Assembly: GCF_018137945.1 (NCBI RefSeq)
Contig: NZ_CP073089.1
Coordinates: 1-64,000 of the forward strand
From: Brevibacterium sp. W7.2
Lineage (GTDB): Bacteria > Actinomycetota > Actinomycetes > Actinomycetales > Brevibacteriaceae
Length of the DNA stretch: 64,000 nucleotides
Reading direction: 5' to 3'
The position numbers and the translations under genes were made by a program. Positions 1 to 64,000 of the stretch are shown in pieces (the first letter of the stretch is position 1; each line of letters opens with the position of its first letter). The notes beneath the pieces are model-generated. The model was given only the letters and a program-made list of their open reading frames with translations. It made no database searches and was not told where the DNA came from.

Positions 1-100
1 GTTCACAGCGGTCCACGTGCTCGACGGCCTTCGTCCCCAGGGTTATCCCCATTGTGATCGGATTGTCCCCAGACTTATCCACAGGTGTGCATAGCGTCTT
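1..100. other. dnaA-downstream region with DnaA boxes (likely edge of oriC)
   Basis: Region after the dnaA stop, expected to lead to dnaN beyond the window edge. It holds a perfect DnaA box TTATCCACA at 75-83 and two near matches, TTATCCCCA (43-51) and TTGTCCCCA (64-72). In many actinobacteria oriC lies between dnaA and dnaN, so this is probably one side of oriC; the rest is outside the window. Confidence 0.6.
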
Positions 101-1759
101 CTATAGGCGGTGCTGTTGTTTGATGCGGTTTGTGAGTTCGGTGACCTGGGTGTAGACGGCCCGTCGCTCGGCCATCTGCGTTCGAATCTTCTTGTTCGCA
201 TGCATGACCGTCGTGTGGTCGCGGCCGCCGAAGGCCTGGCCGATCTTCGGCAGCGACAGATCCGTGAGCTCCCGGCACAGGTACATCGCGATCTGCCGCG
301 CCGTCGTCAGCGTCCGGGAGCGCGAGGTGCCGCAGAGGTCGTCGAGGGTGAGGCTGAAGTAGGCGGCCGTCTGGCCCATGATGTCGGCAGCGGTGATCGC
401 CGGGGTGTCGTCCTGGGTGATGAAGTCCTTGAGCACCGTTTCGGCGAGCGAGACGTCGACCTGCTGATCATTGAGGTTGGCGAAGGCGGTGACGCGGATG
501 AGGGCGCCCTCGAGTTCGCGGATGTTCGACGAGACCCGGGAGGCGATGTACTCGAGCACCTCGTCGGGGACGTCGAGCTGCTCGCCGGCGGCCTTGCGCC
601 GCAGGATCGCGAAGCGGGTCTCCATGTCCGGGGGCTGGACGTCGGTGAGCAGGCCCCATTCGAAGCGAGAGCGCAGCCGCTCCTCGAAGCCCTTGAGCAT
701 CTTCGGCGGCTGGTCGGAGGTGATGACGACCTGCTTGGCCTCGTTGTGCAGGGCGTTGAAGGTGTGGAAGAACTCCTCGACGGTGGCGTCCTTGCCCTGG
801 AGGAACTGGATGTCGTCGATCATGAGGATGTCGACCTCGCGGTACCGCCGCTGGAAGGCGGGACGGAGCGCGTTCGACGTCCGTGATGAGCCGATCGTGT
901 TGATGAAGTCGTTGACGAACTCTTCGCTCGACACGTACTTGACGCGGATCTCGGGGAAGAGCTGCGTCGCGTAGAACCCGATCGCGTGGAGGAGATGGGT
1001 CTTGCCGAGTCCCGAGTCCCCGTAGATGAAGAGCGGGTTGTACGCCTTCGCCGGTGCCTCGGCGACGGCGAAGGCGGCGGCGTGGGCGAAGCGGTTCGAG
1101 GCGCCGATGACGAAGGTGTCGAACGTGTACTTCGGGTTGAGCTGGGCGACGCCGGGAACGTCGACGGGCGGAGCCGGGGCAGCGGTCGCCTCGGCGATCT
1201 CCGCTTCCCGCATCCCCGTCACGCCCGGCGCCGCCTCGGGGAGAGGGGCCGCGGTCTCCGGGCGGGGGGTGGCGGTCTCGGGTCGGTCCGCCGGGGTCGG
1301 GGCGGGCTCGGCCACCGGAGTCTCCACCGGGGCCGGGGCGGAGTGCTCGTGAGCAGGAGCCGTGGCGGTCTGGCCGGCGGGTGCCGAGGCGGTCGTCGAT
1401 CCCTGGCCGGCCGGCGTCGTGCCGGTGGTCGGCGCGGAGGCGACGTAGTCGGTCTCGTCGATGAGCTCCTCGAAGCGGATCGGGACGTCGAGTTCGGGAT
1501 CGACGACGAACCCGAAGGTCACGTCGAAGCCGATGACCCGAGAGAATTCCCTGGTCAGAGGTTCTCGGAGGCGGGTCTCGATGGTGCGTCGGGAATGCTC
1601 GTCGCGGACGGCGAGGAGGACGAGGGCATTGTCGACGATCGCCTTGGGCAGCGCGAGGTAGAGGAAGCTCTTCTGATGCTTCGTGAGGTCGGCGTCCTGA
1701 TCCAGGTTGGAGACCACCGTTCGCCATTGGCTGATGAGCTCGTTCTTGGAATTCGACAC
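101..1759 (-). CDS. dnaA: Chromosomal replication initiator protein DnaA
   Basis: Initiates replication by binding DnaA boxes and melting oriC; ATP-dependent AAA+ protein. About 552 aa. Visible: N-terminal domain I (starts [12 protein letters not shown]), a long Pro/Ala/Thr-rich linker (about residues 115-205), Walker [12 protein letters not shown], Walker [11 protein letters not shown], and the domain IV signature [13 protein letters not shown] near the C-terminus. I chose the GTG at 1759 because it follows GAGAGGA at about 7 nt and starts the conserved domain; an in-frame extension to 1867 would add 36 unlikely residues. Transcribed away from rpmH, as is usual in actinobacteria. DnaA boxes lie on both sides, suggesting autoregulation. 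Confidence 0.97.
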
Positions 1760-2164
1760 CGTCGATCCTCTCTGTTGTCGTTCGCGGTCGTCCCACAGTC
1801 CACACCTGTGCATGACTTCCACACAGTTTTCCACAGTTTGTGGAGGACTGACGAGTCGACCGGGCAATCCTCCACACGGGTGGATAAGCGTGTGGAAAAC
1901 TACATGATTGTGACTTGTGGAAGACGGCAGTCGACGCGGAGATGAACGTGAGTGAATGGGCCGAGACGGTGACGTGAAACATGATCGGCCGGTTTGACCG
2001 GCCTCTCCGGCCTTGGCTAAGATGGAGTGTCCTGTGTACCGGGCTGCATCCGATTCTGTTCTAGCTCTTATGCACAGGAGTGCTCGGCGGTCGAGACTCG
2101 CACCGCCGTTTTTTGTGAGAACGCGTCAGGCGTTCACCCGCAACCCAGAAATCGGAGACCTCAA
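1760..2164. other. dnaA-rpmH intergenic region with clustered DnaA-like boxes
   Basis: A 405-bp gap between divergent dnaA and rpmH. Between 1790 and 1925 there are many TGTGGA/TCCACA motifs: AGTCCACAC (1797-1805), CTTCCACAC (1816-1824), TTTTCCACA (1827-1835), GGTGGATAA (1879-1887), TGTGGAAAA (1891-1899) and TGTGGAAGA (1916-1924). Most differ from the DnaA-box consensus by one or two bases. They probably serve dnaA autoregulation and/or form part of a bipartite origin. The right half contains the rpmH promoter. Confidence 0.6.
1994..2023 (+). promoter_or_regulatory. Probable rpmH promoter
   Basis: TTGACC (1994-1999) and TAAGAT (2018-2023) separated by 18 bp, close to the vegetative -35/-10 consensus and placed about 140 bp upstream of rpmH. 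This leaves a 5' leader of roughly 135 nt. Confidence 0.55.
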
Positions 2165-2302
2165 GTGAGCAAGCGTACTTTCCAGCCGAACAACCGCAAG
2201 CGTGCCAAGAAGCACGGCTTCCGCCTGCGCATGCGGACCCGTGCCGGTCGCGCCATCCTGGCTTCGCGTCGTCGCAAGGGACGTTCCGAAGTCTCGGCCT
2301 GA
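2165..2302 (+). CDS. rpmH: 50S ribosomal protein L34
   Basis: A 45-residue, extremely basic ribosomal protein of the large subunit. The sequence begins [18 protein letters not shown] and carries the family core [14 protein letters not shown] followed by [11 protein letters not shown] start preceded by CGGAG. First gene of the conserved rpmH-rnpA-yidD-yidC-khpB-rsmG run; rnpA begins 3 nt after its stop. Confidence 0.97.
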
Positions 2303-2305
2303 CCT

Positions 2306-2683
2306 TTGATCCCGGATGCGCACCGGCTCCGGCGCGGCGAGGACTTCAGACGAGTCTTCAGAGCCGGCGTTCGGGTGCGCTCGGACCACCTCATGGCGCA
2401 CAGCCTGTCAGAGGCAGATGATTCCCACGCCCCGCGCGTGGGTTTCATCGTATCCAAGGCCGTCGGCAACGCGGTCAAGCGCAACAAGGTGAAGCGCCGG
2501 CTGCGGGAGATCATGCACCCGAGGCTGGCGGAGATGGAGACCGGCAGCCTGTTCGTCATCCGAGCACTGCCCAATGCCACCGAGGCGGCCTTCGCCGACC
2601 TCGAGACCGAAGTGGGCGTGCTCATCGAGAAGGCCCGGAAGAAGCAGCAGAATCGTGGACGCCGAACACGACCTCAGACATGA
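2306..2683 (+). CDS. rnpA: Ribonuclease P protein component
   Basis: Protein subunit that helps the RNase P RNA bind precursor tRNA for 5' maturation. 125 aa, normal length. Shows the RNase P signature around KAVGNAVKRNKVKRRLRE (the basic RNR-type helix) and the N-terminal RLRRGEDFRRVF. The TTG at 2306 gives the family-like start (MIPDAHRL); no ATG in frame fits better. Its 3' end overlaps yidD by 29 bp, suggesting translational coupling. Confidence 0.93.
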   Translation: MIPDAHRLRRGEDFRRVFRAGVRVRSDHLMAHSLSEADDSHAPRVGFIVSKAVGNAVKRNKVKRRLREIMHPRLAEMETGSLFVIRALPNATEAAFADLETEVGVLIEKARKKQQNRGRRTRPQT

Positions 2684-3026
2684 GTCGGAGGTGCCGCGCC
2701 GCCCGGCCGGATTCTGGCCGGGGGTGTGGTGGTTCCTGCGCATCGCGCCCCGGATGCCCTTCGTCTGGTTCATCCGGGCGTATCGGATCGTCGTCTCCCC
2801 GCTCTACGGACAAGTCTGCCGGTACTATCCGAGCTGCTCGATGTACGGGCTCGAGGCCTTCGAGATACACGGAGTTCTCAAGGGAATGGTGTTAACTGGA
2901 TGGCGGATACTGCGGTGCAATCCGTTCTCCCACGGCGGGGTCGATCACGTTCCCGGCTCCGCTCGCGAAGCTCGGTCTGCGGCGATGAGGACCACCGGCT
3001 CCGGACACGGGCAGGAGCGCTCGTGA
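2655..3026 (+). CDS. yidD: Membrane protein insertion efficiency factor YidD
   Basis: Small membrane-associated protein that assists YidC-dependent insertion. 123 aa from GTG 2655, a little long because of extra residues at both ends. The diagnostic core is present: FIRAYRIVVSPLYGQVCRYYPSCSMYGLEA written here in parts as RIVVSPL, CRYYPSCSMY and RILRCNPFSHGG, with the three conserved cysteines. Overlaps the end of rnpA and precedes yidC. Confidence 0.92.
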   Translation: MDAEHDLRHESEVPRRPAGFWPGVWWFLRIAPRMPFVWFIRAYRIVVSPLYGQVCRYYPSCSMYGLEAFEIHGVLKGMVLTGWRILRCNPFSHGGVDHVPGSAREARSAAMRTTGSGHGQERS

Positions 3027-3132
3027 TCGCCCGTCCCGCGCGGGACGCACCGGTCCGCGCCCATGTCGCGACCGACTGACAACAATGGCACAATGAACGA
3101 CGCGCACGAGTCGTTGTAACGAGGAGAACTGA

Positions 3133-4089
3133 ATGGACTGGATCGACAGCTTGCTCTACCCCCTGCAGTGGGTAGTGGCATGGATCCTCGCGATCTTCCA
3201 CGACATCTTCACCGCACTCGGACTCCCCGCCGCGAACGGCTGGACGTGGGTCCTCTCGATCGCCGGCCTCACCGTCGTCATCCGTGCTCTCCTCATTCCG
3301 CTCTTCGTCTACCAGATCCGCGCCCAGCGCAAGATGCAGCTCCTCCAGCCCGAGATCCAGCGGCTGCAGGCGAAGTACAAGGGCAAGAAGGACCAGTACT
3401 CCCGCCAGGCCATGGCCGAAGAGCAGATGAGCCTCTTCCGCGACAACAAGACGAGCCCGTGGGCGTCGTGTCTGCCGCTGCTCGTGCAGATGCCGATCTT
3501 CTTCTCGCTCTTCCGCGTCATCCACAACATGCAGGCCGTGGCCGAAGGCCGCATCGACGCGATCGGCGGTCTCACCCAGGAGCTCGCACAGCAGGCCGAG
3601 GAGTCCTCCGTCTTCGGCGTCTCGCTGTCGGCGACCTTCATGGATCCGGGCATCACCGTCAAGGTGCTCACCGCGGTCCTCATCATCATCATGGCTGCGA
3701 CGATGTTCATCACGCAGAAGCAGATGATGGCGAAGAACATGTCGGAGGCCGCGATGGCCAACCCGATGATGCAGTCGCAGAAGATGCTCCTCTACATCAT
3801 GCCGGTGGTCTTCGGCATCGGCGGCATCTACTTCCCGCTCGGTGTGCTCTTCTACTGGCTCGTGTCGAACACGTGGACGATGGTCCAGCAGCACATGGTC
3901 ATCAGGAACATGCCCGCACCGGGGTCGAAGGCGGAGAAGGAGATGCTCGAGCGCAAGGCGCGCAAGGGCAAGACCGTTCCGCAGGCAGAGGTCAAAGGCG
4001 CCGCTGTCCCTGCCGAGGAGGCTCCGAAGTCGTCCGGGCAGCGTCAGCAGCCTGTGAGTAAGAACCGCAAGAAGAACAAGAAGCGCTGA
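3133..4089 (+). CDS. yidC: Membrane protein insertase YidC/Oxa1
   Basis: Inserts and folds inner-membrane proteins, alone or with SecYEG. 318 aa, the short Gram-positive form without the large periplasmic domain. Hydrophobic segments occur at about residues 10-60, 110-130, 180-200 and 220-250; the cytoplasmic loop (IRAQRKMQLLQPEIQRLQ) is typical of the family. The C-terminal tail is basic (SKNRKKNKKR), as expected for ribosome contact. ATG preceded by GAGGAGA. Confidence 0.95.
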   Translation: MDWIDSLLYPLQWVVAWILAIFHDIFTALGLPAANGWTWVLSIAGLTVVIRALLIPLFVYQIRAQRKMQLLQPEIQRLQAKYKGKKDQYSRQAMAEEQMSLFRDNKTSPWASCLPLLVQMPIFFSLFRVIHNMQAVAEGRIDAIGGLTQELAQQAEESSVFGVSLSATFMDPGITVKVLTAVLIIIMAATMFITQKQMMAKNMSEAAMANPMMQSQKMLLYIMPVVFGIGGIYFPLGVLFYWLVSNTWTMVQQHMVIRNMPAPGSKAEKEMLERKARKGKTVPQAEVKGAAVPAEEAPKSSGQRQQPVSKNRKKNKKR

Positions 4090-4097
4090 GGTAGGAC

Positions 4098-4619
4098 ATG
4101 TCAGAAGAAGTCATCGACGACAAGGCTGCGAAGCCCACCCGTGCCGAGCTCCTCGAGGAAGAGGGCGAGATCGCGGCGGATTATCTCGAAGAGCTCATGG
4201 ACATCGCCGACATCGACGGTGACATCGACATCGATGTCGCCGACGGGCGTGCGCAGCTGTCCATCGTGTGCGAGGACGAGGACGACTCGAACCTGCGCAC
4301 TCTCGTGGGTCGCGACGGCAAGACGCTCGGCGCTCTGCAGGAGCTCTGCCGACTCGCTGTGCAGACGAGCACGGGTCAGCGTTCATGGCTCATGCTCGAC
4401 ATCGACGGCTACCGGTCGAACCGCCGTGATGAGCTCATCGACAAGGCCGAGGCCGCGATCGAACAGGTCAAGGAGTCCGGCGAGGAGTTCGCGTTCAAGG
4501 CGATGAACAGCTTCGAGCGCAAGATCATCCACGACCAGGTCGCCAAGGCCGGTCTGGTGTCGGAATCCGAAGGCGAAGGCGAGGGCCGCCACGTCGTCGT
4601 CCGCCCCGCAGATGACTGA
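4098..4619 (+). CDS. khpB: KH/R3H-domain RNA-binding protein KhpB (Jag/SpoIIIJ-associated)
   Basis: RNA-binding protein that, in other Gram-positives, works with KhpA on cell-division and growth transcripts. 173 aa. The KH domain shows the loop VGRDGKTLGALQEL (about residues 74-87). The R3H domain follows: MNSFERKIIHDQVAK (about 136-150), with the R-x3-H pair. The N-terminus is strongly acidic. It begins 8 nt after yidC and overlaps rsmG by 8 bp, so the three are co-translated. Confidence 0.93.
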   Translation: MSEEVIDDKAAKPTRAELLEEEGEIAADYLEELMDIADIDGDIDIDVADGRAQLSIVCEDEDDSNLRTLVGRDGKTLGALQELCRLAVQTSTGQRSWLMLDIDGYRSNRRDELIDKAEAAIEQVKESGEEFAFKAMNSFERKIIHDQVAKAGLVSESEGEGEGRHVVVRPADD

Positions 4620-5250
4620 TCTCTCCGCGCTCGAGGTTCCCCCGGCGGGAACCGAGGAGTACTTCGGTGAGGCGTTCCCGCTGGCCCAGCGCTACGCGGA
4701 GCATCTGGCGACCACGGGCATCGAGTGGGGTCTCATCGGACCGCGGGAGATCGACCGACTGTGGACGCGGCACATCCTCAACTGTGCGGTCGTCGCTGAA
4801 TTCGTGTCCTCCGACGACGTCGTCGGGGATGTGGGCAGCGGAGCCGGACTGCCCGGGATTCCGATCGCGCTCATGCGCCCGGAGGCGAAGGTCGTGCTCA
4901 TCGAGCCCATGGAGCGCCGAGTCGAGTGGCTGAAGATGGTCGTCGACGATCTCGGTCTGAGCAACGTCCGGATCGTCAGGGCCCGAGTCGAGGACCTCGT
5001 CGACGAGGAGATGTTCAGCGTCGTCACTGCGCGGGCCGTCAAGGCGATGACGACACTCGTCGAGTGGACGCACGACGTCATCGGGCCCGAGGGCCGGATC
5101 CTCGCGCTTAAGGGTGAGTCGGTCGAGGGTGAGCTCGTCAAAGCGAAGAAGCTGCTCAAGCGCTACCGCTTCGGGCAGCCGACGATCCACGTCGTGGACG
5201 GCGGAATCCTCGAGGTTCCCAGTCGTGTCGTGGAAATAGCGAAGAAATAG
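4612..5250 (+). CDS. rsmG: 16S rRNA (guanine527-N7)-methyltransferase RsmG
   Basis: Methylates N7 of G527 in 16S rRNA using S-adenosylmethionine. 212 aa. The SAM motif VGDVGSGAGLPGIPIALM (about residues 70-87) and the acidic end of the next strand (VVLIEPMERRVEWL) are clear. Formerly gidB, and normally placed just upstream of parAB as here. The ATG lies inside the last codons of khpB. Confidence 0.95.
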   Translation: MTDLSALEVPPAGTEEYFGEAFPLAQRYAEHLATTGIEWGLIGPREIDRLWTRHILNCAVVAEFVSSDDVVGDVGSGAGLPGIPIALMRPEAKVVLIEPMERRVEWLKMVVDDLGLSNVRIVRARVEDLVDEEMFSVVTARAVKAMTTLVEWTHDVIGPEGRILALKGESVEGELVKAKKLLKRYRFGQPTIHVVDGGILEVPSRVVEIAKK

Positions 5251-5316
5251 AACGAACCAAATGTGGTCTAGGCTGTCAGTAGCTTTGTGAACCCGATGGA
5301 TGATGGAGTGCGCCGA

Positions 5317-6213
5317 ATGCCGATCATGGACGAGTCGTCTCCGATAGGTGCCGCGATCGCTCGCGACAATCGTCGTGCCGACCGCCTTGCGCAGGTCAGT
5401 TTTCCCAAGCCGGATTCCACTCGCATCTTCACGATCGCCAATCAGAAGGGCGGTGTGGGGAAGACGACGACGGCGGTGAATATCGCCGGAGCGCTCGCGA
5501 AGCAGAACCTCAACGTCCTCGTCATCGACATCGATCCGCAGGGCAACGCGAGCACGGCGCTCGGCATCGATCACTACTCCGATGTCACGAGCATCTACGA
5601 TGTGCTCATCGATGATGTGCCGATGCGCGACGCCGTCGCGCAGGCGCCGGACTTCGACACTCTCGTCTGTGTGCCGGCGACGATCGATCTCGCCGGCGCG
5701 GAGATCGAACTCGTGTCCCTCGTCGCCCGTGAGCAGCGTCTGCAGCGTTCGCTCGGTCTCTACCTCGAGGAGCGGGCGGCTGCCGGTGATCGGGTCGACT
5801 ACGTCATCATCGACTGCCCGCCGAGCCTCGGACTGCTCACCGTCAATGCCTTCGTCTCGGCCCGTGAGGTTCTCATCCCCATCCAGTGCGAGTACTACGC
5901 GCTCGAGGGGCTGAGCCAGCTGCTCAAGAACATCCAGCTCATCCAGAAGCATCTCAATCCGCAGCTGTCGGTCTCGACGATCCTGTTGACGATGTACGAC
6001 GGTCGCACGAACCTCAGCGCCCAGGTGGCCGAGGATGTGCGGACCCACTTCCCGGAGCAGGTGCTCGGCACGGCGATTCCGCGGTCTGTGCGGATCTCTG
6101 AGGCACCGAGCTACGGTCAGACTGTCATCACCTATGATCCCCATTCCAGCGGCGCTCTGTCCTACCTGGAAGCTGCTGAAGAGATCGCGAACCGAGGAGT
6201 GGAACGTGGCTGA
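5317..6213 (+). CDS. parA: Chromosome-partitioning ATPase ParA
   Basis: Walker-type ATPase that forms dynamic gradients on the nucleoid and moves ParB-parS complexes. About 298 aa. Deviant Walker [14 protein letters not shown] near residue 40, and DIDPQGNAS and [10 protein letters not shown] motifs are all present. ATG 5317 is preferred because GGAG sits 8 nt upstream; a GTG at 5287 would add 10 residues without a ribosome-binding site. A possible -10 TAGGCT lies at 5269-5274. The 3' end overlaps parB by 8 bp. Confidence 0.95.
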
Positions 6214-7984
6214 ACGCAAGAAGCGCGGGTTGGGACGGGGTCTCGGCGCGCTCATCCCCGACGCTGCGACGAGTGATCGTCCCGTCGATGTCTTCTTCTC
6301 CGGCGGCAGTGCCGAGGAGCAGTCGCGCGGTTCAGCCCCGGCCGAGGACTCGAAGTCGACCCGGACCCGGCGGACCGACCCTGCGGCGTCGATGCAGTCG
6401 TCACGTCGTCGCAAGCCGAAGGCGGACGCCACGGAGACCTCTTCCGCGGGTGGATCCCGGAAGGGCGGCACCAAGGCGTCTGCGGCCACAACGAGCGCGG
6501 CGAAGGGCGCTGCGAAAGCTGGGACTGCGGCCGAATCGGGCACGGGCGCCACGGTCGGCACCTCTGCGAAATCAGGTGCAGCGAAGTCGGCGTCGAAGTC
6601 GAGCGGTGCGAAGACGGGCGGAGCGAAGACCGAGTCGACGGCGAAGTCCTCTTCGGCCAAGTCGTCGACCCGAAAGGCGTCGACAGCGAAATCATCGGGC
6701 GCCAAGACCGGCACTGCGAAGACTGCCACTCCGAAGACCGCGACCAGCAAGGTGCCGGCGTCCGCGGACAAGCGGACCGCGGTCAAGCCTGCTCCTGTCT
6801 CCGACTCCGCAAACGATGAATCGGCTGTAGTCGACGAGCAGACGACTGTACCGTCGGTCGCGCCTGACGATGTTGCCGGTTCGAGCGCGAGTTCTGCGTC
6901 GGTTGAGAGCTCTGCGTCCATCGGCGATTCTCGGTCGATCGACGACGTTGAGACGGCTGATGATGTCCGTGAGCAGCACCCCGGGGTCTACACCTCGAAG
7001 GGCGGTTCGCTCGACGATGACGACGCCGATGTGGACGCCACCGAACCGGTGGATGAGACCATTGACCAGAGTGAGAAGCAGGTCGAAGCCACTGACACTA
7101 CTGAAGTAGTGAACTCCACGGGTGGCTCCTCGAACGACGGCCCCGAGTTCGACGACGGACCCGGTATGGATTCGATCCCCGACACCGCGTTCGGCGAGAT
7201 CGAGGTTGAACTCATCGACCCGAACCCTCGTCAGCCGAGGACGGTCTTCGATGAGGATCAACTCGCTGAACTCGTTCACAGCATCCGTGAGATCGGCGTT
7301 CTCCAGCCGGTTGTCGTCCGACGCAAGCCGGGCGCTGACGAGCGTTACGAGCTCATCATGGGTGAGCGTCGCCTGCGAGCGACGAAGGAAGCCGGCCTCG
7401 CCACGATTCCCGCGATCGTCCGTTTCGTCGATGACACCGATCTGCTCCGTGATGCCCTGCTTGAGAACCTCCATCGCGCTGAACTCAATCCGCTTGAAGA
7501 GGCTGCAGCTTATGGACAGCTGCTCGAGGACTTCAACTGCACCCAGGAGGAGCTGTCGGAGCGTATCGGTCGGTCGCGTCCGCAGATCTCCAACACCCTG
7601 CGTCTGCTTCGTCTGCCCCCGCTCGTTCAGCGTCGCGTGGCGGCCGGCGTGATCTCCGCCGGCCACGCTCGGGCGATTCTCGGGCTCAAGGATCCCGAGC
7701 AGATGGAAGTCCTCGCGCAGCGCATCGTCGCAGAGGGACTGTCCGTTCGGGCGTCCGAGGAAGCCGTCGTCCTCCTCAATCGTGGGGACTCCGTGAATGT
7801 TTCACGTGCAACGTCACGAGTCGCGCCTGAGTTCATCGAGGTCGCCGAACGACTCGGCGACCGTCTCGACACGAAGGTCAACATCACGGTCGGCAAGCGC
7901 AAGGGCAAGCTGAGCGTCGAGTTCGCCAACCAGGAGGATCTCGATCGAATCCTGTCGCTGCTTGGCGTGAAGTCCACCGAGTAG
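6206..7984 (+). CDS. parB: Chromosome-partitioning protein ParB with very long internal linker
   Basis: CTP-dependent DNA clamp that loads at parS and spreads. 592 aa, whereas chromosomal ParB is normally about 300-380. Residues 1-18 carry the ParA-stimulating tip ([14 protein letters not shown]). Residues about 19-329 are low-complexity: first Lys/Ser/Ala/Thr-rich with AKSSGAKTG-like repeats reminiscent of histone H1 or actinobacterial HU tails, then strongly acidic (Asp/Glu/Ser). From about residue 330 there is a normal core: [18 protein letters not shown]-binding [13 protein letters not shown], the helix-turn-helix [19 protein letters not shown] and a C-terminal dimerisation region. Start GTG 6206 follows GAGGAG. 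The frame is open throughout, so the linker is real and not a frameshift. Confidence 0.95.
7799..7812. other. parS-like site inside parB (one mismatch)
   Basis: GTTTCACGTGCAAC, one base from the palindrome GTTTCACGTGAAAC. It lies within the parB coding sequence, which restricts its drift. Confidence 0.5.
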
Positions 7985-8178
7985 TCGCCCGTTCTCTTCT
8001 CCGCTGACCTTCTCGTTGCCCCCTCCGCTGGTTGTGGGCATGCGATCGTGCATCCGCCCTGTTGTGAACGAGTCACATCAGTCGGAGCACCCAGAGCTGA
8101 CTGAGTTGAGCTGATTTCCCCGTGTGGATAGGCGAATCCTTCGCAAGCTGGACGGTTTGAATGGCGCCATTCCCGCTG

Positions 8179-8192
8179 GTTTCACGTGAAAC
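8179..8192. other. parS site, exact
   Basis: Exact GTTTCACGTGAAAC, followed by A. It sits between parB and the IS element; without the element it would be about 308 bp from the next parS. Confidence 0.93.
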
Positions 8193-8218
8193 ATCAGCAA
8201 GCAGAGGTCGATTGGCCC

Positions 8219-8224
8219 GCTAGC
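8219..8224. repeat. Left target-site duplication of the IS481-family element
   Basis: GCTAGC immediately left of the terminal TGT; repeated at 9342-9347. It fits the NCTAGN target reported for IS481. Confidence 0.85.
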
Positions 8225-9341
8225 TGTACTGCCCAGGCAGGTTGGTTGAATTCTTGCGACGACACGATCTGAATTGATGGTATGACGAAGGCCCCCTGAT
8301 GTGGAGTGGAGCTGTCTAAGAAACCGCTTCACAAACAGGAGGCCTTCGTGTCCCACGCTAATGCAGCATTGACCCCAAAAGCACGTCTGAAGATTGCCCG
8401 TCTCATCGTCGACGAGGGCTGGAGTGTCTCCACCGCGGCGAAGCAGTACATGGTCTCCTGGCCCACGGCCAAACGATGGGCGGACCGTTACCGCGCCCAC
8501 GGTGAGGACGGCATGGCCGACAAGCCCAGCCGGCCACGCTCGAGCCCGAACCGCACCCCGCAGGCCATGGTGAAGAAGATCGTGGCCTTGCGCTGGCGCA
8601 AGCGCATGGGCCCGGTCCAGATCGCCTTCCACCTGGGCCTGGCCGCCTCGACGGTGCATGCGGTGCTGGTGCGGTGCCGGATCAACCGGCTGCGCTACAT
8701 CGACAGGATCACCGGCGAGCCGATCCGCCGCTATGAACACTCGTATCCCGGGGCGATGATCCACGTGGACGTCACCAAGTTCGGCAATGTCCCCGATGGC
8801 GGCGGACATCGGTTCCTGGGCCGGCAGGCCGGGGAACAGAACTCACGGGCGACGGCGAACCGCACCGGCCAGCGCACTTCCAGCGGGCATCCGAGGCTGG
8901 GTACCGCGTTCGTGCACACCGTGATCGATGACCACTCAAGGATCGCCTACGCGGAGATCCACAACGACGAGAAGGCCCTCACGGCCATCGCCGTGCTCGA
9001 GCGGGCCGTGGCCTGGTTCGCGGCCCGGGACGTGGAGGTGGAGCGCGTTTTGAGCGATAACGGCTCCGCCTATCGCTCGCACGCCTGGCGTGATGCCTGC
9101 ACCGACCTGGGCATCAAGCACAAGCGGACCCGGCCCTACCGGCCCCAGACCAACGGCATAATCGAGCGCTTCCACCGGACCTTGAACGACGGATGGGCCT
9201 ACGCCAGGCTCTATGGCAGCGAGACCGCGCGCCGCGAGGCCCTACCGGCATGGATCCATGAGTACAATCATCATCGGCCCCACACCGCCATCGGGAACCA
9301 GCCACCCATCAGCCGCTTAACCAACGTCGCTGGGCAGTACA
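8225..9341 (+). mobile_element. IS481-family insertion sequence, complete
   Basis: 1117-bp element with termini TGTACTGCCCAG ... CTGGGCAGTACA. The terminal inverted repeats match perfectly for 12 bp and again in an inner GTTGGTT block (8241-8247 against the right end). The ends are TGT/ACA as usual for IS481. It is flanked by 6-bp duplications GCTAGC, and encodes one transposase whose stop codon is supplied by the flanking duplication. Intact ends, intact gene and identical duplications suggest a fairly recent insertion between parB and the parS field. Confidence 0.92.
8285..8349 (+). promoter_or_regulatory. Inverted repeat sequestering the transposase ribosome-binding site
   Basis: Arm ACGAAGGCCCCCTG (8285-8298) pairs with CAGGAGGCCTTCGT (8336-8349) with one mismatch over 14 bp and a 37-nt loop. 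The right arm contains the Shine-Dalgarno AGGAGG (8337-8342) and the first two bases of the GTG start (8348-8350). RNA entering from outside the element would fold and hide the start, whereas RNA starting inside the loop would not. Confidence 0.65.
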
Positions 9342-9346
9342 GCTAG
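8348..9346 (+). CDS. IS481-family transposase (DDE)
   Basis: Cuts and pastes the element. 332 aa from the GTG at 8348, which has AGGAGG at ideal distance; an in-frame GTG at 8306 has no ribosome-binding site. N-terminal helix-turn-helix (STAAKQYMVSWPTAKRW), second HTH (MGPVQIAFHLGLAASTVHAV), then the rve catalytic core with DDE residues in HVDVTKFG, VLSDNGSAYR and NGIIERFHRTL. The stop TAG (9344-9346) lies in the right target duplication, so the reading frame ends only because of the CTAG target. Confidence 0.93.
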   Translation: MSHANAALTPKARLKIARLIVDEGWSVSTAAKQYMVSWPTAKRWADRYRAHGEDGMADKPSRPRSSPNRTPQAMVKKIVALRWRKRMGPVQIAFHLGLAASTVHAVLVRCRINRLRYIDRITGEPIRRYEHSYPGAMIHVDVTKFGNVPDGGGHRFLGRQAGEQNSRATANRTGQRTSSGHPRLGTAFVHTVIDDHSRIAYAEIHNDEKALTAIAVLERAVAWFAARDVEVERVLSDNGSAYRSHAWRDACTDLGIKHKRTRPYRPQTNGIIERFHRTLNDGWAYARLYGSETARREALPAWIHEYNHHRPHTAIGNQPPISRLTNVAGQYS

Positions 9347-9347
9347 C
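9342..9347. repeat. Right target-site duplication of the IS481-family element
   Basis: GCTAGC directly after the terminal ACA, identical to 8219-8224. It contains the transposase stop codon. Confidence 0.85.
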
Positions 9348-9609
9348 GGGGCCTTGGTGCGATTCGTGAGTGAAACGATACTGTTCAATCAATGAGTTCG
9401 TGTTCGGTTGCCGTCAGTTCGGGGTTGAAGTCGTCGTCGGGTATATCCAGAAGCTCTCCTTCGCCCGTTCGTCGAATGTGTCTGAACCGTTGCTGGTACG
9501 ACGTCCCCAGACGATTCCGTTCGTCGTGGCTGCGGTCTGCAGGCTCGGTGGAATGGCTGAACTCCATGGAACGGCTGATCTCCGTGGGTGATCGGCCCTT
9601 ATTTGATGG

Positions 9610-9623
9610 GTTTCACGTGAAAC
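9610..9623. other. parS site, exact
   Basis: Exact GTTTCACGTGAAAC. Confidence 0.93.
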
Positions 9624-10052
9624 GGAACGGCACCCGGCTTCTCGGCAGGTGTCTTTGCCGCACCCGGGGGACAGTCACCTCTATCGCGCCTTCTGAGTAC
9701 CGCGTCCCCGTTGCACCCGTTGTTCAGCGGCCGCGCTGCCGGACAGTTCAGATAGCGTCAGGCCAACAATCGTTAGGTGAACGGTTGTGCAGTCTGCGAT
9801 TCGACGGTGCTCCAGCATCATTTCCCCGTGACAGCGCCGTTTCGTTGTCGCTGCCGTCGCGTGATTCGCCAAGTTGCATGACCGTTGAAGGAATGGACAA
9901 CTAGGGCTCCCCGCAATGCCGATCACAGATCGCTCGCAGAACGACTATCGGCTGGCCCCTACGCAAGCACAGACCGGCTCGAGCCAAGTTCGGCGCGGCG
10001 CCGTCTCTTGTCCATTCGCAGACCGGCCAATCGCACTTCAGGGGATGAGTAT

Positions 10053-10066
10053 GTTTCACGCGAAAC
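10053..10066. other. parS-like site, one mismatch
   Basis: GTTTCACGCGAAAC; change in the central CACGTG. 127 bp before the next site. Confidence 0.7.
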
Positions 10067-10179
10067 CAGGAAATTCTGGAACTTTCGCACGGTAGTTAGC
10101 GACGGACACCTACTGTTGCGATGACGTGCGTTCTGAGAATGACCATCCGGTGAGAATTCGTTGGAACGAAATGCCTGTG

Positions 10180-10193
10180 GTTTCATGTGAAAC
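10180..10193. other. parS-like site, one mismatch
   Basis: GTTTCATGTGAAAC; change in the central hexamer. 108 bp before the next site. Confidence 0.7.
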
Positions 10194-10287
10194 ACCATCA
10201 TCAGATTCAGCCAATCGGTGCTGAGAATCGTAGTCGGAGCGTCAGATTTGACCTCGCCCTGCAGCCACAATCTGGTCCGCGAGGATG

Positions 10288-10301
10288 GTTTCACATGAAA
10301 C
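10288..10301. other. parS-like site, one mismatch
   Basis: GTTTCACATGAAAC; first base block of the 106-bp tandem unit. Confidence 0.7.
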
Positions 10302-10393
10302 GGACGCGGTGGCGTTGGGATTCTCGTGATTCTAACGTGGAGGTTCGTGGTTCGTCGTGGTTACAGCCAGCCACACGCTGGCTGCTAAGTACG

Positions 10394-10407
10394 GTTTCAC
10401 GTGAAAC
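10394..10407. other. parS site, exact
   Basis: Exact GTTTCACGTGAAAC, head of the second tandem unit. Confidence 0.93.
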
Positions 10408-10498
10408 GGACGCGGTGGCGTAGGGATTCTCGTAGTTCCCACCTGCAAGCTCGTCGTTCGTCGTGGTTTTACAAGCTACGAGCCGGTTGGCGGGTATT

Positions 10499-10512
10499 GT
10501 TTCACGTGAAAC
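10499..10512. other. parS site, exact (16-bp palindrome)
   Basis: Exact core extended to the full 16-mer TGTTTCACGTGAAACA (10498-10513), the best match in the window. Confidence 0.95.
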
Positions 10513-10880
10513 AGACGTTTTAGCGAAACGATTAGATTACCCTCAACCGGCACAGCTGCGGTTCGTCGTGGTCCGTATAGCGTAGACAGTGGTTGAGCAT
10601 GTGCTTCTGTCTGATGTCCCGGGGCTGCCCTCCTCCTGTGCCCCCCTCGCGATCGTCCATAATGGTTGGGTTCTGTTCACTTCCTGGGGTTCGTGGCTAT
10701 GTGGACGAATCAGATGGCGCGTCTGTGTCTTCGTGTTGCCGAGCGTCTGGAGCAGAATCGATCGTAGCGCTTGATCTGCTATCTCCGACAGCACTGGATC
10801 GATGAAGTCGAATCCGGGAGAGAGATGCCAGGGTGCGCCTGATTCACAGAATATTACCCCGCAGTTCGATAGAGCTCGGC

Positions 10881-10894
10881 GTTTCACGTGAAAC
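10881..10894. other. parS site, exact
   Basis: Exact GTTTCACGTGAAAC, 94 bp before the next exact site. Confidence 0.93.
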
Positions 10895-10974
10895 AGGGCC
10901 ACTCGGAGACCATTATTGCCGACGCAGCCGAGTCCCGTGTGAGGCATTGCCAGCATGGTTGAGAATGCGTAGGT

Positions 10975-10988
10975 GTTTCACGTGAAAC
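10975..10988. other. parS site, exact
   Basis: Exact GTTTCACGTGAAAC. Confidence 0.93.
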
Positions 10989-11202
10989 GGCCTGCCCGGT
11001 CCTTCAAGGTTCAAGATGCAGTGTTGCAGGCGCTGTTGTCGACAGTCGTACTAGCCTCCCCAAAGGACCGTAGAGCATGACCTTCTGCCTCGCGTCGTCG
11101 CAGAATGGTCGATAGTGCATTGCGGATACAGCTATTCGGGGCGCTTGTCCGTCTGTTTAGCTGCCGGGCGTCAAATCTTCTTGCCTTCCCTCTGCATCGG
11201 GT

Positions 11203-11268
11203 GTTTCACGTGGAACACAGACGTGGGTGGTTCACGTGGAACGGTGAGTCGGTTGTTTCACGTGGAAC
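11203..11268. repeat. Three variant parS sites at exact 26-bp intervals
   Basis: GTTTCACGTGGAAC at 11203-11216, GGTTCACGTGGAAC at 11229-11242 and GTTTCACGTGGAAC at 11255-11268. All three share the variant right half GTGGAAC and start exactly 26 bp apart, unlike the other sites. They probably arose by local duplication of one variant site. Confidence 0.7.
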
Positions 11269-11568
11269 GGATCGGGCGTTTGCTACCGTGACTACAGTGG
11301 ATCGGCGCCTGAACTATCAAACTTCTCCGCGCCGCCTCATGAAGGCTCGGTCATTGCATCGTATTGAGGTTTCGGCCTTTCTGTAAAACGCGTAGGCCGT
11401 CGTCGCCGAGGCGAATTCATCCGTCAGTCGCCTGAAACTGGGCACTTTGCATGGTGGCCGCGGCGCTGGAAAAGCGTTCAATAGCGAGCCGATTCAAGTC
11501 GCGTCTCTCAATCTCGGAAGTCCCCGCCCGAAGGCGTCTCGACATGTTCCGAGTGAAGCGGTCGGTGT

Positions 11569-11582
11569 GTTTCACGGGGAAC
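11569..11582. other. Degenerate parS-like site, two mismatches
   Basis: GTTTCACGGGGAAC; two changes from consensus, both in the right half. Functional status unclear. Confidence 0.45.
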
Positions 11583-11657
11583 GGCTTTTCCGCGAATGAG
11601 TGACGGGCGAGCGTGCTAGTTCCCTTCTGCTAACCGCGCAATCGAGGGTTCGTCATT

Positions 11658-11671
11658 GTTTCACGTGAAAC
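11658..11671. other. parS site, exact
   Basis: Exact GTTTCACGTGAAAC, the last of the field, about 380 bp beyond the 3' end of the cwlM-like gene. Confidence 0.93.
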
Positions 11672-12005
11672 CTCAGCCAACGTCGTTATGCCGGTCCATC
11701 GCAGCGATCGCCGTACAGTCATTGGTGTCAGCGCTGGACGGTTGTGTATCCGCACTCAGTGGACGACCTCGTCGGCGAGCGGACCGTAAACCGTAAGGAC
11801 TGAGCGCAGTATGTTTCGCGGCCGGTTTGGCAATTGGATAACTTGGGTCCGTCCCACGAGAATTCCAACTCAAAAGGCCGGTCGGTCTGATGAAGATCCT
11901 CGCCGGTCCTAACTTTTTCTGGCGAAGAATCGATGAGAGCTCTCAGGACCCGTCTCGGTAGCGGTTGTGCCAGCGAGTGAATGCATGCGCCAGCGTGTGT
12001 ACGCA

Positions 12006-12065
12006 TCGGCGTCGGCCGTAGGCTTTGATTGAGTGTGCGCCTCGGCGTCAGCCGTAGGCTTTGAT
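12006..12065. repeat. Short duplication of the cwlM-like gene 3' end
   Basis: A 24-bp block at 12006-12029 is repeated at 12042-12065 with one difference (period 36 bp). The second copy encodes the last residues of the amidase-like protein (EIKAYG and stop, minus strand); the first is a non-coding copy just downstream. Confidence 0.7.
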
Positions 12066-13184
12066 CTCGGCGAGACTGAGCGTGCCGGTTGCCGGGTCGG
12101 CATCCTCTTTCACGTAAAGGCGCTGCAATGCCGCCGCGATGCCGTCGGCGATGGCGTCGCGCACCGCGGGGTCCTCGAGGTTGCGGCGATCGTCGGCGTT
12201 GGTGAGGTACCCCGTGACGACATGGACTTTGGGTGTCCGGAGTCGCTTGAGTGACGACCACGTGCGTCCGTGCGAGCGGCAGTCGAGCATACCCGTGCGC
12301 GCGGTGATCTCGCTCTGGATGAGAGAGGCCAGTCGCTTCCCGACAGGCGAGTTGAGATCCGGGTGCTCCTCATGCCCGAAGTAGAACGTCGCCAGACCGT
12401 TCGCCCCGGGCGAGCGGCTGACGTCGGCGGTGACGGTGATGACCGCTGAGGCACCGAGCTGATCTGCGGCGTTGATCTCTGCCGCGTCGCCGTCGAGCAC
12501 GATGGCTCCGGCCCCGACCGCTTCGAGACGGCCGGCCAAACGTCCGGCTACATCTGTAGTGACATCGCGTTCGAGCTTCTTCTGCCACTCGTTCATCGGC
12601 AGCGTGACGAAATCGGTGGTCGTGGTGGCCGCTTCGATGACGAAGGTCCGACCGGCCAACGAGGTCCCGGATGCTGCGACGCGTGCCGTCTCCTCGAGCG
12701 CGTAGAGGTTCCCCGTCGTGTGCTTGCGGTCGACGGCGTCGAGTCCACGGAGAGTCTGCGGGCCGGCGATGCCGTCGACCTTCGCTCCCAGACCCATCTG
12801 CAGCTCCTTGACGGCCGCCTCGGTGGCAGCGCCGTACTCGGCGTCGATTCGGCCGGCATAGAAACCGAGACCCGAGAGACTGCGCTGGAGGGTGAGCACA
12901 TCATCGCCTGTGAGGACCTTGACGGGGTCGAAACGGAGTACACGGTCACCGAGCTGGAAACGGGCACGATCAAGCTCTGTGAACGTCTCAGAGCCGAGCA
13001 CACCGTCGCAGAGGATCCCCCGGGTCTGCTGGAACTGCCGAACGGCGAGTTCGAACGGCCGATCGAAGTCCTCGCCGCGGGGATCTCCGACATTGAGACC
13101 CAGACGCGCCATCTGCGATTTGATCGCCGGCAGGACCTCTGAAGCGTCTCCGCTTCTGAACTGCGGTCGTTCCTGGTGATTCAA
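12048..13184 (-). CDS. cwlM: CwlM-like N-acetylmuramoyl-L-alanine amidase family protein (probably inactive)
   Basis: 378 aa. Two peptidoglycan-binding_1 domains (about residues 7-70, with MARLGL, and 85-150, with LQRSLSGLGFYAGRID and DGIAGPQTLRGLD), then an Amidase_3 fold (about 180-360). The zinc ligands appear lost: the usual DxGHGG region reads VIEAATTTT, the usual SIHAN region reads TVTADVS, and the usual glutamate of E-x-GF-x-SN reads VVTGYLTN. In mycobacteria the positional equivalent CwlM is a cytoplasmic regulator of MurA rather than a hydrolase. No signal peptide. The TTG start at 13184 is uncertain, since no ribosome-binding site is visible. Followed by the parS field and preceded by trxA. 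Confidence 0.85.
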   Translation of the reverse strand: MNHQERPQFRSGDASEVLPAIKSQMARLGLNVGDPRGEDFDRPFELAVRQFQQTRGILCDGVLGSETFTELDRARFQLGDRVLRFDPVKVLTGDDVLTLQRSLSGLGFYAGRIDAEYGAATEAAVKELQMGLGAKVDGIAGPQTLRGLDAVDRKHTTGNLYALEETARVAASGTSLAGRTFVIEAATTTTDFVTLPMNEWQKKLERDVTTDVAGRLAGRLEAVGAGAIVLDGDAAEINAADQLGASAVITVTADVSRSPGANGLATFYFGHEEHPDLNSPVGKRLASLIQSEITARTGMLDCRSHGRTWSSLKRLRTPKVHVVTGYLTNADDRRNLEDPAVRDAIADGIAAALQRLYVKEDADPATGTLSLAEIKAYG

Positions 13185-13236
13185 TGTCGTGCCAATCTGC
13201 TGTGCTGAGGATGTGAAACTGCGGGGATGTACGCCG

Positions 13237-13268
13237 AAGGCGCCTGTTGATATTACAACAGGCGCCTT
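13237..13268 (-). terminator. Rho-independent-type terminator after trxA
   Basis: Perfect 13-bp stem AAGGCGCCTGTTG (13237-13249) / CAACAGGCGCCTT (13256-13268) with loop ATATTA, just past the trxA stop. Confidence 0.75.
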
Positions 13269-13277
13269 GGAACTTGA

Positions 13278-13595
13278 TCAGATGAAGTCTTTGAGCTCGT
13301 CTTCGAGGGCAGGCTTCGGGCGGGCGCCGATGATGGTCTTCGCGACCTCACCGTCCTTGAAGACGTAGAGAGCGGGAATCGAGGTGATTCCGTACTTGCT
13401 CGCGGTCTCGAGGTTCTCGTCGGTGTTGACCTTGACGACGGTGAGCTTGTCAGCGTTCTCGTCGGCGATCTGATCAACGATGGGGCTGACCATGCGGCAG
13501 GGCCCGCACCAGGGTGCCCAGAAGTCGACAAGCACGGGCTTGTCCGACTTGAGGACGGTGTCTTCGAATGTAGCGTCAGTGACGTCGGTCGACAT
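13278..13595 (-). CDS. trxA: Thioredoxin
   Basis: Small disulfide reductant, recycled by thioredoxin reductase. 105 aa, typical. Active site FWAPWCGPCRM near residue 30, cis-proline region GITSIPALYVF, and the end LEDELKDFI. ATG preceded by AGGGAG. Lies 165 bp downstream of trxB in the same direction and ends at a strong hairpin, so trxB-trxA is probably one unit. Confidence 0.96.
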   Translation of the reverse strand: MSTDVTDATFEDTVLKSDKPVLVDFWAPWCGPCRMVSPIVDQIADENADKLTVVKVNTDENLETASKYGITSIPALYVFKDGEVAKTIIGARPKPALEDELKDFI

Positions 13596-13760
13596 GATCT
13601 CCCTTTCTGCTGGTGAGTGTCATAAGCGGCAACAGCGTGCACGCGGGTTTCATTCCCCGAGGCCGCGGCCCGCTGGACCGAGGATTCTCGGATCCTCAGG
13701 GAATTCGGTCCCTTAGGGATTTCCGTCCTTCAGGCAAGTCGGCTCCTCAGGGAAACCGGC

Positions 13761-14750
13761 TCAGGCGTTCATCACCTCGACGGCGGCCTCGTGGTCACCC
13801 TCGGCCTCGAGGACATCGGAGGCGTCGAGATCCGCGAGATAGTTCTCCGCGTCGAGGGCCGCGGCGCAGCCGGACCCGGCAGCGGTGATCGCCTGACGGT
13901 AGACGGAGTCGATGACGTCGCCGGCGGCGAAGACGCCTTCGACAGCGGTCTTCGACGAGCGGCCCTCGACCTCGAGGTAGCCATCGGGACGCAGCGGCAG
14001 CTGCTCGGCGAACAGGCTCGTGCGCGGATCCGAGCCGATCGCGACGAACAGACCGGTCACCGGCAGCTCGGAGGTCTCTCCCGTCTCCGTGTTGCGCACG
14101 GTGATCCCGGTCAGCGCGTCCTCGCCGTGGATCGCCTCGACCTCGGTGTCGAGCATGTACTCGAGCTTCTCGTCGGCCTTCGCCCGATCCTGCATCGCCT
14201 GGGACGCACGCAGCTCCTGACGGCGGTGGATGAGCGTGACCTTCGAGGCGAAGCGGGTGAGGAACGTCGCCTCTTCCAACGCCGAGTCGCCGCCGCCGAC
14301 GACGGCGATGTGCTGGTCACGGAAGAAGAAGCCGTCGCAGGTCGCGCACCAGCTCACACCGTGGCCCGACAGCTTCTTCTCGTTCGGCAGCCCCAGCTCG
14401 CGGTAGGCCGATCCCGTGGCGAGGATGACGGCCTTCGCGGTGTAGCGGGACCCGAGAGCGGTCTCGATCTGATGGGCACCGGGGTGCAGCTTGAGCGTCT
14501 CGACATCGTCGTAGACGACCTGCGCCCCGAACCGCTCCGCCTGCTCGCGCATGTTCTCCATGAGCTCGGGGCCCTGGATGCCGGCCGGGAAGCCGGGGTA
14601 GTTCTCGACGTCCGTGGTGTTCATGAGCTCGCCGCCGGCCGTCACCGAGCCCGCGATGACCACAGGAGACAGGTTGGCCCTGGCGGCGTAGATCGCGGCC
14701 GTGTACCCGGCCGGTCCCGACCCGATGATCACGAGTTGAGTGTCAGTCAT
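13761..14750 (-). CDS. trxB: Thioredoxin reductase
   Basis: NADPH-dependent flavoprotein that reduces thioredoxin. 329 aa. FAD-binding GSGPAGYTAAIYAARA at the N-terminus, redox pair WCATCDG near residue 138, NADPH-binding VVGGGDSALEEA near 155, and FAD motif GVFAAGDV near 280. A short acidic C-terminal extension follows the family core. In mycobacteria sigM and rsmA lie next to this gene; here it directly follows the pseudokinase gene. Confidence 0.97.
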   Translation of the reverse strand: MTDTQLVIIGSGPAGYTAAIYAARANLSPVVIAGSVTAGGELMNTTDVENYPGFPAGIQGPELMENMREQAERFGAQVVYDDVETLKLHPGAHQIETALGSRYTAKAVILATGSAYRELGLPNEKKLSGHGVSWCATCDGFFFRDQHIAVVGGGDSALEEATFLTRFASKVTLIHRRQELRASQAMQDRAKADEKLEYMLDTEVEAIHGEDALTGITVRNTETGETSELPVTGLFVAIGSDPRTSLFAEQLPLRPDGYLEVEGRSSKTAVEGVFAAGDVIDSVYRQAITAAGSGCAAALDAENYLADLDASDVLEAEGDHEAAVEVMNA

Positions 14751-14911
14751 GTGCGTTCCCTGTCCCTGTTGTGTGTTCTGTCATGTCGCGCCGCAGCGGC
14801 GCTGATTGGGTGCTCTCTAGGTAACCGAGCATACTCGGTGACTATTCCTCGCCGAGGCGGTCGATCGGTGCTGACCGCCCGACGGGGTTCGGTTGTCCTC
14901 CGACGGAGTGG

Positions 14912-17371
14912 CTAGGCGATGTCGACGGTGCTGATGACGGCCCGGTATCCGCCGTCGTCGCGGGGCAGCTCGGTGACCCAGAGGATGAGGCTGTCGGTGT
15001 CGACGCCCTCATCGAGGGTGACGGTGACGCCGCCCTTCGCATCGTCGAACTCCCCTTCGCCGACCTTCTTCGCCGACTCGGGGTCTGCGCCGCTGAGGAT
15101 CTCGAACGCTCCGCCCGACGTCGACGAGACGACGGTGACCTCACTGACGGGTGCCGTCTTCTCGAACTCGAAGAGCAGGCCGACGCCGTCCTTGAGGTTG
15201 CCGAACTCCGCCGAGTTGTACCGGTCGGTGCGCCACGACCCCTTCTCGCCCTTGATGACGTCCTTGGCCTGATCGTCGTTCTCCGTGTCATCGCCCTGCG
15301 GGTCGAGCGCCGTGACCTTGTCGATCACCGGGGGCTCAGCCTGAGGCTCCTCCGTGGGCTGCTCTTCGGCCGGCTGACTCGGAGCCGTCGAGGCGGGTGT
15401 GGCGGTCGGCTCGTCCCCGCCCGAGTTGAGGTTGACGACGATGATGCCGATGATGACGGCGGCGATGACGAGGAGACCGAGGACGAGCAGTGCGAAGGGC
15501 TTGCGGGTGCGCGTCTTCGCCGCCTGCGGATCCTCATCAGCGGCGACCGCCCGGGAGCTCGCCGCGGCGCCTCCGCCGTTGCCGCCCCGCCCCCCGGCCG
15601 CACGTGACTGTGCGCCCGTGCCTCCGGGTGGCTGGGCACCGGCGCCGCCGGCACCTGCAGCGGCAGCACCTGCACCGGCCACTCCGGCACCCGCAGCCGC
15701 TCCGGCGACGGCAGTGCGACTGTTCGAAGGTGAACCGCCCGCGCCGGAGGCTCCCGCACCTGCGGCCGCTGCGGCACCCGAACCGCCGCCGGACCCGGAG
15801 CCGCCGCCGCCCGAGCCGGAACCGGCCCCGAGGCCGGCTGCCGTGGGGCGCTCGTCGACGGTCTCCGGCGAGAGCCGGCGCATCTGCTTCGGCGGAGTCG
15901 CGGCATTGGCCTCCTCCTGGCGGGCCGCCGAGGACGCCTCGAGCGCTGCCAGACGCCGGCGAGCCTCTTCCTCCTTGGCCTTCGAGATCCGGCGCTCACG
16001 CTCGTATTCGCGCAGCTGATGCTCGCGCTGCTGCTCCGAGGTCTCGAACATCCCCCCGAGGAACCACGAGCCGTCGTCCTCGTCGTCGATGATGACGCGG
16101 GTGTCGTTCTCGTCCTCCTCCTCGTCGATCGCGACGATGTCGAGGGCCTGAGTGTCCGGTTCGGGCTCGTCGCGGTTGAGGATCGGCGAGGTGAGGTTCT
16201 CGTCGTACTCGTGGGCCGAGTAGCCCGAGTACTCCGAGTAGGTCTGCTCCGGCTGCCACTCGTCCCAGTCCTTCGCGGCATTGTCGATCTGCTCGGCCCC
16301 GATCGGGAAGCTCGATGCCTTCCGCATCTGCATCCGATCGGCGTATCGTCCGGTGGTGCGACCGGAGACTCCGGCAGCGAGTCCCCTCGTCCCCGGCCGG
16401 GTGATGCCGATGCGCACGAGCGCGGCCTTGACCTGGTCCTCGCTCGCCGGTGTCGTCGCTCCGCCGATCGTCGGGGTCCCCGCCGTCGGCAGGCTCGTGG
16501 CCTCCTCGAAGCTCGCCGGTGAGGCGTCGAAGAGCTTGTCGTTCTCGGCCGCCGGGGTGCGGTTGACGTAGCGGAGCAGCTCGGCGTCCCACTCGTCGAT
16601 GAAGCCGAGCACCTCGGCGACGGATCCCGGACCGGGGTCCTGCCCGGTGAGCACGCCGCTGATGAAGTCGTCGAGCTCTGCGGGCACCTCGGGGTTGAGC
16701 GCTTTCGCACGGGCGATCCGCGAGTTCTCCCGCGGTGCCGCGGGCACTCCGCTCATGCCCTCCTCGGCGGGCCAGTAGCCGGTCACCGCCGCATAGAAGA
16801 GCCGGATGAGGTCGAGGGCGTCCTGCCGGGAGGCCTTCGTCGGCGTGTAGTCGTCCGGGTCGATGACCCCGGTGCCCAGCGCCAGGGCCGCGTCGATGCC
16901 GATGCCGGAGACGAGGATGCCGCCCGACGAGGTGATCCCGACGACGCTCGGCCGGAGGAACATGTGGAAGAGTCCCCGCCGCGCCGAGGTGACGAGAACC
17001 GTGCCGATCTCCCCGATGAGCGCCTTCGCCGCGTCGACGGGCAACGGGGTCTTCGGCAGGATCTGTCCGAGCGCGGTGACGGCGATGCGCTGGGAGACGA
17101 CGTAGTCGAGGCCGTTCGAATGCCCGACGTCGAGGGTCGGGGCGATGCGGGGGTCGCCGAGGATCGAGACGCGCTGGGCGGCTTCGAGGACGTCGGAGGA
17201 GGCCTCGGCGTCGGCGACGTGGATGAGGACGGGTTCATCGAGGATCGCATCGAGAGCCGTGCACACCGTGCCGACAGCGGGCTTGTCCTCGAGCCAGGGG
17301 CGGTCGACCGTTGATACGACATAGCGACCGGCTACGACCATGCCGGGTTCGATATCGATCAGGGGGATCAC
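14912..17371 (-). CDS. Membrane-anchored pseudokinase (MurJ-partner type)
   Basis: 819 aa. Residues about 10-280 resemble a serine/threonine kinase but lack catalytic residues: the VAxK position reads VLIHVAD, the HRDLKPEN loop reads FHMFLRPSV and the DFG reads SGIG. A long disordered Gly/Ala/Ser-rich middle follows (about 480-640), then one transmembrane segment (PFALLVLGLLVIAAVIIG) and an extracellular discoidin-like beta domain (about 700-819). In mycobacteria this architecture is fused to the C-terminus of MviN/MurJ, where the phosphorylated pseudokinase recruits FhaA to control peptidoglycan synthesis. Here it is a separate gene 24 bp after murJ. Start uncertain: GTG 17371 or ATG 17341. 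Confidence 0.85.
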   Translation of the reverse strand: MIPLIDIEPGMVVAGRYVVSTVDRPWLEDKPAVGTVCTALDAILDEPVLIHVADAEASSDVLEAAQRVSILGDPRIAPTLDVGHSNGLDYVVSQRIAVTALGQILPKTPLPVDAAKALIGEIGTVLVTSARRGLFHMFLRPSVVGITSSGGILVSGIGIDAALALGTGVIDPDDYTPTKASRQDALDLIRLFYAAVTGYWPAEEGMSGVPAAPRENSRIARAKALNPEVPAELDDFISGVLTGQDPGPGSVAEVLGFIDEWDAELLRYVNRTPAAENDKLFDASPASFEEATSLPTAGTPTIGGATTPASEDQVKAALVRIGITRPGTRGLAAGVSGRTTGRYADRMQMRKASSFPIGAEQIDNAAKDWDEWQPEQTYSEYSGYSAHEYDENLTSPILNRDEPEPDTQALDIVAIDEEEDENDTRVIIDDEDDGSWFLGGMFETSEQQREHQLREYERERRISKAKEEEARRRLAALEASSAARQEEANAATPPKQMRRLSPETVDERPTAAGLGAGSGSGGGGSGSGGGSGAAAAAGAGASGAGGSPSNSRTAVAGAAAGAGVAGAGAAAAGAGGAGAQPPGGTGAQSRAAGGRGGNGGGAAASSRAVAADEDPQAAKTRTRKPFALLVLGLLVIAAVIIGIIVVNLNSGGDEPTATPASTAPSQPAEEQPTEEPQAEPPVIDKVTALDPQGDDTENDDQAKDVIKGEKGSWRTDRYNSAEFGNLKDGVGLLFEFEKTAPVSEVTVVSSTSGGAFEILSGADPESAKKVGEGEFDDAKGGVTVTLDEGVDTDSLILWVTELPRDDGGYRAVISTVDIA

Positions 17372-17395
17372 CTCCGGGGGCGGGGATTGGGCAGG

Positions 17396-19009
17396 CTATC
17401 TCTTCAGTTTTCCAGCTGCGAGCCCAATAATCGAATGCAACTCTCTGACACGGAGCAGAAAACAGGCGCCGATGTAGACAAGGAGCATGACCGATCCGAC
17501 GACAGCCGTGGTGACGAAGGCCTGCCATCGGCCGGCCAGGGCGAAGTCGGGGAAGAGCAGGAGCATTCCGAATCCGGCGAGGCCGGCCGCGAGCGCCGCG
17601 ATGAGGAACTTCACATGCGCCTTCGCGATCGCTCTGATGTCGATGTCGCCGAGGCGGCGGCGCAGGATCGCGAACGAGAGGATCATCGCGAACAGGTACC
17701 CGAGGCTCATGACGAGGCCGATGATCGCCACCGTCACGGACTTCGGGAAGATCGACGCCGAGAGCACCGCAAGGGACTGGAAGATGATCTGGGGCAGCTG
17801 GATGAAGAACGGGGTGCGCGCGTCCTCGTAGGCGTAGAAGACGCGCTGGGCGAGATAGTTCGCACTGAACGGGATGAGTCCGAAGACCATCGTGATGATG
17901 ACGAGTCCGACCGCCGTCGCCTGTTCCCGGCCGGAGCCGGCGATGATCATCGCCACGGGCGAGGCGAGGACGACGAGGGCGGCGACGGCGAAGGAGTTGA
18001 TGAGCCCGACGGTGCGCACGCCCATTGAGAAGTCCGACTTCACCGCTGCCGTGTCGTGGTCGGCGGCGTTCCTGCTCAGCGACGTGAAGAGGGCGGTGGC
18101 CAGGGAGACCGCGATGAGCGAGTGCGGAAGCATGAAGACGAGGTAGGCATTGGTGTACGCCGCGTTCGACGCGTTCCCTTCCCCCGGCACCGAGGCGCCG
18201 GCGGCGACCCGGGAGATGATGAGGAATCCGAGCTGTCCGACGAGCATCGCCGCGAACGTCCAGAACGCGACCTTGCCGGCGGTGCCGAGGCCGACTCCGC
18301 GGAATCCGAAGGTCGGCCGGTATGAGAACCCGATGCGCTTGAGCGGCCAGATGAGGATGAGCGCCTGCGCCGCGACGCCGAGCGTTGCCGACCCGCCGAG
18401 GAGGGCGATCTTGTCCGGCGTCCACGTGTCGAGGGTGTGCGGGGAGGCGGTGTTCGTGCCGAAGACGACGATGAAGATGAGCAGGCCGATGATCGCGACG
18501 ACGTTGTTGAGCACCGGGGCCCACATGTAGGGACCGAACGACGACTTCGAGTTGAGCACCTGGCCGAGCAGCGTGTAGAGCCCGTAGAAGAAGACCTGCG
18601 GCAGACACCAGTAGGCGAAGGCCGTGGCCAGTGCCAGCTGTTCGGGGCTCCATCCCGAGGAGTAGAGCCACACGAGGATCGGCGCGGCGAGCGTCGCGAT
18701 GACGGTGACGATCGTCAGCAGGAGGAACGAGAGGGTGAGGAGGCGGTTCGTGTAGTCCTGGCCGCCGTCGTCGCGCTTGGCCGCACGGACGAGCTGCGGG
18801 ACGAGGACGGCGTTGACGACACCGCCGGCGAGCAGCATGTAGAGCGTGTTCGGGACCTTGTTCGCGACGTCGAAGGCGTCGGCCTGCACTGCGGTGATGC
18901 CGATCGCGGTCGCGAGCAGGGAGGCCTTGACGAGGCCGAGGATCCGCGAGGTCAGGGTGCCTGCCGTCATGATCGCCGACGAGCGGGCGAGCGAGGAGAA
19001 TGACGCCAC
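17396..19009 (-). CDS. murJ: Lipid II flippase MurJ (MviN)
   Basis: Flips the peptidoglycan precursor lipid II across the membrane. 537 aa with about 14 hydrophobic segments. The N-terminal family signature is clear: TLTSRILGLVKASLLATAIG, then ADAFDVANKVPNTLYMLLAGG and FVFMLPHSLIAVSLATALF-like region. Start GTG 19009 abuts the stop of the upstream DUF6049 gene (TAAGTG), so translation is coupled. Unlike the mycobacterial protein, it ends after the transporter domain. Confidence 0.95.
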   Translation of the reverse strand: MASFSSLARSSAIMTAGTLTSRILGLVKASLLATAIGITAVQADAFDVANKVPNTLYMLLAGGVVNAVLVPQLVRAAKRDDGGQDYTNRLLTLSFLLLTIVTVIATLAAPILVWLYSSGWSPEQLALATAFAYWCLPQVFFYGLYTLLGQVLNSKSSFGPYMWAPVLNNVVAIIGLLIFIVVFGTNTASPHTLDTWTPDKIALLGGSATLGVAAQALILIWPLKRIGFSYRPTFGFRGVGLGTAGKVAFWTFAAMLVGQLGFLIISRVAAGASVPGEGNASNAAYTNAYLVFMLPHSLIAVSLATALFTSLSRNAADHDTAAVKSDFSMGVRTVGLINSFAVAALVVLASPVAMIIAGSGREQATAVGLVIITMVFGLIPFSANYLAQRVFYAYEDARTPFFIQLPQIIFQSLAVLSASIFPKSVTVAIIGLVMSLGYLFAMILSFAILRRRLGDIDIRAIAKAHVKFLIAALAAGLAGFGMLLLFPDFALAGRWQAFVTTAVVGSVMLLVYIGACFLLRVRELHSIIGLAAGKLKR

Positions 19010-21319
19010 TTACTGTCCCTTCCTCTCGGGGTTGTCGTTCTTCGCCCGGGCGACCGCTGCGGCCAGCTGCTGCTCCGGGATCTTCCTGCGTCCGCGGCGC
19101 ACGGACTTGACCAAGCCGATCACGAACACCGCCGCGAGCGCCAATCCGACGACCGCGGTGCCGATGTTCTCCCAGTCCGCGCGCACCCGCACGAGCAGGG
19201 AGGTGCTCTGCGGGAGGACGACCCCGGATTCGGAGATCATCTCGATGCGCGTGGGCACGTCGGCATTGGCGAGCCCCTCGACGGGCACGTCGACGCGCAT
19301 CGTCTCCGCCGGGGGCACGACGACGGTCTCCGTCGTCTGCGCCCGCAGCTGCGGAGTCTGCGGTTTCATCGAGAGCTTGAGCGTCGCCTCGGCGCCGGAG
19401 TCGTTGACGATCGTCACGGGGATCGTCGTCTTCTCCCCGGTGACGAGGAGCACCGACGATCCCTTCTCGAGGTAGAGGCTGTCGAGCTGGGCCTGGCTCG
19501 TCTGCTGCGCCTGGTCGAGGCACGTCGCGGAGTCCCCGCCGAGCGTCCACGCCACCGAGGTGCAGCCGAGCAGCGCACGATCGGTGCGGCGATTCGCGGC
19601 GTCAGGATCGGTGAAGACGCTGTTGAACTGCGTCTGCCGGGCACGGATGTCGGCGAGCCCTTCGAGCGTGCTCGTGGCGATCCGCTCGGGATCCTGCGCC
19701 TTCTGGAGCAGTCCGCGCGGCTCGATGTCGCTGCTGAGCAGGCTGTCGAGGTTGGCGGCGTCGACCCACGGGGAGCCGGCGACCGTGGAGACGACCTGCT
19801 CCCACTGCGCCGAGGCGGTCGTCCGCGGCAACGGGACGAGGAGGTGGCGGGACCGGTTGGGGGCCTCGGACTGGATCGCCGCGGTCGTCGCGACGAGCTC
19901 GCTCATCGCCGCGGCCGGCCGGTCGGCGGCGATGACGTCGGCACTGGCGGCAGTGAGAGCGGAGTCGCTGATGAGCGTTTCGACCATCGCGCTGCCGTCG
20001 GAGTTCGTCCGCGTCTGCGAGTGCGCGCTCTCCCGGATGCCCGACAGCGGCGGCTGCTGGACGTCGTCGAGGATGATCGTCTTGTTGCCGGCCGCCGAGA
20101 GCGCGGCGAGATCGGCGCGGGTCGCCGTCCCGGCGATCGGCCATCCGATGTCGGTCCGCGCCTTCGGCAGGACGTCCTTGACGAGCCGCTTCTCCTCCTG
20201 CGCGAACCGGCCGAGGTCGTCGAGCTCCCTGCCGGCCAGCGAGGCCTGATCGGGATCGCCGAAGGGCAGCGCGATGACGGTGTGGGAGCCGGCGGTTGCG
20301 AGGAAGTCCCGGTACCACGTGTCGAGCCGCTGTCGACGCTCTTCTGCCGCCCTCTCCTCTTCCGGGCTCTGCGCGCCCGGATCGTCCTCGGGCGGCGCGG
20401 TGCCGGCGTCCGTCGCCGGAGCCGAGGGCTCCTCGGTGGCAGCGGGGTCTCCGTCGTCGCCGGGCGGCGGCGGTTCGGCGACGGCAGCCTCGAACGAGGC
20501 GATGATCCGCGGGTCGAGGGCGATCGCGACGCCGGGGGTCTGGAGGACTCCGTTGACCGCGGTGAGCGGGCCGTCGGCGGCGATGGCCCGATCGAGCTCC
20601 TCGGCGCTGATGAGTCCGTCGCCGGTGTAGCCGGGCAGCGTCACCGGGGCGAGGAAGCTGATCCGGGTCTGATCGAACTTCGGATCCGGGTACCACGTCG
20701 TGAATGCGACGCCGGTCGCCAGCGCCCCCGAGGTGTCGCTGAGCTGGACGCTGAGACCGCGCGGGCCCCACGAGGTGTTCGGCGAGGACCGGGGCAGGCC
20801 GAGCTGGTCGGCGGGCACGGTCATCGTGAATTCGCCGGTGGCGCCCGGGCTGAGCCGGTCGGCGAACGTCGCATCGACGGCGGTGACCGGGTCGCTGTCG
20901 GCGGAGCTGCGGTTCCGCGCATCGGGTCCGTTGTCGTCGAGATCGGCGATGACCCGGTGCATCGACGGGTCGGTCTTCCACGCCTCGATGCGGTATTCGG
21001 CGTCGAGGTTGCGCGTCGACATGCCCAACCGCAGAGTGGGGTCGGAGATCGCGGCATCCGTCGAGTTCGTCACCGTCCCGCGGACCGTGAGCGTGCCGCT
21101 GCCGTTGAGCCAGGGGGTCACCTCGGTGAGGGCGATCGAGACGCCGGTTCCCGATTCCCCGCCGTCGGTGTCACCGCCGTCGGCGGCCCCGCTGCCGCTC
21201 GAGCGCGTCGGTGAGGCGGTGCCCGACTGGCTCGCCGAGGCGGTCAGCGGGTAGGCGAAGACCGACCCTGCCAGCAGCAGGGTCGCACTCAGCAGCGCGA
21301 AGAGAAAGCGCGTGATCAC
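19010..21319 (-). CDS. DUF6049 family secreted/membrane protein
   Basis: 769 aa. N-terminal signal peptide (FLFALLSATLLLAGSVFAYP), a large extracellular region, and a single C-terminal transmembrane helix (AVVGLALAAVFVIGLVKSV) followed by a basic tail. Positional equivalent of mycobacterial Rv3909, next to mutT4 and mviN. No enzymatic motif recognised; the region at about 270-320 is acidic and Pro-rich. GTG start preceded by AGAGGA. The role is unknown, but tight linkage with murJ suggests envelope assembly. Confidence 0.85.
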   Translation of the reverse strand: MITRFLFALLSATLLLAGSVFAYPLTASASQSGTASPTRSSGSGAADGGDTDGGESGTGVSIALTEVTPWLNGSGTLTVRGTVTNSTDAAISDPTLRLGMSTRNLDAEYRIEAWKTDPSMHRVIADLDDNGPDARNRSSADSDPVTAVDATFADRLSPGATGEFTMTVPADQLGLPRSSPNTSWGPRGLSVQLSDTSGALATGVAFTTWYPDPKFDQTRISFLAPVTLPGYTGDGLISAEELDRAIAADGPLTAVNGVLQTPGVAIALDPRIIASFEAAVAEPPPPGDDGDPAATEEPSAPATDAGTAPPEDDPGAQSPEEERAAEERRQRLDTWYRDFLATAGSHTVIALPFGDPDQASLAGRELDDLGRFAQEEKRLVKDVLPKARTDIGWPIAGTATRADLAALSAAGNKTIILDDVQQPPLSGIRESAHSQTRTNSDGSAMVETLISDSALTAASADVIAADRPAAAMSELVATTAAIQSEAPNRSRHLLVPLPRTTASAQWEQVVSTVAGSPWVDAANLDSLLSSDIEPRGLLQKAQDPERIATSTLEGLADIRARQTQFNSVFTDPDAANRRTDRALLGCTSVAWTLGGDSATCLDQAQQTSQAQLDSLYLEKGSSVLLVTGEKTTIPVTIVNDSGAEATLKLSMKPQTPQLRAQTTETVVVPPAETMRVDVPVEGLANADVPTRIEMISESGVVLPQSTSLLVRVRADWENIGTAVVGLALAAVFVIGLVKSVRRGRRKIPEQQLAAAVARAKNDNPERKGQ

Positions 21320-21361
21320 AGGTCCTCTGACTTCATCCGGCGGTCCACCGGGACACCGCTC

Positions 21362-21850
21362 TCACAGCTCCCACCTGCGCACCATGGGACGAGCAGCGGC
21401 GACGATGCGGCGCTCGTTGGCGAACGACAGCTTCGATCGCAGGTCGTCGAACGGCACCCAGGCGGCGTCGACGGCCTCCTGATCGGGATCGTTGTCGACG
21501 GTGAGCGTGCCCGACCTTGCGCGCAGGAGGAAATGGTGGACGAGCTTGTGGATCCGGATGCCGGTGACGGTGAACCAGTAGTCGACGGTGCCGAGCGGGC
21601 AGATGACCTGGCCGGAGATCCCGGTCTCCTCCTCGACCTCACGGCGGGCCGCCTCGGCGGCGGTCTCCGCTCCCTCGAGATGGCCCTTGGGCAGGCACCA
21701 TTCGAGTCTGCCCGCCCGATTGAGCCGGGCGATGACGGCCACACTGAGATCATCGCTGGCGAAGTCGACGACGATGCCCCCGGCGGAAGTCTCCTCGACC
21801 GTCGTGCGGCGGGATGCCCGGGGTCCAGGTTTGGGCATCGGTGTGGTCAT
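21362..21850 (-). CDS. NUDIX hydrolase (MutT-like)
   Basis: 162 aa. Complete Nudix box GHLEGAETAAEAARREVEEE plus TGI (about residues 57-80), which binds the metal for pyrophosphate hydrolysis. Positional equivalent of mycobacterial mutT4. ATG 21850 has AGGAG close by, and also a TAAGGT hexamer exactly 6 nt upstream, so the message may be leaderless. Divergent from the CCA-adding enzyme gene, head of the nudix-DUF6049-murJ-pseudokinase run. Confidence 0.93.
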   Translation of the reverse strand: MTTPMPKPGPRASRRTTVEETSAGGIVVDFASDDLSVAVIARLNRAGRLEWCLPKGHLEGAETAAEAARREVEEETGISGQVICPLGTVDYWFTVTGIRIHKLVHHFLLRARSGTLTVDNDPDQEAVDAAWVPFDDLRSKLSFANERRIVAAARPMVRRWEL

Positions 21851-21955
21851 TCTCCTACCTTAATGGTCGATTCTTGGAAGTTTCGTCCGACGCGCTCCCG
21901 GTAGGCTGGAGGTTGCCTCCGGCAGGGAACCTGACGATCGAGAAGAAGGAGTTCG

Positions 21956-23437
21956 GTGGATCCGCAGAGCGCGCACGTCCGGCTGTACGACAGGCTCGAC
22001 GACCTCGATGACATCCTCGAGCCCCTCGGCCGCCGCTTCGCTGACGCCGGCTTCGAACTCGCCCTCGTCGGCGGGTCCGTGCGTGACGCACTTCTCGGTC
22101 GGCCGATGCCCGATCTCGACTTCACCACCGACGCCCGGCCCGACGACATCCTCGCCCTCATCTCCGACTGGGCCGACGCCCACTGGGACATCGGTCGCGA
22201 CTTCGGCACGATCGGAGCGATGAAGTCCGGCGTCCAGATCGAGATCACCACCTACCGAGCCGAGGCGTACGAGCCCGAATCGCGCAAACCCGTCGTCCGG
22301 TTCGGCGACAGCCTCGACGACGACCTCGTCCGCCGCGACTTCACGATCGGGGCGATGGCCGTCCGCCTGCCCGAGAAGACCTTCGTCGACCCCCACCAGG
22401 GCTTCGACGACCTCCTCGCCGGGCGCATCCGCACCCCCGGGGCGGCCGAGGACTCGTTCTCCGACGACCCGCTGCGGATGATGCGGGCGGCCCGGTTCAC
22501 CTCCCAGCTCGGCCTCGACCCGGACCCCGAGGTCGAAGCGGCGATGGAGGCGATGGCGGGACGGATCGCGATCATCTCCGCCGAGCGCATCCAGGTCGAA
22601 CTCGTCAAGCTCATCACCGGCACGGACCCGGCCGCCGGCATCGATCTCCTCGTGCGCACCGGGCTCGCCGACCATGTGCTCCCCGAGGTCTCCGGCCTGC
22701 GGCTCGAGACCGACGAGCACCACCGGCACAAGGACGTCTACCAGCACAGCCTCACCGTGCTCCGGCAGGCCGTCGACCTCGAAGCAGAGTACGCGGCGCG
22801 GCAGCGACGCGCGGACATGAGCGCCGACGACCCGCAGCACCTGCCCGAACCCGACTTCGTCGTCCGGTTCGCCGCGCTCATGCACGATGTCGGCAAACCC
22901 GCGACGCGCAACTTCGTCAACGGCGGGGCCGTGACCTTCTACCATCACGATGTCGTCGGCGCGAAGCTCACCGCGAAGCGGATGAAGGCCCTGCGCTTCG
23001 ACAAGGACACGACGAAGGCCGTGGCCCGCCTCGTCGAACTCCACCTGCGCTTCTACGGCTACGGCGACGCCGGCTGGACCGATGCCGCGGTGCGCCGCTA
23101 CGTCACCGATGCCGGGTCCCTGCTCACCCGCCTCCACATCCTCACCCGCGCCGACGTCACGACGCGGAACCGGAAGAAGGCCGACCGGCTCGCCTTCGCC
23201 TACGACGATCTCGAGCACCGGATCTCCGCGCTCGCCGCACAGGAGGAGCTCGCTGCGATCCGCCCCGACCTCGACGGGCGGCAGATCATGGAGATCCTCG
23301 GCATCGAACCCTCCCCGCTCGTCGGGAAGGCGTACAAGCACCTCCTCGAGCTGCGTCTCGAGCACGGGCCGTTGGGGACTGAGCGCGCCGAGGCGGAGCT
23401 GCGGGCCTGGTGGGCGGAGAACGCTCCCGCGGAATGA
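21956..23437 (+). CDS. cca: CCA tRNA nucleotidyltransferase
   Basis: Adds or repairs the 3' CCA of tRNAs. 493 aa. Polymerase-beta type head with LVGGSVRDALLGRPMPDLDF (catalytic DxD in DLDF), then RRDFTIGAMAV, FSDDPLRMMRAARF, and an HD domain (ALMHDVGKPATR). Positional equivalent of mycobacterial pcnA. GTG 21956 has AAGGAG 4-5 nt upstream. Confidence 0.95.
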   Translation: MDPQSAHVRLYDRLDDLDDILEPLGRRFADAGFELALVGGSVRDALLGRPMPDLDFTTDARPDDILALISDWADAHWDIGRDFGTIGAMKSGVQIEITTYRAEAYEPESRKPVVRFGDSLDDDLVRRDFTIGAMAVRLPEKTFVDPHQGFDDLLAGRIRTPGAAEDSFSDDPLRMMRAARFTSQLGLDPDPEVEAAMEAMAGRIAIISAERIQVELVKLITGTDPAAGIDLLVRTGLADHVLPEVSGLRLETDEHHRHKDVYQHSLTVLRQAVDLEAEYAARQRRADMSADDPQHLPEPDFVVRFAALMHDVGKPATRNFVNGGAVTFYHHDVVGAKLTAKRMKALRFDKDTTKAVARLVELHLRFYGYGDAGWTDAAVRRYVTDAGSLLTRLHILTRADVTTRNRKKADRLAFAYDDLEHRISALAAQEELAAIRPDLDGRQIMEILGIEPSPLVGKAYKHLLELRLEHGPLGTERAEAELRAWWAENAPAE

Positions 23438-23556
23438 GAGCGCAGGTCACCCCACCCCTGCCGGTGTCGCAGCGGGAGGGCACCTGGTAACTTCGGTCTC
23501 GAGACCATGTGTCCGTCGTCACAGGCGACGGTGAGCGAGCACGCGAGGAGACCGTG

Positions 23557-25263
23557 ATGACCGTGACCGACGAGTTCCGCAGCGCCAGGGACCGGCTGAT
23601 CGACCTGCGCACCGACTACGAGGCCGCGCGGGCCGACTTCGCGTGGCCGCAGTTCACGCACTTCAACTTCGGCATCGACTGGTTCGACCAGATCGCCGTC
23701 GACAACGACAACCCCGCGCTGTGGATCGTCGAACAGGACGGCACGGAGGGCAAGTGGAGCTTCGCCGAGCTCGCGGCCCGCTCGAACCAGGTGGCGAACT
23801 TCCTCCGGCGGGCAGGCGTCAAGCGCGGCGACCACGTCATGGTCATGCTCGGCAATCAGGTCGAGCTCTGGGAGACGATGCTCGCCGGCATCAAGCTCGG
23901 CGCCGTGCTCATGCCGACGACCACGCAGCTCGGACCGATCGACCTCGACGACCGGGTCGAGCGCGGGCAGGCGGAGTTCGTCGTCGCCGGCCCCGAGGAC
24001 GCGGCGAAGTTCGACGACGTCGACGCCGAGGTCATCCGCATCGTCGTCGGCGGCGAGCCGACCAGGCAGCAGGACTACGACTACGCCGACGCCGATGAGG
24101 AGAGCACCGAGTTCGACCCGCACGGCCGCTCCCGGGCCGACGACCTGCTCCTCCTCTACTTCACCTCGGGGACGACGTCGAAGGCGAAGATGGTCGCCCA
24201 CACCCACGTCTCCTACCCCGTCGGCCACCTCTCGACGATGTACTGGATGGGCCTGACCCCCGGCGACGTCCATCTCAACGTCGCCTCGCCCGGCTGGGCC
24301 AAGCACGCGTGGTCGAACATCTTCACCCCGTGGATCGCCGAATCGTGCGTGTTCCTCTACAACTACTCCCGCTTCGACGCCAACGCCCTCATGGAGACCA
24401 TGGACCGGGTGGGCGTGACGAGCTTCTGCGCCCCGCCGACCGTGTGGCGGATGCTCATCCAGGCCGACCTCACCCAGCTGAAGACCCCGCCGACGAAGGC
24501 GCTCGGGGCCGGCGAACCCCTCAATCCCGAGGTCATCGACCGGGTGAAGAGCGACTGGGGCGTGCTCATCCGCGACGGCTACGGACAGACCGAGACGACC
24601 CTGCAGATCGGCAACTCGCCGGACCAGCCGCTCAAGTCCGGGTCGATGGGCAAGGTCCTGCCCGGGTACGACGTCGTCCTCATCGATCCCGCGACCGGCG
24701 AGGAGGGCAGCGAGGGCGAGATCTGCCTGCTCCTCGATCCTCCGCCCCTGGGGCTGACGGCCGGATACTGGAACAATCCGGAGAAGACCGCCGAGGCGTT
24801 CGCCGGCGGCGTCTACCACACCGGTGACGTCGCGGAGCGGGACGAGGACGGCTACATCACCTACGTCGGGCGCGCCGACGACGTGTTCAAGGCCAGCGAC
24901 TACCGGCTCTCCCCGTTCGAACTCGAGAGCGTGCTCATCGAGCACGACGCCGTCGCCGAGGCGGCCGTCGTCCCCTCCCCGGATCCGGTGCGGCTCAACG
25001 TGCCGAAGGCCTACGTGGTGCTCACCGGCGGATACGAGGCGAACGCGGAGACCGCGCGGGACATCCTCGCGTACTGCCGCGCCAACCTCGCCCCGTACAA
25101 GCGGATCCGCCGCCTCGAGTTCGCCGAGCTGCCCAAGACGATCTCCGGCAAGATCCGCCGCGTCGAGCTGCGGGCACGGGAGGATCAGCTCCACCCCTTC
25201 AGCGGCGAACCGGTCGTCGAGGGGACCGAATACGCCGACACGGACTTCGACCTCAAGGGGTGA
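23557..25263 (+). CDS. AMP-dependent acyl-CoA synthetase (ACSM-like)
   Basis: Activates a carboxylic acid to acyl-CoA through an acyl-AMP. 568 aa. Motifs: LLYFTSGTTSKAKMVAHTH (P-loop-like A3), DGYGQTETT (A5), YHTGDVAERDEDGYITYVGR (A7/A8) and catalytic lysine in PKTISGKIRR near the end. The Ser in place of Gly in the A3 loop and the overall layout resemble medium-chain ACSM enzymes; the substrate cannot be fixed from sequence. ATG 23557 has GAGGAG 6 nt upstream. It stands alone between cca and the PBP gene. Confidence 0.88.
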   Translation: MTVTDEFRSARDRLIDLRTDYEAARADFAWPQFTHFNFGIDWFDQIAVDNDNPALWIVEQDGTEGKWSFAELAARSNQVANFLRRAGVKRGDHVMVMLGNQVELWETMLAGIKLGAVLMPTTTQLGPIDLDDRVERGQAEFVVAGPEDAAKFDDVDAEVIRIVVGGEPTRQQDYDYADADEESTEFDPHGRSRADDLLLLYFTSGTTSKAKMVAHTHVSYPVGHLSTMYWMGLTPGDVHLNVASPGWAKHAWSNIFTPWIAESCVFLYNYSRFDANALMETMDRVGVTSFCAPPTVWRMLIQADLTQLKTPPTKALGAGEPLNPEVIDRVKSDWGVLIRDGYGQTETTLQIGNSPDQPLKSGSMGKVLPGYDVVLIDPATGEEGSEGEICLLLDPPPLGLTAGYWNNPEKTAEAFAGGVYHTGDVAERDEDGYITYVGRADDVFKASDYRLSPFELESVLIEHDAVAEAAVVPSPDPVRLNVPKAYVVLTGGYEANAETARDILAYCRANLAPYKRIRRLEFAELPKTISGKIRRVELRAREDQLHPFSGEPVVEGTEYADTDFDLKG

Positions 25264-25568
25264 GCGGATCGCGGATTCGGCGGCACCGGGGACGACCCCA
25301 TAGGATGGGCACCGAGGTGCCGCTCTGCCTGAATGTGAGGAATCACGCAGTCTGAGTGTTTGCTTTACGCAAACGCAGGTATAACCCCAGGTGAACAGGG
25401 GTGCGGTACGCTGTCTGCTCTACCGCAGAGTAGTTGAATGCGCGCGTAATCCCGCATTTTTCACGGTGTTCCAATGAACGCGTGCGAAACTGAAACCCAT
25501 TTGTGACCCTTTTTCCACCCCCGTCGCGACTCCGCTGCGGCGCACGGAGAAGACCTGGAGGACTGTGG
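25264..25568. promoter_or_regulatory. Intergenic region upstream of the class A PBP, with a palindrome
   Basis: A 305-bp gap. It holds the perfect inverted repeat GTTTGC-TTTAC-GCAAAC at 25358-25374, a possible operator. No gene is visible. The PBP ribosome-binding site CTGGAGGAC lies at the right end. Confidence 0.45.
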
Positions 25569-28010
25569 ATGGCCAAGGCTGAGAATCCCACGAACACCAA
25601 AGGCAGGACGGCGAAGAATCTGCTCAACTACCCGCGTGCGGGCGTGAGCGGCTGGACGCGCTTCCTGCCGAGTCTTCGCATCCTCGTCGTCGGCGGCCTC
25701 AGCGCCGTCATCCTCGGATGCATCGCGTTCGCCATCGGCTATGCGACGACCGACATCCCCGAGCCGAACCTCGAGGCCACCGGGCAGACGTCGACGATCT
25801 ACTACGCCGACGGCGAGACGCCGATCGGCCACTACAAGATCGAGGACCGCAAGTCGGTGCCGATCGACGAGATCTCCGAGCCGATGCAGAAGGCGGCGAT
25901 CGCCGCGGAGGACACCTCCTTCTATGAGAACCGCGGCATCTCGGTCAAGGGTCTCTCCCGCGCCGTCGTCGGCGTCGCGACGAACCAGTACGCGGGCGGC
26001 GGGTCGACGATCACCCAGCAGTACGTGAAGAACTTCTACCTCACGAACGAGCACTCCCTCGACCGCAAGGTCAAGGAGATGTTCATCGCGCTCAAGATCG
26101 ACCAGCAGCAGAGCAAGGACGAGATCCTCGCGAACTACCTCAACACGATCTACCTCGGCCGCCGCTCGTACGGCATCGAGGTCGCCAGCCAGAACTACTT
26201 CGGCAAGTCGGCGAAGGACCTCGACGTCAGCGAGTCAGCGCTGCTCGCCGCGATGATCCAGCGCCCCGGCGCCGCGGACCCCGCAGAGGATCCGGGTGCC
26301 TACGAGGACCGCTTCAACTACGTCATCAAGTCGATGGTCGACGAGGGCTTCATCACCCAGGAGCAGGCCGACCAGGTCGAGATGCCCGAGGTCCAGCCTC
26401 CGAGCAAGGAGGACTCCCTGAGCGGCCAGAAGGGCTACATGTGGGAGTACGTCCGCAAGGAGGCGATGGCCAAGCTCAACATCGATGAGTCGCAGCTCGA
26501 CCGCGGCGGCTACAACATCGTCACGACCTTCGACGAAGACCGGATGAAGGAAGCCGAGAAGGCCATCGAGTCGCTGCCGAGCAACCAGCCGAAGGGACTC
26601 CAGGCCGGACTCGTCTCGATCGACCCGAAGACCGGTGGCATCGAGGCGTTCTACGGCGGCAAGAACTACCTCGACCAGGCGTTCAACACCTCGACCCAGG
26701 GTCACGCGCAGGCGGGCTCGACGTTCAAGCCGTTCGCTCTCGTGGCCGGCTTCGAGAACGGCGTGCGCCTGTCCGACCGCTATCCCGGCAGCCCGACGAC
26801 GCTGAACAACGACGGCACGCCGTGGGAGGTCAGCAACTTCGGCAACTCGAGCTACGGTCCGGTGACGCTGCTCAAGGCCACACAGTCCTCGATCAACACC
26901 GCGTACGCCGCGCTCAACGTCCAGGTCGGTCCCGACAAGACCGTCGACGTCGCGCAGCGGGCGGGTCTGAGCCCCAACTGCACGAAGGAGCAGATGGCTT
27001 CAGGCGATACAGCCAGCTGCACGATCGACCTCACGCCGAACGCCGCGAACGTGCTCGGCACCCCGAGCGTCAAGGTCGTCGACATGGCGACGGCATACGC
27101 GACGTTCGCGTCGAACGGCGTCCGCCACGAGACCCACTCGATCGAGTCGATCTCGAAGGACGGCGAAGAGGTCTACAAGGCCGACACCGAGGGCGAGCGG
27201 GTCTTCGACAAGGCCGTCGCCGCGGAGACCACCTACGCGCTCAGCCAGGTCGTCAACGGCGGTTCGGGCAGCTACGCGCAGAACCTCGGCCGTCCCGCCG
27301 CCGGCAAGACCGGTACGTCGACGTCGAACAAGTCCGCCTGGTTCTCCGGCTACACCCCGCAGCTGGCGACCTCGGTCGTCCTCTACCGTGAGGTCGACGG
27401 CAAGTCGGTTCCGATCGGACCCTACGGCGGTCGCGGCGAGGTCACGGGCGGATCGTTCCCGATCCAGGTGTGGACCGACTACATGAAGGCCGCCCTCGAG
27501 GGCACCGAGGTCGAGAAGTTCCCGAAGCGCGGAACCCTGCCCGAGGTGAAGAAGCCCGTCAACACGAACGCTCCTCCGGCCCCGCGTCCGCAGCCGAAGG
27601 ACGACGGTGAGGACACGAAGAAGAAGGCGCCGGTCGACGAACCGACGAAGAAGCCTGCCGACGACGAGAACAAGGACTCGGAGAAGGACAAGGAGAAGGA
27701 CGCCGATTCGTCGTCCGACTCCAACGAGTCCGCCGACGGGTCGAAGGACAGCGAAGGCTCGAAGGACACCGGAGACACCGGAAACGACACCGGGTCGTCG
27801 ACCGGCGGCGGTAACCAGGGCAACGAAGACGGCGGTGGCACGAGCACCGGCGGAGGCGGCTCCCGCGACGGCGGAGGCTCCGGTGGCGGTGGAGGCTCCG
27901 GTGACGGCGGAGGCGGCGGTTCCGGTGGCGACACCGGCGGCGGCAACGGCTCCAGCGGCGGGAGCGGAAACGGCGGCTCCACTCGCGCGCCGGTCGCACC
28001 GGGCGGATGA
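25569..28010 (+). CDS. ponA: Class A penicillin-binding protein (transglycosylase/transpeptidase)
   Basis: Polymerises and crosslinks peptidoglycan. 813 aa. Short cytoplasmic tail, membrane anchor (LVVGGLSAVILGCIAFAIGY), GT51 domain with EDTSFYENRGIS and GGSTITQQYVKN, then the transpeptidase domain with SxxK in AGSTFKPF, SxN in SSINTAY and KTG in AGKTGTS. A roughly 150-residue tail is first Lys/Asp/Glu-rich, then Gly/Ser-rich. ATG 25569 follows GGAGG. Followed by the GT-C membrane gene and the rpsF operon, matching mycobacterial ponA1. Confidence 0.95.
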   Translation: MAKAENPTNTKGRTAKNLLNYPRAGVSGWTRFLPSLRILVVGGLSAVILGCIAFAIGYATTDIPEPNLEATGQTSTIYYADGETPIGHYKIEDRKSVPIDEISEPMQKAAIAAEDTSFYENRGISVKGLSRAVVGVATNQYAGGGSTITQQYVKNFYLTNEHSLDRKVKEMFIALKIDQQQSKDEILANYLNTIYLGRRSYGIEVASQNYFGKSAKDLDVSESALLAAMIQRPGAADPAEDPGAYEDRFNYVIKSMVDEGFITQEQADQVEMPEVQPPSKEDSLSGQKGYMWEYVRKEAMAKLNIDESQLDRGGYNIVTTFDEDRMKEAEKAIESLPSNQPKGLQAGLVSIDPKTGGIEAFYGGKNYLDQAFNTSTQGHAQAGSTFKPFALVAGFENGVRLSDRYPGSPTTLNNDGTPWEVSNFGNSSYGPVTLLKATQSSINTAYAALNVQVGPDKTVDVAQRAGLSPNCTKEQMASGDTASCTIDLTPNAANVLGTPSVKVVDMATAYATFASNGVRHETHSIESISKDGEEVYKADTEGERVFDKAVAAETTYALSQVVNGGSGSYAQNLGRPAAGKTGTSTSNKSAWFSGYTPQLATSVVLYREVDGKSVPIGPYGGRGEVTGGSFPIQVWTDYMKAALEGTEVEKFPKRGTLPEVKKPVNTNAPPAPRPQPKDDGEDTKKKAPVDEPTKKPADDENKDSEKDKEKDADSSSDSNESADGSKDSEGSKDTGDTGNDTGSSTGGGNQGNEDGGGTSTGGGGSRDGGGSGGGGGSGDGGGGGSGGDTGGGNGSSGGSGNGGSTRAPVAPGG

Positions 28011-28047
28011 TTCCGCTCGGGGAAGCCGTGACCGGTAACCTCTGAAT

Positions 28048-29427
28048 ATGCCTTCGAACCACGCCACCCGGATCGCCGAGCCCCTGCTCGGCGGTCCGGA
28101 CGGCATTCACCGCGGTGTCGCCTCGGCGGTGTACCGGCGCACTCAGGCCTATGTCCTCGCCGGCGTCCTCGGGGTGACGACGTTCCTCGCGCTCGCCCTC
28201 CAGGCGCCGTGCCTGAGCTCGGGCTACCAGCAGCCGAGCGCCGCGGCGAGGATGTGCGCCGGTCCCCTCTCCGCATCGTTCCTCGGTCAGCTCAACCCGC
28301 AGGCGGTGGGCCGGGCCGACGGCGGACTCGCCGACCTCTCCGTCATCGACGCCCGCCTCGTCGGTCTCTTCCGGCTCGTCACCGACGACGTCTCCGTGTT
28401 CATGACGTTCGTCCTCCTCATCAACGTGTTCGCCGTCGCAGCGAGCGGTGTCGCCCTCCTCATCCTCGCCCGGCAGCGGGCCTGGCTCGTCGCGGTCTTC
28501 GCCTCACCGGCGATCCTCTTCACCCTCGGCTCGACGCTCGACCCGCTCGCCCTGGCGCTCAGCCTCTGGGCGGTCGTCCTCGTCGTCGCCCCCGCACCGG
28601 TGACACCGCAGCCGTGGCTGGCGGGGATCCTGCTCGGCATCGCCACGTTCATCAACCCGCTCGCCCTCCTCGTCCTCGCCGCCCTCACCCTCTCCGGGCT
28701 CCACCCGGCCGGGCGGCTCGCCCCGCGCAGCCCGCTGATGATGATCGCAACCGCGACGATCACCTCGGCGCTCCTCCTCATCGCCGACGGCACCGCGCTC
28801 AGCCGGATCGTCCACTGGACGACCGACGCGATCGACGGCGGCTCGTTCGCCTCGATCCTGCTCATGGCCCGCATCGGGAACGCGGAGACGTGGGCGATGG
28901 TGTGGATCGTCGTCAGCGGACTCGCGGTCCTCGCCGTCGGCGCGGCGATGGTCGTCGTCGCCCGGCGCGGCATCGATCCCGCGGTGGCCGCGTGCCTGCT
29001 CATCGGTTCGGCGCTCGTGTTCGCCCCCGGGCTCATGCCGTGGGATTCGCTGTGGATCCTGCCGTTCCTCGCCCTCGCCGTCTCCCGCTGGTGGGTGCTC
29101 ATCGCCTGGGCGCTCGTCGAGGCGGTCTTCGCCGTCGCGATCCAGCTCGGCGACATCGCCGCGAGCGAGCCGGACAAAGCCCTCGAACCCTCGTTCATCG
29201 CGCTCTTCGCCCTGCTCCGGCTCTTCGTCCTCATCATGGTCATCGTCTTCGCCGGGGAGAACCTCCACCGGCGGCGCATCCGCGGGCGGCTGCGCGACCC
29301 TCAGCCGCCTCGGCGCAGCGACGCGAACGATCCCCGGCCGGAGCCCGCGGTCGCCGGGAACGGGGAGCCGCCTCGGCGCGGAGATCAACCGGCAGAGCGT
29401 AAGCCAGGGCACGGACCATCGACATGA
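28048..29427 (+). CDS. Polytopic membrane protein, GT-C/GT87-like
   Basis: 459 aa with about 10 hydrophobic helices and a charged Pro/Arg-rich C-terminal tail. Position between ponA and rpsF matches mycobacterial Rv0051, a membrane protein of the polyprenol-dependent mannosyltransferase type. The catalytic acid typical of GT-C enzymes cannot be assigned with confidence. A TAACCT hexamer (28036-28041) lies exactly 6 nt before the ATG, so the transcript may be leaderless. Confidence 0.75.
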   Translation: MPSNHATRIAEPLLGGPDGIHRGVASAVYRRTQAYVLAGVLGVTTFLALALQAPCLSSGYQQPSAAARMCAGPLSASFLGQLNPQAVGRADGGLADLSVIDARLVGLFRLVTDDVSVFMTFVLLINVFAVAASGVALLILARQRAWLVAVFASPAILFTLGSTLDPLALALSLWAVVLVVAPAPVTPQPWLAGILLGIATFINPLALLVLAALTLSGLHPAGRLAPRSPLMMIATATITSALLLIADGTALSRIVHWTTDAIDGGSFASILLMARIGNAETWAMVWIVVSGLAVLAVGAAMVVVARRGIDPAVAACLLIGSALVFAPGLMPWDSLWILPFLALAVSRWWVLIAWALVEAVFAVAIQLGDIAASEPDKALEPSFIALFALLRLFVLIMVIVFAGENLHRRRIRGRLRDPQPPRRSDANDPRPEPAVAGNGEPPRRGDQPAERKPGHGPST

Positions 29428-29471
29428 CAGCCTGCGGGGACGTCCCGTAGAATAGTAAGGTCTGTTCTCAT

Positions 29472-29489
29472 TTCGCACACCGGTGCGAA
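29472..29489 (+). promoter_or_regulatory. Hairpin in the rpsF leader
   Basis: Perfect 7-bp stem TTCGCAC/GTGCGAA closing the tetraloop ACCG, 75 nt before rpsF. S6:S18 autoregulatory leaders are known upstream of rpsF in many bacteria; whether this hairpin is one is inference. Confidence 0.35.
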
Positions 29490-29564
29490 GGCGGAACGGC
29501 AACGCATTTACCCTCCTGCCATGGACCGACCATGGCCGCTGAGACCAGAGGAGGTGGGTGACAC

Positions 29565-29855
29565 ATGCGTCATTACGAGCTCATGCTCATTCTCGACAAC
29601 GACCTCGAAGAGCGGACGTTGGCTGACACCGTGAACAACCTGATCAAGGTTGTCCCGGCCGAGAAGGGAACCGTCGACAACGTGGACATCTGGGGACGTC
29701 GGCGCTTCGCCTACGAGATCCAGAAGAAGTCCGAGGGCTACTACGTCGTGGTTGATTTCCACGCGGAGCCGGCCACGACCAAGGAACTCGATCGCCAGCT
29801 CGGACTCAACGAGTCCGTTCTGCGCACCAAGATCCTCCGCCCGGACGCCAAGTAA
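29565..29855 (+). CDS. rpsF: 30S ribosomal protein S6
   Basis: 96 aa ribosomal protein that pairs with S18 on the small subunit. Begins [16 protein letters not shown] and includes the conserved [23 protein letters not shown] preceded by GAGGAGG. First gene of rpsF-ssb-rpsR-rplI. Confidence 0.97.
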
Positions 29856-29887
29856 GCGTCACGCGACCTCGCTGACAGGAGCATTCA

Positions 29888-30508
29888 ATGGCAGGCGAAA
29901 CAGTCATCACGGTCGTCGGGAACCTGACAAGCGATCCCGAACTGCGCTTCACACCCAACGGTGCTGCAGTCGCGAACTTCACCGTGGCCTCGACGCCGCG
30001 CATCTTCGATCGTCAGTCCAACGAGTTCAAGGACGGGGAGACCCTGTTCCTGCGCTGCTCGGTCTGGCGTGAAATGGGAGAGAACGTCGCCGAATCGCTG
30101 CAGCGGGGCACACGGGTCATCGTGCAGGGCCGACTGAAGTCGCGCTCGTTCGAGACCAAGGAAGGCGAGAAGCGCACGGTCATGGAGCTGGACGTCGACG
30201 AAGTCGGCCCCAGCCTGCGCCGTGCCACCGCCCAGGTCTCGAAGAACGAACGCGGCGGAGGCGGATTCTCCGGTGGTGGCGGCTACGGCGGCAACCAGCA
30301 GGGTGGCGGCCAGCAGGGCGGCTACCAGCAGCAGTCGTCGGGCTGGGGCAACAACCCGCAGCAGGGCAACCAGCAGCAGGGTGGCCAGCGCCAGGGCGGC
30401 TACAACCAGGGGAACAACGGTCCGGGCAACGACCCGTGGGCATCATCGAGTCCGCAGAACGACAACGGCGGCTGGGGCAACCCCGGCGCCGACGAACCGC
30501 CGTTCTGA
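29888..30508 (+). CDS. ssb: Single-stranded DNA-binding protein
   Basis: Coats single-stranded DNA in replication and repair. 206 aa. OB-fold (about residues 1-115: [37 protein letters not shown]), then a Gly/Gln/Asn-rich disordered linker, ending in the acidic partner-binding tip DEPPF. Placed between rpsF and rpsR as in most bacteria. Confidence 0.96.
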
Positions 30509-30543
30509 TCCACGCACAGACATTTCTCACACAGGAGATACTC

Positions 30544-30783
30544 ATGGCAAAGCCAGAGATCCGGAAGCCTATCAAGAAGAAGGCGAATCCGCTCAAAAAG
30601 GGCGAAGCGGCGAACATCAACTACAAGGACACCGCAACGCTCCGCAAGTTCATTTCTGACCGTGGCAAGATCCGTGCACGTCGCGTCACCGGCGTGACCG
30701 TGCAGGAACAGCGCGTCATCGCGAAGGCCGTGAAGAACGCCCGCGAGATGGCACTCCTGCCCTACTCGAGCTCTGCTCGCTGA
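30544..30783 (+). CDS. rpsR: 30S ribosomal protein S18
   Basis: 79 aa. Contains [19 protein letters not shown] and [20 protein letters not shown], standard for S18. ATG 30544 follows CAGGAG. No zinc-binding CxxC pair is seen at the N-terminus, so this is the cysteine-free form. Confidence 0.96.
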
Positions 30784-30799
30784 TCGGAGGAGAACAGAC

Positions 30800-31258
30800 A
30801 TGCCTAACCGCAAAGTGATTCTCACCCAGGAAGTCGACGGCCTCGGTGCCGCCGGCGACATCGTCGACGTGCGCGCCGGTTACGCGCGCAACCTGCTCGT
30901 TCCCCGCGGCTGGGCCACCCCGTGGACCCAGGGTGCGGAGAAGCAGATCGTCGCCCTCCGCAAGGCCCGCCAGGCCAAGCAGATCGCCGATCACGACGAA
31001 GCTGTCCGCGTCAAGGAGCAGCTCGAGACGACGAGCGCCCGCATCGAGCTCAAGGCCGGAAAGAACGGTCGCCTCTTCGGCGCCGTCACCCCCGCCCTGG
31101 TCGCCGAGGCGCTCCAGACCGCAACCGGACACGACTTCGATCGTCGTCAGGTCGCGCTCACCGGTCATGTCAAGACGCCCGGCAGCTACACCGCTGTCGT
31201 GCGCGTCAACGACGACATCACCGCGAACGCCAAGTTCGACGTCATCGGCAAGGCCTGA
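30800..31258 (+). CDS. rplI: 50S ribosomal protein L9
   Basis: 152 aa. N-terminal domain VILTQEVDGLGAAGDIVDV and GYARNLLVPRGWA, a long connecting helix, and a C-terminal domain ending in the usual DDITANAKFDV. ATG follows GGAGGAG. Last gene of the rpsF operon; a strong hairpin follows 108 bp later. Confidence 0.96.
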   Translation: MPNRKVILTQEVDGLGAAGDIVDVRAGYARNLLVPRGWATPWTQGAEKQIVALRKARQAKQIADHDEAVRVKEQLETTSARIELKAGKNGRLFGAVTPALVAEALQTATGHDFDRRQVALTGHVKTPGSYTAVVRVNDDITANAKFDVIGKA

Positions 31259-31366
31259 CCGACCGCGGCTGAGTCCGCTGCCGGCGGTCCGCGCTCGCTG
31301 TGTGCGGGTCGGACCGCTGGTGTCGGGTGATTCTGCTCCGGGTCAGCTGAGTCCTGACACGACGAG

Positions 31367-31398
31367 CGCCGGGTGCTCCCGTAAGGGGGCACCCGGCG
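31367..31398 (+). terminator. Terminator hairpin after rplI
   Basis: Stem CGCCGGGTGCTCCC (31367-31380) / GGGGGCACCCGGCG (31385-31398), 14 bp with one T-G wobble and loop GTAA. No long T tract, as is common in high-GC genomes. Confidence 0.7.
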
Positions 31399-31491
31399 TT
31401 CGCGCATTCACGGGCAGGGAATATTCTCGGGCGATCATGGTTTCAATCTATAACGGGGTGACAAAAAGTAACCCCAGGAGAAAGGAACACC

Positions 31492-32175
31492 ATGACCGAC
31501 ATCGGTCCCGCGAACTTCAACGGCGCTCGTCCCGTCATCGATCCCGAGAATGCCGTCCTGCTCATGATCGACCATCAGAGCGGACTCTTCCAGACGGTCA
31601 AGGACATGCCCATGACTACCTTGCGCCGTCATGCGGCCGCGCTGGCGAAGATCGCCTCGCTCGCTGACATCCCGGTCATCACGACCGCCTCGGTGCCGCA
31701 GGGCCCCAACGGTCCGCTGATCCCGGAGATCCACGAGAACGCACCCCATGCGCAGTACGTCGGGCGCAAGGGCGAGATCAACGCGTGGGAGAACCCGGAC
31801 TTCGTCGCGGCCGTCAAGGCCACGGGCAGGAAGCAGCTCATCATCGCCGGCACCATCACCAGTGTGTGCATGGCCTTCCCGGCGATCAGCGCCGTCGCCG
31901 ACGGCTTCCAGGTCTTCGCGGTCGTCGACACCTCGGGCACCTACTCGAAGATGGCGGAGGAGATCACCCTGGCGCGCATCGTCCAGGCCGGCGTCGTGCC
32001 GATCGATGTCGCGGCCGTGGCGTCCGAGCTGCAGCACACGTGGAATCGTGAGGACAGCGGCGAATGGGCACAGGCCTACACGCAGATCTTCCCCGAGTAC
32101 CAGCTGCTCATCGAAAGCTACGCGAAGGCCCAGGAGGTCGAGCGCACGCAGGAGACTGCTGACTCCATGAAGTGA
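31492..32175 (+). CDS. Isochorismatase-family cysteine hydrolase (YcaC-like)
   Basis: 227 aa. Catalytic triad candidates: Asp in LLMIDHQSG, Lys in GRKGEINAW and Cys in GTITSVCMAFPA. The long C-terminus (EDSGEWAQAYTQIFPEY) resembles the YcaC subgroup, whose physiological substrate is not established. AGGAG precedes the ATG. First gene of the accessory block after rplI; convergent with the HxlR gene. Confidence 0.85.
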   Translation: MTDIGPANFNGARPVIDPENAVLLMIDHQSGLFQTVKDMPMTTLRRHAAALAKIASLADIPVITTASVPQGPNGPLIPEIHENAPHAQYVGRKGEINAWENPDFVAAVKATGRKQLIIAGTITSVCMAFPAISAVADGFQVFAVVDTSGTYSKMAEEITLARIVQAGVVPIDVAAVASELQHTWNREDSGEWAQAYTQIFPEYQLLIESYAKAQEVERTQETADSMK

Positions 32176-32225
32176 GGAAGGTGCGATCTGTCGCCCTGAA
32201 GCAAGGGTTGGCTCGCTGACGTGAG

Positions 32226-32255
32226 GGAGCGGCCGGTCGGATGACCAGCCGCTCC
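32226..32255. terminator. Bidirectional terminator hairpin
   Basis: GGAGCGGC plus GGTC on the left pair with GACC plus GCCGCTCC on the right, with one C/A mismatch. It lies between the convergent hydrolase and HxlR genes. Confidence 0.55.
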
Positions 32256-32339
32256 GTCATCTTCGGGGTGCTCCGTCGTCGTGAGGTCTGGACCGTCGTG
32301 AGGTCTCGACCGTGGACTGGCGCTGAGGGCGCTGAGCCC

Positions 32340-32675
32340 TCAGGGCTCGTCGGGATCGGCGTCCATCTCCTGCGCCCAGGTGCGGAGGGCATCGAAGGCC
32401 GGGCGCAAACGGAGTCCGCGCGGCGTGAGCGCGTAGGTCACGGTGATCGGGGGGCCGGTGTCGACTTGGCGTTCGACGAGTCCGAGGGCTTCGAGCTCGC
32501 GCAGCCGTTCGCCGAGGACCTTGTTCGACAGGCCCTCGACGCCGCGCTCCAACTCGCTGAAGCGGGCGGGACCCTGGAGGAGCAGGTCGATGATGAGCCC
32601 GCTCCAGCGCTTTCCCAGCACCCTCCACGCACGGTCGGTCGAGGTGCAGAGGTCGGTACCCAGCACATCAGCCAT
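32340..32675 (-). CDS. HxlR-family transcriptional regulator
   Basis: 111 aa winged-helix regulator. Typical features: WRVLGKRWSGLIIDLLLQGP, RFSELERGVEGLSNKVLGER and VTYALTPRGLRL. A TATTCT hexamer (32682-32687) lies exactly 6 nt upstream of the ATG, and there is no ribosome-binding site, so the message is probably leaderless. Convergent with the hydrolase gene, whose regulator it might be. Confidence 0.88.
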   Translation of the reverse strand: MADVLGTDLCTSTDRAWRVLGKRWSGLIIDLLLQGPARFSELERGVEGLSNKVLGERLRELEALGLVERQVDTGPPITVTYALTPRGLRLRPAFDALRTWAQEMDADPDEP

Positions 32676-32887
32676 GCGACCAGAATACCAAGGCGGCCGA
32701 TCGTCGATTCCGGGCCGGTGCGCGGCTGAGTCCGGGGCCGTCACTGCCGTCGGCCCGACGAATTGGCTGGCTGTGAGACGGGTGAGATCCGGCTGTGTTG
32801 TGGCAGAGTGTTCTCGTAAGCCGCATTGCCTCAACCGGCATTATCGGACCGTCCCTCTGCGACCTCACTCGAACGGAGCACCCACCG

Positions 32888-33523
32888 ATGAAGCAGTTCC
32901 TCATCAGCGCGACGGGTCGTCTCATCGCGTCCATCGTCATCGGCGTCGTCGTGGGCTGGATCGTCGGCGCCTTCACCACCACGGGCGACGGCTTCCTCGT
33001 CGGCATCTCCACGGCGACGACGTTCTTCGTGCTCGTCGGGACCGCCGCCCTGTGGCCGATGTCGTCGGAGGAGACGAAGTCGAACGCGAGCCGCGAGGAC
33101 TTCAACCCCGTCCTCGACGAGGTGGTCATCACGATCGCCCAGCTCTGCGGCCTCGGCGGCATCGTCCTTCTCCAGGTCGTCGGCGGATCGCAGGCCGGCA
33201 ACTGGGAAGCCGCGATCGCCCTCCTCGGCGTCTTCATGTCGTGGGCCGGCCTGCAGATCCTCTACAGCGCCCGCTACGCCTACATGTACTTCGGGGACGG
33301 CACTCCCGGCGGCATCGACTTCAACTCCGACCGCGTGCCCAACTACAAGGACTTCCTCTACTTCGGCTACGCGGTGGGCATGACCTTCGGCGTCACCGAC
33401 ACCTCGGTCTCCGATACGCAGATCCGCGCCGTCGTCCTGCGCCACAGCCTCCTGTCCTACGTCTTCAACGCCGTCATCCTCGCCACGGCGATCAACCTCG
33501 TCGTCGGGGTCTTCTCGAACTGA
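32888..33523 (+). CDS. DUF1345 family membrane protein
   Basis: 211 aa with about five hydrophobic helices. The centre (YSARYAYMYF, then PNYKDFLYFGYAVGMTFGVTD) and the following SDTQIRAVVLRHSLLSYVFN are characteristic of DUF1345. Function unknown; integral membrane. Not clearly in an operon. Confidence 0.85.
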   Translation: MKQFLISATGRLIASIVIGVVVGWIVGAFTTTGDGFLVGISTATTFFVLVGTAALWPMSSEETKSNASREDFNPVLDEVVITIAQLCGLGGIVLLQVVGGSQAGNWEAAIALLGVFMSWAGLQILYSARYAYMYFGDGTPGGIDFNSDRVPNYKDFLYFGYAVGMTFGVTDTSVSDTQIRAVVLRHSLLSYVFNAVILATAINLVVGVFSN

Positions 33524-33632
33524 GAGCGCGACCGCGGTCGGCAGGGCTGCGGTGCGGACGCATGGCCGGGGTGCGCACGGCCGGAGCCACGGGGTCGTCG
33601 GTTCAGACTGCGCGCGCTGACTGTGGCTGGGC

Positions 33633-33753
33633 TTCCGGAGGTGGATCCCGCTCGATTTCCGGCTCGATCTCGAGCGGGATCCACCTGGCAAGCAGGGCCA
33701 AGGGTTGTGTGTGCCGCCCAGGGGTGTCTCATCGCTCCGGGTAGGTGATGCGG
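33633..33753. repeat. Direct repeat copy A (hairpin plus DUF488 3'-end fragment)
   Basis: About 121 bp, roughly 85% identical by eye to 34608-34729 and in the same orientation. It holds a 17-bp perfect stem AGGTGGATCCCGCTCGA (33639-33655) / TCGAGCGGGATCCACCT (33670-33686). Its right end reads RITYPER and stop on the minus strand, a copy of the DUF488 C-terminus without its gene. Lies 19 bp beyond the methyltransferase stop. Confidence 0.85.
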
Positions 33754-33772
33754 TTGTCAGTGGAAGTCGCGG

Positions 33773-34534
33773 TCACCGAGGGCTAGGGGAAGCCAGCAAA
33801 AGCAGCGCGCGATTGCGCGTCTGCAGATCGGCGGTTCCGACGGCCTCGGCCAGCGCGCGCCGCATTTCACATCGACTTTCCTGCGACATGGTCAGCTGGT
33901 CAGAGTGTGTGGAGACCATCGAGAGCCACTCGTGAGCCGCATACCACCGCGGTTCGTCGCAAGTGATCTCGCGGACCTCGAAGTCGTGAGCCTCGAGCCG
34001 GGCGACATCTGGATGAGAGGCATCGTCTGGTTCTGGTTCCGGAACGGCACGGGGAAGGAATTGTTCGTAGACGCCGGCAATCTCCGCTGCGCGGCCGTCA
34101 ACGGGCTCGATTCGATTCCACATCAGGGCGAGTCGACCTTCCGGACGGAGAATCTGTCGGATTTTCGGCAACGCGGTTGCCGGATCCACCCAATGGAACG
34201 ATTGCCCGAACGTGACAAGATCGAACGTCCTGTCGCCAGCGTCCCAGGACTCGAATGTGGAGACTTCGACCTGGCACCCTTTGCTTCGGGCGACCTCCGC
34301 CATCTCGGGGTCGGGTTCGACCGCAGTCACCTCACAACCCGAAGCTGTGAGCTGTGCTGAGAATATTCCAGTGCCTGCTCCGACATCGAGCACACGCGTC
34401 GGCCGGACGTCAGCAGGGAATTCGCCGAGCACCTCAGTGAGGAGAGCGCCCGGATACCGCGGACGGACGCGATCATAGGTCTCGGCGACCGAACCGAAGG
34501 ATTCGGCCCGTGCACGGTTCTCGAAAGGCTCCAT
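33773..34534 (-). CDS. Class I SAM-dependent methyltransferase
   Basis: 253 aa. Motif I VLDVGAGTGIFSAQL near residue 48, acidic strand-2 end AVEPDPEM, then VTFGQSFHWVDP and LRPEGRLALMWNR, as in small-molecule methyltransferases of the UbiE/Methyltransf_11 type. The substrate is unknown. A TAAGAT hexamer (34541-34546) sits exactly 6 nt before the ATG with no ribosome-binding site, so it is likely leaderless. GC is visibly lower than in the neighbours, and the gene is bracketed by 121-bp direct repeats, which suggests acquisition. Confidence 0.88.
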   Translation of the reverse strand: MEPFENRARAESFGSVAETYDRVRPRYPGALLTEVLGEFPADVRPTRVLDVGAGTGIFSAQLTASGCEVTAVEPDPEMAEVARSKGCQVEVSTFESWDAGDRTFDLVTFGQSFHWVDPATALPKIRQILRPEGRLALMWNRIEPVDGRAAEIAGVYEQFLPRAVPEPEPDDASHPDVARLEAHDFEVREITCDEPRWYAAHEWLSMVSTHSDQLTMSQESRCEMRRALAEAVGTADLQTRNRALLLLASPSPR

Positions 34535-34607
34535 CTGCGCATCTTAGCCGCGCGATCAACCCGCAATGCCGGTTCGGACAGCCGCCGCGTTTTGAGTGCG
34601 GACGGAT

Positions 34608-34729
34608 TTCCGGAGGTGGATCCCGCTCGATTTCCGGCACGATCTCGAGCGGGATCCACCTCGCAAGCGGGGTCAAGGGTTGTGTGCGGAGGTGCGGGGG
34701 TGTCTCACTGCTCCGGGTAGGTGATGCGG
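34608..34729. repeat. Direct repeat copy B (DUF488 terminator plus 3' end)
   Basis: About 122 bp. Carries the same 17-bp stem (34614-34630 / 34645-34661) and the real 3' end of the DUF488 gene (RITYPEQ and stop at 34705). The hairpin lies downstream of that gene and looks like its terminator. Confidence 0.85.
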
Positions 34730-35352
34730 ACGTCGGCGGAGTCCCCGCGATCATCCGCGGGCATGGATCCGGCGCTGCCACCGGGCTCGCCCTCGATGAC
34801 GGCACCGGAACTGAGCTCCGCCTCGGCGGTCTGACCGGGACCGAGGACATGGAGAACCTCACGGTCATGCGCGAGCAGATAGTCGGCGATGATGCGCCGA
34901 TGACAGCGCCACCACACGGCTTCCGAGCACATCACCGCGCACCGCCGCTCATCGCCCCAGTCCAGCAGCACGGCGATGTCGGCGGCGAACTCCGCGCCGA
35001 GGGCGTGATCGGCATAGTTGTGGAAGCTGCGGTTCTCCCACCACGCGTTGACCTCAAACGGCACGTCCCGGCTGACGGGTCGCCGCCCGGTGAGACCGTC
35101 GAGCCGGCGCAGCTCGATGCCGACCGCGGCCAGCGCATCGCCGAGCACATCCTCGTTGAACTGCGGATTCGCGTTCGACCCGGGCAGCTTGCGGACGTCG
35201 ACGACCACCTCGGCGCCGGAGTCGCGGAGCAGGTCGATGAACTCCTTCAGGGAGCGGTTCGAATGGCCGATCGTGAGGAAGTCCGGCACCGAGGCGGGCC
35301 CGCCGCGGGCGGGCTGGTGGGCGATCTCCCGGTCCGGCTCGTCGGCGGTCAT
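34705..35352 (-). CDS. DUF488 domain protein
   Basis: 215 aa. Characteristic features: TIGHSNRSLKEFIDLL, VVVDVRKLPGSNANPQF, and later MCSEAVWWRCHRRIIADYL with the conserved CSE...CHR pattern. The family is widespread and uncharacterised, sometimes linked to nucleic-acid or stress functions. ATG 35352 overlaps the stop of the DUF2945 gene by 4 bp, so the two are coupled. Confidence 0.88.
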   Translation of the reverse strand: MTADEPDREIAHQPARGGPASVPDFLTIGHSNRSLKEFIDLLRDSGAEVVVDVRKLPGSNANPQFNEDVLGDALAAVGIELRRLDGLTGRRPVSRDVPFEVNAWWENRSFHNYADHALGAEFAADIAVLLDWGDERRCAVMCSEAVWWRCHRRIIADYLLAHDREVLHVLGPGQTAEAELSSGAVIEGEPGGSAGSMPADDRGDSADVRITYPEQ

Positions 35353-35567
35353 TCGTCGTCGATGAGGCGGAGCGCGCTGCCCTTGTGCGCGGCGATGTGA
35401 TCGGTCCTGTCGCTCCTGATCTCGTACTGCGGGTCGGCCTCCGAGGCGCGGTGGGTGTGGCCCTTGTAGTCGAAGTCCGAGGTGTGGACCCTGATGATGT
35501 GGCCGGAGACCTCGCCGGCCTCGGAGTTCCACCCGACGTGATCGCCGACGGAGAATTCGTGTGCCAT
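35349..35567 (-). CDS. DUF2945 (Tudor-like, HVA1 type) small protein
   Basis: 72 aa. Sequence FSVGDHVGWNSEAGEVSGHI followed by IRVHTSDFDYKGHTHRAS and ending in HKGSALRLI is the DUF2945 pattern, a small beta-barrel of unknown role. AAGGAG upstream of the ATG. Between a 48-residue frame and the DUF488 gene in one minus-strand unit. Confidence 0.88.
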   Translation of the reverse strand: MAHEFSVGDHVGWNSEAGEVSGHIIRVHTSDFDYKGHTHRASEADPQYEIRSDRTDHIAAHKGSALRLIDDE

Positions 35568-35578
35568 GTCGATCTCCT

Positions 35579-35725
35579 TCAGAAGCCGATGCGCTCAGCC
35601 GGGGGGAACCGGGTGCAGACGACGCTTTCGTTGAGCGGGGCCGGCTCGAGGCAACTCGGAACGCCCTCGTCGAAGACGAGGAGGAGCGCTGTGTCCCTCT
35701 CGAGGTCGGTCAGTGCTCGGATCAT
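35579..35725 (-). CDS. Small protein of 48 residues, unrecognised
   Basis: Reads MIRALTDLERDTALLLVFDE, then GVPSCLEPAPLNESVV, then CTRFPPAERIGF. GGAGG lies just upstream of the ATG, and TACCGT lies exactly 6 nt before it. The stop is 11 bp upstream of the DUF2945 start, and the next ribosome-binding site AAGGAG follows directly. These features support a real first gene of the DUF2945-DUF488 unit. I recognise no family. Confidence 0.5.
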   Translation of the reverse strand: MIRALTDLERDTALLLVFDEGVPSCLEPAPLNESVVCTRFPPAERIGF

Positions 35726-35859
35726 GCCTCCACGGTACTCCGGCCGGCCGCAGCACTCACAGGGGCTGCACGCGGCAGGGCGCGTTCCCAGGCGCAGTCC
35801 AGCCGGTCGGCATCGAACCTGCGCCGAGGTTCGCTAAAGTCAGTGCCCAGGGGGTAACA

Positions 35860-37158
35860 ATGACGATCGAGAGAACCGAGCCGGTGCCGCGCTTCGACGG
35901 CCCGAACGAACTCACACCCGAGGACCGGGAACGGGCCAGGGGCCTGCGGAAGATGCGCACGCTGGCGCTCTCACTGCTCATCCTCGCGACCCTCATCTTC
36001 CTCGCCACGAACCTCTTCACCGATCTGTCCGGCGTCTGGGGATTCGTCGCCCGCGGCGCCGAGGCCGCGATGATCGGCGCGATCGCCGACTGGTTCGCCG
36101 TCACCGCCCTCTTCCGGCATCCCCTGGGCCTGCCGATCCCGCACACCGCGATCATCCCCCGGAAGAAGGACGCTCTGGGAGCGAGCCTCTCCGCCTTCGT
36201 CGCAGCGAACTTCCTCCACGCCGAGGCGGTGTCGACGAAGATCCGCTCCGCCCACGTCGCACAGCGCGCCGGCGAGTGGCTGAGCAAGGCCGCCAACCGC
36301 GACCTCGTCGTCGACCGGGCCGCCGCCGGTCTCGAATACGTCCTCTCCCGCATCGACGACAAGTCGATCGTCGCCCTGACGAAGAACGTCATCCTCCCGC
36401 GCCTCATCGCCACCCGGAAGTCTCCGGTGCTCGGCAAGCTGCTGCGCCAGATCGTCCTCGACGGCGCCCACCACAAGCTCGTCGACCTCGTCGTCGCCGA
36501 GGCGTACACATGGCTGAGCGACAACCCGCAGGTCATCGACGAGATCGTCCACAACCGCGCCCCGTCGTGGGTGCCCGACTTCGTCAACGAACAGCTCGCG
36601 AACCGCCTGCAGCGCGAGATCCTCGGCTGGCTCGTCGACGTCCGCGACAACCCTTACCACAAGGCCCGCCAGGCCCTCGACGCGTGGCTCGTCGACCTCT
36701 CCACCGACCTGTCGACCGACACCCCGCTGGCCGACAAGGCCGAGGACATCATCAACGACCTCCTCACCCAGGACGGCGTCGTCGACTCCGTCCTCGAGAT
36801 CTGGACCTCGCTCAAGCAGCTCCTGCGCGAGGCGATCATCGAACCCGACGGTGAAGTGCGCGGCCGCATCGCCGACCTCATCGGAGAATTCGCCCAGCGC
36901 CTCCAGACGGACACGGAGTTCGCTGAGACGATCGACGACCGCGTGGCCACGACCGCCGGCGACCTCGCCGAGAGCTTCGGACCCGAGATCGCCAGCGTCA
37001 TCTCCGACACCATCGAACGCTGGGACGCGAAGGAGGCCGCCGACCGCATCGAGCTCTACGTCGGCCGCGACCTCCAGTACATCCGCATCAACGGCACCGT
37101 CATCGGCGCCCTCGTCGGCATCCTCCTCCACACGGTCATCGTCCTCATACCCGGGTGA
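35860..37158 (+). CDS. DUF445 family membrane-anchored protein
   Basis: 432 aa. Membrane helix near residues 35-55 (LALSLLILATLIFLATNLF), then the family marker EAAMIGAIADWFAVTALFRHP and IPHTAIIPRKKD, a long amphipathic helical body, and a C-terminal helix (IGALVGILLHTVIVLIPG). Resembles E. coli YjiN. Function unknown. The ATG follows a weak GGGGG; the preceding 134 bp hold no gene. Confidence 0.85.
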   Translation: MTIERTEPVPRFDGPNELTPEDRERARGLRKMRTLALSLLILATLIFLATNLFTDLSGVWGFVARGAEAAMIGAIADWFAVTALFRHPLGLPIPHTAIIPRKKDALGASLSAFVAANFLHAEAVSTKIRSAHVAQRAGEWLSKAANRDLVVDRAAAGLEYVLSRIDDKSIVALTKNVILPRLIATRKSPVLGKLLRQIVLDGAHHKLVDLVVAEAYTWLSDNPQVIDEIVHNRAPSWVPDFVNEQLANRLQREILGWLVDVRDNPYHKARQALDAWLVDLSTDLSTDTPLADKAEDIINDLLTQDGVVDSVLEIWTSLKQLLREAIIEPDGEVRGRIADLIGEFAQRLQTDTEFAETIDDRVATTAGDLAESFGPEIASVISDTIERWDAKEAADRIELYVGRDLQYIRINGTVIGALVGILLHTVIVLIPG

Positions 37159-37167
37159 GGGGTCACC

Positions 37168-38229
37168 TCACGCCTCGGCGCGGCCGCCCGTGTCACCGCG
37201 CGTCCGCGCCCGGCGCCTGCCGACGTACCCGACGACGAGGACGACGGCGATGCCGACGACGGCCCCGAGCAGCGTCTCGACCCCGCGGTCGATGATGAGC
37301 GTCGACCGCGGGATCGGATGCGCGAGCTGCGTCATGAGTAGGATCATCGGTGTGAAGAACGTCAGCGCGAACCCGTAGTTGCGCATCATCAGGTACTCGG
37401 TGGGGAACTGCAGGAGGATGACCGGGATCGCCAGCCACAGCGGTGACGGGTCCGGCCAGAGGATGAGCGCGGTGACGATGAGCCCGGAGAACGTCCCGAG
37501 CACCCGGTGCACGCCGCGGGCGATGCGGCCCGGCAGCTCCGCGGCGGCCAGGGGCACCGCTGCCGACGCCATCGCCCAGTACGCATGGTCGAGACCGATG
37601 AGCACCCCGATGAGACCCGCCGAGGCGACCGCCACCGCATACGTGGCCGCATGCCTGAGCATGGCGAGAGCGTGGGGACCGCGGAACGGGGTGATCATCC
37701 GTCGGGACCCCGCCCGCCACGTCCGCGTGCGGAACCATCCGAGGAAGCCCAGGGTGATCGCGAAGGCCGCCGCGAGGACGCTGATCCCGATGGGGATCCA
37801 CGGCGGTGCGAGCGGTTCGACCGAGGCGCACGCCCCGAGGGCGAAGATGCCGAAGAACGGTCCCCCCGGACGCATCCGCGCGCGGTCGGCGATGATCGAC
37901 CCGACGGCGGCGAAGAACGCCTCGATCGCGATGAGGGCGAAGACCGGGGTGTCGAGCATCGCGAGCATGACGCCGATGACGACACCCGAGAGCAGCAGCA
38001 CTGCGGCCTGCAGCTGGTGGATGAGGCGCAGCTGGTGCGCCTCACCGCGACCGTACATCCCGCAGAACGCCCCGAAGACCGCGTAGATGATGAACTGCTC
38101 GTACCCGAGGAGAAGGAGGACGAGGGAGGGAATCGCCACGCCGAGACCGACCCTGAGCGGTGCCCGCCGATCGTCGTCGGTGGGTTCGAGACGCAGGGTC
38201 CCGCGGATGTACTCGGCGATCCTCTTCAT
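37168..38229 (-). CDS. FUSC-family membrane protein (aromatic acid exporter-like)
   Basis: 353 aa with two sets of hydrophobic helices, the layout of FUSC/AaeB proteins that may export aromatic or phenolic compounds. Markers: YAVFGAFCGMYGRGEAHQLR and GLDHAYWAMASAAVPLAA. The ATG at 38229 begins MKRIAEYIRG. The C-terminal end is basic. Convergent with the DUF445 gene (9 bp apart). Confidence 0.8.
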   Translation of the reverse strand: MKRIAEYIRGTLRLEPTDDDRRAPLRVGLGVAIPSLVLLLLGYEQFIIYAVFGAFCGMYGRGEAHQLRLIHQLQAAVLLLSGVVIGVMLAMLDTPVFALIAIEAFFAAVGSIIADRARMRPGGPFFGIFALGACASVEPLAPPWIPIGISVLAAAFAITLGFLGWFRTRTWRAGSRRMITPFRGPHALAMLRHAATYAVAVASAGLIGVLIGLDHAYWAMASAAVPLAAAELPGRIARGVHRVLGTFSGLIVTALILWPDPSPLWLAIPVILLQFPTEYLMMRNYGFALTFFTPMILLMTQLAHPIPRSTLIIDRGVETLLGAVVGIAVVLVVGYVGRRRARTRGDTGGRAEA

Positions 38230-38303
38230 GGCCGTGCAGCGGTCGGCGCGACCACCGCGCCTGCCCGGGTCGTCGGGCCGGCGCCGGGCACGCGGAACCG
38301 CGG

Positions 38304-38693
38304 TCAGTCCTCCTGGTGAATGAGCTGAACGAGATTGCCCACCGTGTCGTTGAGAACCGCGGTGGTGATCGGTCCCATCGACAAGGGCTTCTGTGTGAAC
38401 TCTACTCCGAGGGCGCTGAGGCGCTGGTATTCGGCCTCGACGTCGTCGACGGCGAACTGGTTGATCGGGATCCCGTCGGCCATGAGCGCTGCCGTGTAGT
38501 CCCCGGCCGCCGGATGACCCTTCGGTTCGAGGACGATCTCCACTCCCTCCGGATCCTCGGGCGAGACGACGGTGAGCCACCGCGCGTCTCCGACGGGAAC
38601 GTCGAACTTCAGCCGGAATCCGAGCTTGTCGGTGTAGAAGTCGAGCGCGCGCGCCTGGTCGTCAACGGGAATGCTGATCCACTGGGCCTTCAT
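38304..38693 (-). CDS. VOC-family (glyoxalase-like) protein
   Basis: 129 aa with the paired beta-alpha-beta-beta-beta pattern of the glyoxalase/bleomycin-resistance fold: WISIPVDDQARALDFYTDKL in the first half and NQFAVDDVEAEYQRLSALGV in the second. Substrate unknown. Starts 12 bp after the ArsR gene, so the two form one operon. Confidence 0.88.
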   Translation of the reverse strand: MKAQWISIPVDDQARALDFYTDKLGFRLKFDVPVGDARWLTVVSPEDPEGVEIVLEPKGHPAAGDYTAALMADGIPINQFAVDDVEAEYQRLSALGVEFTQKPLSMGPITTAVLNDTVGNLVQLIHQED

Positions 38694-38705
38694 GACGGTG
38701 TCTCC

Positions 38706-39035
38706 TTACTCAGGCGGTGCCTGGGGTGATGCGGGTGGGTCGGTGTCCGGTGGTCGGGCGTCTCGCGTCCCGCCGGTCCAGCGATCGAACGCTGTGCGCA
38801 GCGGCGCGGGATCGAGTGTGTGGTACTTGTAGCGCCCCTCGCGGCGGGTGACGACGAGACCGGCGGATTCGAGCACCTCGAGGTGTTGGGACACCGCTTG
38901 GCGTGAGAGCCCGAGACCATGCCGATTGGCCAGACGCGAGCAGATCTCGAAGAGAGTCTGATCATCGCGTTCGGCGAGTTCGTCGAGGATCGTCCGCCTG
39001 GTCGGGTCGGCGATCGCCTTGAAGAGGTCGGCCAC
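38706..39035 (-). CDS. ArsR-family winged-helix repressor
   Basis: 109 aa from GTG 39035. Sequence ADLFKAIADPTRRTILDELA, then LSRQAVSQHLEVLESAGLVV and REGRYKYHTLDPAPL, without cysteine metal-site motifs, so the metal-independent subgroup that often regulates VOC genes. A -10 TATGGT lies exactly 6 nt before the GTG and a -35 TTGACA 18 bp further, with no ribosome-binding site: leaderless. A longer start at ATG 39071 would overlap its own promoter. Confidence 0.88.
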   Translation of the reverse strand: MADLFKAIADPTRRTILDELAERDDQTLFEICSRLANRHGLGLSRQAVSQHLEVLESAGLVVTRREGRYKYHTLDPAPLRTAFDRWTGGTRDARPPDTDPPASPQAPPE

Positions 39036-39041
39036 ACCGAC

Positions 39042-39071
39042 ACCATAGGCAAGTACTGACTTGCATGTCAA
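39042..39071 (-). promoter_or_regulatory. Promoter and putative operator of arsR-VOC
   Basis: On the minus strand TTGACA (39066-39071), 18-bp spacer, TATGGT (39042-39047). The spacer contains the perfect inverted repeat GCAAGT-ACTG-ACTTGC at 39049-39064, ideally placed for autorepression. Confidence 0.7.
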
Positions 39072-39184
39072 TGGACGCAGGTCACATTCGGTCGCGATTT
39101 CCCTCCGCGACTCTCGGGTTTTCCTCGCGCCAGTCGTGGGAGGACTGCATGGCCGCTGGCAGCGGCCTGCGAAAGCATTGAGTC

Positions 39185-39913
39185 ATGACCACAACACACA
39201 TGCCTGCGATCATCACGGCCTCCTCTGTCACCAAGCACTACAACCAGACCTACGCCCTTGCCGGCGTCGACCTCACGATCGGCCTCGGCGAGTCCCTGGC
39301 GATCATGGGACCCTCCGGTTCCGGCAAGACGACCCTGCTCCACTGCCTCGCCGGCATCCTCCGTCCCGACGAGGGCCACATCCGTCTCCTGCCCACCGAC
39401 CGCAGCGCCGCCGCGGACATCACCTCGCTCAAGGAGGCCGGCCGCACCGCGCTGCGCCGGGAGGTCTTCGGGTTCGTCTTCCAACAGGGTCTGCTCCTGC
39501 CCGAGCTCTCCGCCGAGGACAACGTCGCGCTCGCCGCGATGCTCGCCGGAATGAACCGCGCCGAGGCGACGAGGCACGCTCGTGCGTGGCTCCAGCGCCT
39601 CGGCCTCGCCGAGCACCTCACCAAGCGCATCGGCCAGCTCTCCGGCGGACAGGCCCAGCGCGTGGCCATCGCCCGCTCGCAGGTCACCCAGCCCGTCGTC
39701 ACCTTCGCCGACGAGCCGACCGGCGCGCTCGACTCCCGCACCTCGACCGAGGTCCTCTCCGAACTGCTCGCCTCGACGACCGGGCGCGGTTCGACGCTCG
39801 TCGTCGTCACCCACGACGAGAACGTCGCCGCCCGCTGCTCCCGCGTCGTCCGCCTCGCCGACGGCCGCATCGTCTCCGACTCCGCCGCGCAGTATGCGGC
39901 GAACAACGGGTGA
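39185..39913 (+). CDS. ABC transporter ATP-binding protein (MacB/LolD type)
   Basis: 242 aa ATPase. Walker A GPSGSGKTT, Q-loop FVFQQGLLLPELSA, signature LSGGQAQRVAIAR, Walker B VTFADEPTGALD and H-loop VVTHDENVA. Sequence type belongs with ATPases that drive FtsX-like permeases. Followed directly by two such permeases, so the three form one transporter operon, divergent from arsR-VOC. Cargo unknown. Confidence 0.92.
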   Translation: MTTTHMPAIITASSVTKHYNQTYALAGVDLTIGLGESLAIMGPSGSGKTTLLHCLAGILRPDEGHIRLLPTDRSAAADITSLKEAGRTALRREVFGFVFQQGLLLPELSAEDNVALAAMLAGMNRAEATRHARAWLQRLGLAEHLTKRIGQLSGGQAQRVAIARSQVTQPVVTFADEPTGALDSRTSTEVLSELLASTTGRGSTLVVVTHDENVAARCSRVVRLADGRIVSDSAAQYAANNG

Positions 39914-39921
39914 GGCCGATC

Positions 39922-41277
39922 ATGAAGGTCCTCCCACTCGTCCTGTCGAAGCAGACGTTCACGTCCCCGACCGCGCGCCTCGTCGCGATCGCGTTCTTCG
40001 CCTGCTCCACCCTCTTCCTCACCGTCGCCGCCGGTGCGTGGGCGTTCAACGACCGCCCCGATGTGCCCCGCTACGCCGAGGTGGTCGACCTCTACCGGAT
40101 GCTCGCGATCCTCGCCACGGTCTTCCTCGTCGTGCCGGCGATCAGCCTCGGCGTCGCCTCGGCGAAGCTCAGCGCCCGACGCCAGGATGAGCGCCTCTCC
40201 ACGCTCTCCCTCCTCGGCGCCTCGAAGGGCACCGTCCGGCTCGTCGCGGTCGCCGAACCCTTCATCCCCGCTGCCGCCGGGATCCTCGCCGGCATCGTCG
40301 GATACCTCGCTCTCGCCTACCCGCTGAGCCTCATCGTCTTCACCGGCGTGCCGCTGGGCTACTCCGCCCTCCTCATGCCCCTCTGGCTGCTCGCCGGGGT
40401 CGTCGCCGCTCTCCTCCTCATCTGCCTCCTCGCCGCACTGGTCGGTCTGCGGAAGGTCATCGTCTCGCCCCTCGGCGTGCGGACGCGGTCGCTCGGGCGG
40501 AAGTTCCCCCTCCTGCGCATCATCGCCGTCGTCGTCCTCGCCATCGGCATGGTCGCCGCCCTCGTCTTCTCCCTCCAGGACGGACAGTCGCAGCGCACCG
40601 CGATCATCGCGAGCATCCTCACGATCGGCGTCGCCCTCCTCCTCATCAACGTCCTCGGCGTCCTCGTCATGCGGGTCCACGCCTGGATGAGCGGCAAGAC
40701 GGCGCGGCGCCCGGCCGGCATGCTCTCCGCGGCGATGATCGCCGACGCCCCCGCACAGTACTGGCGGAGGGTCGCCGGGCTCGCCCTCATCACGTTCATC
40801 GCCGTCGTCGGCGGCACCGGGGCGGCGATGATGCGCGGCAGCGGCGACGAGATGAGCGCGGCCGAACGCGAGCTCATGGGACCGCTGCAGTACACCGGCG
40901 ACGACGTCTTCACCGGCCTCATCCTCACCCTGGCGATCGCCTTCGTCCTCATCGTCGTGTCCGCGACGATCAATCAGGCCGCGGACATCCTCGACCGCGC
41001 CTCGACCTACCGGGAGCTCCACGCCGCCGGCATGTCACCGGCGATGATGCACGGGGTCACCGTGCGCGCCGTGATGTCCCCGATCGTGCTTGTCACCCTC
41101 GTCTCGCTCGTCCTCGGCGGACTTCTCGCGATCGCCATGGCCTCGGCGAACGACCTCGGTGATCCGATGACCATCGCCGTCGTCGCCTCCGTCCTCCTCG
41201 GCGGCATCGCGATGGTGTGGCTGGGACTGCAGTTCACCCGTCCGCTCGTCCGGCGCGTCACCGCGGTGACCGCCTGA
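39922..41277 (+). CDS. FtsX-like ABC permease, first of pair
   Basis: 451 aa with about 10 helices. Starts MKVLPLVLSKQTFTSPTARL; includes LSARRQDERLSTLSLLGASK, the cytoplasmic element shared with the second permease. ATG 39922; an in-frame GTG at 39910 overlaps the ATPase stop, so translation is coupled. Aligns along its length with the next gene. Confidence 0.85.
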   Translation: MKVLPLVLSKQTFTSPTARLVAIAFFACSTLFLTVAAGAWAFNDRPDVPRYAEVVDLYRMLAILATVFLVVPAISLGVASAKLSARRQDERLSTLSLLGASKGTVRLVAVAEPFIPAAAGILAGIVGYLALAYPLSLIVFTGVPLGYSALLMPLWLLAGVVAALLLICLLAALVGLRKVIVSPLGVRTRSLGRKFPLLRIIAVVVLAIGMVAALVFSLQDGQSQRTAIIASILTIGVALLLINVLGVLVMRVHAWMSGKTARRPAGMLSAAMIADAPAQYWRRVAGLALITFIAVVGGTGAAMMRGSGDEMSAAERELMGPLQYTGDDVFTGLILTLAIAFVLIVVSATINQAADILDRASTYRELHAAGMSPAMMHGVTVRAVMSPIVLVTLVSLVLGGLLAIAMASANDLGDPMTIAVVASVLLGGIAMVWLGLQFTRPLVRRVTAVTA

Positions 41278-41303
41278 GGCCCCGCCTCGATCAGGAGTCA
41301 GTG

Positions 41304-42686
41304 ATGTCCGCACCCGCCAGCATCGTCCCCCTCGTCCTCGGTCGCAAGACCGTGACGGCACCGAGCTCGCTGCTCGTCATGAGCTCGTTCTTCGCCTGCG
41401 CGACGCTGTTCCTCACCGTCGCCGCCGGGGCTTGGATGTTCTTCCAGATCCCGCCGAGCACCGATCCGAACACCCAAGGACTCGATGTCGCCTACAAGTT
41501 CTTCGCGGGACTTGCCACGATCCTCCTCGTCATCCCCGCGAGCACCCTGGCCTCCGCCTCGGCGACGCTGTCGGCCAGGCGGCAGGACGAGCGGCTCTCG
41601 ACGATGTCCCTGCTCGGCGCCCAGCGCTCGTCGATCATCGCGATCGCCGTGGCCGAACCGCTCGTGCCCGCCGTCATCGGCATCGTCGCAGGCGTCCTCG
41701 GCTACCTGGGGCTCGCGTGGCCGGTGAGTCACATCCACTTCCTCGGGCAGCCGATCGGGTACGCGAACATGCTCATGCCCCCGCTCCTGCTCGCCGCGGT
41801 CGTCGTCTTCCTCATCCTCGTCTGCGTCGTCTCGGCGCTGCTGGGGCTGCGGAAGGTCGCGATCTCCCCGCTGGGAGTCCGGACGAAGTCGCTCGAGCGG
41901 AAGTTCCCCGTCGCCCGGGTCATCGCGGTCATCGTCGCGATCCTCGTCCTCCCGGTCGTCGTCAGCCTGTCGAAGTCGGCGAGCCTGGGGATGGGGGTGA
42001 TGATCTCGGCGATGCTCGCGGTCTTCGTCATCGGCCTCATCGTCGTCGACCTCCTCGGCGGGCTCTTCGTCCGCTGGTTCGCCCACCTGGCGGGCAAGCG
42101 CGCGCTGACGCCGGCCCGGCTCATCGCCGCCCGGCTCGTCTCCGATGAGCCGAAGCGGTTCTGGCGCCGCGTCTCCGGGGTCGCGATGACGGCGTTCGTC
42201 GCGGCCGTCGGCGGCACGGGCATCGCGCTCATGCAGTTCGCCACGGACATCTCCGACGACCCGAGCGTCGACATGCCGCAGGAGCACCTCACCCTCTACC
42301 AGGACCTGTTCACCGGCGTGCTGCTCGTCATGGGGATCTCGATCGTCCTCATCGCGGTCTCCGCGCTCATCAACCAGGTCGCCGACGTCTACGACCGGGC
42401 CGACACCTTCTCCGACCTCTATGCCGCAGGCATGGACGTCGACACGATGCACGCGGGGATGGTGCGCGCGGTCCTCGGTCCCGTCATCTGGGTGTCGCTG
42501 CTCGCCGGCGGTCTGGGACTCGTCCTCGTGCTCCCGCTGGCCGGGGCGGCCCTGGTGATGAAGCCCGTCACGTTCCTCACGATCCTCGTGTCAGTGGTCG
42601 TCGGTATCGTCGTCATCAGGCAGGGACTCCAGGTGGCGAAGCCGATTCTCGCCGCGGTCGCCACCGCCGGCCGGGCACGGCTGTGA
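41304..42686 (+). CDS. FtsX-like ABC permease, second of pair
   Basis: 460 aa paralogue of the preceding permease: shared blocks FFAC-TLFLTVAAGAW, SARRQDERLSTMSLLGAQ and ISPLGVRTKSLERKFP. The two probably form a heterodimeric channel with the upstream ATPase. CAGGAG precedes the ATG. Confidence 0.85.
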   Translation: MSAPASIVPLVLGRKTVTAPSSLLVMSSFFACATLFLTVAAGAWMFFQIPPSTDPNTQGLDVAYKFFAGLATILLVIPASTLASASATLSARRQDERLSTMSLLGAQRSSIIAIAVAEPLVPAVIGIVAGVLGYLGLAWPVSHIHFLGQPIGYANMLMPPLLLAAVVVFLILVCVVSALLGLRKVAISPLGVRTKSLERKFPVARVIAVIVAILVLPVVVSLSKSASLGMGVMISAMLAVFVIGLIVVDLLGGLFVRWFAHLAGKRALTPARLIAARLVSDEPKRFWRRVSGVAMTAFVAAVGGTGIALMQFATDISDDPSVDMPQEHLTLYQDLFTGVLLVMGISIVLIAVSALINQVADVYDRADTFSDLYAAGMDVDTMHAGMVRAVLGPVIWVSLLAGGLGLVLVLPLAGAALVMKPVTFLTILVSVVVGIVVIRQGLQVAKPILAAVATAGRARL

Positions 42687-42826
42687 CGCTGGGCCGCTGC
42701 GCCGCCTCGGCGAGATCGGGGCGGCACCGGCGGTGACGTGAATCGCTGTCGGGTCCGCGCGCGGCACGGGTAAAGTGGGATGGCACTGCACCCGGGCCGG
42801 GCAGGCGTAGGCACAGAGGAGGAGAC

Positions 42827-44170
42827 GTGGGAGTGAGCAGCGATCTGGGGTACGACGGACTCAGAACTCCTCCGCAGGATATCGAAGCCGAGGAGAGCGT
42901 CCTGGGTGCCATGCTCCTGTCGAAGGACGCCATCGCCGACTGCGTCGAATCGATGTCGCGTGATGACTTCTACAAGCCCGCGCACGAGACGATCTACGAG
43001 GCGATCCTAGACCTCTACTCCCGCGGCGAACCCGCCGACTCGGTCACGGTCGCGAACTACCTGACGAAGTCCGGCGATCTCTCCCGGATCGGCGGACCTG
43101 CCTACCTCCACACGCTCATCTCCTCGGTCCCCACCGCCGCGAACGCCGGATACTATGCGACGATCGTCCGCGAGCGCGCGGTGCTGCGCCGCCTCGTCGA
43201 GGCCGGCACCCGGATCGTGCAGATGGGCTACGACGCCGAGGGCGACACCGACGCCGTCGTCAACAACGCGCAGGCCGAGATCTATCAGGTCACGGAGAAG
43301 CACACGACGGAGGATTACGTCATCCTCGCCGACATCCTCGGCGAGGTGGCAGCCGAGATCGAGCGCAACGGCGACACCGACGGGCAGACCGCCGGGGTGC
43401 CGACCGGGTTCACGGAGTTCGATCAGCTGACCAACGGCCTCCACCCGGGGCAGATGATCGTCATCGCCGCCCGACCCGGTGTCGGCAAGTCGACGCTCGC
43501 CCTCGACTTCATCCGCTCGGCAGCGATCCATCACAAGCAGGCCGCGGTCTTCTTCTCCCTCGAGATGGGCAAGAACGAGCTCGTCATGAGGCTCCTCTCC
43601 GCAGAGTCGGAGATCCCGCTGCAGAACCTGCGCCGCGGTGAGCTCAGCCCCCACGACTGGACGAACCTCGCCGCCACCGAGGCGCGCATCAACGACTCGC
43701 CGCTCTTCGTCGACGATTCGCCGAACATGGCGCTCACGGAGATCCGCGCGAAGTGCCGCCGGCTCAAACAGCAGCACGACCTCAAGATGGTCTGCGTCGA
43801 CTACCTCCAGCTCATGAGCTCGGGCAAGCGCGTCGAATCCCGCCAGCAGGAGGTCTCGGAGTTCTCCCGCTCGCTCAAGCTGCTGGCCAAAGAGCTCGAG
43901 GTGCCCGTCATCGCGCTCTCCCAGCTCAACCGCGGCAGCGAGCAGCGCACCGACAAGCGACCGATGATCTCCGATCTCCGCGAATCCGGATCGATCGAGC
44001 AGGACGCCGACATGGTCCTCCTCATCCACCGTGAGGACATGTACGACAAGGAGCACGAACGCGCCGGCGAGGCCGACATCATCGTCGCCAAGCACCGAGC
44101 CGGACCGACCGGTGACATCGCCGTGGCCTTCCAGGGCGCGAAGTCCCGGTTCGTCAACATGCCGCAGTAG
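42827..44170 (+). CDS. dnaB: Replicative DNA helicase DnaB
   Basis: Hexameric fork helicase. 447 aa. N-terminal DnaB domain (PPQDIEAEESVLGAMLLS), then the RecA core with Walker A ARPGVGKSTLALDF, VFFSLEMGKNELVMRL, VCVDYLQLM and SQLNRGSEQR, and SGSIEQDADMV. No intein, unlike several mycobacterial dnaB genes. GTG 42827 follows GAGGAGG; the in-frame GTG at 42833 is equally possible. Confidence 0.96.
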   Translation: MGVSSDLGYDGLRTPPQDIEAEESVLGAMLLSKDAIADCVESMSRDDFYKPAHETIYEAILDLYSRGEPADSVTVANYLTKSGDLSRIGGPAYLHTLISSVPTAANAGYYATIVRERAVLRRLVEAGTRIVQMGYDAEGDTDAVVNNAQAEIYQVTEKHTTEDYVILADILGEVAAEIERNGDTDGQTAGVPTGFTEFDQLTNGLHPGQMIVIAARPGVGKSTLALDFIRSAAIHHKQAAVFFSLEMGKNELVMRLLSAESEIPLQNLRRGELSPHDWTNLAATEARINDSPLFVDDSPNMALTEIRAKCRRLKQQHDLKMVCVDYLQLMSSGKRVESRQQEVSEFSRSLKLLAKELEVPVIALSQLNRGSEQRTDKRPMISDLRESGSIEQDADMVLLIHREDMYDKEHERAGEADIIVAKHRAGPTGDIAVAFQGAKSRFVNMPQ

Positions 44171-44236
44171 GTTTCCCGCCACAGGAGCGAGCCTGCCCGG
44201 ATCGGTGCCCTCACGTCGCTTTGTACGATGGCAGGC

Positions 44237-45142
44237 ATGGACACGACCCCGAACGATCTGCTCGTGCTGCTCGCGGTCTCCCGCTCGGCGAAGTTCGCGA
44301 CGGCGGCCCATGCGCTCGGGGTCAACCACACGACGATCTCACGACGGATCGCGGCCTTGGAGAAGGCACTCGGCGGCCGGGTGCTCGCCCGGTCCGGCAG
44401 CGGATGGGAGCTCACGGAGCTCGGCGCCGAGGCGGTGCGCGTCGCCGAGCAGGTCGAGCTCGCGGTCGGCAGCCTCGGTGAGTCGGGCGAGACTCCCGAT
44501 CCCGTCAGCGGTGTCGTGCGGATGTCGGCGACGGACGGATTCAGCGCCTATGTGGCCTCACCGGCCGTCGCGGCGCTGCGGCGGACCCATCCAGGTCTGA
44601 GCGTCGAGATCATCACGGTGACACGGCAGGCCCTGCAGCAGCGGTCCGGCCTCGACATCGAAGTCGTCGTCGGCAAACCGCAGGTCCATCGCGCCGAGGC
44701 GGTCCACCTCGGCGACTATGCGCTGGGAATGTACGCCGCGCGGGACTACCTCGCCGACCACGGCACCCCGACGACGGTTGACGCGCTCATGGAGCACCAG
44801 CTCGTGTACTTCGTCGACTCGATGCTCCAGGTCGACGACCTTGACGCACCCCGGCGCCTCGTCCCGTCGATGAAAGACGGTGTGACCTCGACGAATGTCT
44901 TCGTCCATGTCGAAGCCACGCGTGCCGGCGCCGGCATCGGGTTCCTGCCCTGTTTCATGGCCGACCGGCATGCCGACCTCGTCAGACTTCTCCCGGACGA
45001 CCTCACCGAACACCTCCCGTACTGGATGGTGCTGCGGCCCGACTCCATGCGCCGTCCCGCCGTCGCCGCGGTCGCCAGAGCGCTCAAGCACCAGACGGCG
45101 GCGTGCTACGACGCCCTCATGGGGAAGGAAGAGAGGGTCTGA
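44237..45142 (+). CDS. LysR-family transcriptional regulator
   Basis: 301 aa. N-terminal helix-turn-helix LLAVSRSAKFATAAHALGVN then TTISRRIAALEKALGGRVL, followed by a substrate-binding domain ending in VLRPDSMRRPAVAAVARAL. TACGAT (44224-44229) lies 7 nt before ATG 44237, so it may be leaderless; an earlier ATG at 44228 overlaps that hexamer. Convergent with the epimerase operon. Confidence 0.9.
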   Translation: MDTTPNDLLVLLAVSRSAKFATAAHALGVNHTTISRRIAALEKALGGRVLARSGSGWELTELGAEAVRVAEQVELAVGSLGESGETPDPVSGVVRMSATDGFSAYVASPAVAALRRTHPGLSVEIITVTRQALQQRSGLDIEVVVGKPQVHRAEAVHLGDYALGMYAARDYLADHGTPTTVDALMEHQLVYFVDSMLQVDDLDAPRRLVPSMKDGVTSTNVFVHVEATRAGAGIGFLPCFMADRHADLVRLLPDDLTEHLPYWMVLRPDSMRRPAVAAVARALKHQTAACYDALMGKEERV

Positions 45143-45151
45143 TCGACGTAC

Positions 45152-45181
45152 GGCGCCCGCACCGCGTACGGTGCGGGCGCC
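45152..45181. terminator. Bidirectional terminator
   Basis: Perfect 13-bp stem GGCGCCCGCACCG / CGGTGCGGGCGCC with loop CGTA, between convergent LysR and epimerase genes. Confidence 0.8.
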
Positions 45182-45188
45182 GCGGGAC

Positions 45189-46109
45189 TCACTGGCCGAG
45201 GATGTCGGCGATGCCCTGCCGGTAGGTCGTCACAGCGAAGTCAGGGAAGCGGGAGGCGAACTTCGACGTGTCGAAGATGTTGTCCCCGCGGTACCGGGGA
45301 AGGAGTTCGGCCGCCTCGGCGAGCATCGGATTGAACCGGCTGCCCAACTTGAACACCCACAGCGGGAGCACGGTGTAGCCGATCTTCCGCCCGGTGATCT
45401 CGGAGGCGATCGCGATGAGCTCACGGTACGTGCGGCGATGCTCGTCGATCGGCAGATGCCAGGTCTGCCCGTACGCGTCGGGGGTGTTGCCGAGCAGCGC
45501 CAGCGCCCGACTGGCATCCGGCGTCCAGATCAGCGATCGCTTCGTCGTCGCACTCACCGGCACGAGCGGACGCTTGCCCGCCCTGATCCGGTCGAATACG
45601 AGCATGTTCGACCAGCTCTTCGTCTTCCCCGGCCCGTAGAACTCCGGGGCCCGACCGATGAGCGCGTCGATCTGACCGGCGGCCATCGCATCGAGGAGCA
45701 TCGTGACGATCTCCGCCCGCACCCGCCCCTTGCGGCCACCGGGGGCGAATCCCGTCGACTCGATCTGCGGGGTCGGGGTGCCCGGATACATGTACGTGTT
45801 GTCGAAGAAGACGAGCTTCGTCCCATGGGCCATGCACGCATCGATGACATTGCGCATCATCGTCGGGAACTTCTCCTCCCACAGGGCCGAATCCATCGGC
45901 AGACCCACCGTGAGATAGGCGATCGCGCTGCCCGCGACAGCACGCTCGGTCGACGCCGGGTCCATGAGGTCGGCGGCGACCAGCTCATCCGTGCCGTTGA
46001 CCTGCTTCGGGTGCCGGCTGACGAGCCGGATGTCCTGAGTGAAGTCGCGATGGAGGGCGCGGGCGAGTTCGTCGGCGATCGGCCCACCTGCACCGAGAAT
46101 GGTCTGCAT
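45189..46109 (-). CDS. NAD-dependent epimerase/dehydratase family protein
   Basis: 306 aa atypical SDR. The glycine-rich start is TILGAGGPIADELARAL; DNTYMYPGT contains the Tyr of the active site region, and IGRAPEFYGPG follows. The C-terminus (FPDFAVTTYRQGIADIL) is typical of the group. Third gene of the decarboxylase-aldehyde dehydrogenase-epimerase operon (26 bp after the dehydrogenase). Substrate unknown. Confidence 0.85.
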   Translation of the reverse strand: MQTILGAGGPIADELARALHRDFTQDIRLVSRHPKQVNGTDELVAADLMDPASTERAVAGSAIAYLTVGLPMDSALWEEKFPTMMRNVIDACMAHGTKLVFFDNTYMYPGTPTPQIESTGFAPGGRKGRVRAEIVTMLLDAMAAGQIDALIGRAPEFYGPGKTKSWSNMLVFDRIRAGKRPLVPVSATTKRSLIWTPDASRALALLGNTPDAYGQTWHLPIDEHRRTYRELIAIASEITGRKIGYTVLPLWVFKLGSRFNPMLAEAAELLPRYRGDNIFDTSKFASRFPDFAVTTYRQGIADILGQ

Positions 46110-46135
46110 TCCGTCTCTGCGTTCGCTGGTCGGGT

Positions 46136-47716
46136 TCACTTCACACCCGGTATCCGCTTGAGCACGCGCAGCGCGCCGGTGACGATGCGCGCGTAACGCG
46201 CAGGATCGACGTTGTCCGGCACACCGACGGGCAACAGCCGCGAGGCGGCGATCGTCTGCGACTCGGTGTACTTGAGGATGCCGTGCTCCCCGTGCCGCCG
46301 GCCGAGGCCGGAGGCCTTCATGCCGCCCATCGGGGCATCCATCGACCCCCACGCCGCGGCGTACGCGTCGTTGACGTTGACGGTGCCGGCCTCGAGCCGG
46401 GAGGCGACGCGGACTCCGCGGTCCTCGTCGGAGGTCCACACGCTGAAGTTGAGGCCGTAGTCGCTGTCATTGGCTCTCGCGATCGCCTCCTCCTCGTCGG
46501 CGACCCGGTAGAGGCTGACGACCGGACCGAAGGTCTCGTGCGCGTAGACCTCCATCGACTCGTCGACATCGGTGAGGATCGTCGGCTCGTAGAAGTAGGG
46601 GCCGAGCTCGGGACGGCGCCGACCGCCGGCGAGCACCGTGGCGCCCTTGTCCCGCGCATCATCGACATGGCGCATCACCGTCTCGAGCTGCTTCTGCGAG
46701 ACGAGCGAGCCCATGTCCGCGGAGTAGTCGATCCCGGCGGTCAGCGTCATCGCCCGGGCAGCGGCGGCGAACTTCGCAGTGAAGTCGTCCCAGAGGACGT
46801 CGGGGACATAGATGCGCTCCATCGAGATGCACAGCTGCCCGGTGTTGGAGAAGCTCGCCCGGATCGCCCCGGACACGGCCTTGTCGACGTCGGCATCGTC
46901 GAGGACGAGCAGGGCGTTCTTCCCGCCGAGCTCCATCGACGCATCGATGAGGTTCTCCCCGGCCTGGGCGGCCACCGTCCGTCCCACAGCGGTCGACCCG
47001 GTGAACATGAGGAAGTCGGAGTTCTCGATGATCGGCAGACCGAGTTCGGCGCCAGACCCGGTGACGACCTCGACGAGACCGGGCTGCATGCCCGCCCGCT
47101 CGAGCATCTCCACGGCCCACAGTGCAGCGAACGGCGTCTGCGCATCCGGCTTCGTGACCACCGCATTGCCGGCGATGATCGCCGGCAGGGCATCGCTGAT
47201 GCCGAGCGTCAGCGGATAGTTCCACGGCGAGATGATGCCGACGACGCCCTTCGGATGATGGAGCTCCCACACCTTCGTCAGCGCCAGCTGCGCACCCTGA
47301 CGGCGCTTGGGTCGCAGGTACCTCTCCGCCGTGTGCGCGTAGTAGCGGGCGTTCAACGCGACATCCATGATCTCCTCGAACGCATGCCGGCGGGCCTTGC
47401 CGTTCTCCAGCTGGATGAGGTCGAGGACTTCGTCCTGGTGGCGCAGCACGAGGTCGTGGAAGCGCATGAGCACCTCCGCCCGTTCCCGAATCGGACGGGC
47501 GGCCCACTCCTTCTGGACGCTGCGGGCCCGTGCGGCCGCGGCGACGACATCGGCCGGGGTGGCGTGCGGAACAGTGCCGAGCACCTCACCGGTCATCGCA
47601 TTGGTGACGTCCTGCGTGGCGTCGGGGTCGGCGACCCGCACGCGGCGGCTCAGCGCCGCGAGTCGGTCGGCGGTGATCCTCGGAGTGATCCGCGCATCCG
47701 CGGTCAATGTGGACAC
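46136..47716 (-). CDS. Succinate-semialdehyde dehydrogenase-like aldehyde dehydrogenase
   Basis: 526 aa. Class aldehyde dehydrogenase: NAD-site ISPWNYPLTL, TGSTAVGRTVA, catalytic Glu in MELGGKNA and catalytic Cys in NTGQLCISMERI. Best described as the GabD2-like succinic semialdehyde type common in actinobacteria; the substrate is not proven. I chose GTG 47716 (GAAGGGCAG upstream); an extension to 47785 adds 23 residues. Lies 77 bp after the acetoacetate-decarboxylase-family gene. Confidence 0.88.
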   Translation of the reverse strand: MSTLTADARITPRITADRLAALSRRVRVADPDATQDVTNAMTGEVLGTVPHATPADVVAAAARARSVQKEWAARPIRERAEVLMRFHDLVLRHQDEVLDLIQLENGKARRHAFEEIMDVALNARYYAHTAERYLRPKRRQGAQLALTKVWELHHPKGVVGIISPWNYPLTLGISDALPAIIAGNAVVTKPDAQTPFAALWAVEMLERAGMQPGLVEVVTGSGAELGLPIIENSDFLMFTGSTAVGRTVAAQAGENLIDASMELGGKNALLVLDDADVDKAVSGAIRASFSNTGQLCISMERIYVPDVLWDDFTAKFAAAARAMTLTAGIDYSADMGSLVSQKQLETVMRHVDDARDKGATVLAGGRRRPELGPYFYEPTILTDVDESMEVYAHETFGPVVSLYRVADEEEAIARANDSDYGLNFSVWTSDEDRGVRVASRLEAGTVNVNDAYAAAWGSMDAPMGGMKASGLGRRHGEHGILKYTESQTIAASRLLPVGVPDNVDPARYARIVTGALRVLKRIPGVK

Positions 47717-47793
47717 GATGGTCTGCCCTTCTGTGGTCGTGTGTCGGGAATGGAGCGATTGGCTGGGAGTGTAGGTCAGTGACATGAACGTCG

Positions 47794-48705
47794 TCAGTCG
47801 AGCGAGATGACGCGCGGCATGTGGAGAGCCGCCTGACCGTGGGTCATGACATCGAACATCAGGGTCCGCGTCGGACGCAGCGAGCGGATGTCATCGGAGA
47901 TCCGTCCCTCGCCGAGGCGGGTCTCGACATGGCGCGGGAACAGCGCGGTTCCCGAGACGAGGGCGTTCGTCTGGTTGAACGTCGCATGCCATCCTCCGTC
48001 GAAATGCGTATACGACGTCAGGGAGGACACCGCGGTGCCCGACCGGTGCCGCTTCTGCCGGGGAGTCAGGGCCCGGAGTTCGAAATCGGTGCCGCCGGAG
48101 TCGTTGAGCACCCGTCCGGTCACGGACTGCGCGGTGATGTCGACATCGATGTCGGTCACCCACTTGGGGAAACCGTAGCCGTCGTGCCCGCGGACCTGGG
48201 CGATCTCGGTGTTGACGGGCAGGGAGAGCACATAGGAGTCGAGGTGGTTGTTCTTCAGCGCCGCGAGCAGGTCGATCGCCCCCAGCGGACCGTGGTGGGG
48301 CGGTTTGACCGCGATGCCGACGGCCGCCTCGGTGTAGAAGTCGATGTCGGCGACGTCGTAGCGGAACAGCAGCACCGAGGCGAGACCGAAGCCGGGAACG
48401 GCTTCGAGCGGATCGAGCGGTGCGGGCAGCCGGTCGCGCAGCGCGCTCATCGGCGCGAGCATCGTCAGGCGCGCGCTCGACATCGCGTAGTAGAAGTTCG
48501 GGGTGAACGTGCGCCCGATGCGCGACTCCACCTCGACCTTGGGCTGATTGCGGAAGAAGTCGACGCTGGTCACGCGGGGGTCGCGGGCGACCTCGTCGAG
48601 GTCGGGCTGCATGCGATAGCGGTCGAAGAGACCGCCCGCGGGCACCTGGAGGGTGCGCGAGCCCAAGGTGACTTCGGTGGTCGGGGCGGTGTTCGTCTCG
48701 GTCAT
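47794..48705 (-). CDS. Acetoacetate decarboxylase family protein
   Basis: 303 aa. The family core is visible as VRGHDGYGFPKWVTDI, where the lysine of GFPK corresponds to the Schiff-base region of acetoacetate decarboxylase. The N-terminus has RTFTPNFYYAMSSARL. Not all members decarboxylate, so the reaction is inferred only. ATG 48705 has GGAG 8 nt upstream. First gene of the operon, with a TetR-operator-like sequence 54 bp upstream. Confidence 0.85.
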   Translation of the reverse strand: MTETNTAPTTEVTLGSRTLQVPAGGLFDRYRMQPDLDEVARDPRVTSVDFFRNQPKVEVESRIGRTFTPNFYYAMSSARLTMLAPMSALRDRLPAPLDPLEAVPGFGLASVLLFRYDVADIDFYTEAAVGIAVKPPHHGPLGAIDLLAALKNNHLDSYVLSLPVNTEIAQVRGHDGYGFPKWVTDIDVDITAQSVTGRVLNDSGGTDFELRALTPRQKRHRSGTAVSSLTSYTHFDGGWHATFNQTNALVSGTALFPRHVETRLGEGRISDDIRSLRPTRTLMFDVMTHGQAALHMPRVISLD

Positions 48706-48758
48706 GTTTCTCACTCCACATCTGATTCCGGACTCTCGAACTGAGAGTAGGCTGACGA

Positions 48759-48775
48759 AGTTAACAGTGTCAACA
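48759..48775. promoter_or_regulatory. Putative TetR operator 1
   Basis: AGTTAACAGTGTCAACA; the same 17-mer with one difference lies inverted at 49445-49461. Placed upstream of the decarboxylase gene. Confidence 0.6.
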
Positions 48776-48841
48776 TGGCGATGCGGGGATTCATTCCCGA
48801 CCTCCGGGTGTGTTCCCGGTCTCAGCGGCGCTGCGTGGGTC

Positions 48842-49417
48842 TCAGTCGGTGAGCAGGGCGGCGAAGGCGGCGCGGACGCGGGTGTCGAAGTCGACGTCGT
48901 CGTTGGCCCCGAGGGTGCCGTCGATGTGGAGGGTCGCCAGTCCGTGGGCGAGTGCCCAGCCGGCGGTGGCGAGTCCGTGCGGGTCCCGCTGCGGGTGGGT
49001 GGCGATCGCGACCTCCTGGATGCGGGCGAAGACGGCCGCGCAGGCGACCCTGACCTCGTCGACGGTGCTGAGCTCCTGGCCGAACATCAGTGCGTAGAGG
49101 GCGGGATGCGCCTCGGCGAAGTGGATGTAGGTGAGCGCGAGCTCGACGAGCGGGGTGTCGCCCTCCCCGTGCTCGCCGACGACGGCTTCGAGTGAGGTCT
49201 GGAGCTCGGCGAAGCCGTCGGCGGCCATCGCGGCTTCGAGGTCCTGCTTGCTTTCGAAGTGGCGATACGGCGCGGCCTGGGAGACGCCGACCCGGCGGGC
49301 CACGGCGCGCAGGGAGAAGGCCTCGCCCGTCTCGAGCATCTCGACGCCGGCGGTGATGAGCGCGTGGCGCAGGTTGCCATGATGATGCCGCGGCTTCTCC
49401 GCGGACGCTGTTGACAC
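48842..49417 (-). CDS. TetR-family transcriptional regulator
   Basis: 191 aa. Helix-turn-helix RHALITAGVEMLETG then FSLRAVARRVGVSQAAPYRH and FESKQDLEAAM. The C-terminal half (YIHFAEAHPALYALMFG) fits the TetR_C_33/WHG group. GTG 49417 follows GGGAGG at 7 nt. The promoter faces the PfpI gene. Matching operator-like sequences lie upstream of both this gene and the decarboxylase gene. Confidence 0.92.
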   Translation of the reverse strand: MSTASAEKPRHHHGNLRHALITAGVEMLETGEAFSLRAVARRVGVSQAAPYRHFESKQDLEAAMAADGFAELQTSLEAVVGEHGEGDTPLVELALTYIHFAEAHPALYALMFGQELSTVDEVRVACAAVFARIQEVAIATHPQRDPHGLATAGWALAHGLATLHIDGTLGANDDVDFDTRVRAAFAALLTD

Positions 49418-49441
49418 AGTCGATCCTCCCCCGTACTTTTT

Positions 49442-49461
49442 CAGTGTGGACACTGTTAACT
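49442..49461. promoter_or_regulatory. Putative TetR operator 2 in the tetR-pfpI divergent region
   Basis: Contains TGTGGACACTGTTAACT (49445-49461), the inverse of operator 1, and the perfect palindrome CAGTGT-GG-ACACTG at 49442-49455. It overlaps the divergent promoters. Confidence 0.65.
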
Positions 49462-49518
49462 TTAGCAATCGAAGCGTCCTCCCCACAGCGTCCTCGTCGT
49501 TCTAGGAAAGGTCCCCTC

Positions 49519-50247
49519 ATGACATCGGTTCTCTTCGTCATCACCGCCGCCACCGGATGGACGCTTGAGGACGGTACCGTCCATCCCACCGGCTACTGGG
49601 CCGAGGAGGTCGCCGAACCCTACCGTCTCTTCTCCGAGGCCGGGTGGGACATCACCGTGGCCACGCCCGGGGGAGTGCCTCCGACGCTCGACGAGCTCAG
49701 CCTCGGCATCGCCGGGGGTCGACCGAAGAAGCGCCGGGAGATCCGCGCCTACCTCGACTCGATCAAGGACGCCCTCGACCATCCCGTCGCCCTCGACACC
49801 GTCGACGAGGCCGACTACGACGTCGTCTTCTACCCCGGAGGGCACGGCCCGATGGAGGACCTCGCGGTCGATCCGGTCTCCGGCGCACTCCTTAAGCGGC
49901 GCCTCGACTCCGGCAGGCCGCTCGCCCTCCTCTGCCATGCGCCGGTCGCCGTGCTCGCGGCGAAGAACGAGGACGGGTCGAACGCCTTCGCCGGACGGAC
50001 GATGACGGGACTGTCCAACGTCGAGGAACGTCTCAACGCCTTCGCGTGGAAGGCCAAGTGGCTCCTCGAGGACGCCGTCAAGGACGCCGGGATCCACTAC
50101 GAGAAGGGCGTGGTTCCGCTGCGTCCCCACATCGTCGTCGACGGCAGCCTCTACTCGGGGCAGAATCCCGCGTCCGCCGAGGCGCTCGCCTCCCGGATCA
50201 TCGCCGACGTCGACGGCCGACGCGCGGCACCGGGGCCGACGGCGTGA
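49519..50247 (+). CDS. DJ-1/PfpI family protein (Hsp31-like)
   Basis: 242 aa. Nucleophile elbow LALLCHAPVAVL with the conserved Cys, upstream Glu in TGYWAEEVAEPY, and GGHGPMEDL. Such proteins act as glyoxalase III, deglycase or chaperone; which applies here is unknown. AGGAAAGG precedes the ATG. Overlaps the SDR gene by 4 bp. Confidence 0.9.
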   Translation: MTSVLFVITAATGWTLEDGTVHPTGYWAEEVAEPYRLFSEAGWDITVATPGGVPPTLDELSLGIAGGRPKKRREIRAYLDSIKDALDHPVALDTVDEADYDVVFYPGGHGPMEDLAVDPVSGALLKRRLDSGRPLALLCHAPVAVLAAKNEDGSNAFAGRTMTGLSNVEERLNAFAWKAKWLLEDAVKDAGIHYEKGVVPLRPHIVVDGSLYSGQNPASAEALASRIIADVDGRRAAPGPTA

Positions 50248-51023
50248 GTCGGCACGCACTCGACGTCCGCGGCACCACCGTCCTCATCACCGGCGCGAGC
50301 TCGGGCCTCGGGGCGGAGTTCGCCCGACAGTTCGCCGCCCGCGGTGCCGATCTCGTCCTCGTCGCCCGCCGCCGTGACCGGCTCGAGGAGCTCGCCCGAG
50401 AGCTCGAGACCGCCCACCGCATCACCGCCCATGTTCTCGTCCATGATCTCGCCGAGGCGGCAGGGGTCGACGGGCTCCTCTCGGATCTCACCACCGGGGG
50501 CATCGCGGTCGACTCGCTCGTCAACAACGCCGGGTTCGGCATCGCCGAACCCTTCGCCGACACCGCCCCCGAGCGGATCGATGAGATGCTCGCCGTCAAC
50601 GTCGTGGCACTGACCCGGCTGACCCGCGCGCTGCTGCCGCAGCTGACCGGGGTGCTCGTCAACATCGCGAGCACCGCGGCCTACCAGCCCACGCCCGGGA
50701 TGGCCGCGTACGGTGCGACGAAGGCCTACGTCCTCTCCCTCACCGAGGCGATCGCCGAGGAGACGCGGTCGGTTCCGCTGAGGGTGCTGGCGCTCAGCCC
50801 CGGTCCGACGAACACGGAGTTCTTCGCCGTGGCCGGCAGCGACTTCGCCGGCACGGGACGCTTCGACACCCCCGAACAGGTCGTCGCGGTCGCCTTCGCC
50901 GCACTCGAGCACCGTCAGCCGCGCAGCGTCATCTCGGGGTTCGGCAACAAGGTGCTCGCCGCCGGTGCCGGTCTGCTGCCCCGGAGGATCGCGCTCAAGG
51001 CCGCCCGGAAGGCACTGGAGTGA
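50244..51023 (+). CDS. Short-chain dehydrogenase/reductase
   Basis: 259 aa classical SDR: TTVLITGASSGLGAEFARQF for NAD(P) binding, LVNNAGFGIAEPF, and the catalytic Tyr/Lys pair in AAYGATKAYVLSL. GTG start overlaps the PfpI stop (GTGA). Probably an operon pfpI-SDR, co-regulated through TetR operator 2. Confidence 0.92.
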   Translation: MSRHALDVRGTTVLITGASSGLGAEFARQFAARGADLVLVARRRDRLEELARELETAHRITAHVLVHDLAEAAGVDGLLSDLTTGGIAVDSLVNNAGFGIAEPFADTAPERIDEMLAVNVVALTRLTRALLPQLTGVLVNIASTAAYQPTPGMAAYGATKAYVLSLTEAIAEETRSVPLRVLALSPGPTNTEFFAVAGSDFAGTGRFDTPEQVVAVAFAALEHRQPRSVISGFGNKVLAAGAGLLPRRIALKAARKALE

Positions 51024-51051
51024 ACCTGTTCACCGCAGGTACGGTGGGGAC

Positions 51052-51486
51052 ATGACGATCGAGACGACCGAGATCACCGCCTACCTCGATGAGTACGCGC
51101 GCTCGCTGAGCGAATTCGACGCCGAGGCGGCGAGCCGTCTGTGGTCGATGCCGGGAATGATCGTCGACGATGCGTTCTCCGGGGTGCTCGAATCGCGGGA
51201 GGCGATGGCCGCGGGGCTCGAGCAGTCCTACCCGCTCTACCGGCAGCTCGGGCTCGCCTCGGTCGGGTACGACCTCCTCGGCGAGGATCATCTCACCCCT
51301 GACCTCGTCATGGTCCAGGTGCGCTGGGACTTCGTCGACGACGCGGGGGAGCCGCTCACCGACAGTGTCGCGCACTACCTGCTGCGACGCGAGAGCGAAG
51401 GGCTGCGGGCGACGGTGTGCGTGCAGACCGACGACCGCGAGAAGCTCCAGGCGCTCGCGACGGCGAAGGGCGTCGACCTTGGATAG
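51052..51486 (+). CDS. NTF2/SnoaL-like small protein
   Basis: 144 aa alpha+beta cone-fold protein: a helical start (EITAYLDEYARSLSEFDAEA), then the typical strands ending in DFVDDAGEPLTDSVAHYLLRR written in part. Function unknown. TACGGT (51040-51045) lies exactly 6 nt before the ATG and there is no ribosome-binding site, suggesting a leaderless message. Convergent with the HAD gene. Confidence 0.75.
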   Translation: MTIETTEITAYLDEYARSLSEFDAEAASRLWSMPGMIVDDAFSGVLESREAMAAGLEQSYPLYRQLGLASVGYDLLGEDHLTPDLVMVQVRWDFVDDAGEPLTDSVAHYLLRRESEGLRATVCVQTDDREKLQALATAKGVDLG

Positions 51487-51495
51487 CCGGTCGAC

Positions 51496-52170
51496 TCACG
51501 TGCTGCTGCGGGCGCCGAGGAGGCCGAGCCGCTCGAGGTCGGCCCGCAGGTCCTGAGCACCGGTGAAGACGATGCCGATGAGCCCGAGGCCGCGCGCCGC
51601 CTCGACATTGGCCGCGAGGTCGTCGACGAACACCGTGCGCGCAGGATCGAGGTCGAAGCGGTCGAGGAGGAGGCGGAAGATCGCGGGGTCGGGTTTGATG
51701 AGCTTCTCCCGCCCGGAGACGACGATGTCCTCGAGCTCGCTGATCGCCGGTGCCGCGACGGGCGCGAAGTGGACGGTCTCGGCCGACCAGTTCGACAGGC
51801 CGAGGAGCCGCACGCCTTCGGCTCCCAGGTCGGCGACGATCTCGGCCATGCCGGGGATCGGACCGGTCAGCGACCGGTCGAACCGCTCGTAGTACGTCGC
51901 GACGATCTCCCCGTGGCGGGGATCGGTCGCGCTCGCCCGCTCCACCACCTCGGCGATCGTCGCCCCGTTGTCGGCGGAGACGTTGAGGGCGGCGAAGTCG
52001 GCTTCGGCGGCGAAGGCGTCCCATTCGGCCCGGCTCATCCGGTCGGCCAGCGGCCCGGACTGGTCCCATCCGACGAGGACCTGACCGAGGTCGAAGACGA
52101 CGGTCGTGGGAACGGCGACCCCGGTCCCGCTGTCACCGGCGGGGATCGGGTCGTGGGAAGCTTCGGTCAT
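51496..52170 (-). CDS. HAD-family hydrolase (HAD-IA)
   Basis: 224 aa. Motif I reads VVFDLGQVLVGWD, the DxG form seen in YihX-like phosphatases rather than DxD. Later LLGLSNWSAE (motif II), GREKLIKPDPAIF (motif III) and TVFVDDLAANV (motif IV). Last gene of the molybdenum hydroxylase run, 47 bp after mocA; its link to that pathway is positional. Confidence 0.87.
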   Translation of the reverse strand: MTEASHDPIPAGDSGTGVAVPTTVVFDLGQVLVGWDQSGPLADRMSRAEWDAFAAEADFAALNVSADNGATIAEVVERASATDPRHGEIVATYYERFDRSLTGPIPGMAEIVADLGAEGVRLLGLSNWSAETVHFAPVAAPAISELEDIVVSGREKLIKPDPAIFRLLLDRFDLDPARTVFVDDLAANVEAARGLGLIGIVFTGAQDLRADLERLGLLGARSST

Positions 52171-52217
52171 CGGCGCACCGCCTCGGCGTTGGTGGGTGGA
52201 TGGTCTGGTCTCCCACG

Positions 52218-52904
52218 CTACCGGTTCGTCGGCTCCCGTTCCCGCCATGCCCGCAGATCGTCGGGGGTGTCGATGTCGGAGGCGTCCCCGAGGTCCGAGC
52301 ACTCGACGAGGTCGACGAGGTGGGCGTGCCCCCGCAGCCACGCCCGTCCCGCTTCGTCGCCGCACGCTCGCCGGACGGCGGCCCGCGCATGGTCGAGCGG
52401 CAGGAGCACGGGGTGGCCGGGGAACCCCAACCAGGCCGCGCGGGCGATGCGCCCGGGATCGAACGCGCCGATCAGTCGGTCGAGGACCGCCCGACCGATC
52501 CCGGGCTGGTCGACGAGCATGACGAGGACCGGGGTCGCCGAGGTGGTCCCCGGCTCCCGACCGATCGCCGCGATCCCGGCCCGCCACGATGCGGACATCC
52601 CCACCTCGGCGTCGGGCACGTCGATGACGGCGACGTCCCCGAGCCCCGCCTCGGCGAGGTGGGCTTCGATCTCTCCGCGACCGGGACCGGCGGTGACGAC
52701 GGGCCTCAGCCCGGCGGCGACGGCCACCTTCACGGCCCGGACGACGAGGACCGAGTCCTCCCACGGCAGCAGCGCCTTCGGGCCGAGCCCGAGCCGGTGC
52801 CCGGACCCGGCGGCGAGGATGAGGGCCACACCCCGGCCCGTCATCGCCGACCTCCCGGAACCCGACGTCGTGGGCCTGCGCGCGTGCGGCACGGTCGCGC
52901 TCAT
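52218..52904 (-). CDS. mocA: MocA-like molybdenum cofactor cytidylyltransferase
   Basis: 228 aa NTP transferase. N-terminal GVALILAAGSGHRLGLGPKA (nucleotide-binding) and VMLVDQPGIG, and a later PGHPVLLPLDHA. These features match MocA, which makes the cytosine-dinucleotide Moco used by xanthine-dehydrogenase-type enzymes. The start overlaps the end of the Moco subunit gene by 4 bp, supporting that role. Confidence 0.87.
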   Translation of the reverse strand: MSATVPHARRPTTSGSGRSAMTGRGVALILAAGSGHRLGLGPKALLPWEDSVLVVRAVKVAVAAGLRPVVTAGPGRGEIEAHLAEAGLGDVAVIDVPDAEVGMSASWRAGIAAIGREPGTTSATPVLVMLVDQPGIGRAVLDRLIGAFDPGRIARAAWLGFPGHPVLLPLDHARAAVRRACGDEAGRAWLRGHAHLVDLVECSDLGDASDIDTPDDLRAWREREPTNR

Positions 52905-55771
52905 CGCTGCAGCACCCCCGCCTCGGCGAGTCCCGCATAGATGGCATCCCTCGTCAGAGGGGTCGTCGTGAAGTGGACGCCGGTGGCATGGCGGATCGCG
53001 TTGGCGAGTGCGGGAGCGACCGGATTGAACGGGGACTCGCTCATCGACTTCGCCCCCTGCGGTCCGACGGCGTCATGGGTGTCGGCGAAGTGGACCTCGG
53101 TGCGGGGGATGTCGGCGAAGTTCGGGGCCTTGTACTGGCGGAGGATGTCGGTGACGGGCCTGCCGGTCTCCTCGTCGACGATGATGCGCTCGTAGAGGGC
53201 GGCCCCGATCGCCTGGGCGACCCCGCCCTCGACCTGTCCGCGGCACTGGTGGGGGTTCATCACGACGCCCGCGTCGGCGGCGTGGACGGACTGGAGGATC
53301 CGGACCTCACCGGTGCTCATGTTCACCGCGACCCGGAACCCGTGGACGTTGAACGCCACCGACCGCGGCTCCCCGCCCCAGTAGCCCGACCCCGTCGGGG
53401 CCTCCCCGGTGGTCGCAAGCGACTCGCGCAGGAGCTCATCGAGGTGGACCGCGCGCCTGCCGCCGGCGGGTCCGACGACCTGGGCGAAGCGGGCATTGAG
53501 GTCGGCCGGGACGCGCACGCACGCAAAGTCACCGGCGATCTCGACCTCCTCGGGCCGGGCGCCGAGGTGGGGCGCCGCCAGTGCCTGCAGGCGCGCGATG
53601 AGGTCCTTCGTCGCGAGATCGTTGGCCTTCCCGGCGATCGTCGTGCCCGTCGACCCGAAGGCCCCCGTGTCGTGTTCGACGACATCGGAGTCGGACTGCC
53701 GGAGCGTGATCCGGTCCGTCGTCGTGCCGAGCAGGGTCGAGGCGAGCTGCGCGTGGACGGTCGAGGTGCCGTTGCCGAACTCCGCGGTGCCCACCCGCAG
53801 CTCGTACGTTCCGCCCTCACCGAGGGTGATGTGAGCGTGGGCGATGTGGCCGCGCGGTGGGGCGGTGGCGATCATCGCGATCGCGTGCCCTTCGCCGATG
53901 TTCCACTCCTCGCCGAGGTCCTCCCCGTGCCCGGCGGCGACGTGCTCGGCCCAGCGGGTGCGGCCCCGGTCGAGGGCGGAGCTGACGAGGTCGATGCACT
54001 GGTCGAGACCGTAGCTGCCGATGAGGAGGTCCTCCTCGGGTTCGTCGTGGGCGCTGAGCATGGGGTCGGCGGGTCCGATGATGTTCTTCCGGCGCATCTC
54101 GAGTTCGTCGATGCCGAGCTTGTCGGCCAAGGCGGTGATCGTCGACTCGACGGCGAAGATCATCTGGCTCAGCCCGTAGCCGCGGAACGCTCCCGAGGGC
54201 ATCGTGTTCGTGTAGAGGACCATCGCGTCGACCTTCTTGTGCGGTGCGTTGTAGACGGCCACCGACTCCCCGACCCCGTGGAAGAGGACGCCGGGACCGT
54301 GATTGCCGTAGGCGCCGGTGTTCGACCGGACGTCGACGGCGAGTGCTGTCAGCGTCCCGGTCTCGTCGGCGCCGGCGCGCATCCGCATCCGGAAGGGATG
54401 GCGGACGGTGGTGGCGGTGAAGACCTCCTTGCGGGAGAGCTCGAGGCGCACGGGCCGACCGGTGGCCATCGATGCGAGCAGGGCGACGTCCTCGCAGAGC
54501 ACCTCCTGCTTCCCGCCGAATCCGCCGCCCACGCGCTCGCAGTAGACCCGCACCCGATCCGGGTCGAGGTCGAAGATCTCGCTCAGCGCCCGGCGGACGA
54601 GGAACGGCACCTGCGTGCTGCTGCGGACGACGAATCGGCCTTCGTCGTCGGTCCACGCGATCGCCCCGTGGGTCTCGAGCGCCATGTGCGAGAGGCGCTG
54701 GGTGCGGTACGTCGCCTCGTGGGTGACCGCCGAGGCGGCGAGTGCGGCCTCGACGTCGCCGATCTCGTGGTGGACCTCGGCGAGGACGTTGTCACCGGGG
54801 CGGGCGATGCCCGCGTCCGGTCCGGCGTCGGGGTGGATCGCCGGGGCGTCGGGGGCGTCGGCGAGTTCGACGTCGAAGACCGCCGGCAGGTCCTCGTATT
54901 CGATGTCGACGAGGCGGACCCCGCGTTCGGCCGCCCGTTGGGTCTCGGCGACGACGACGGCGACGCGCTGTCCGTAGTACCGGACGACGTCGTCGAAGAC
55001 GCGGGTGTCCTTGGGGTCGTCCTCGACGATCTCGTGCTGTGCGGTCGAGAACCGTTTGGCCGGGGCATCCTCGTGGGTGAGGACGGCGATGACGCCCGGT
55101 TCGGCGAGCGCCCGCGCCGTGTCGATGGCGAGGATCCGCGCGTGCGCCCGGGTCGCGTGGACGAGCGCGCCGTGGAGCAGGGGTGCGGGCAGCTCGTCGG
55201 GCTGCATGTCCATCGTGTACCGGACGGTGCCGGTGACGACGCCGGGGCCGGCGAGCGCCCCGGTGTTCGCCCCGATGCCGCGGAATCCGGGGTCGACGTT
55301 GCGGTGGCCGGCCACGGCATCCTCGATCGTCCGGTAGCCGGTGCACCGGCACACGTTGCCCTTGAGACTGCGCGGCAGGTCCTTCTTGTCGGCCTCGGTC
55401 ATCGCGGCGACGGTGCAGATCATTCCCGCGGTGCAGAACCCGCACTGGAAGCCGCCGGCGGCGAGGAAGTTCTCCTGCACCGGGTGCAGGTCCTCCGGGG
55501 TGCCGAGTCCCTGGATCGTCGTCACCGACTTCCCGGCGATCCGGTGGGCGGGATAGAGGCACGAGTGGATCGCCTCGTCGTCGACGATGACGGTGCACGC
55601 TCCGCAGTCGCCGCCGTCGCAGCCCTTCTTCACCCCGGTCGACCCCTGCTCCCGCAGCCATGTGCGCAGGCACTGGCCGGGTTCGGGTGAGACGGCGACG
55701 GTGCGTCCGTCGACGGTGGCCGACGGCCTCTTTGGCGCGGTGGCGGGTGGGGTGTGTGCGGTCGTCGTCAT
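52901..55771 (-). CDS. Molybdenum hydroxylase, fused FeS and Moco subunits (xanthine dehydrogenase family)
   Basis: 956 aa fusion. Residues about 1-170: two [2Fe-2S] domains, with CDGGDCGACTV and, later, CGFCTAGM and CRCTGY. Residues about 185-956: Moco domain with GGGFGGKQ, GAFRGYGLSQ, and the end motif GAKSMSESPFNP, whose Glu matches the catalytic base of xanthine dehydrogenase. These two parts are usually separate genes when the FAD subunit is separate. No signal peptide, so cytoplasmic. The exact purine or heterocycle substrate is not determined. ATG 55771 overlaps the FAD-subunit stop by 4 bp. Confidence 0.9.
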   Translation of the reverse strand: MTTTAHTPPATAPKRPSATVDGRTVAVSPEPGQCLRTWLREQGSTGVKKGCDGGDCGACTVIVDDEAIHSCLYPAHRIAGKSVTTIQGLGTPEDLHPVQENFLAAGGFQCGFCTAGMICTVAAMTEADKKDLPRSLKGNVCRCTGYRTIEDAVAGHRNVDPGFRGIGANTGALAGPGVVTGTVRYTMDMQPDELPAPLLHGALVHATRAHARILAIDTARALAEPGVIAVLTHEDAPAKRFSTAQHEIVEDDPKDTRVFDDVVRYYGQRVAVVVAETQRAAERGVRLVDIEYEDLPAVFDVELADAPDAPAIHPDAGPDAGIARPGDNVLAEVHHEIGDVEAALAASAVTHEATYRTQRLSHMALETHGAIAWTDDEGRFVVRSSTQVPFLVRRALSEIFDLDPDRVRVYCERVGGGFGGKQEVLCEDVALLASMATGRPVRLELSRKEVFTATTVRHPFRMRMRAGADETGTLTALAVDVRSNTGAYGNHGPGVLFHGVGESVAVYNAPHKKVDAMVLYTNTMPSGAFRGYGLSQMIFAVESTITALADKLGIDELEMRRKNIIGPADPMLSAHDEPEEDLLIGSYGLDQCIDLVSSALDRGRTRWAEHVAAGHGEDLGEEWNIGEGHAIAMIATAPPRGHIAHAHITLGEGGTYELRVGTAEFGNGTSTVHAQLASTLLGTTTDRITLRQSDSDVVEHDTGAFGSTGTTIAGKANDLATKDLIARLQALAAPHLGARPEEVEIAGDFACVRVPADLNARFAQVVGPAGGRRAVHLDELLRESLATTGEAPTGSGYWGGEPRSVAFNVHGFRVAVNMSTGEVRILQSVHAADAGVVMNPHQCRGQVEGGVAQAIGAALYERIIVDEETGRPVTDILRQYKAPNFADIPRTEVHFADTHDAVGPQGAKSMSESPFNPVAPALANAIRHATGVHFTTTPLTRDAIYAGLAEAGVLQR

Positions 55772-56709
55772 CGCGTGCTCCTCGTCATCGTGATGTCTCC
55801 GGTCGTGCGCGCGGCGAAGCGCGGGTGCGGTTCGGCAGGGTCGAGCAGTTCGGTGAGGATCTCCGCGCCGAGGCGGTGCGTCATCGCCTCCCGCCACTGC
55901 GGGGTGCCGTGGATGTCGTCGTGCCAGACCCCGGCGACCGCCTCGTCGATCGCCGCTTGCAGTCCCTCATGCGTCGCCGCATGCGCGGCGTCCGGGCCGA
56001 GGTCGATGATGTGCGGGCGACGGGTCGACCCGGTGATCGCCAAGCGCAGGGCTCCCGCGCCGAGGCGGCGGCCGATGATCAGTGCCGCGGTGCGTCCGCG
56101 TTCGGTCAGGGAGATGCGGCGGAACGCGCACGGCTGCGTGAGCGCCGCGATCGGGATGTGGAAGCTGCGGATGAGCTCCCCGGGCTCGAGCGTCGTCTGC
56201 GCCTCCCCGACGACGAGTTCGGCCACGGGCAGGGCCCGCAGCGACCCGCGCGGACCCCACAGGAGGGCGACGGCGTCGAGGCCGGAGAGGAGGGAGATCA
56301 TCGGGCCGGCGGGCAGTCCCGTGGCGACGTTGCCGCCGATCGTCGAGGCGTTCCAGATCTTCCACGATGCGACGAAGGAGTCGCACGCCGGGGCGAAGAG
56401 ATCGAGGCCGGGCAGCGCCCGATCGCCGTGGCCGGGCACGCGCGGACCGCTCGTGCGGAACTCGAAGATGTCCTTGATCAGGCAGGTCGCGGCGATCTCG
56501 AGCTCGACGGGCTCACCGGCGGCGTCGCAGCGCCACAGCGTCGGCGTCCAGCCGGACTCGGTGATGTCGAGCAGGCGCCGCGGCGGGCCCTGGGTGATGT
56601 CGGTGCCGTAGGAGAAGAGCACGGTGCCCCCGGCCAGCCAGCTGTCACCGGGCTGCCACCGTTCGGGATCGGCGCAGGTGAGCACCTCGTCGACGCAGCT
56701 CATATCCAT
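55768..56709 (-). CDS. FAD-binding subunit of the molybdenum hydroxylase
   Basis: 313 aa. PCMH-type FAD domain with LAGGTVLFSYGTDI and NASTIGGNVATGLPAGP, then the CO-dehydrogenase flavoprotein C-terminal region (FRRISLTERGRTAALIIG). Passes electrons from the FeS centres of the downstream subunit to NAD or another acceptor. Overlaps xdhC by 10 bp and the FeS/Moco gene by 4 bp. Confidence 0.88.
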   Translation of the reverse strand: MDMSCVDEVLTCADPERWQPGDSWLAGGTVLFSYGTDITQGPPRRLLDITESGWTPTLWRCDAAGEPVELEIAATCLIKDIFEFRTSGPRVPGHGDRALPGLDLFAPACDSFVASWKIWNASTIGGNVATGLPAGPMISLLSGLDAVALLWGPRGSLRALPVAELVVGEAQTTLEPGELIRSFHIPIAALTQPCAFRRISLTERGRTAALIIGRRLGAGALRLAITGSTRRPHIIDLGPDAAHAATHEGLQAAIDEAVAGVWHDDIHGTPQWREAMTHRLGAEILTELLDPAEPHPRFAARTTGDITMTRSTR

Positions 56710-58037
56710 GAGATCATCGCCTCCCCTCGGGTGAGCGCAGTGCCGAGGCGGTGCAGGGGATGCGGGGGTGCCGCGGGTTCCTCCCGTGGGGGTGTCGTGG
56801 GGTCGGGGCCGGGTGCTGGTGGGCCGGCGCTGGGTGCCCCGTGGTCGGAGTTGGGTGCAGCACTGTCGCTGCCGCGGGACCCGTGGATCGGTCCGCTCGT
56901 GTGGCGCAGTTCGGGGATGCCCGCCGAGGTGGCCCGGCCCGTCGTCACGGCGATGAGTTCGGCGAGGACGGCGACGGCGACCTCCTGCGGGGTGCGGGCG
57001 CCGATGTCGAGGCCGATCGGGGAGTGGAGCGCGTCGAACGCGGTCTGCGGCAGGCCCCCGTGGACGAGTTCCTGCGCTCGCCTCTCGTGGGTCGTCCGCG
57101 ACCCCATCGCCCCGACGTAGGCGAGATCCATCCGCAGGGCGCGGTCGAGGACCGGCAGGTCGAAGCGCGGGTCGTGGGTGAGCACGATGACCGCGGTGCG
57201 CGAGTCGACGCGGCCGGCCGCGCACTCGCGGGCGAAGTGCTCGCCGGGACGGTCGACGACGACCTCGTGCGCGCCGGGGTGGCGGGCCCGGGTCGCGAAG
57301 ACGGGACGGGCGTCGCAGACCGTGACGTGGAGGCCGAGGAAGGAGGCGGCCTGGGCGATCGCGGTCGAGAAGTCGTTGGCGCCGTAGATGAGGACGCGGG
57401 CGCGGGGGCGGCGGGATTCGACGAAGAGCCGGCGCACGGTCGGGCAGTCGGGTCGGGTCTCGTCGCGGACCGCGACGATCCCGCAGCCGCCGCGGCGCAC
57501 GATCTCCGCGACGGGGGCAGCGGCGGTGCCGACCGCCTCGGCGAAGGCCTGGGGCAGGGGATCGCCGGGGCCGAGCGTCACGGGTGGCAGCGGCGCGCGG
57601 ACCGCCCGCGGCTCGGGTGCGACGAGTTCGCCGCCGCGCATCGCGACGTCGAGGGGGATCTCGCGGATGAGGGCACCGGCGTCGTCGCGGTCGGAGTCGA
57701 TGAGACTGGTGACCGCCTCGGCGAGGGAGGTGAGCGGTTCGATGAGGACGCTGATGTCGCCGCCGCACATGAGGCCGACGGAGAGTCCGGACTCGTCGCT
57801 GAAGCCGAACTCGCAGACCAGCGACCGCTGGCCGGTGATCGCGGTGAGGGCGGCGTCGACGATCGCCGATTCGACGCAGCCGCCGGAGATCGATCCGATG
57901 GTCAGGGTGTCGTCGCGGACGGCCATCGACGTGCCGATGGGGCGGGGGACGGACCCGGAGACGGCGATGACGGTGGCAACGGCCCACCGGTCGGGAGATT
58001 CCACGGTCGACGAATAGGCGTTGAGGCGATCCAACAC
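56700..58037 (-). CDS. xdhC: XdhC-family molybdenum cofactor sulfurylation/insertion protein
   Basis: 445 aa. XdhC_CoxI domain (ATVIAVSGSVPRPIGTSMAV, then ISGGCVESAIVDAAL and VGLMCGGDISVLIE) and a C-terminal Rossmann XdhC_C domain (VLIYGANDFSTAIAQAA, AYVGAMGSRTTHERR). XdhC binds Moco and promotes its sulfuration before insertion. A roughly 60-residue Pro-rich tail is unusual. GTG 58037 with AAAGGA upstream; an extension to 58106 is possible. First gene of the operon. Confidence 0.88.
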   Translation of the reverse strand: MLDRLNAYSSTVESPDRWAVATVIAVSGSVPRPIGTSMAVRDDTLTIGSISGGCVESAIVDAALTAITGQRSLVCEFGFSDESGLSVGLMCGGDISVLIEPLTSLAEAVTSLIDSDRDDAGALIREIPLDVAMRGGELVAPEPRAVRAPLPPVTLGPGDPLPQAFAEAVGTAAAPVAEIVRRGGCGIVAVRDETRPDCPTVRRLFVESRRPRARVLIYGANDFSTAIAQAASFLGLHVTVCDARPVFATRARHPGAHEVVVDRPGEHFARECAAGRVDSRTAVIVLTHDPRFDLPVLDRALRMDLAYVGAMGSRTTHERRAQELVHGGLPQTAFDALHSPIGLDIGARTPQEVAVAVLAELIAVTTGRATSAGIPELRHTSGPIHGSRGSDSAAPNSDHGAPSAGPPAPGPDPTTPPREEPAAPPHPLHRLGTALTRGEAMISWI

Positions 58038-58201
58038 GGGGCTACCAGTCCTTTCTGCAGCGCCCGGTAGATAGCCCAAGTTCGACCTTGAACTCGCCAT
58101 AGGCAAGTACGAAGAATCTTAGATCACAGTTTTTCCGCCTGGCAATAGGATGTTTCCACTTTGTGAGAAGCGCGGCGGCTCACGTACCCGGATGAATGCG
58201 A

Positions 58202-58240
58202 AGCGGCCGGTGACAGTGGTCATCACTGTCACCGGCCGCT
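58202..58240. terminator. Strong hairpin after the cold-shock gene
   Basis: Perfect 17-bp stem AGCGGCCGGTGACAGTG (58202-58218) / CACTGTCACCGGCCGCT (58224-58240) with loop GTCAT, about 70 bp downstream of the cold-shock gene and upstream of the xdhC promoter region. Confidence 0.75.
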
Positions 58241-58309
58241 GCCGATCAGTTCACCGCCGTCGACGCCAGTGCGGCGTCAGTCGCGGTGAGAAGTCTCTGG
58301 GCTCTGAGC

Positions 58310-58513
58310 TCAGAGGGGGCGAACGCTCGTGGCCTGGAGGCCCTTCTGTCCCATCTCGGACTCGAATTCGACGTTCTGGCCCTCGGTGAGCTCGCGGTAA
58401 CCGGTCGATTCGATGGCGGAGAAGTGCGTGAACACATCGGCCGAACCGTCGTCAGGCTGGATGAATCCGTAGCCCTTTTCCGCGTTGAACCATTTCACGG
58501 TACCTGTGGTCAT
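58310..58513 (-). CDS. cspA: Cold-shock protein (CspA family)
   Basis: 67 aa nucleic-acid chaperone. RNP1 [11 protein letters not shown] and RNP2 DVFTHFSAI, with [10 protein letters not shown], are complete. AAGGA precedes the ATG. A roughly 300-bp upstream region without a gene may hold a long 5' leader, common in this family. Confidence 0.96.
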
Positions 58514-58860
58514 ATTCCTTGTTTCCTTATTCAGCTGCGACCGCCGGAGCGGTCTTGATGGTCGGATCCGACGTGGATCCGGCTTGTCACACACAGTCGG
58601 CCGCTCTGCGAACGGCGGGGGCCGATCGCTCGGTGGCCCAAAGGTGTGATCTTCCCGTCGGAGCACAGGCGAGTGCGCTGCGGAACCGACGAAAACCTGG
58701 GGGACGCGTCGACACAGGACGCGAACGAAATGAAGAGGGAGGGAGTTGAAGCGATGGTGCCAGTCTATCAGAGATTCGTCCCGGTCCGGCGTCGAATCGG
58801 ATGCAATGATCCCTGCCCGAATTCGGCCGTGGGGTCTCGCCTCAGCCCTACACTGAGACG
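58514..58860. other. Intergenic region between cspA and fetB
   Basis: 347 bp between divergent genes, no gene seen. It probably carries the cspA leader and promoter and, at 58849-58854, TACACT, which lies exactly 6 nt before the GTG of the permease gene. Confidence 0.5.
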
Positions 58861-59610
58861 GTGACGCTCCCCGAGGTTCTCCCCTTCCTGGCCGGCATCG
58901 CCGTTCTCGTCGTCCTCACGGTCACGATCCTCCGCATCGCCGAGGTGGGGCTCGGCTGGCTGCCCGTCGTCGCGATCGTGCGCGCCGTCGTCCAGCTCGC
59001 CCTCGTCGCCCTCCTCCTCTCCGGTGCGCTCACCGCGTGGTGGGCGGTCGCGGCGTTCATCGGCCTCATGCTCACGACCGCCTCGCTGACCTCGCTGCGC
59101 CGGGCCCGCGAAGTTCCGCGCGGGCCGCTCGGAGCCGTCGTCGGCGTCGTCGTCGGCACCCTCGTCACGCTCGGACTCGTCCTCGCCCTCGGTCTCGTCG
59201 ATCTCCAGTTCGAGCGGGTCATCGCGATCGCCGGCATCGTCTCCGGCAATGCGATGACGGCGGCCACGCTCGCGATGCGCCGCTACGACGGCGAACTGCG
59301 CGGCGGCTGGGGTGAGGTCGAAGCGTGGCTGGCCGTGGGAGCGCATCCGCGCCGGGCGACGAAGCGCCTGCGGCAGATCGCGGTCCGCGAGGCCCTCCTG
59401 CCCAACCTCGACCAGACGAAGAACACCGGCCTCGTCACCCTGCCCGGCGCCTTCGTCGGCGCGCTCTTCGGCGGCGCCTCCCCGCTCGAGGCCGCCCAGT
59501 TCCAGATCGTCGTCCTCGCCTCCCTCATGCTCGCCGGCGCGCTCACCGCCGTCCTCGCCACGCAGATCGCCTCGGGCACGGCCCTCAGACCCGTCGACCC
59601 CGCCGGATAG
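58861..59610 (+). CDS. fetB: FetB-like ABC permease (UPF0014)
   Basis: 249 aa with about 7 helices. Family markers: [28 protein letters not shown] and [20 protein letters not shown] written in part. FetB with FetA exports iron in E. coli; no FetA ATPase lies beside it here. GTG 58861 has TACACT exactly 6 nt upstream and no ribosome-binding site: probably leaderless. Confidence 0.87.
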
Positions 59611-59707
59611 GCGGCAGCGCTGCGCCGCGGAGGACCCTGGGTCCCGCTGCGCGGGACGACAGGGAAACATGCAGGCAAAGTGGAGGAATCGTCGTTAGAC
59701 TGCCCGA

Positions 59708-60118
59708 ATGTCTACGATCGAGATCACCCAGGACAACTTCGAGCAGACCATCACCGACAACTCCGTCGTCCTGCTGGACTTCTGGGCAGAATGGTGCGGC
59801 CCGTGCCGCCAGTTCGCCCCGGTCTTCGAGCAGGCCTCGACCCAGTATCCCGACATCGCCTTCGGCAAGATCGACACCGAGGACCAGCAGCAGCTCGCCG
59901 GCCTCTTCAACGTCACCTCGATTCCCACCCTCGTCGCGTTCCGCGACGGCATCGTCGTCTTCGCTCAGCCCGGTGCGCTCGCCGCCCCGCAGCTCGAGCA
60001 GGTCATCACCGCCGTCAACGACCTCGACATGGACGAGGTCCGCGCCGAGATCGCCAAGCGCGAAGCCGGCGACGGTGCCGACTCCACCGCCGAGGGCGCG
60101 CCCGGTCAGGGACAGTGA
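59708..60118 (+). CDS. Thioredoxin-family protein
   Basis: 136 aa. Active site [12 protein letters not shown] and cis-Pro region [11 protein letters not shown] are intact; an acidic Ala/Gly-rich C-terminal extension (about 30 residues) sets it apart from the trxA at 13.3 kb. TAGACT (59696-59701) lies exactly 6 nt before the ATG, suggesting a leaderless message. Overlaps the next gene by 4 bp. Confidence 0.92.
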
Positions 60119-60910
60119 CCGAGCACCACAGCCGCACCGACCGGCCCGGGCCAGATGCCCGGGCCGCGTCCGTGTCCGCCCCCGACACGGCACCCGAGTC
60201 CGGGCATGCACCTGAGACCGGGCAGGCATCCGAGTCCGGTCAGGTGCCCGGTTCCGTCGAGGAGTGGGAGAACCGCTACTCCGGCGCCGAGGCGGTCTGG
60301 TCGGGCCGTCCCAACGTCGCCCTCGTCGACGTCGTCACCGACCTCGACCTCACCCCAGGTCGCAGTCTCGACGTCGGCTCCGGTGAGGGCGCCGACGCCA
60401 TCTGGCTCGCCGGTCGAGGCTGGCAGGCCGCCGGCATCGACCTCTCCCCGACCGCGATCACCCGCTCCCGGGTCGCCGCGGAGACGGCAGGAGCGGACGC
60501 GGACTTCGCCGTCGCCAACCTCGTCGACTGGGCCGCCGCAGACGACCACCGCGGCGCCTACGACCTCGTCACCGGGTGCTTCCTCCACACCCGCCTGCCC
60601 GACACCCGTGCGGACCTCATGCGCCACCTCGGCGAGCTGGTCAGTCCCGGCGAGACGCTCATCCTCATCTCCCACGCCACGGTTCCGCCCTGGGCAGCCC
60701 GCGAGGATTCAGAGCATGGGGAAGCAGGGCACGAGCACGGGCTCGACGGCGACTTCAGCACTCCCCGAGGAGGACTTCACACTGCTGACCGCCGGCGGAA
60801 GTCGACCATGGGAGTGTGTTCTCGCCGAGACGCGGAATCGGCCTGTGACCGGGCCTGATGGCACGGAAACCGAGCTCGACGACGGCATTCTCGTGGCAAG
60901 GAAAGTTTAG
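60115..60910 (+). pseudogene. Class I SAM methyltransferase with frameshift (TehB-like)
   Basis: GTG 60115 overlaps the thioredoxin stop. The first frame encodes WENRYSGAEAVWSGRPN and SAM motif LDVGSGEGADAIWLA, then VTGCFLHTRLPD. Between about 60710 and 60755 the frame must shift by one extra base: the expected C-terminus (LPEEDFTLLTAGG, WECVLAETRN, GPDGTETELDD, ending at 60910) continues in the next frame, whereas the first frame ends at 60858 with unrelated basic sequence. Either a disrupted gene or a sequencing error in a repetitive stretch. Confidence 0.75.
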
Positions 60911-60957
60911 GCATTCTTCACTACACGCCGTAGAGAGTGCGGGGGTATGATGACGCC

Positions 60958-63900
60958 ATGGCACGGTTCAGCTTTCTCGAGTGGCCGGTGCTGCGGCAGT
61001 TCCGTTCGTCCGATCCGACCGGACGCGGCGAGTCCGTGGTGTCAGAGCACACGCGCAACATGGTCCCGCGGACGACGACGTCCGACAAGGTCGTCCAGTC
61101 CGTCTGCCCGTACTGCGCCGTCGGCTGCGGACAGCGGATCTTCGTCAAGGACGACAAGGTCGTCGGCATCGAGGGAGACCCCGACTCGCCGATCTCACGC
61201 GGGCGCCTCTGCCCGAAGGGCGCGGCGAGCGAACAGCTCGTCAACAACCCCTCCCGGCAGACCGAGGTCCTCTACCGCGCCCCGAAGGCCAAGGACTGGC
61301 AGAAGCTCGACCTGAACACGGCGATCGACATGGTCGCCGACCGGTTCCTCGAAGCCCGCCGCAACCACTGGGAGGACTTCGACGACCAAGGCCACCCCCT
61401 GCGGCGCACGATGGGCATCGCCAGCCTCGGCGGGGCGACCATCGACAACGAGGAGAACTACTTCGCGAAGAAGCTCTTCACCGCCGCCGGCGCGATACAG
61501 ATCGAGAACCAGGCCCGCATATGACACTCCGCCACGGTTCCCAGTCTGGGAACCTCGTTCGGGCGCGGCGGCGCCACACAACCCGTCCAGGACATGGCGA
61601 ATGCCGACTGCATCGTCATCCAGGGGTCGAACATGGCCGAATGCCACCCGGTGGGCTTCCAATGGGTGACTGAGGCCAAGGCCCGCGGTGCCCGGATCAT
61701 CCACGTCGATCCGCGGTTCACCCGGACCACGGCGGTGGCCGACAAGCACGTCCCGATCCGGGCGGGCTCGGACATCGTCCTCCTCGGCGCGCTCATCAAC
61801 CGGGTGCTGACCGACGGCCTCTACTTCGAGGAGTACGTCCGGTCGTACACGAACGCGACGAACCTCATCAGCGACAACTACCTCGACCCCGAGGACCTCG
61901 ACGGACTGTTCTCCGGCTACGATCCGGCGACGAACTCGTATGACAACTCGACGTGGTCGTACCAGACCGATGAGGCCGGCGTCGCCCTGCGCGACCCCAA
62001 CCTCACCGACCCGCGCAGCGTCTTCCAGATACTCAAGCGCCACTACTCGCGCTACACCGCGGAGATGGTCGCCGAATCGTGCGGGATCTCGGAGTCGGAC
62101 TTCGAATACCTCCTCGAATCGATCACGACGAACTCCGGTCGCGAACGGACCACGTGCTTCGCCTACGCGGTCGGGTGGACGCAGCACAGCCTCGGCGCGC
62201 AATTCATCCGCACCGCCTCGATCCTCCAGCTCCTGCTCGGCAACATGGGTCGCCCCGGCGGCGGCATCATGGCGCTGCGCGGACACGCGACGATCCAGGG
62301 ATCGACGGACATCCCGACGCTGTTCAACCTCCTGCCCGGGTACCTGCCGATGCCGAGCGCCGGCGTCCACGACACGTTCGACGACTACGTCGCCGCCGTC
62401 GGCACGCCCGAGACCCACAAGGGCTACTGGGCCAACGGCCGCAGCTACGCGACGAACCTGCTCAAGGCCTGGTGGGGTGACGCGGCGACGCGGGAGAACG
62501 ACTTCGCGTTCGACTACCTGCCGCGGATCAACGGCGCCCACGGCACCTACCAGACGCAGGTGCGGATGCTCAACGACGGCGTCGACGGGTACTTCCTCCT
62601 CGGCCAGAACCCGGCCGTGGGGTCGGCGAACGGGCGCATGCAGCGGATGGCGATGAGCCACCTCAAATGGCTCGTCGTCCGCGACTTCAGCCTCATCGAA
62701 TCCGCCACCTGGTGGAAGGACGGCCCGGAGATCGAGACCGGTGAGCTGCGCACCGAGGACATCGACACCGAGGTCTTCTTCATGCCCGCGGCCAACCACA
62801 CGGAGAAGGCGGGCACGTTCACCCAGACGCAGCGCCTCGTCCAGTGGCGGCACAAGGCGGTCAACCCGCCGGGTGAGGCGCAGAGCGAACTCGAGTTCTT
62901 CTACGAGCTCGGCAAGCGCATCCGCGCGAAGCTCGCCGACTCCGACGATCCGCGCGATCGCCCGCTCCTCGACCTGACGTGGGACTACCCGCTCGACGAG
63001 GACGGCGAGGTCGATCCCGAAGCGGTCCTCGCCGAAGTCAACGGCTACTACGTCGGCGGGGAGAAGGACGGGCAGCCGCTCGACGTCTACACCCAGATGC
63101 GCGATGACGGCACGACCGCCGGCGGCTGCTGGATCTACACCGGCATCTACTCCGGCGGCGTCAACCTGGCCGCCCGGCGCAAACCGCGCACCGAGCAGGA
63201 CGAGATCGCCTCCGAATGGGCATGGGCGTGGCCGGCGAACCGCCGGATCCTCTACAACCGCGCCTCGGCCGACCCCGAGGGCAAGCCGTGGTCGGAGCGG
63301 AAGAAGCTCGTGTGGTGGGACACGGACAAGGCCCGCTGGGTCGGCGCCGACGAACCCGACTTCCCCGTCGAGCTCAACCCCGAAGCACACTCCGATGTGC
63401 CCTTCGGCGGTCCGAGCCAACTCGACGGCGACGACCCGTTCATCATGCAGGCCGACGGCAAGGGCTGGCTCTTCGCCCCCGGCGGCATGGTCGACGGACC
63501 CCTGCCCACGCACTACGAACCGCAGGAATCGACGATCGGCAACCCGCTCTACACGCAGCAGAACAATCCGCTGCGCAAGATCATGCGCCGGGAGGACAAC
63601 CTGTCGGCCCCGGGTGCCGGGTTCCCCGGTTCCGAGGTCTACCCGTACGTGTTCACGACCTACCGGCTCACCGAGCACCACACGGCCGGCGGCATGTCCC
63701 GCTGGCTGTCCTACCTCTCGGAGCTCCAACCCGAGATGTTCTGCGAGGTCTCACCGGAGCTCGCCGAAGAGGTCGGACTCGAACCCTACGGCTGGGCGAC
63801 CCTCGTCTCCCCCCGGGCGGCGATCGAGGCCCGCGTCCTCATCACCGAGCGGATGACGCCTTTGAAGATCGGCGGCAAGTGGGTCCACCAGATCGGCCTG

Positions 63901-64000
63901 CCCTACCACTGGGGCGTCGGCGGCAAGGGCGCGTGGGTCGACGGCGATTCGGCCAACGACCTCCTCGGCGTGACGATGGACCCCAACGTCTTCATCCAGA
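60958..64000 (+). CDS. fdnG: Formate dehydrogenase major subunit, selenocysteine-containing (partial, runs off the end)
   Basis: Moco/[4Fe-4S] subunit that oxidises formate to CO2. Residues 1-188 lead to an in-frame UGA (61522-61524) in ENQARI-UGA-HSATV, matching the ARVUH site of E. coli FdnG; residue 189 is therefore read as selenocysteine. The frame then stays open to the window end with GRGGATQPVQDM, NMGRPGGGIMALRGH and LTEHHTAGGMSRW. Cluster-binding CPYCAVGC and RLCPKG near residue 45-85. No twin-arginine signal, so probably cytoplasmic. TATGAT (60946-60951) lies exactly 6 nt before the ATG: likely leaderless. The gene continues beyond 64000. Confidence 0.93.
61522..61554 (+). promoter_or_regulatory. 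UGA selenocysteine codon and SECIS-like hairpin
   Basis: UGA at 61522-61524, 11 nt gap, then GGTTCCC-AGTCT-GGGAACC (61536-61554): 7-bp perfect stem with loop AGTCT. In E. coli fdhF the hairpin also starts 11 nt after UGA and its apex contains GGTCT. SelB would bind here. Confidence 0.8.

Follow-up and report, generated by a model that had tools for sequence, protein, structure and literature searches.

What serves as the chromosomal centromere in Brevibacterium, and why should it carry so many sites for one protein? Both questions are raised by the origin region of Brevibacterium sp. W7.2, where parS-like palindromes crowd the DNA beside parB. The whole 64,000-nucleotide stretch analysed here (contig NZ_CP073089.1) is called the window. 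On the strength of sequence comparison, the field is very probably the chromosomal centromere of a ParABS system, loading ParB.

The parS sites and the genes around them

A scan of the window allowing up to three mismatches gave 15 parS-like palindromes at 7799-11671, seven exact, six with one mismatch and two with two (Table 1); none had exactly three. The rescan bore out the sequence-only reading, which had reported 15 palindromes in 3.9 kb with the same mismatch classes and the same placement: 13 in a 2.7-kb stretch (9347-12047), one (8179) between parB and an insertion sequence (IS), and one (7799) within parB. Shuffled versions of the window held a mean of 1.15 such matches and at most four, and 15 was reached in none of 100 shuffles. 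The 3.86-Mb chromosome as a whole, searched with up to two mismatches, contains 16 parS-like places; 15 are inside 7799-11671 and the sole place outside the field, at 2031599, has two mismatches. The canonical palindromes are confined to the origin region, roughly 6-10 kb from dnaA, by which origin proximity was judged. Three of the sites lie in a local duplication (repeat family D1), whose copies are spaced by 106 and 105, the later two having 79% and 60% identity to the first.

parA and parB are adjacent and encode a ParA ATPase and a protein with ParB_N, HTH and C-terminal domains, the gene pair expected of a ParABS system. A linker of some 290 residues comes before the ParB domains. In all of the 60 family genomes but one (G051), the best match to parA has at least 73% identity. 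SMC (TIGR02168, 859 bits) and ScpA (PF02616, 137 bits) are also encoded in the genome, as judged by profile search and as a platform for SMC loading would require.

Table 1. Features of the parS field and its surroundings (positions in the window)
Feature	Position	Strand	Evidence
dnaA, origin-side landmark ~6 kb from first site	101..1867	-	NCBIfam TIGR00362 8.7e-148
parA, ParA ATPase, 308 aa	5287..6213	+	Pfam AAA_31 9.4e-58
parB, 592 aa, ParB_N + HTH_ParB + ParB_C	6206..7984	+	Pfam; solved ParB/Spo0J relatives, best E 2.6e-51
near-parS within parB, 1 mismatch	7799..7812		palindrome scan
parS, exact	8179..8192		palindrome scan
left copy of 6-bp duplication GCTAGC	8219..8224		directly before IS
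IS481-family insertion sequence within field; transposase ORF 8306-9346	8225..9341	+	NCBIfam transpos_IS481 8.7e-102, inverted ends
right copy of duplication GCTAGC	9342..9347		directly after IS
non-coding, lower-GC section of field, on which parB and amidase genes converge	9348..12047		GC, profile searches, codon-position GC
parS, exact	9610..9623		palindrome scan
near-parS, 1 mismatch	10053..10066		palindrome scan
near-parS, 1 mismatch	10180..10193		palindrome scan
local duplication, three head-to-tail copies, one parS each	10262..10573	+	repeat family D1
near-parS, 1 mismatch	10288..10301		palindrome scan
parS, exact	10394..10407		palindrome scan
parS, exact	10499..10512		palindrome scan
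parS, exact	10881..10894		palindrome scan
parS, exact	10975..10988		palindrome scan
near-parS, 1 mismatch; opens triplet at exact 26-bp steps	11203..11216		palindrome and repeat scans
near-parS, 2 mismatches; middle of 26-bp triplet	11229..11242		palindrome scan
near-parS, 1 mismatch; last of 26-bp triplet	11255..11268		palindrome and repeat scans
near-parS, 2 mismatches	11569..11582		palindrome scan
parS, exact	11658..11671		palindrome scan
N-acetylmuramoyl-L-alanine amidase-like gene, convergent with parB, right field boundary	12048..13184	-	Pfam Amidase_3 2.4e-18, PG_binding_1 4.9e-25

A non-coding unit

The 2.7-kb extent first proposed for the field is correct for its 13 sites, but not as the boundary of the unit. 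Since the IS481 copy sits inside the field, the unit runs from the parB stop to the amidase stop and, with the IS and one duplication copy removed, measures 2,940 bp and holds 14 sites. One genomic match to this element was found among the 40 of 121 candidates scored. That the field accommodates an IS as well as local duplications counts against the centromere reading.

The G+C content of the field is 0.54-0.61 (500-base windows starting at 9500-11500), and that of its flanks 0.61-0.68 (starting at 5000-7500) and 0.63-0.66 (starting at 12000-12750). The tested ORFs within 9347-12047 do not show the codon-position GC pattern seen in adjacent genes, and for five of them searches of Pfam and NCBIfam at E 0.001 gave no hit. 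Of 137 gap runs in five pairs of relatives, 77 have a length of 1 bp and 18 a length divisible by three, which is not what coding DNA would show. On these three grounds the ORFs of the field were rejected as real genes. A structured RNA was rejected, there being no Rfam match at gathering scores anywhere in the window. Bounding terminators were rejected as well: 7900-12200 has four terminator-like sites where 3.7 would be expected, and none of them adjoins parB.

The field across the genus

The comparison covered 53 of 57 Brevibacterium genomes; G012, G013 and G037 (short or broken contigs at the locus) and G051, which has no parA of this locus, were left out. In 39 of the 53 the interval from parB to the convergent amidase gene holds 7-14 sites, counted with up to two mismatches; one further genome of the 53, L068, is truncated, its sequence ending before the amidase gene. 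The 13 other uncut genomes have 0-6 sites there, and the gap is shorter than 1 kb in nine of them. Relatives with genes here and few palindromes had been named beforehand as evidence against a dedicated field, and these 13 genomes, farther removed within the genus, answer to that description in part; they also count against the centromere reading. Under independent contrasts, which rest on one FastTree tree of 55 with support values not considered, site number falls as more sites are present in the interval that starts just upstream of parA and closes at the parB stop (r = -0.34, p = 0.012). Within the genus, parS in and beside parAB gives place to a non-coding field; this and the even spacing of many fields are the less expected features. 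That a longer ParB linker accompanies more sites is not supported: the rank correlation of site number with ParB length is 0.59, but contrasts give r = 0.18, p = 0.18.

In ten close pairs of genomes, which share members and do not include the window, 9-13 sites align in register, with an identity of 0.92-0.98 at the sites against 0.45-0.73 in the spacers and 0.39-0.43 in shuffled sequence; the sites were picked for their consensus match in a single row and partly anchor the alignment, a bias towards register. A placement control covered two pairs. For L048 and L081, 10 of 10 sites are in register as against 0-4 in 20 controls; for the window and G042, its nearest sampled relative, 6 of 14 are, the controls giving 0-5. 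With three more distant relatives the window shares 3-4 sites in register. Alignment across related genomes, the check originally proposed, thus favours conservation in the close pairs, where sites are kept and spacers drift, but for the window the register is hardly above control, so that positions turn over in its branch, a point against the centromere reading. A five-species alignment has invariant columns at 81% of site positions and 20% elsewhere. Also on the side against, conservation in a group of four species is poor for 4 of 14 site blocks, and one stretch inside the field that holds no site reaches 10 of 14. That sites are kept among relatives while the intervening DNA drifts is what a functioning centromere would lead one to expect, and it supports the original proposal of a dedicated non-coding parS field adjoining parB, most likely for ParB loading.

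Dense parS clusters in other bacteria

The view that most bacteria have scattered parS, from which the field was first judged exceptional, was not upheld by the literature, by clusters in the order or by Myxococcus xanthus. Scattered parS are described in the relevant passages of PMC8357415 as restricted to a few lineages. Excerpts of PMC3899335 report about 22 parS for M. xanthus within roughly 3 kb, some 4 kb from parA, and a shift by purified ParB of a probe bearing the whole cluster; in the corresponding part of PMC3778016 the count is 24, with the sites located upstream of parAB. That cluster belongs to a different phylum, has the consensus TGTTCCACGTGGAACG and lies upstream of parA, whereas the Brevibacterium field is directly downstream of parB. 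It also has more sites: the 14 in 2,940 bp of the window, counted without the IS, fall short of 20 or more in about 3 kb. Dense parS clusters are not unique to the window, and the field belongs to an already known type.

Among actinobacteria, Corynebacterium glutamicum likewise has one origin-proximal parS cluster, and the portions of PMC7083940 consulted place nine of its ten parS in intergenic DNA and describe SMC-dependent folding from the cluster; the ten are spread over 35 kb, as compared with 14 over 2.9 kb in the window. Streptomyces also has many origin-proximal parS (16 or 17 in S. venezuelae, according to an extract of PMC12511625), but unlike those of the window they are spread out and form no field, with a maximum of 3-4 sites per 4 kb in the 20 kb around parA at four loci. 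These were among 46 loci counted out of 80 named ones, of which that of B. sediminis FXJ8.269 has 11 sites within 4 kb. Eighteen of 60 fetched loci of the order, hand-picked across families from 136 non-genus genomes with a ParA match, have 8-12 sites within 4 kb beside parAB. These clusters occur in families f3, f6, f8, f11, f13, f15 and f19; for the most part they precede parA in f13, f19, f8 and some of f3, and lie downstream of parB in f6 and f11. Many of their sites are outside coding signal by a codon-GC rule that misses real genes in some relatives (part of the L048 parB scored as non-coding), making the figures for other families rough. In the open-licence literature no paper on Brevibacterium parS or on even parS spacing was among the matches listed; "regularly spaced" in the pertinent passage of PMC12511625 refers to ParB complexes in cells.

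Spacing of the sites

In many fields, that of the window not among them, the sites are more evenly spaced than expected by chance, with a median of 250 bp. In a thinned set of 174 spacings, 11% are below 100 bp (30% expected) and 5% above 500 bp (14% expected). The thinned genus sets used here and for phasing comprised 18 hand-picked genomes; for other families the null included the 900-bp chaining rule. No helical phasing was found at periods of 10.3, 10.5, 10.7 or 11.0. The evenness might be purely mutational, slippage removing close copies of a 14-bp repeat, and the shortage of spacings below 100 bp agrees with this; we consider it rather unlikely, since spacings at the long end are also scarcer than expected, and losing close copies would not by itself produce that. 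We tentatively suggest, with less than even confidence, that centromeres of this order can be measured fields of about ten parS some 250 bp apart in otherwise free sequence, selection holding both site number and distance. Such fields would have originated or relocated more than once, and in Brevibacterium would have taken the place of parS in and beside parAB. The field of the window would be one still changing, made larger by duplication and interrupted by an IS.

Do all the sites work?

It is improbable, though worth weighing, that a few sites work and the others are passive leftovers of tandem duplication in gene-free DNA. The three-copy duplication of about 105 bp, the 26-bp triplet, the two sites with two mismatches and the weak register with G042 are all as such an origin would have it. 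So is the finding, in the section of PMC7083940 concerned, that a single parS gives C. glutamicum near-normal growth and segregation and most chromosome folding; with one site nearly sufficient, the need for 14 is unaccounted for, and this counts against the centromere reading. On the other hand, only 4 of 3,916 ungapped 30-nt flank comparisons within the 39 fields (site pairs closer than 44 bp skipped) reach 60% identity, as do 3 of 15,119 at random positions, so recent flank duplication is rare. Moreover, nearly all sites, near-parS included, are kept in close pairs whose spacers approach saturation. Very improbable is a ParB sink or regulatory element that buffers free ParB or controls par expression: many sites do lie near the gene of their binding protein, but the field is 3' of parB between convergent genes, away from the par promoter, and the single other parS-like place, with its two mismatches, leaves no other candidate centromere in the chromosome.

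A centromere, then, is the reading we prefer. By analogy with the known family, ParB dimers would bind each parS, close into CTP-dependent clamps and slide off into adjoining DNA, together building a single large ParB complex next to the origin; ParA would move this complex, which may also load SMC-ScpAB. Gathering about 14 loading sites where no gene lies, between two convergent genes, would let loading occur many times within a short region that is little transcribed, and freedom from coding constraint and transcription may be why the sites form a field.

If centromeres of the order are indeed measured fields, the distance between ParB loading points would be a selected property of the partition complex. 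Why many parS are kept though one is nearly enough is a question that this genus may help to address: having both parS in and beside the genes and a non-coding field, with conserved sites amid drifting spacers, it makes site number and spacing testable through natural comparisons.

Organization of the parS field

The stretch between parB and the amidase-like gene contains a real parS field: 15 of the 16 parS-like sites of the 3.86-Mb chromosome (up to two mismatches) fall in 7799-11671, and in shuffled windows the maximum was four, with 0 of 100 reaching 15. The sequence-only reading had proposed an extended centromere here with seven exact, six one-mismatch and two two-mismatch sites, a tally which a pattern search of the window reproduced. 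The two stop codons lie 4,063 bp apart, the IS481 copy included; after removal of this element and of one copy of its flanking duplication the field measures 2,940 bp with 14 sites, the 15th being inside parB. The IS481 copy has one match in its own genome (40 of 121 candidates scored). Its transposase frame runs to 9346, past the end of the element, the TAG stop being supplied by the duplicated target.

Features in and around the parS field of Brevibacterium sp. W7.2
Feature	Coordinates	Strand	Remarks
dnaA	101-1867	minus	
parA	5287-6213	plus	
parB	6206-7984	plus	
IS481 copy	8225-9341		1,117 bp; flanked by 6-bp direct duplication GCTAGC
amidase-like gene	12048-13184	minus	convergent with parB

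The field stretch is not a gene region. Five ORFs (93-177 aa) in or running into it gave no Pfam or NCBIfam match at E 0.001, and are without the low second- and high third-codon-position GC present in parA, parB, dnaA and the transposase and amidase genes. Among the gap runs of the field in five pairs of relatives, 77/137 were of a single base, possibly alignment noise at such divergence, and 18/137 were multiples of three.

Distribution within the genus

Most of the genus retains a field. The parA-to-amidase stretch was fetched from 55 genomes of the family (52 of the genus and three from other genera); counting the window, the set comprises 53 genus genomes, of which one ends short of the amidase. 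Thirty-nine of the 53 possess 7-14 sites (up to two mismatches) in a parB-amidase gap of 2.1-4.0 kb, the window being counted without its IS. All 39 keep one site with one or two mismatches approximately 185-194 bp before the parB stop, and 36 have zero exact sites from the start of the stretch (ca. 160-300 bp before parA) to that stop. The remaining 13 uncut genomes have 0-6 gap sites, in nine cases in a gap of less than 1 kb, and 12 of them carry 1-5 exact sites in the interval running from shortly upstream of parA to the stop of parB. The three other genera of the family have 0-4 gap sites; in and near parA and parB they have 2-4 exact ones. A tree built from ParA, the core of ParB and the amidase places the 39 fields in two sister clades, the smaller of which also includes two loci with three (L037) and six (L049) sites. 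Most simply read, parS in and beside parAB would have come first and the non-coding field afterwards; a specialist may not expect both within one genus.

In the window ParB, about 290 linker residues separate an N-terminal peptide from the ParB core. Of the 13 uncut genus genomes that lack a field of seven sites, 10 have a linker of 70-153 residues. ParB length showed no significant link to site number once corrected for the tree.

Conservation and turnover of sites

In 10 close pairs of relatives aligned over the field (pairs share members), 9-13 sites are in register, with identities of 0.92-0.98 at sites, 0.45-0.73 in spacers and 0.39-0.43 in shuffled spacers. One pair of loci (L048/L081) has 10/10 sites in register as against 0-4 in 20 random-placement controls. 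In a five-species alignment 115/142 site columns and 590/2,893 others are invariant, 12-14 of 14 columns being kept in nine of ten site blocks and none in the tenth, where four of the five members are represented. Of the eight best non-site windows in this group, those with at least 10 invariant columns sit at both ends, and the conserved letters next to parB, which could form a hairpin followed by T, are read as a putative terminator. A four-species alignment is less clear (135/196 site columns and 797/3,343 others invariant), with 11-14 columns kept in 10 of 14 site blocks, 0-6 in four, and one internal non-site window of 10 invariant columns.

When the window is compared with G042, the closest of its sampled relatives, spacer identity is 0.42, no higher than shuffled, and 6/14 sites are in register versus 0-5 in 20 controls; three more distant relatives have 3-4 in register. 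Since register is low and site numbers are 14 in the window and 12 in both G042 and another sampled genome, G006, positions turn over in this branch while number stays. Local duplications occur in the window: a unit of ca. 105 bp is present three times, and three sites follow one another in steps of 26 bp. Across the 39 fields duplication of flanks is rare, reaching at least 60% in 4/3,916 comparisons versus 3/15,119 at random positions, site pairs less than 44 bp apart being skipped. The window and G042 have identical ParA proteins (100%) and 96% nucleotide identity in parA; identity at fourfold sites is 0.87 for parA, 0.64 over the final 270 codons of parB and 0.72 for the amidase gene, differences that hint at uneven recombination along the locus.

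Spacing of sites

The coefficient of variation of spacing lies under the mean of a random-placement null in 39/39 fields (mean 0.43 versus 0.82), with p < 0.05 in 31; these fields are related and hence not independent, and in a thinned set of 18 p < 0.05 was obtained in 12. The 367 spacings have a median of 250 bp (quartiles 187 and 332). Short and long spacings were both depleted, and no helical phase was seen. The window is an exception to even spacing (0.73, p = 0.33). Of the 60 loci fetched from other families, 16 have clusters of at least seven sites. Under a null that incorporates the clustering rule, p < 0.05 was found in eight of the 16, representing five of six families, and three were at or above the null mean, the 28-bp tandem array of locus L144 strongly so. 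The even spacing of many fields is a feature which a specialist may not expect; it might reflect a preferred distance from one ParB loading point to the next, or loss of close repeats plus selection on site number.

parS clusters in other genomes

With up to one mismatch, the median parS count is 6 in 138 genomes of the order outside the genus and 10 in 57 genus genomes; the window's count of 13 is matched or exceeded by 5/138. Eighteen of 60 fetched order loci have at least eight sites in a 4-kb interval near parA, lying either upstream of that gene or downstream of parB, and named loci with at least 10 in 4 kb (46 counted) are those of B. sediminis, Arthrobacter crusticola and Nesterenkonia sandarakina. 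These counts and clusters place the field among the densest examples of an arrangement that recurs. It is alike in kind to the parS cluster of Myxococcus xanthus and to those of other actinobacteria.

Several other arrangements were observed. A genome of the same phylum (G335, family f40; loci L092-L103) has 128 parS-like sites over more than 3 Mb (up to one mismatch; reversed-pattern control 0), far exceeding the range of one to 20 that PMC10197239 quotes per genome. At least eight of its site pairs, among the places listed, are 34-36 bp apart, and a short repeat around sites is common to several of the 12 loci examined. Iteron-like arrays are present in L144 (genome G131), where six sites run from 813 to 673 bp before parA in steps of exactly 28 bp, and in L130 (G115), where five run from 774 to 558 bp before parA in steps of exactly 54 bp. 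Family f7 (loci L126-L128) had no parS at up to one mismatch in 10/10 sampled genomes; of the three loci fetched, L127 carries GTTCCACGTGGAAC three times near parAB, and a shifted parS consensus is therefore possible there.

A predicted centromere

The window ParB possesses all three domains of its family, its solved relatives including ParB and Spo0J, and SMC and ScpA are encoded in the genome. ParB proteins are loaded as CTP clamps at parS and then slide (PMC12511625, introduction). From this family mechanism each site is a predicted ParB loading point, and the field would build a single dense ParB complex at a distance of 6-10 kb from dnaA. Its gene-free location between convergent genes, we infer, would keep RNA polymerase off the ParB clamps. 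In Bacillus subtilis widely separated loading sites cause SMC collisions (PMC8357415), so sites packed closely together would be well suited to SMC loading. The field is very probably the functional centromere.
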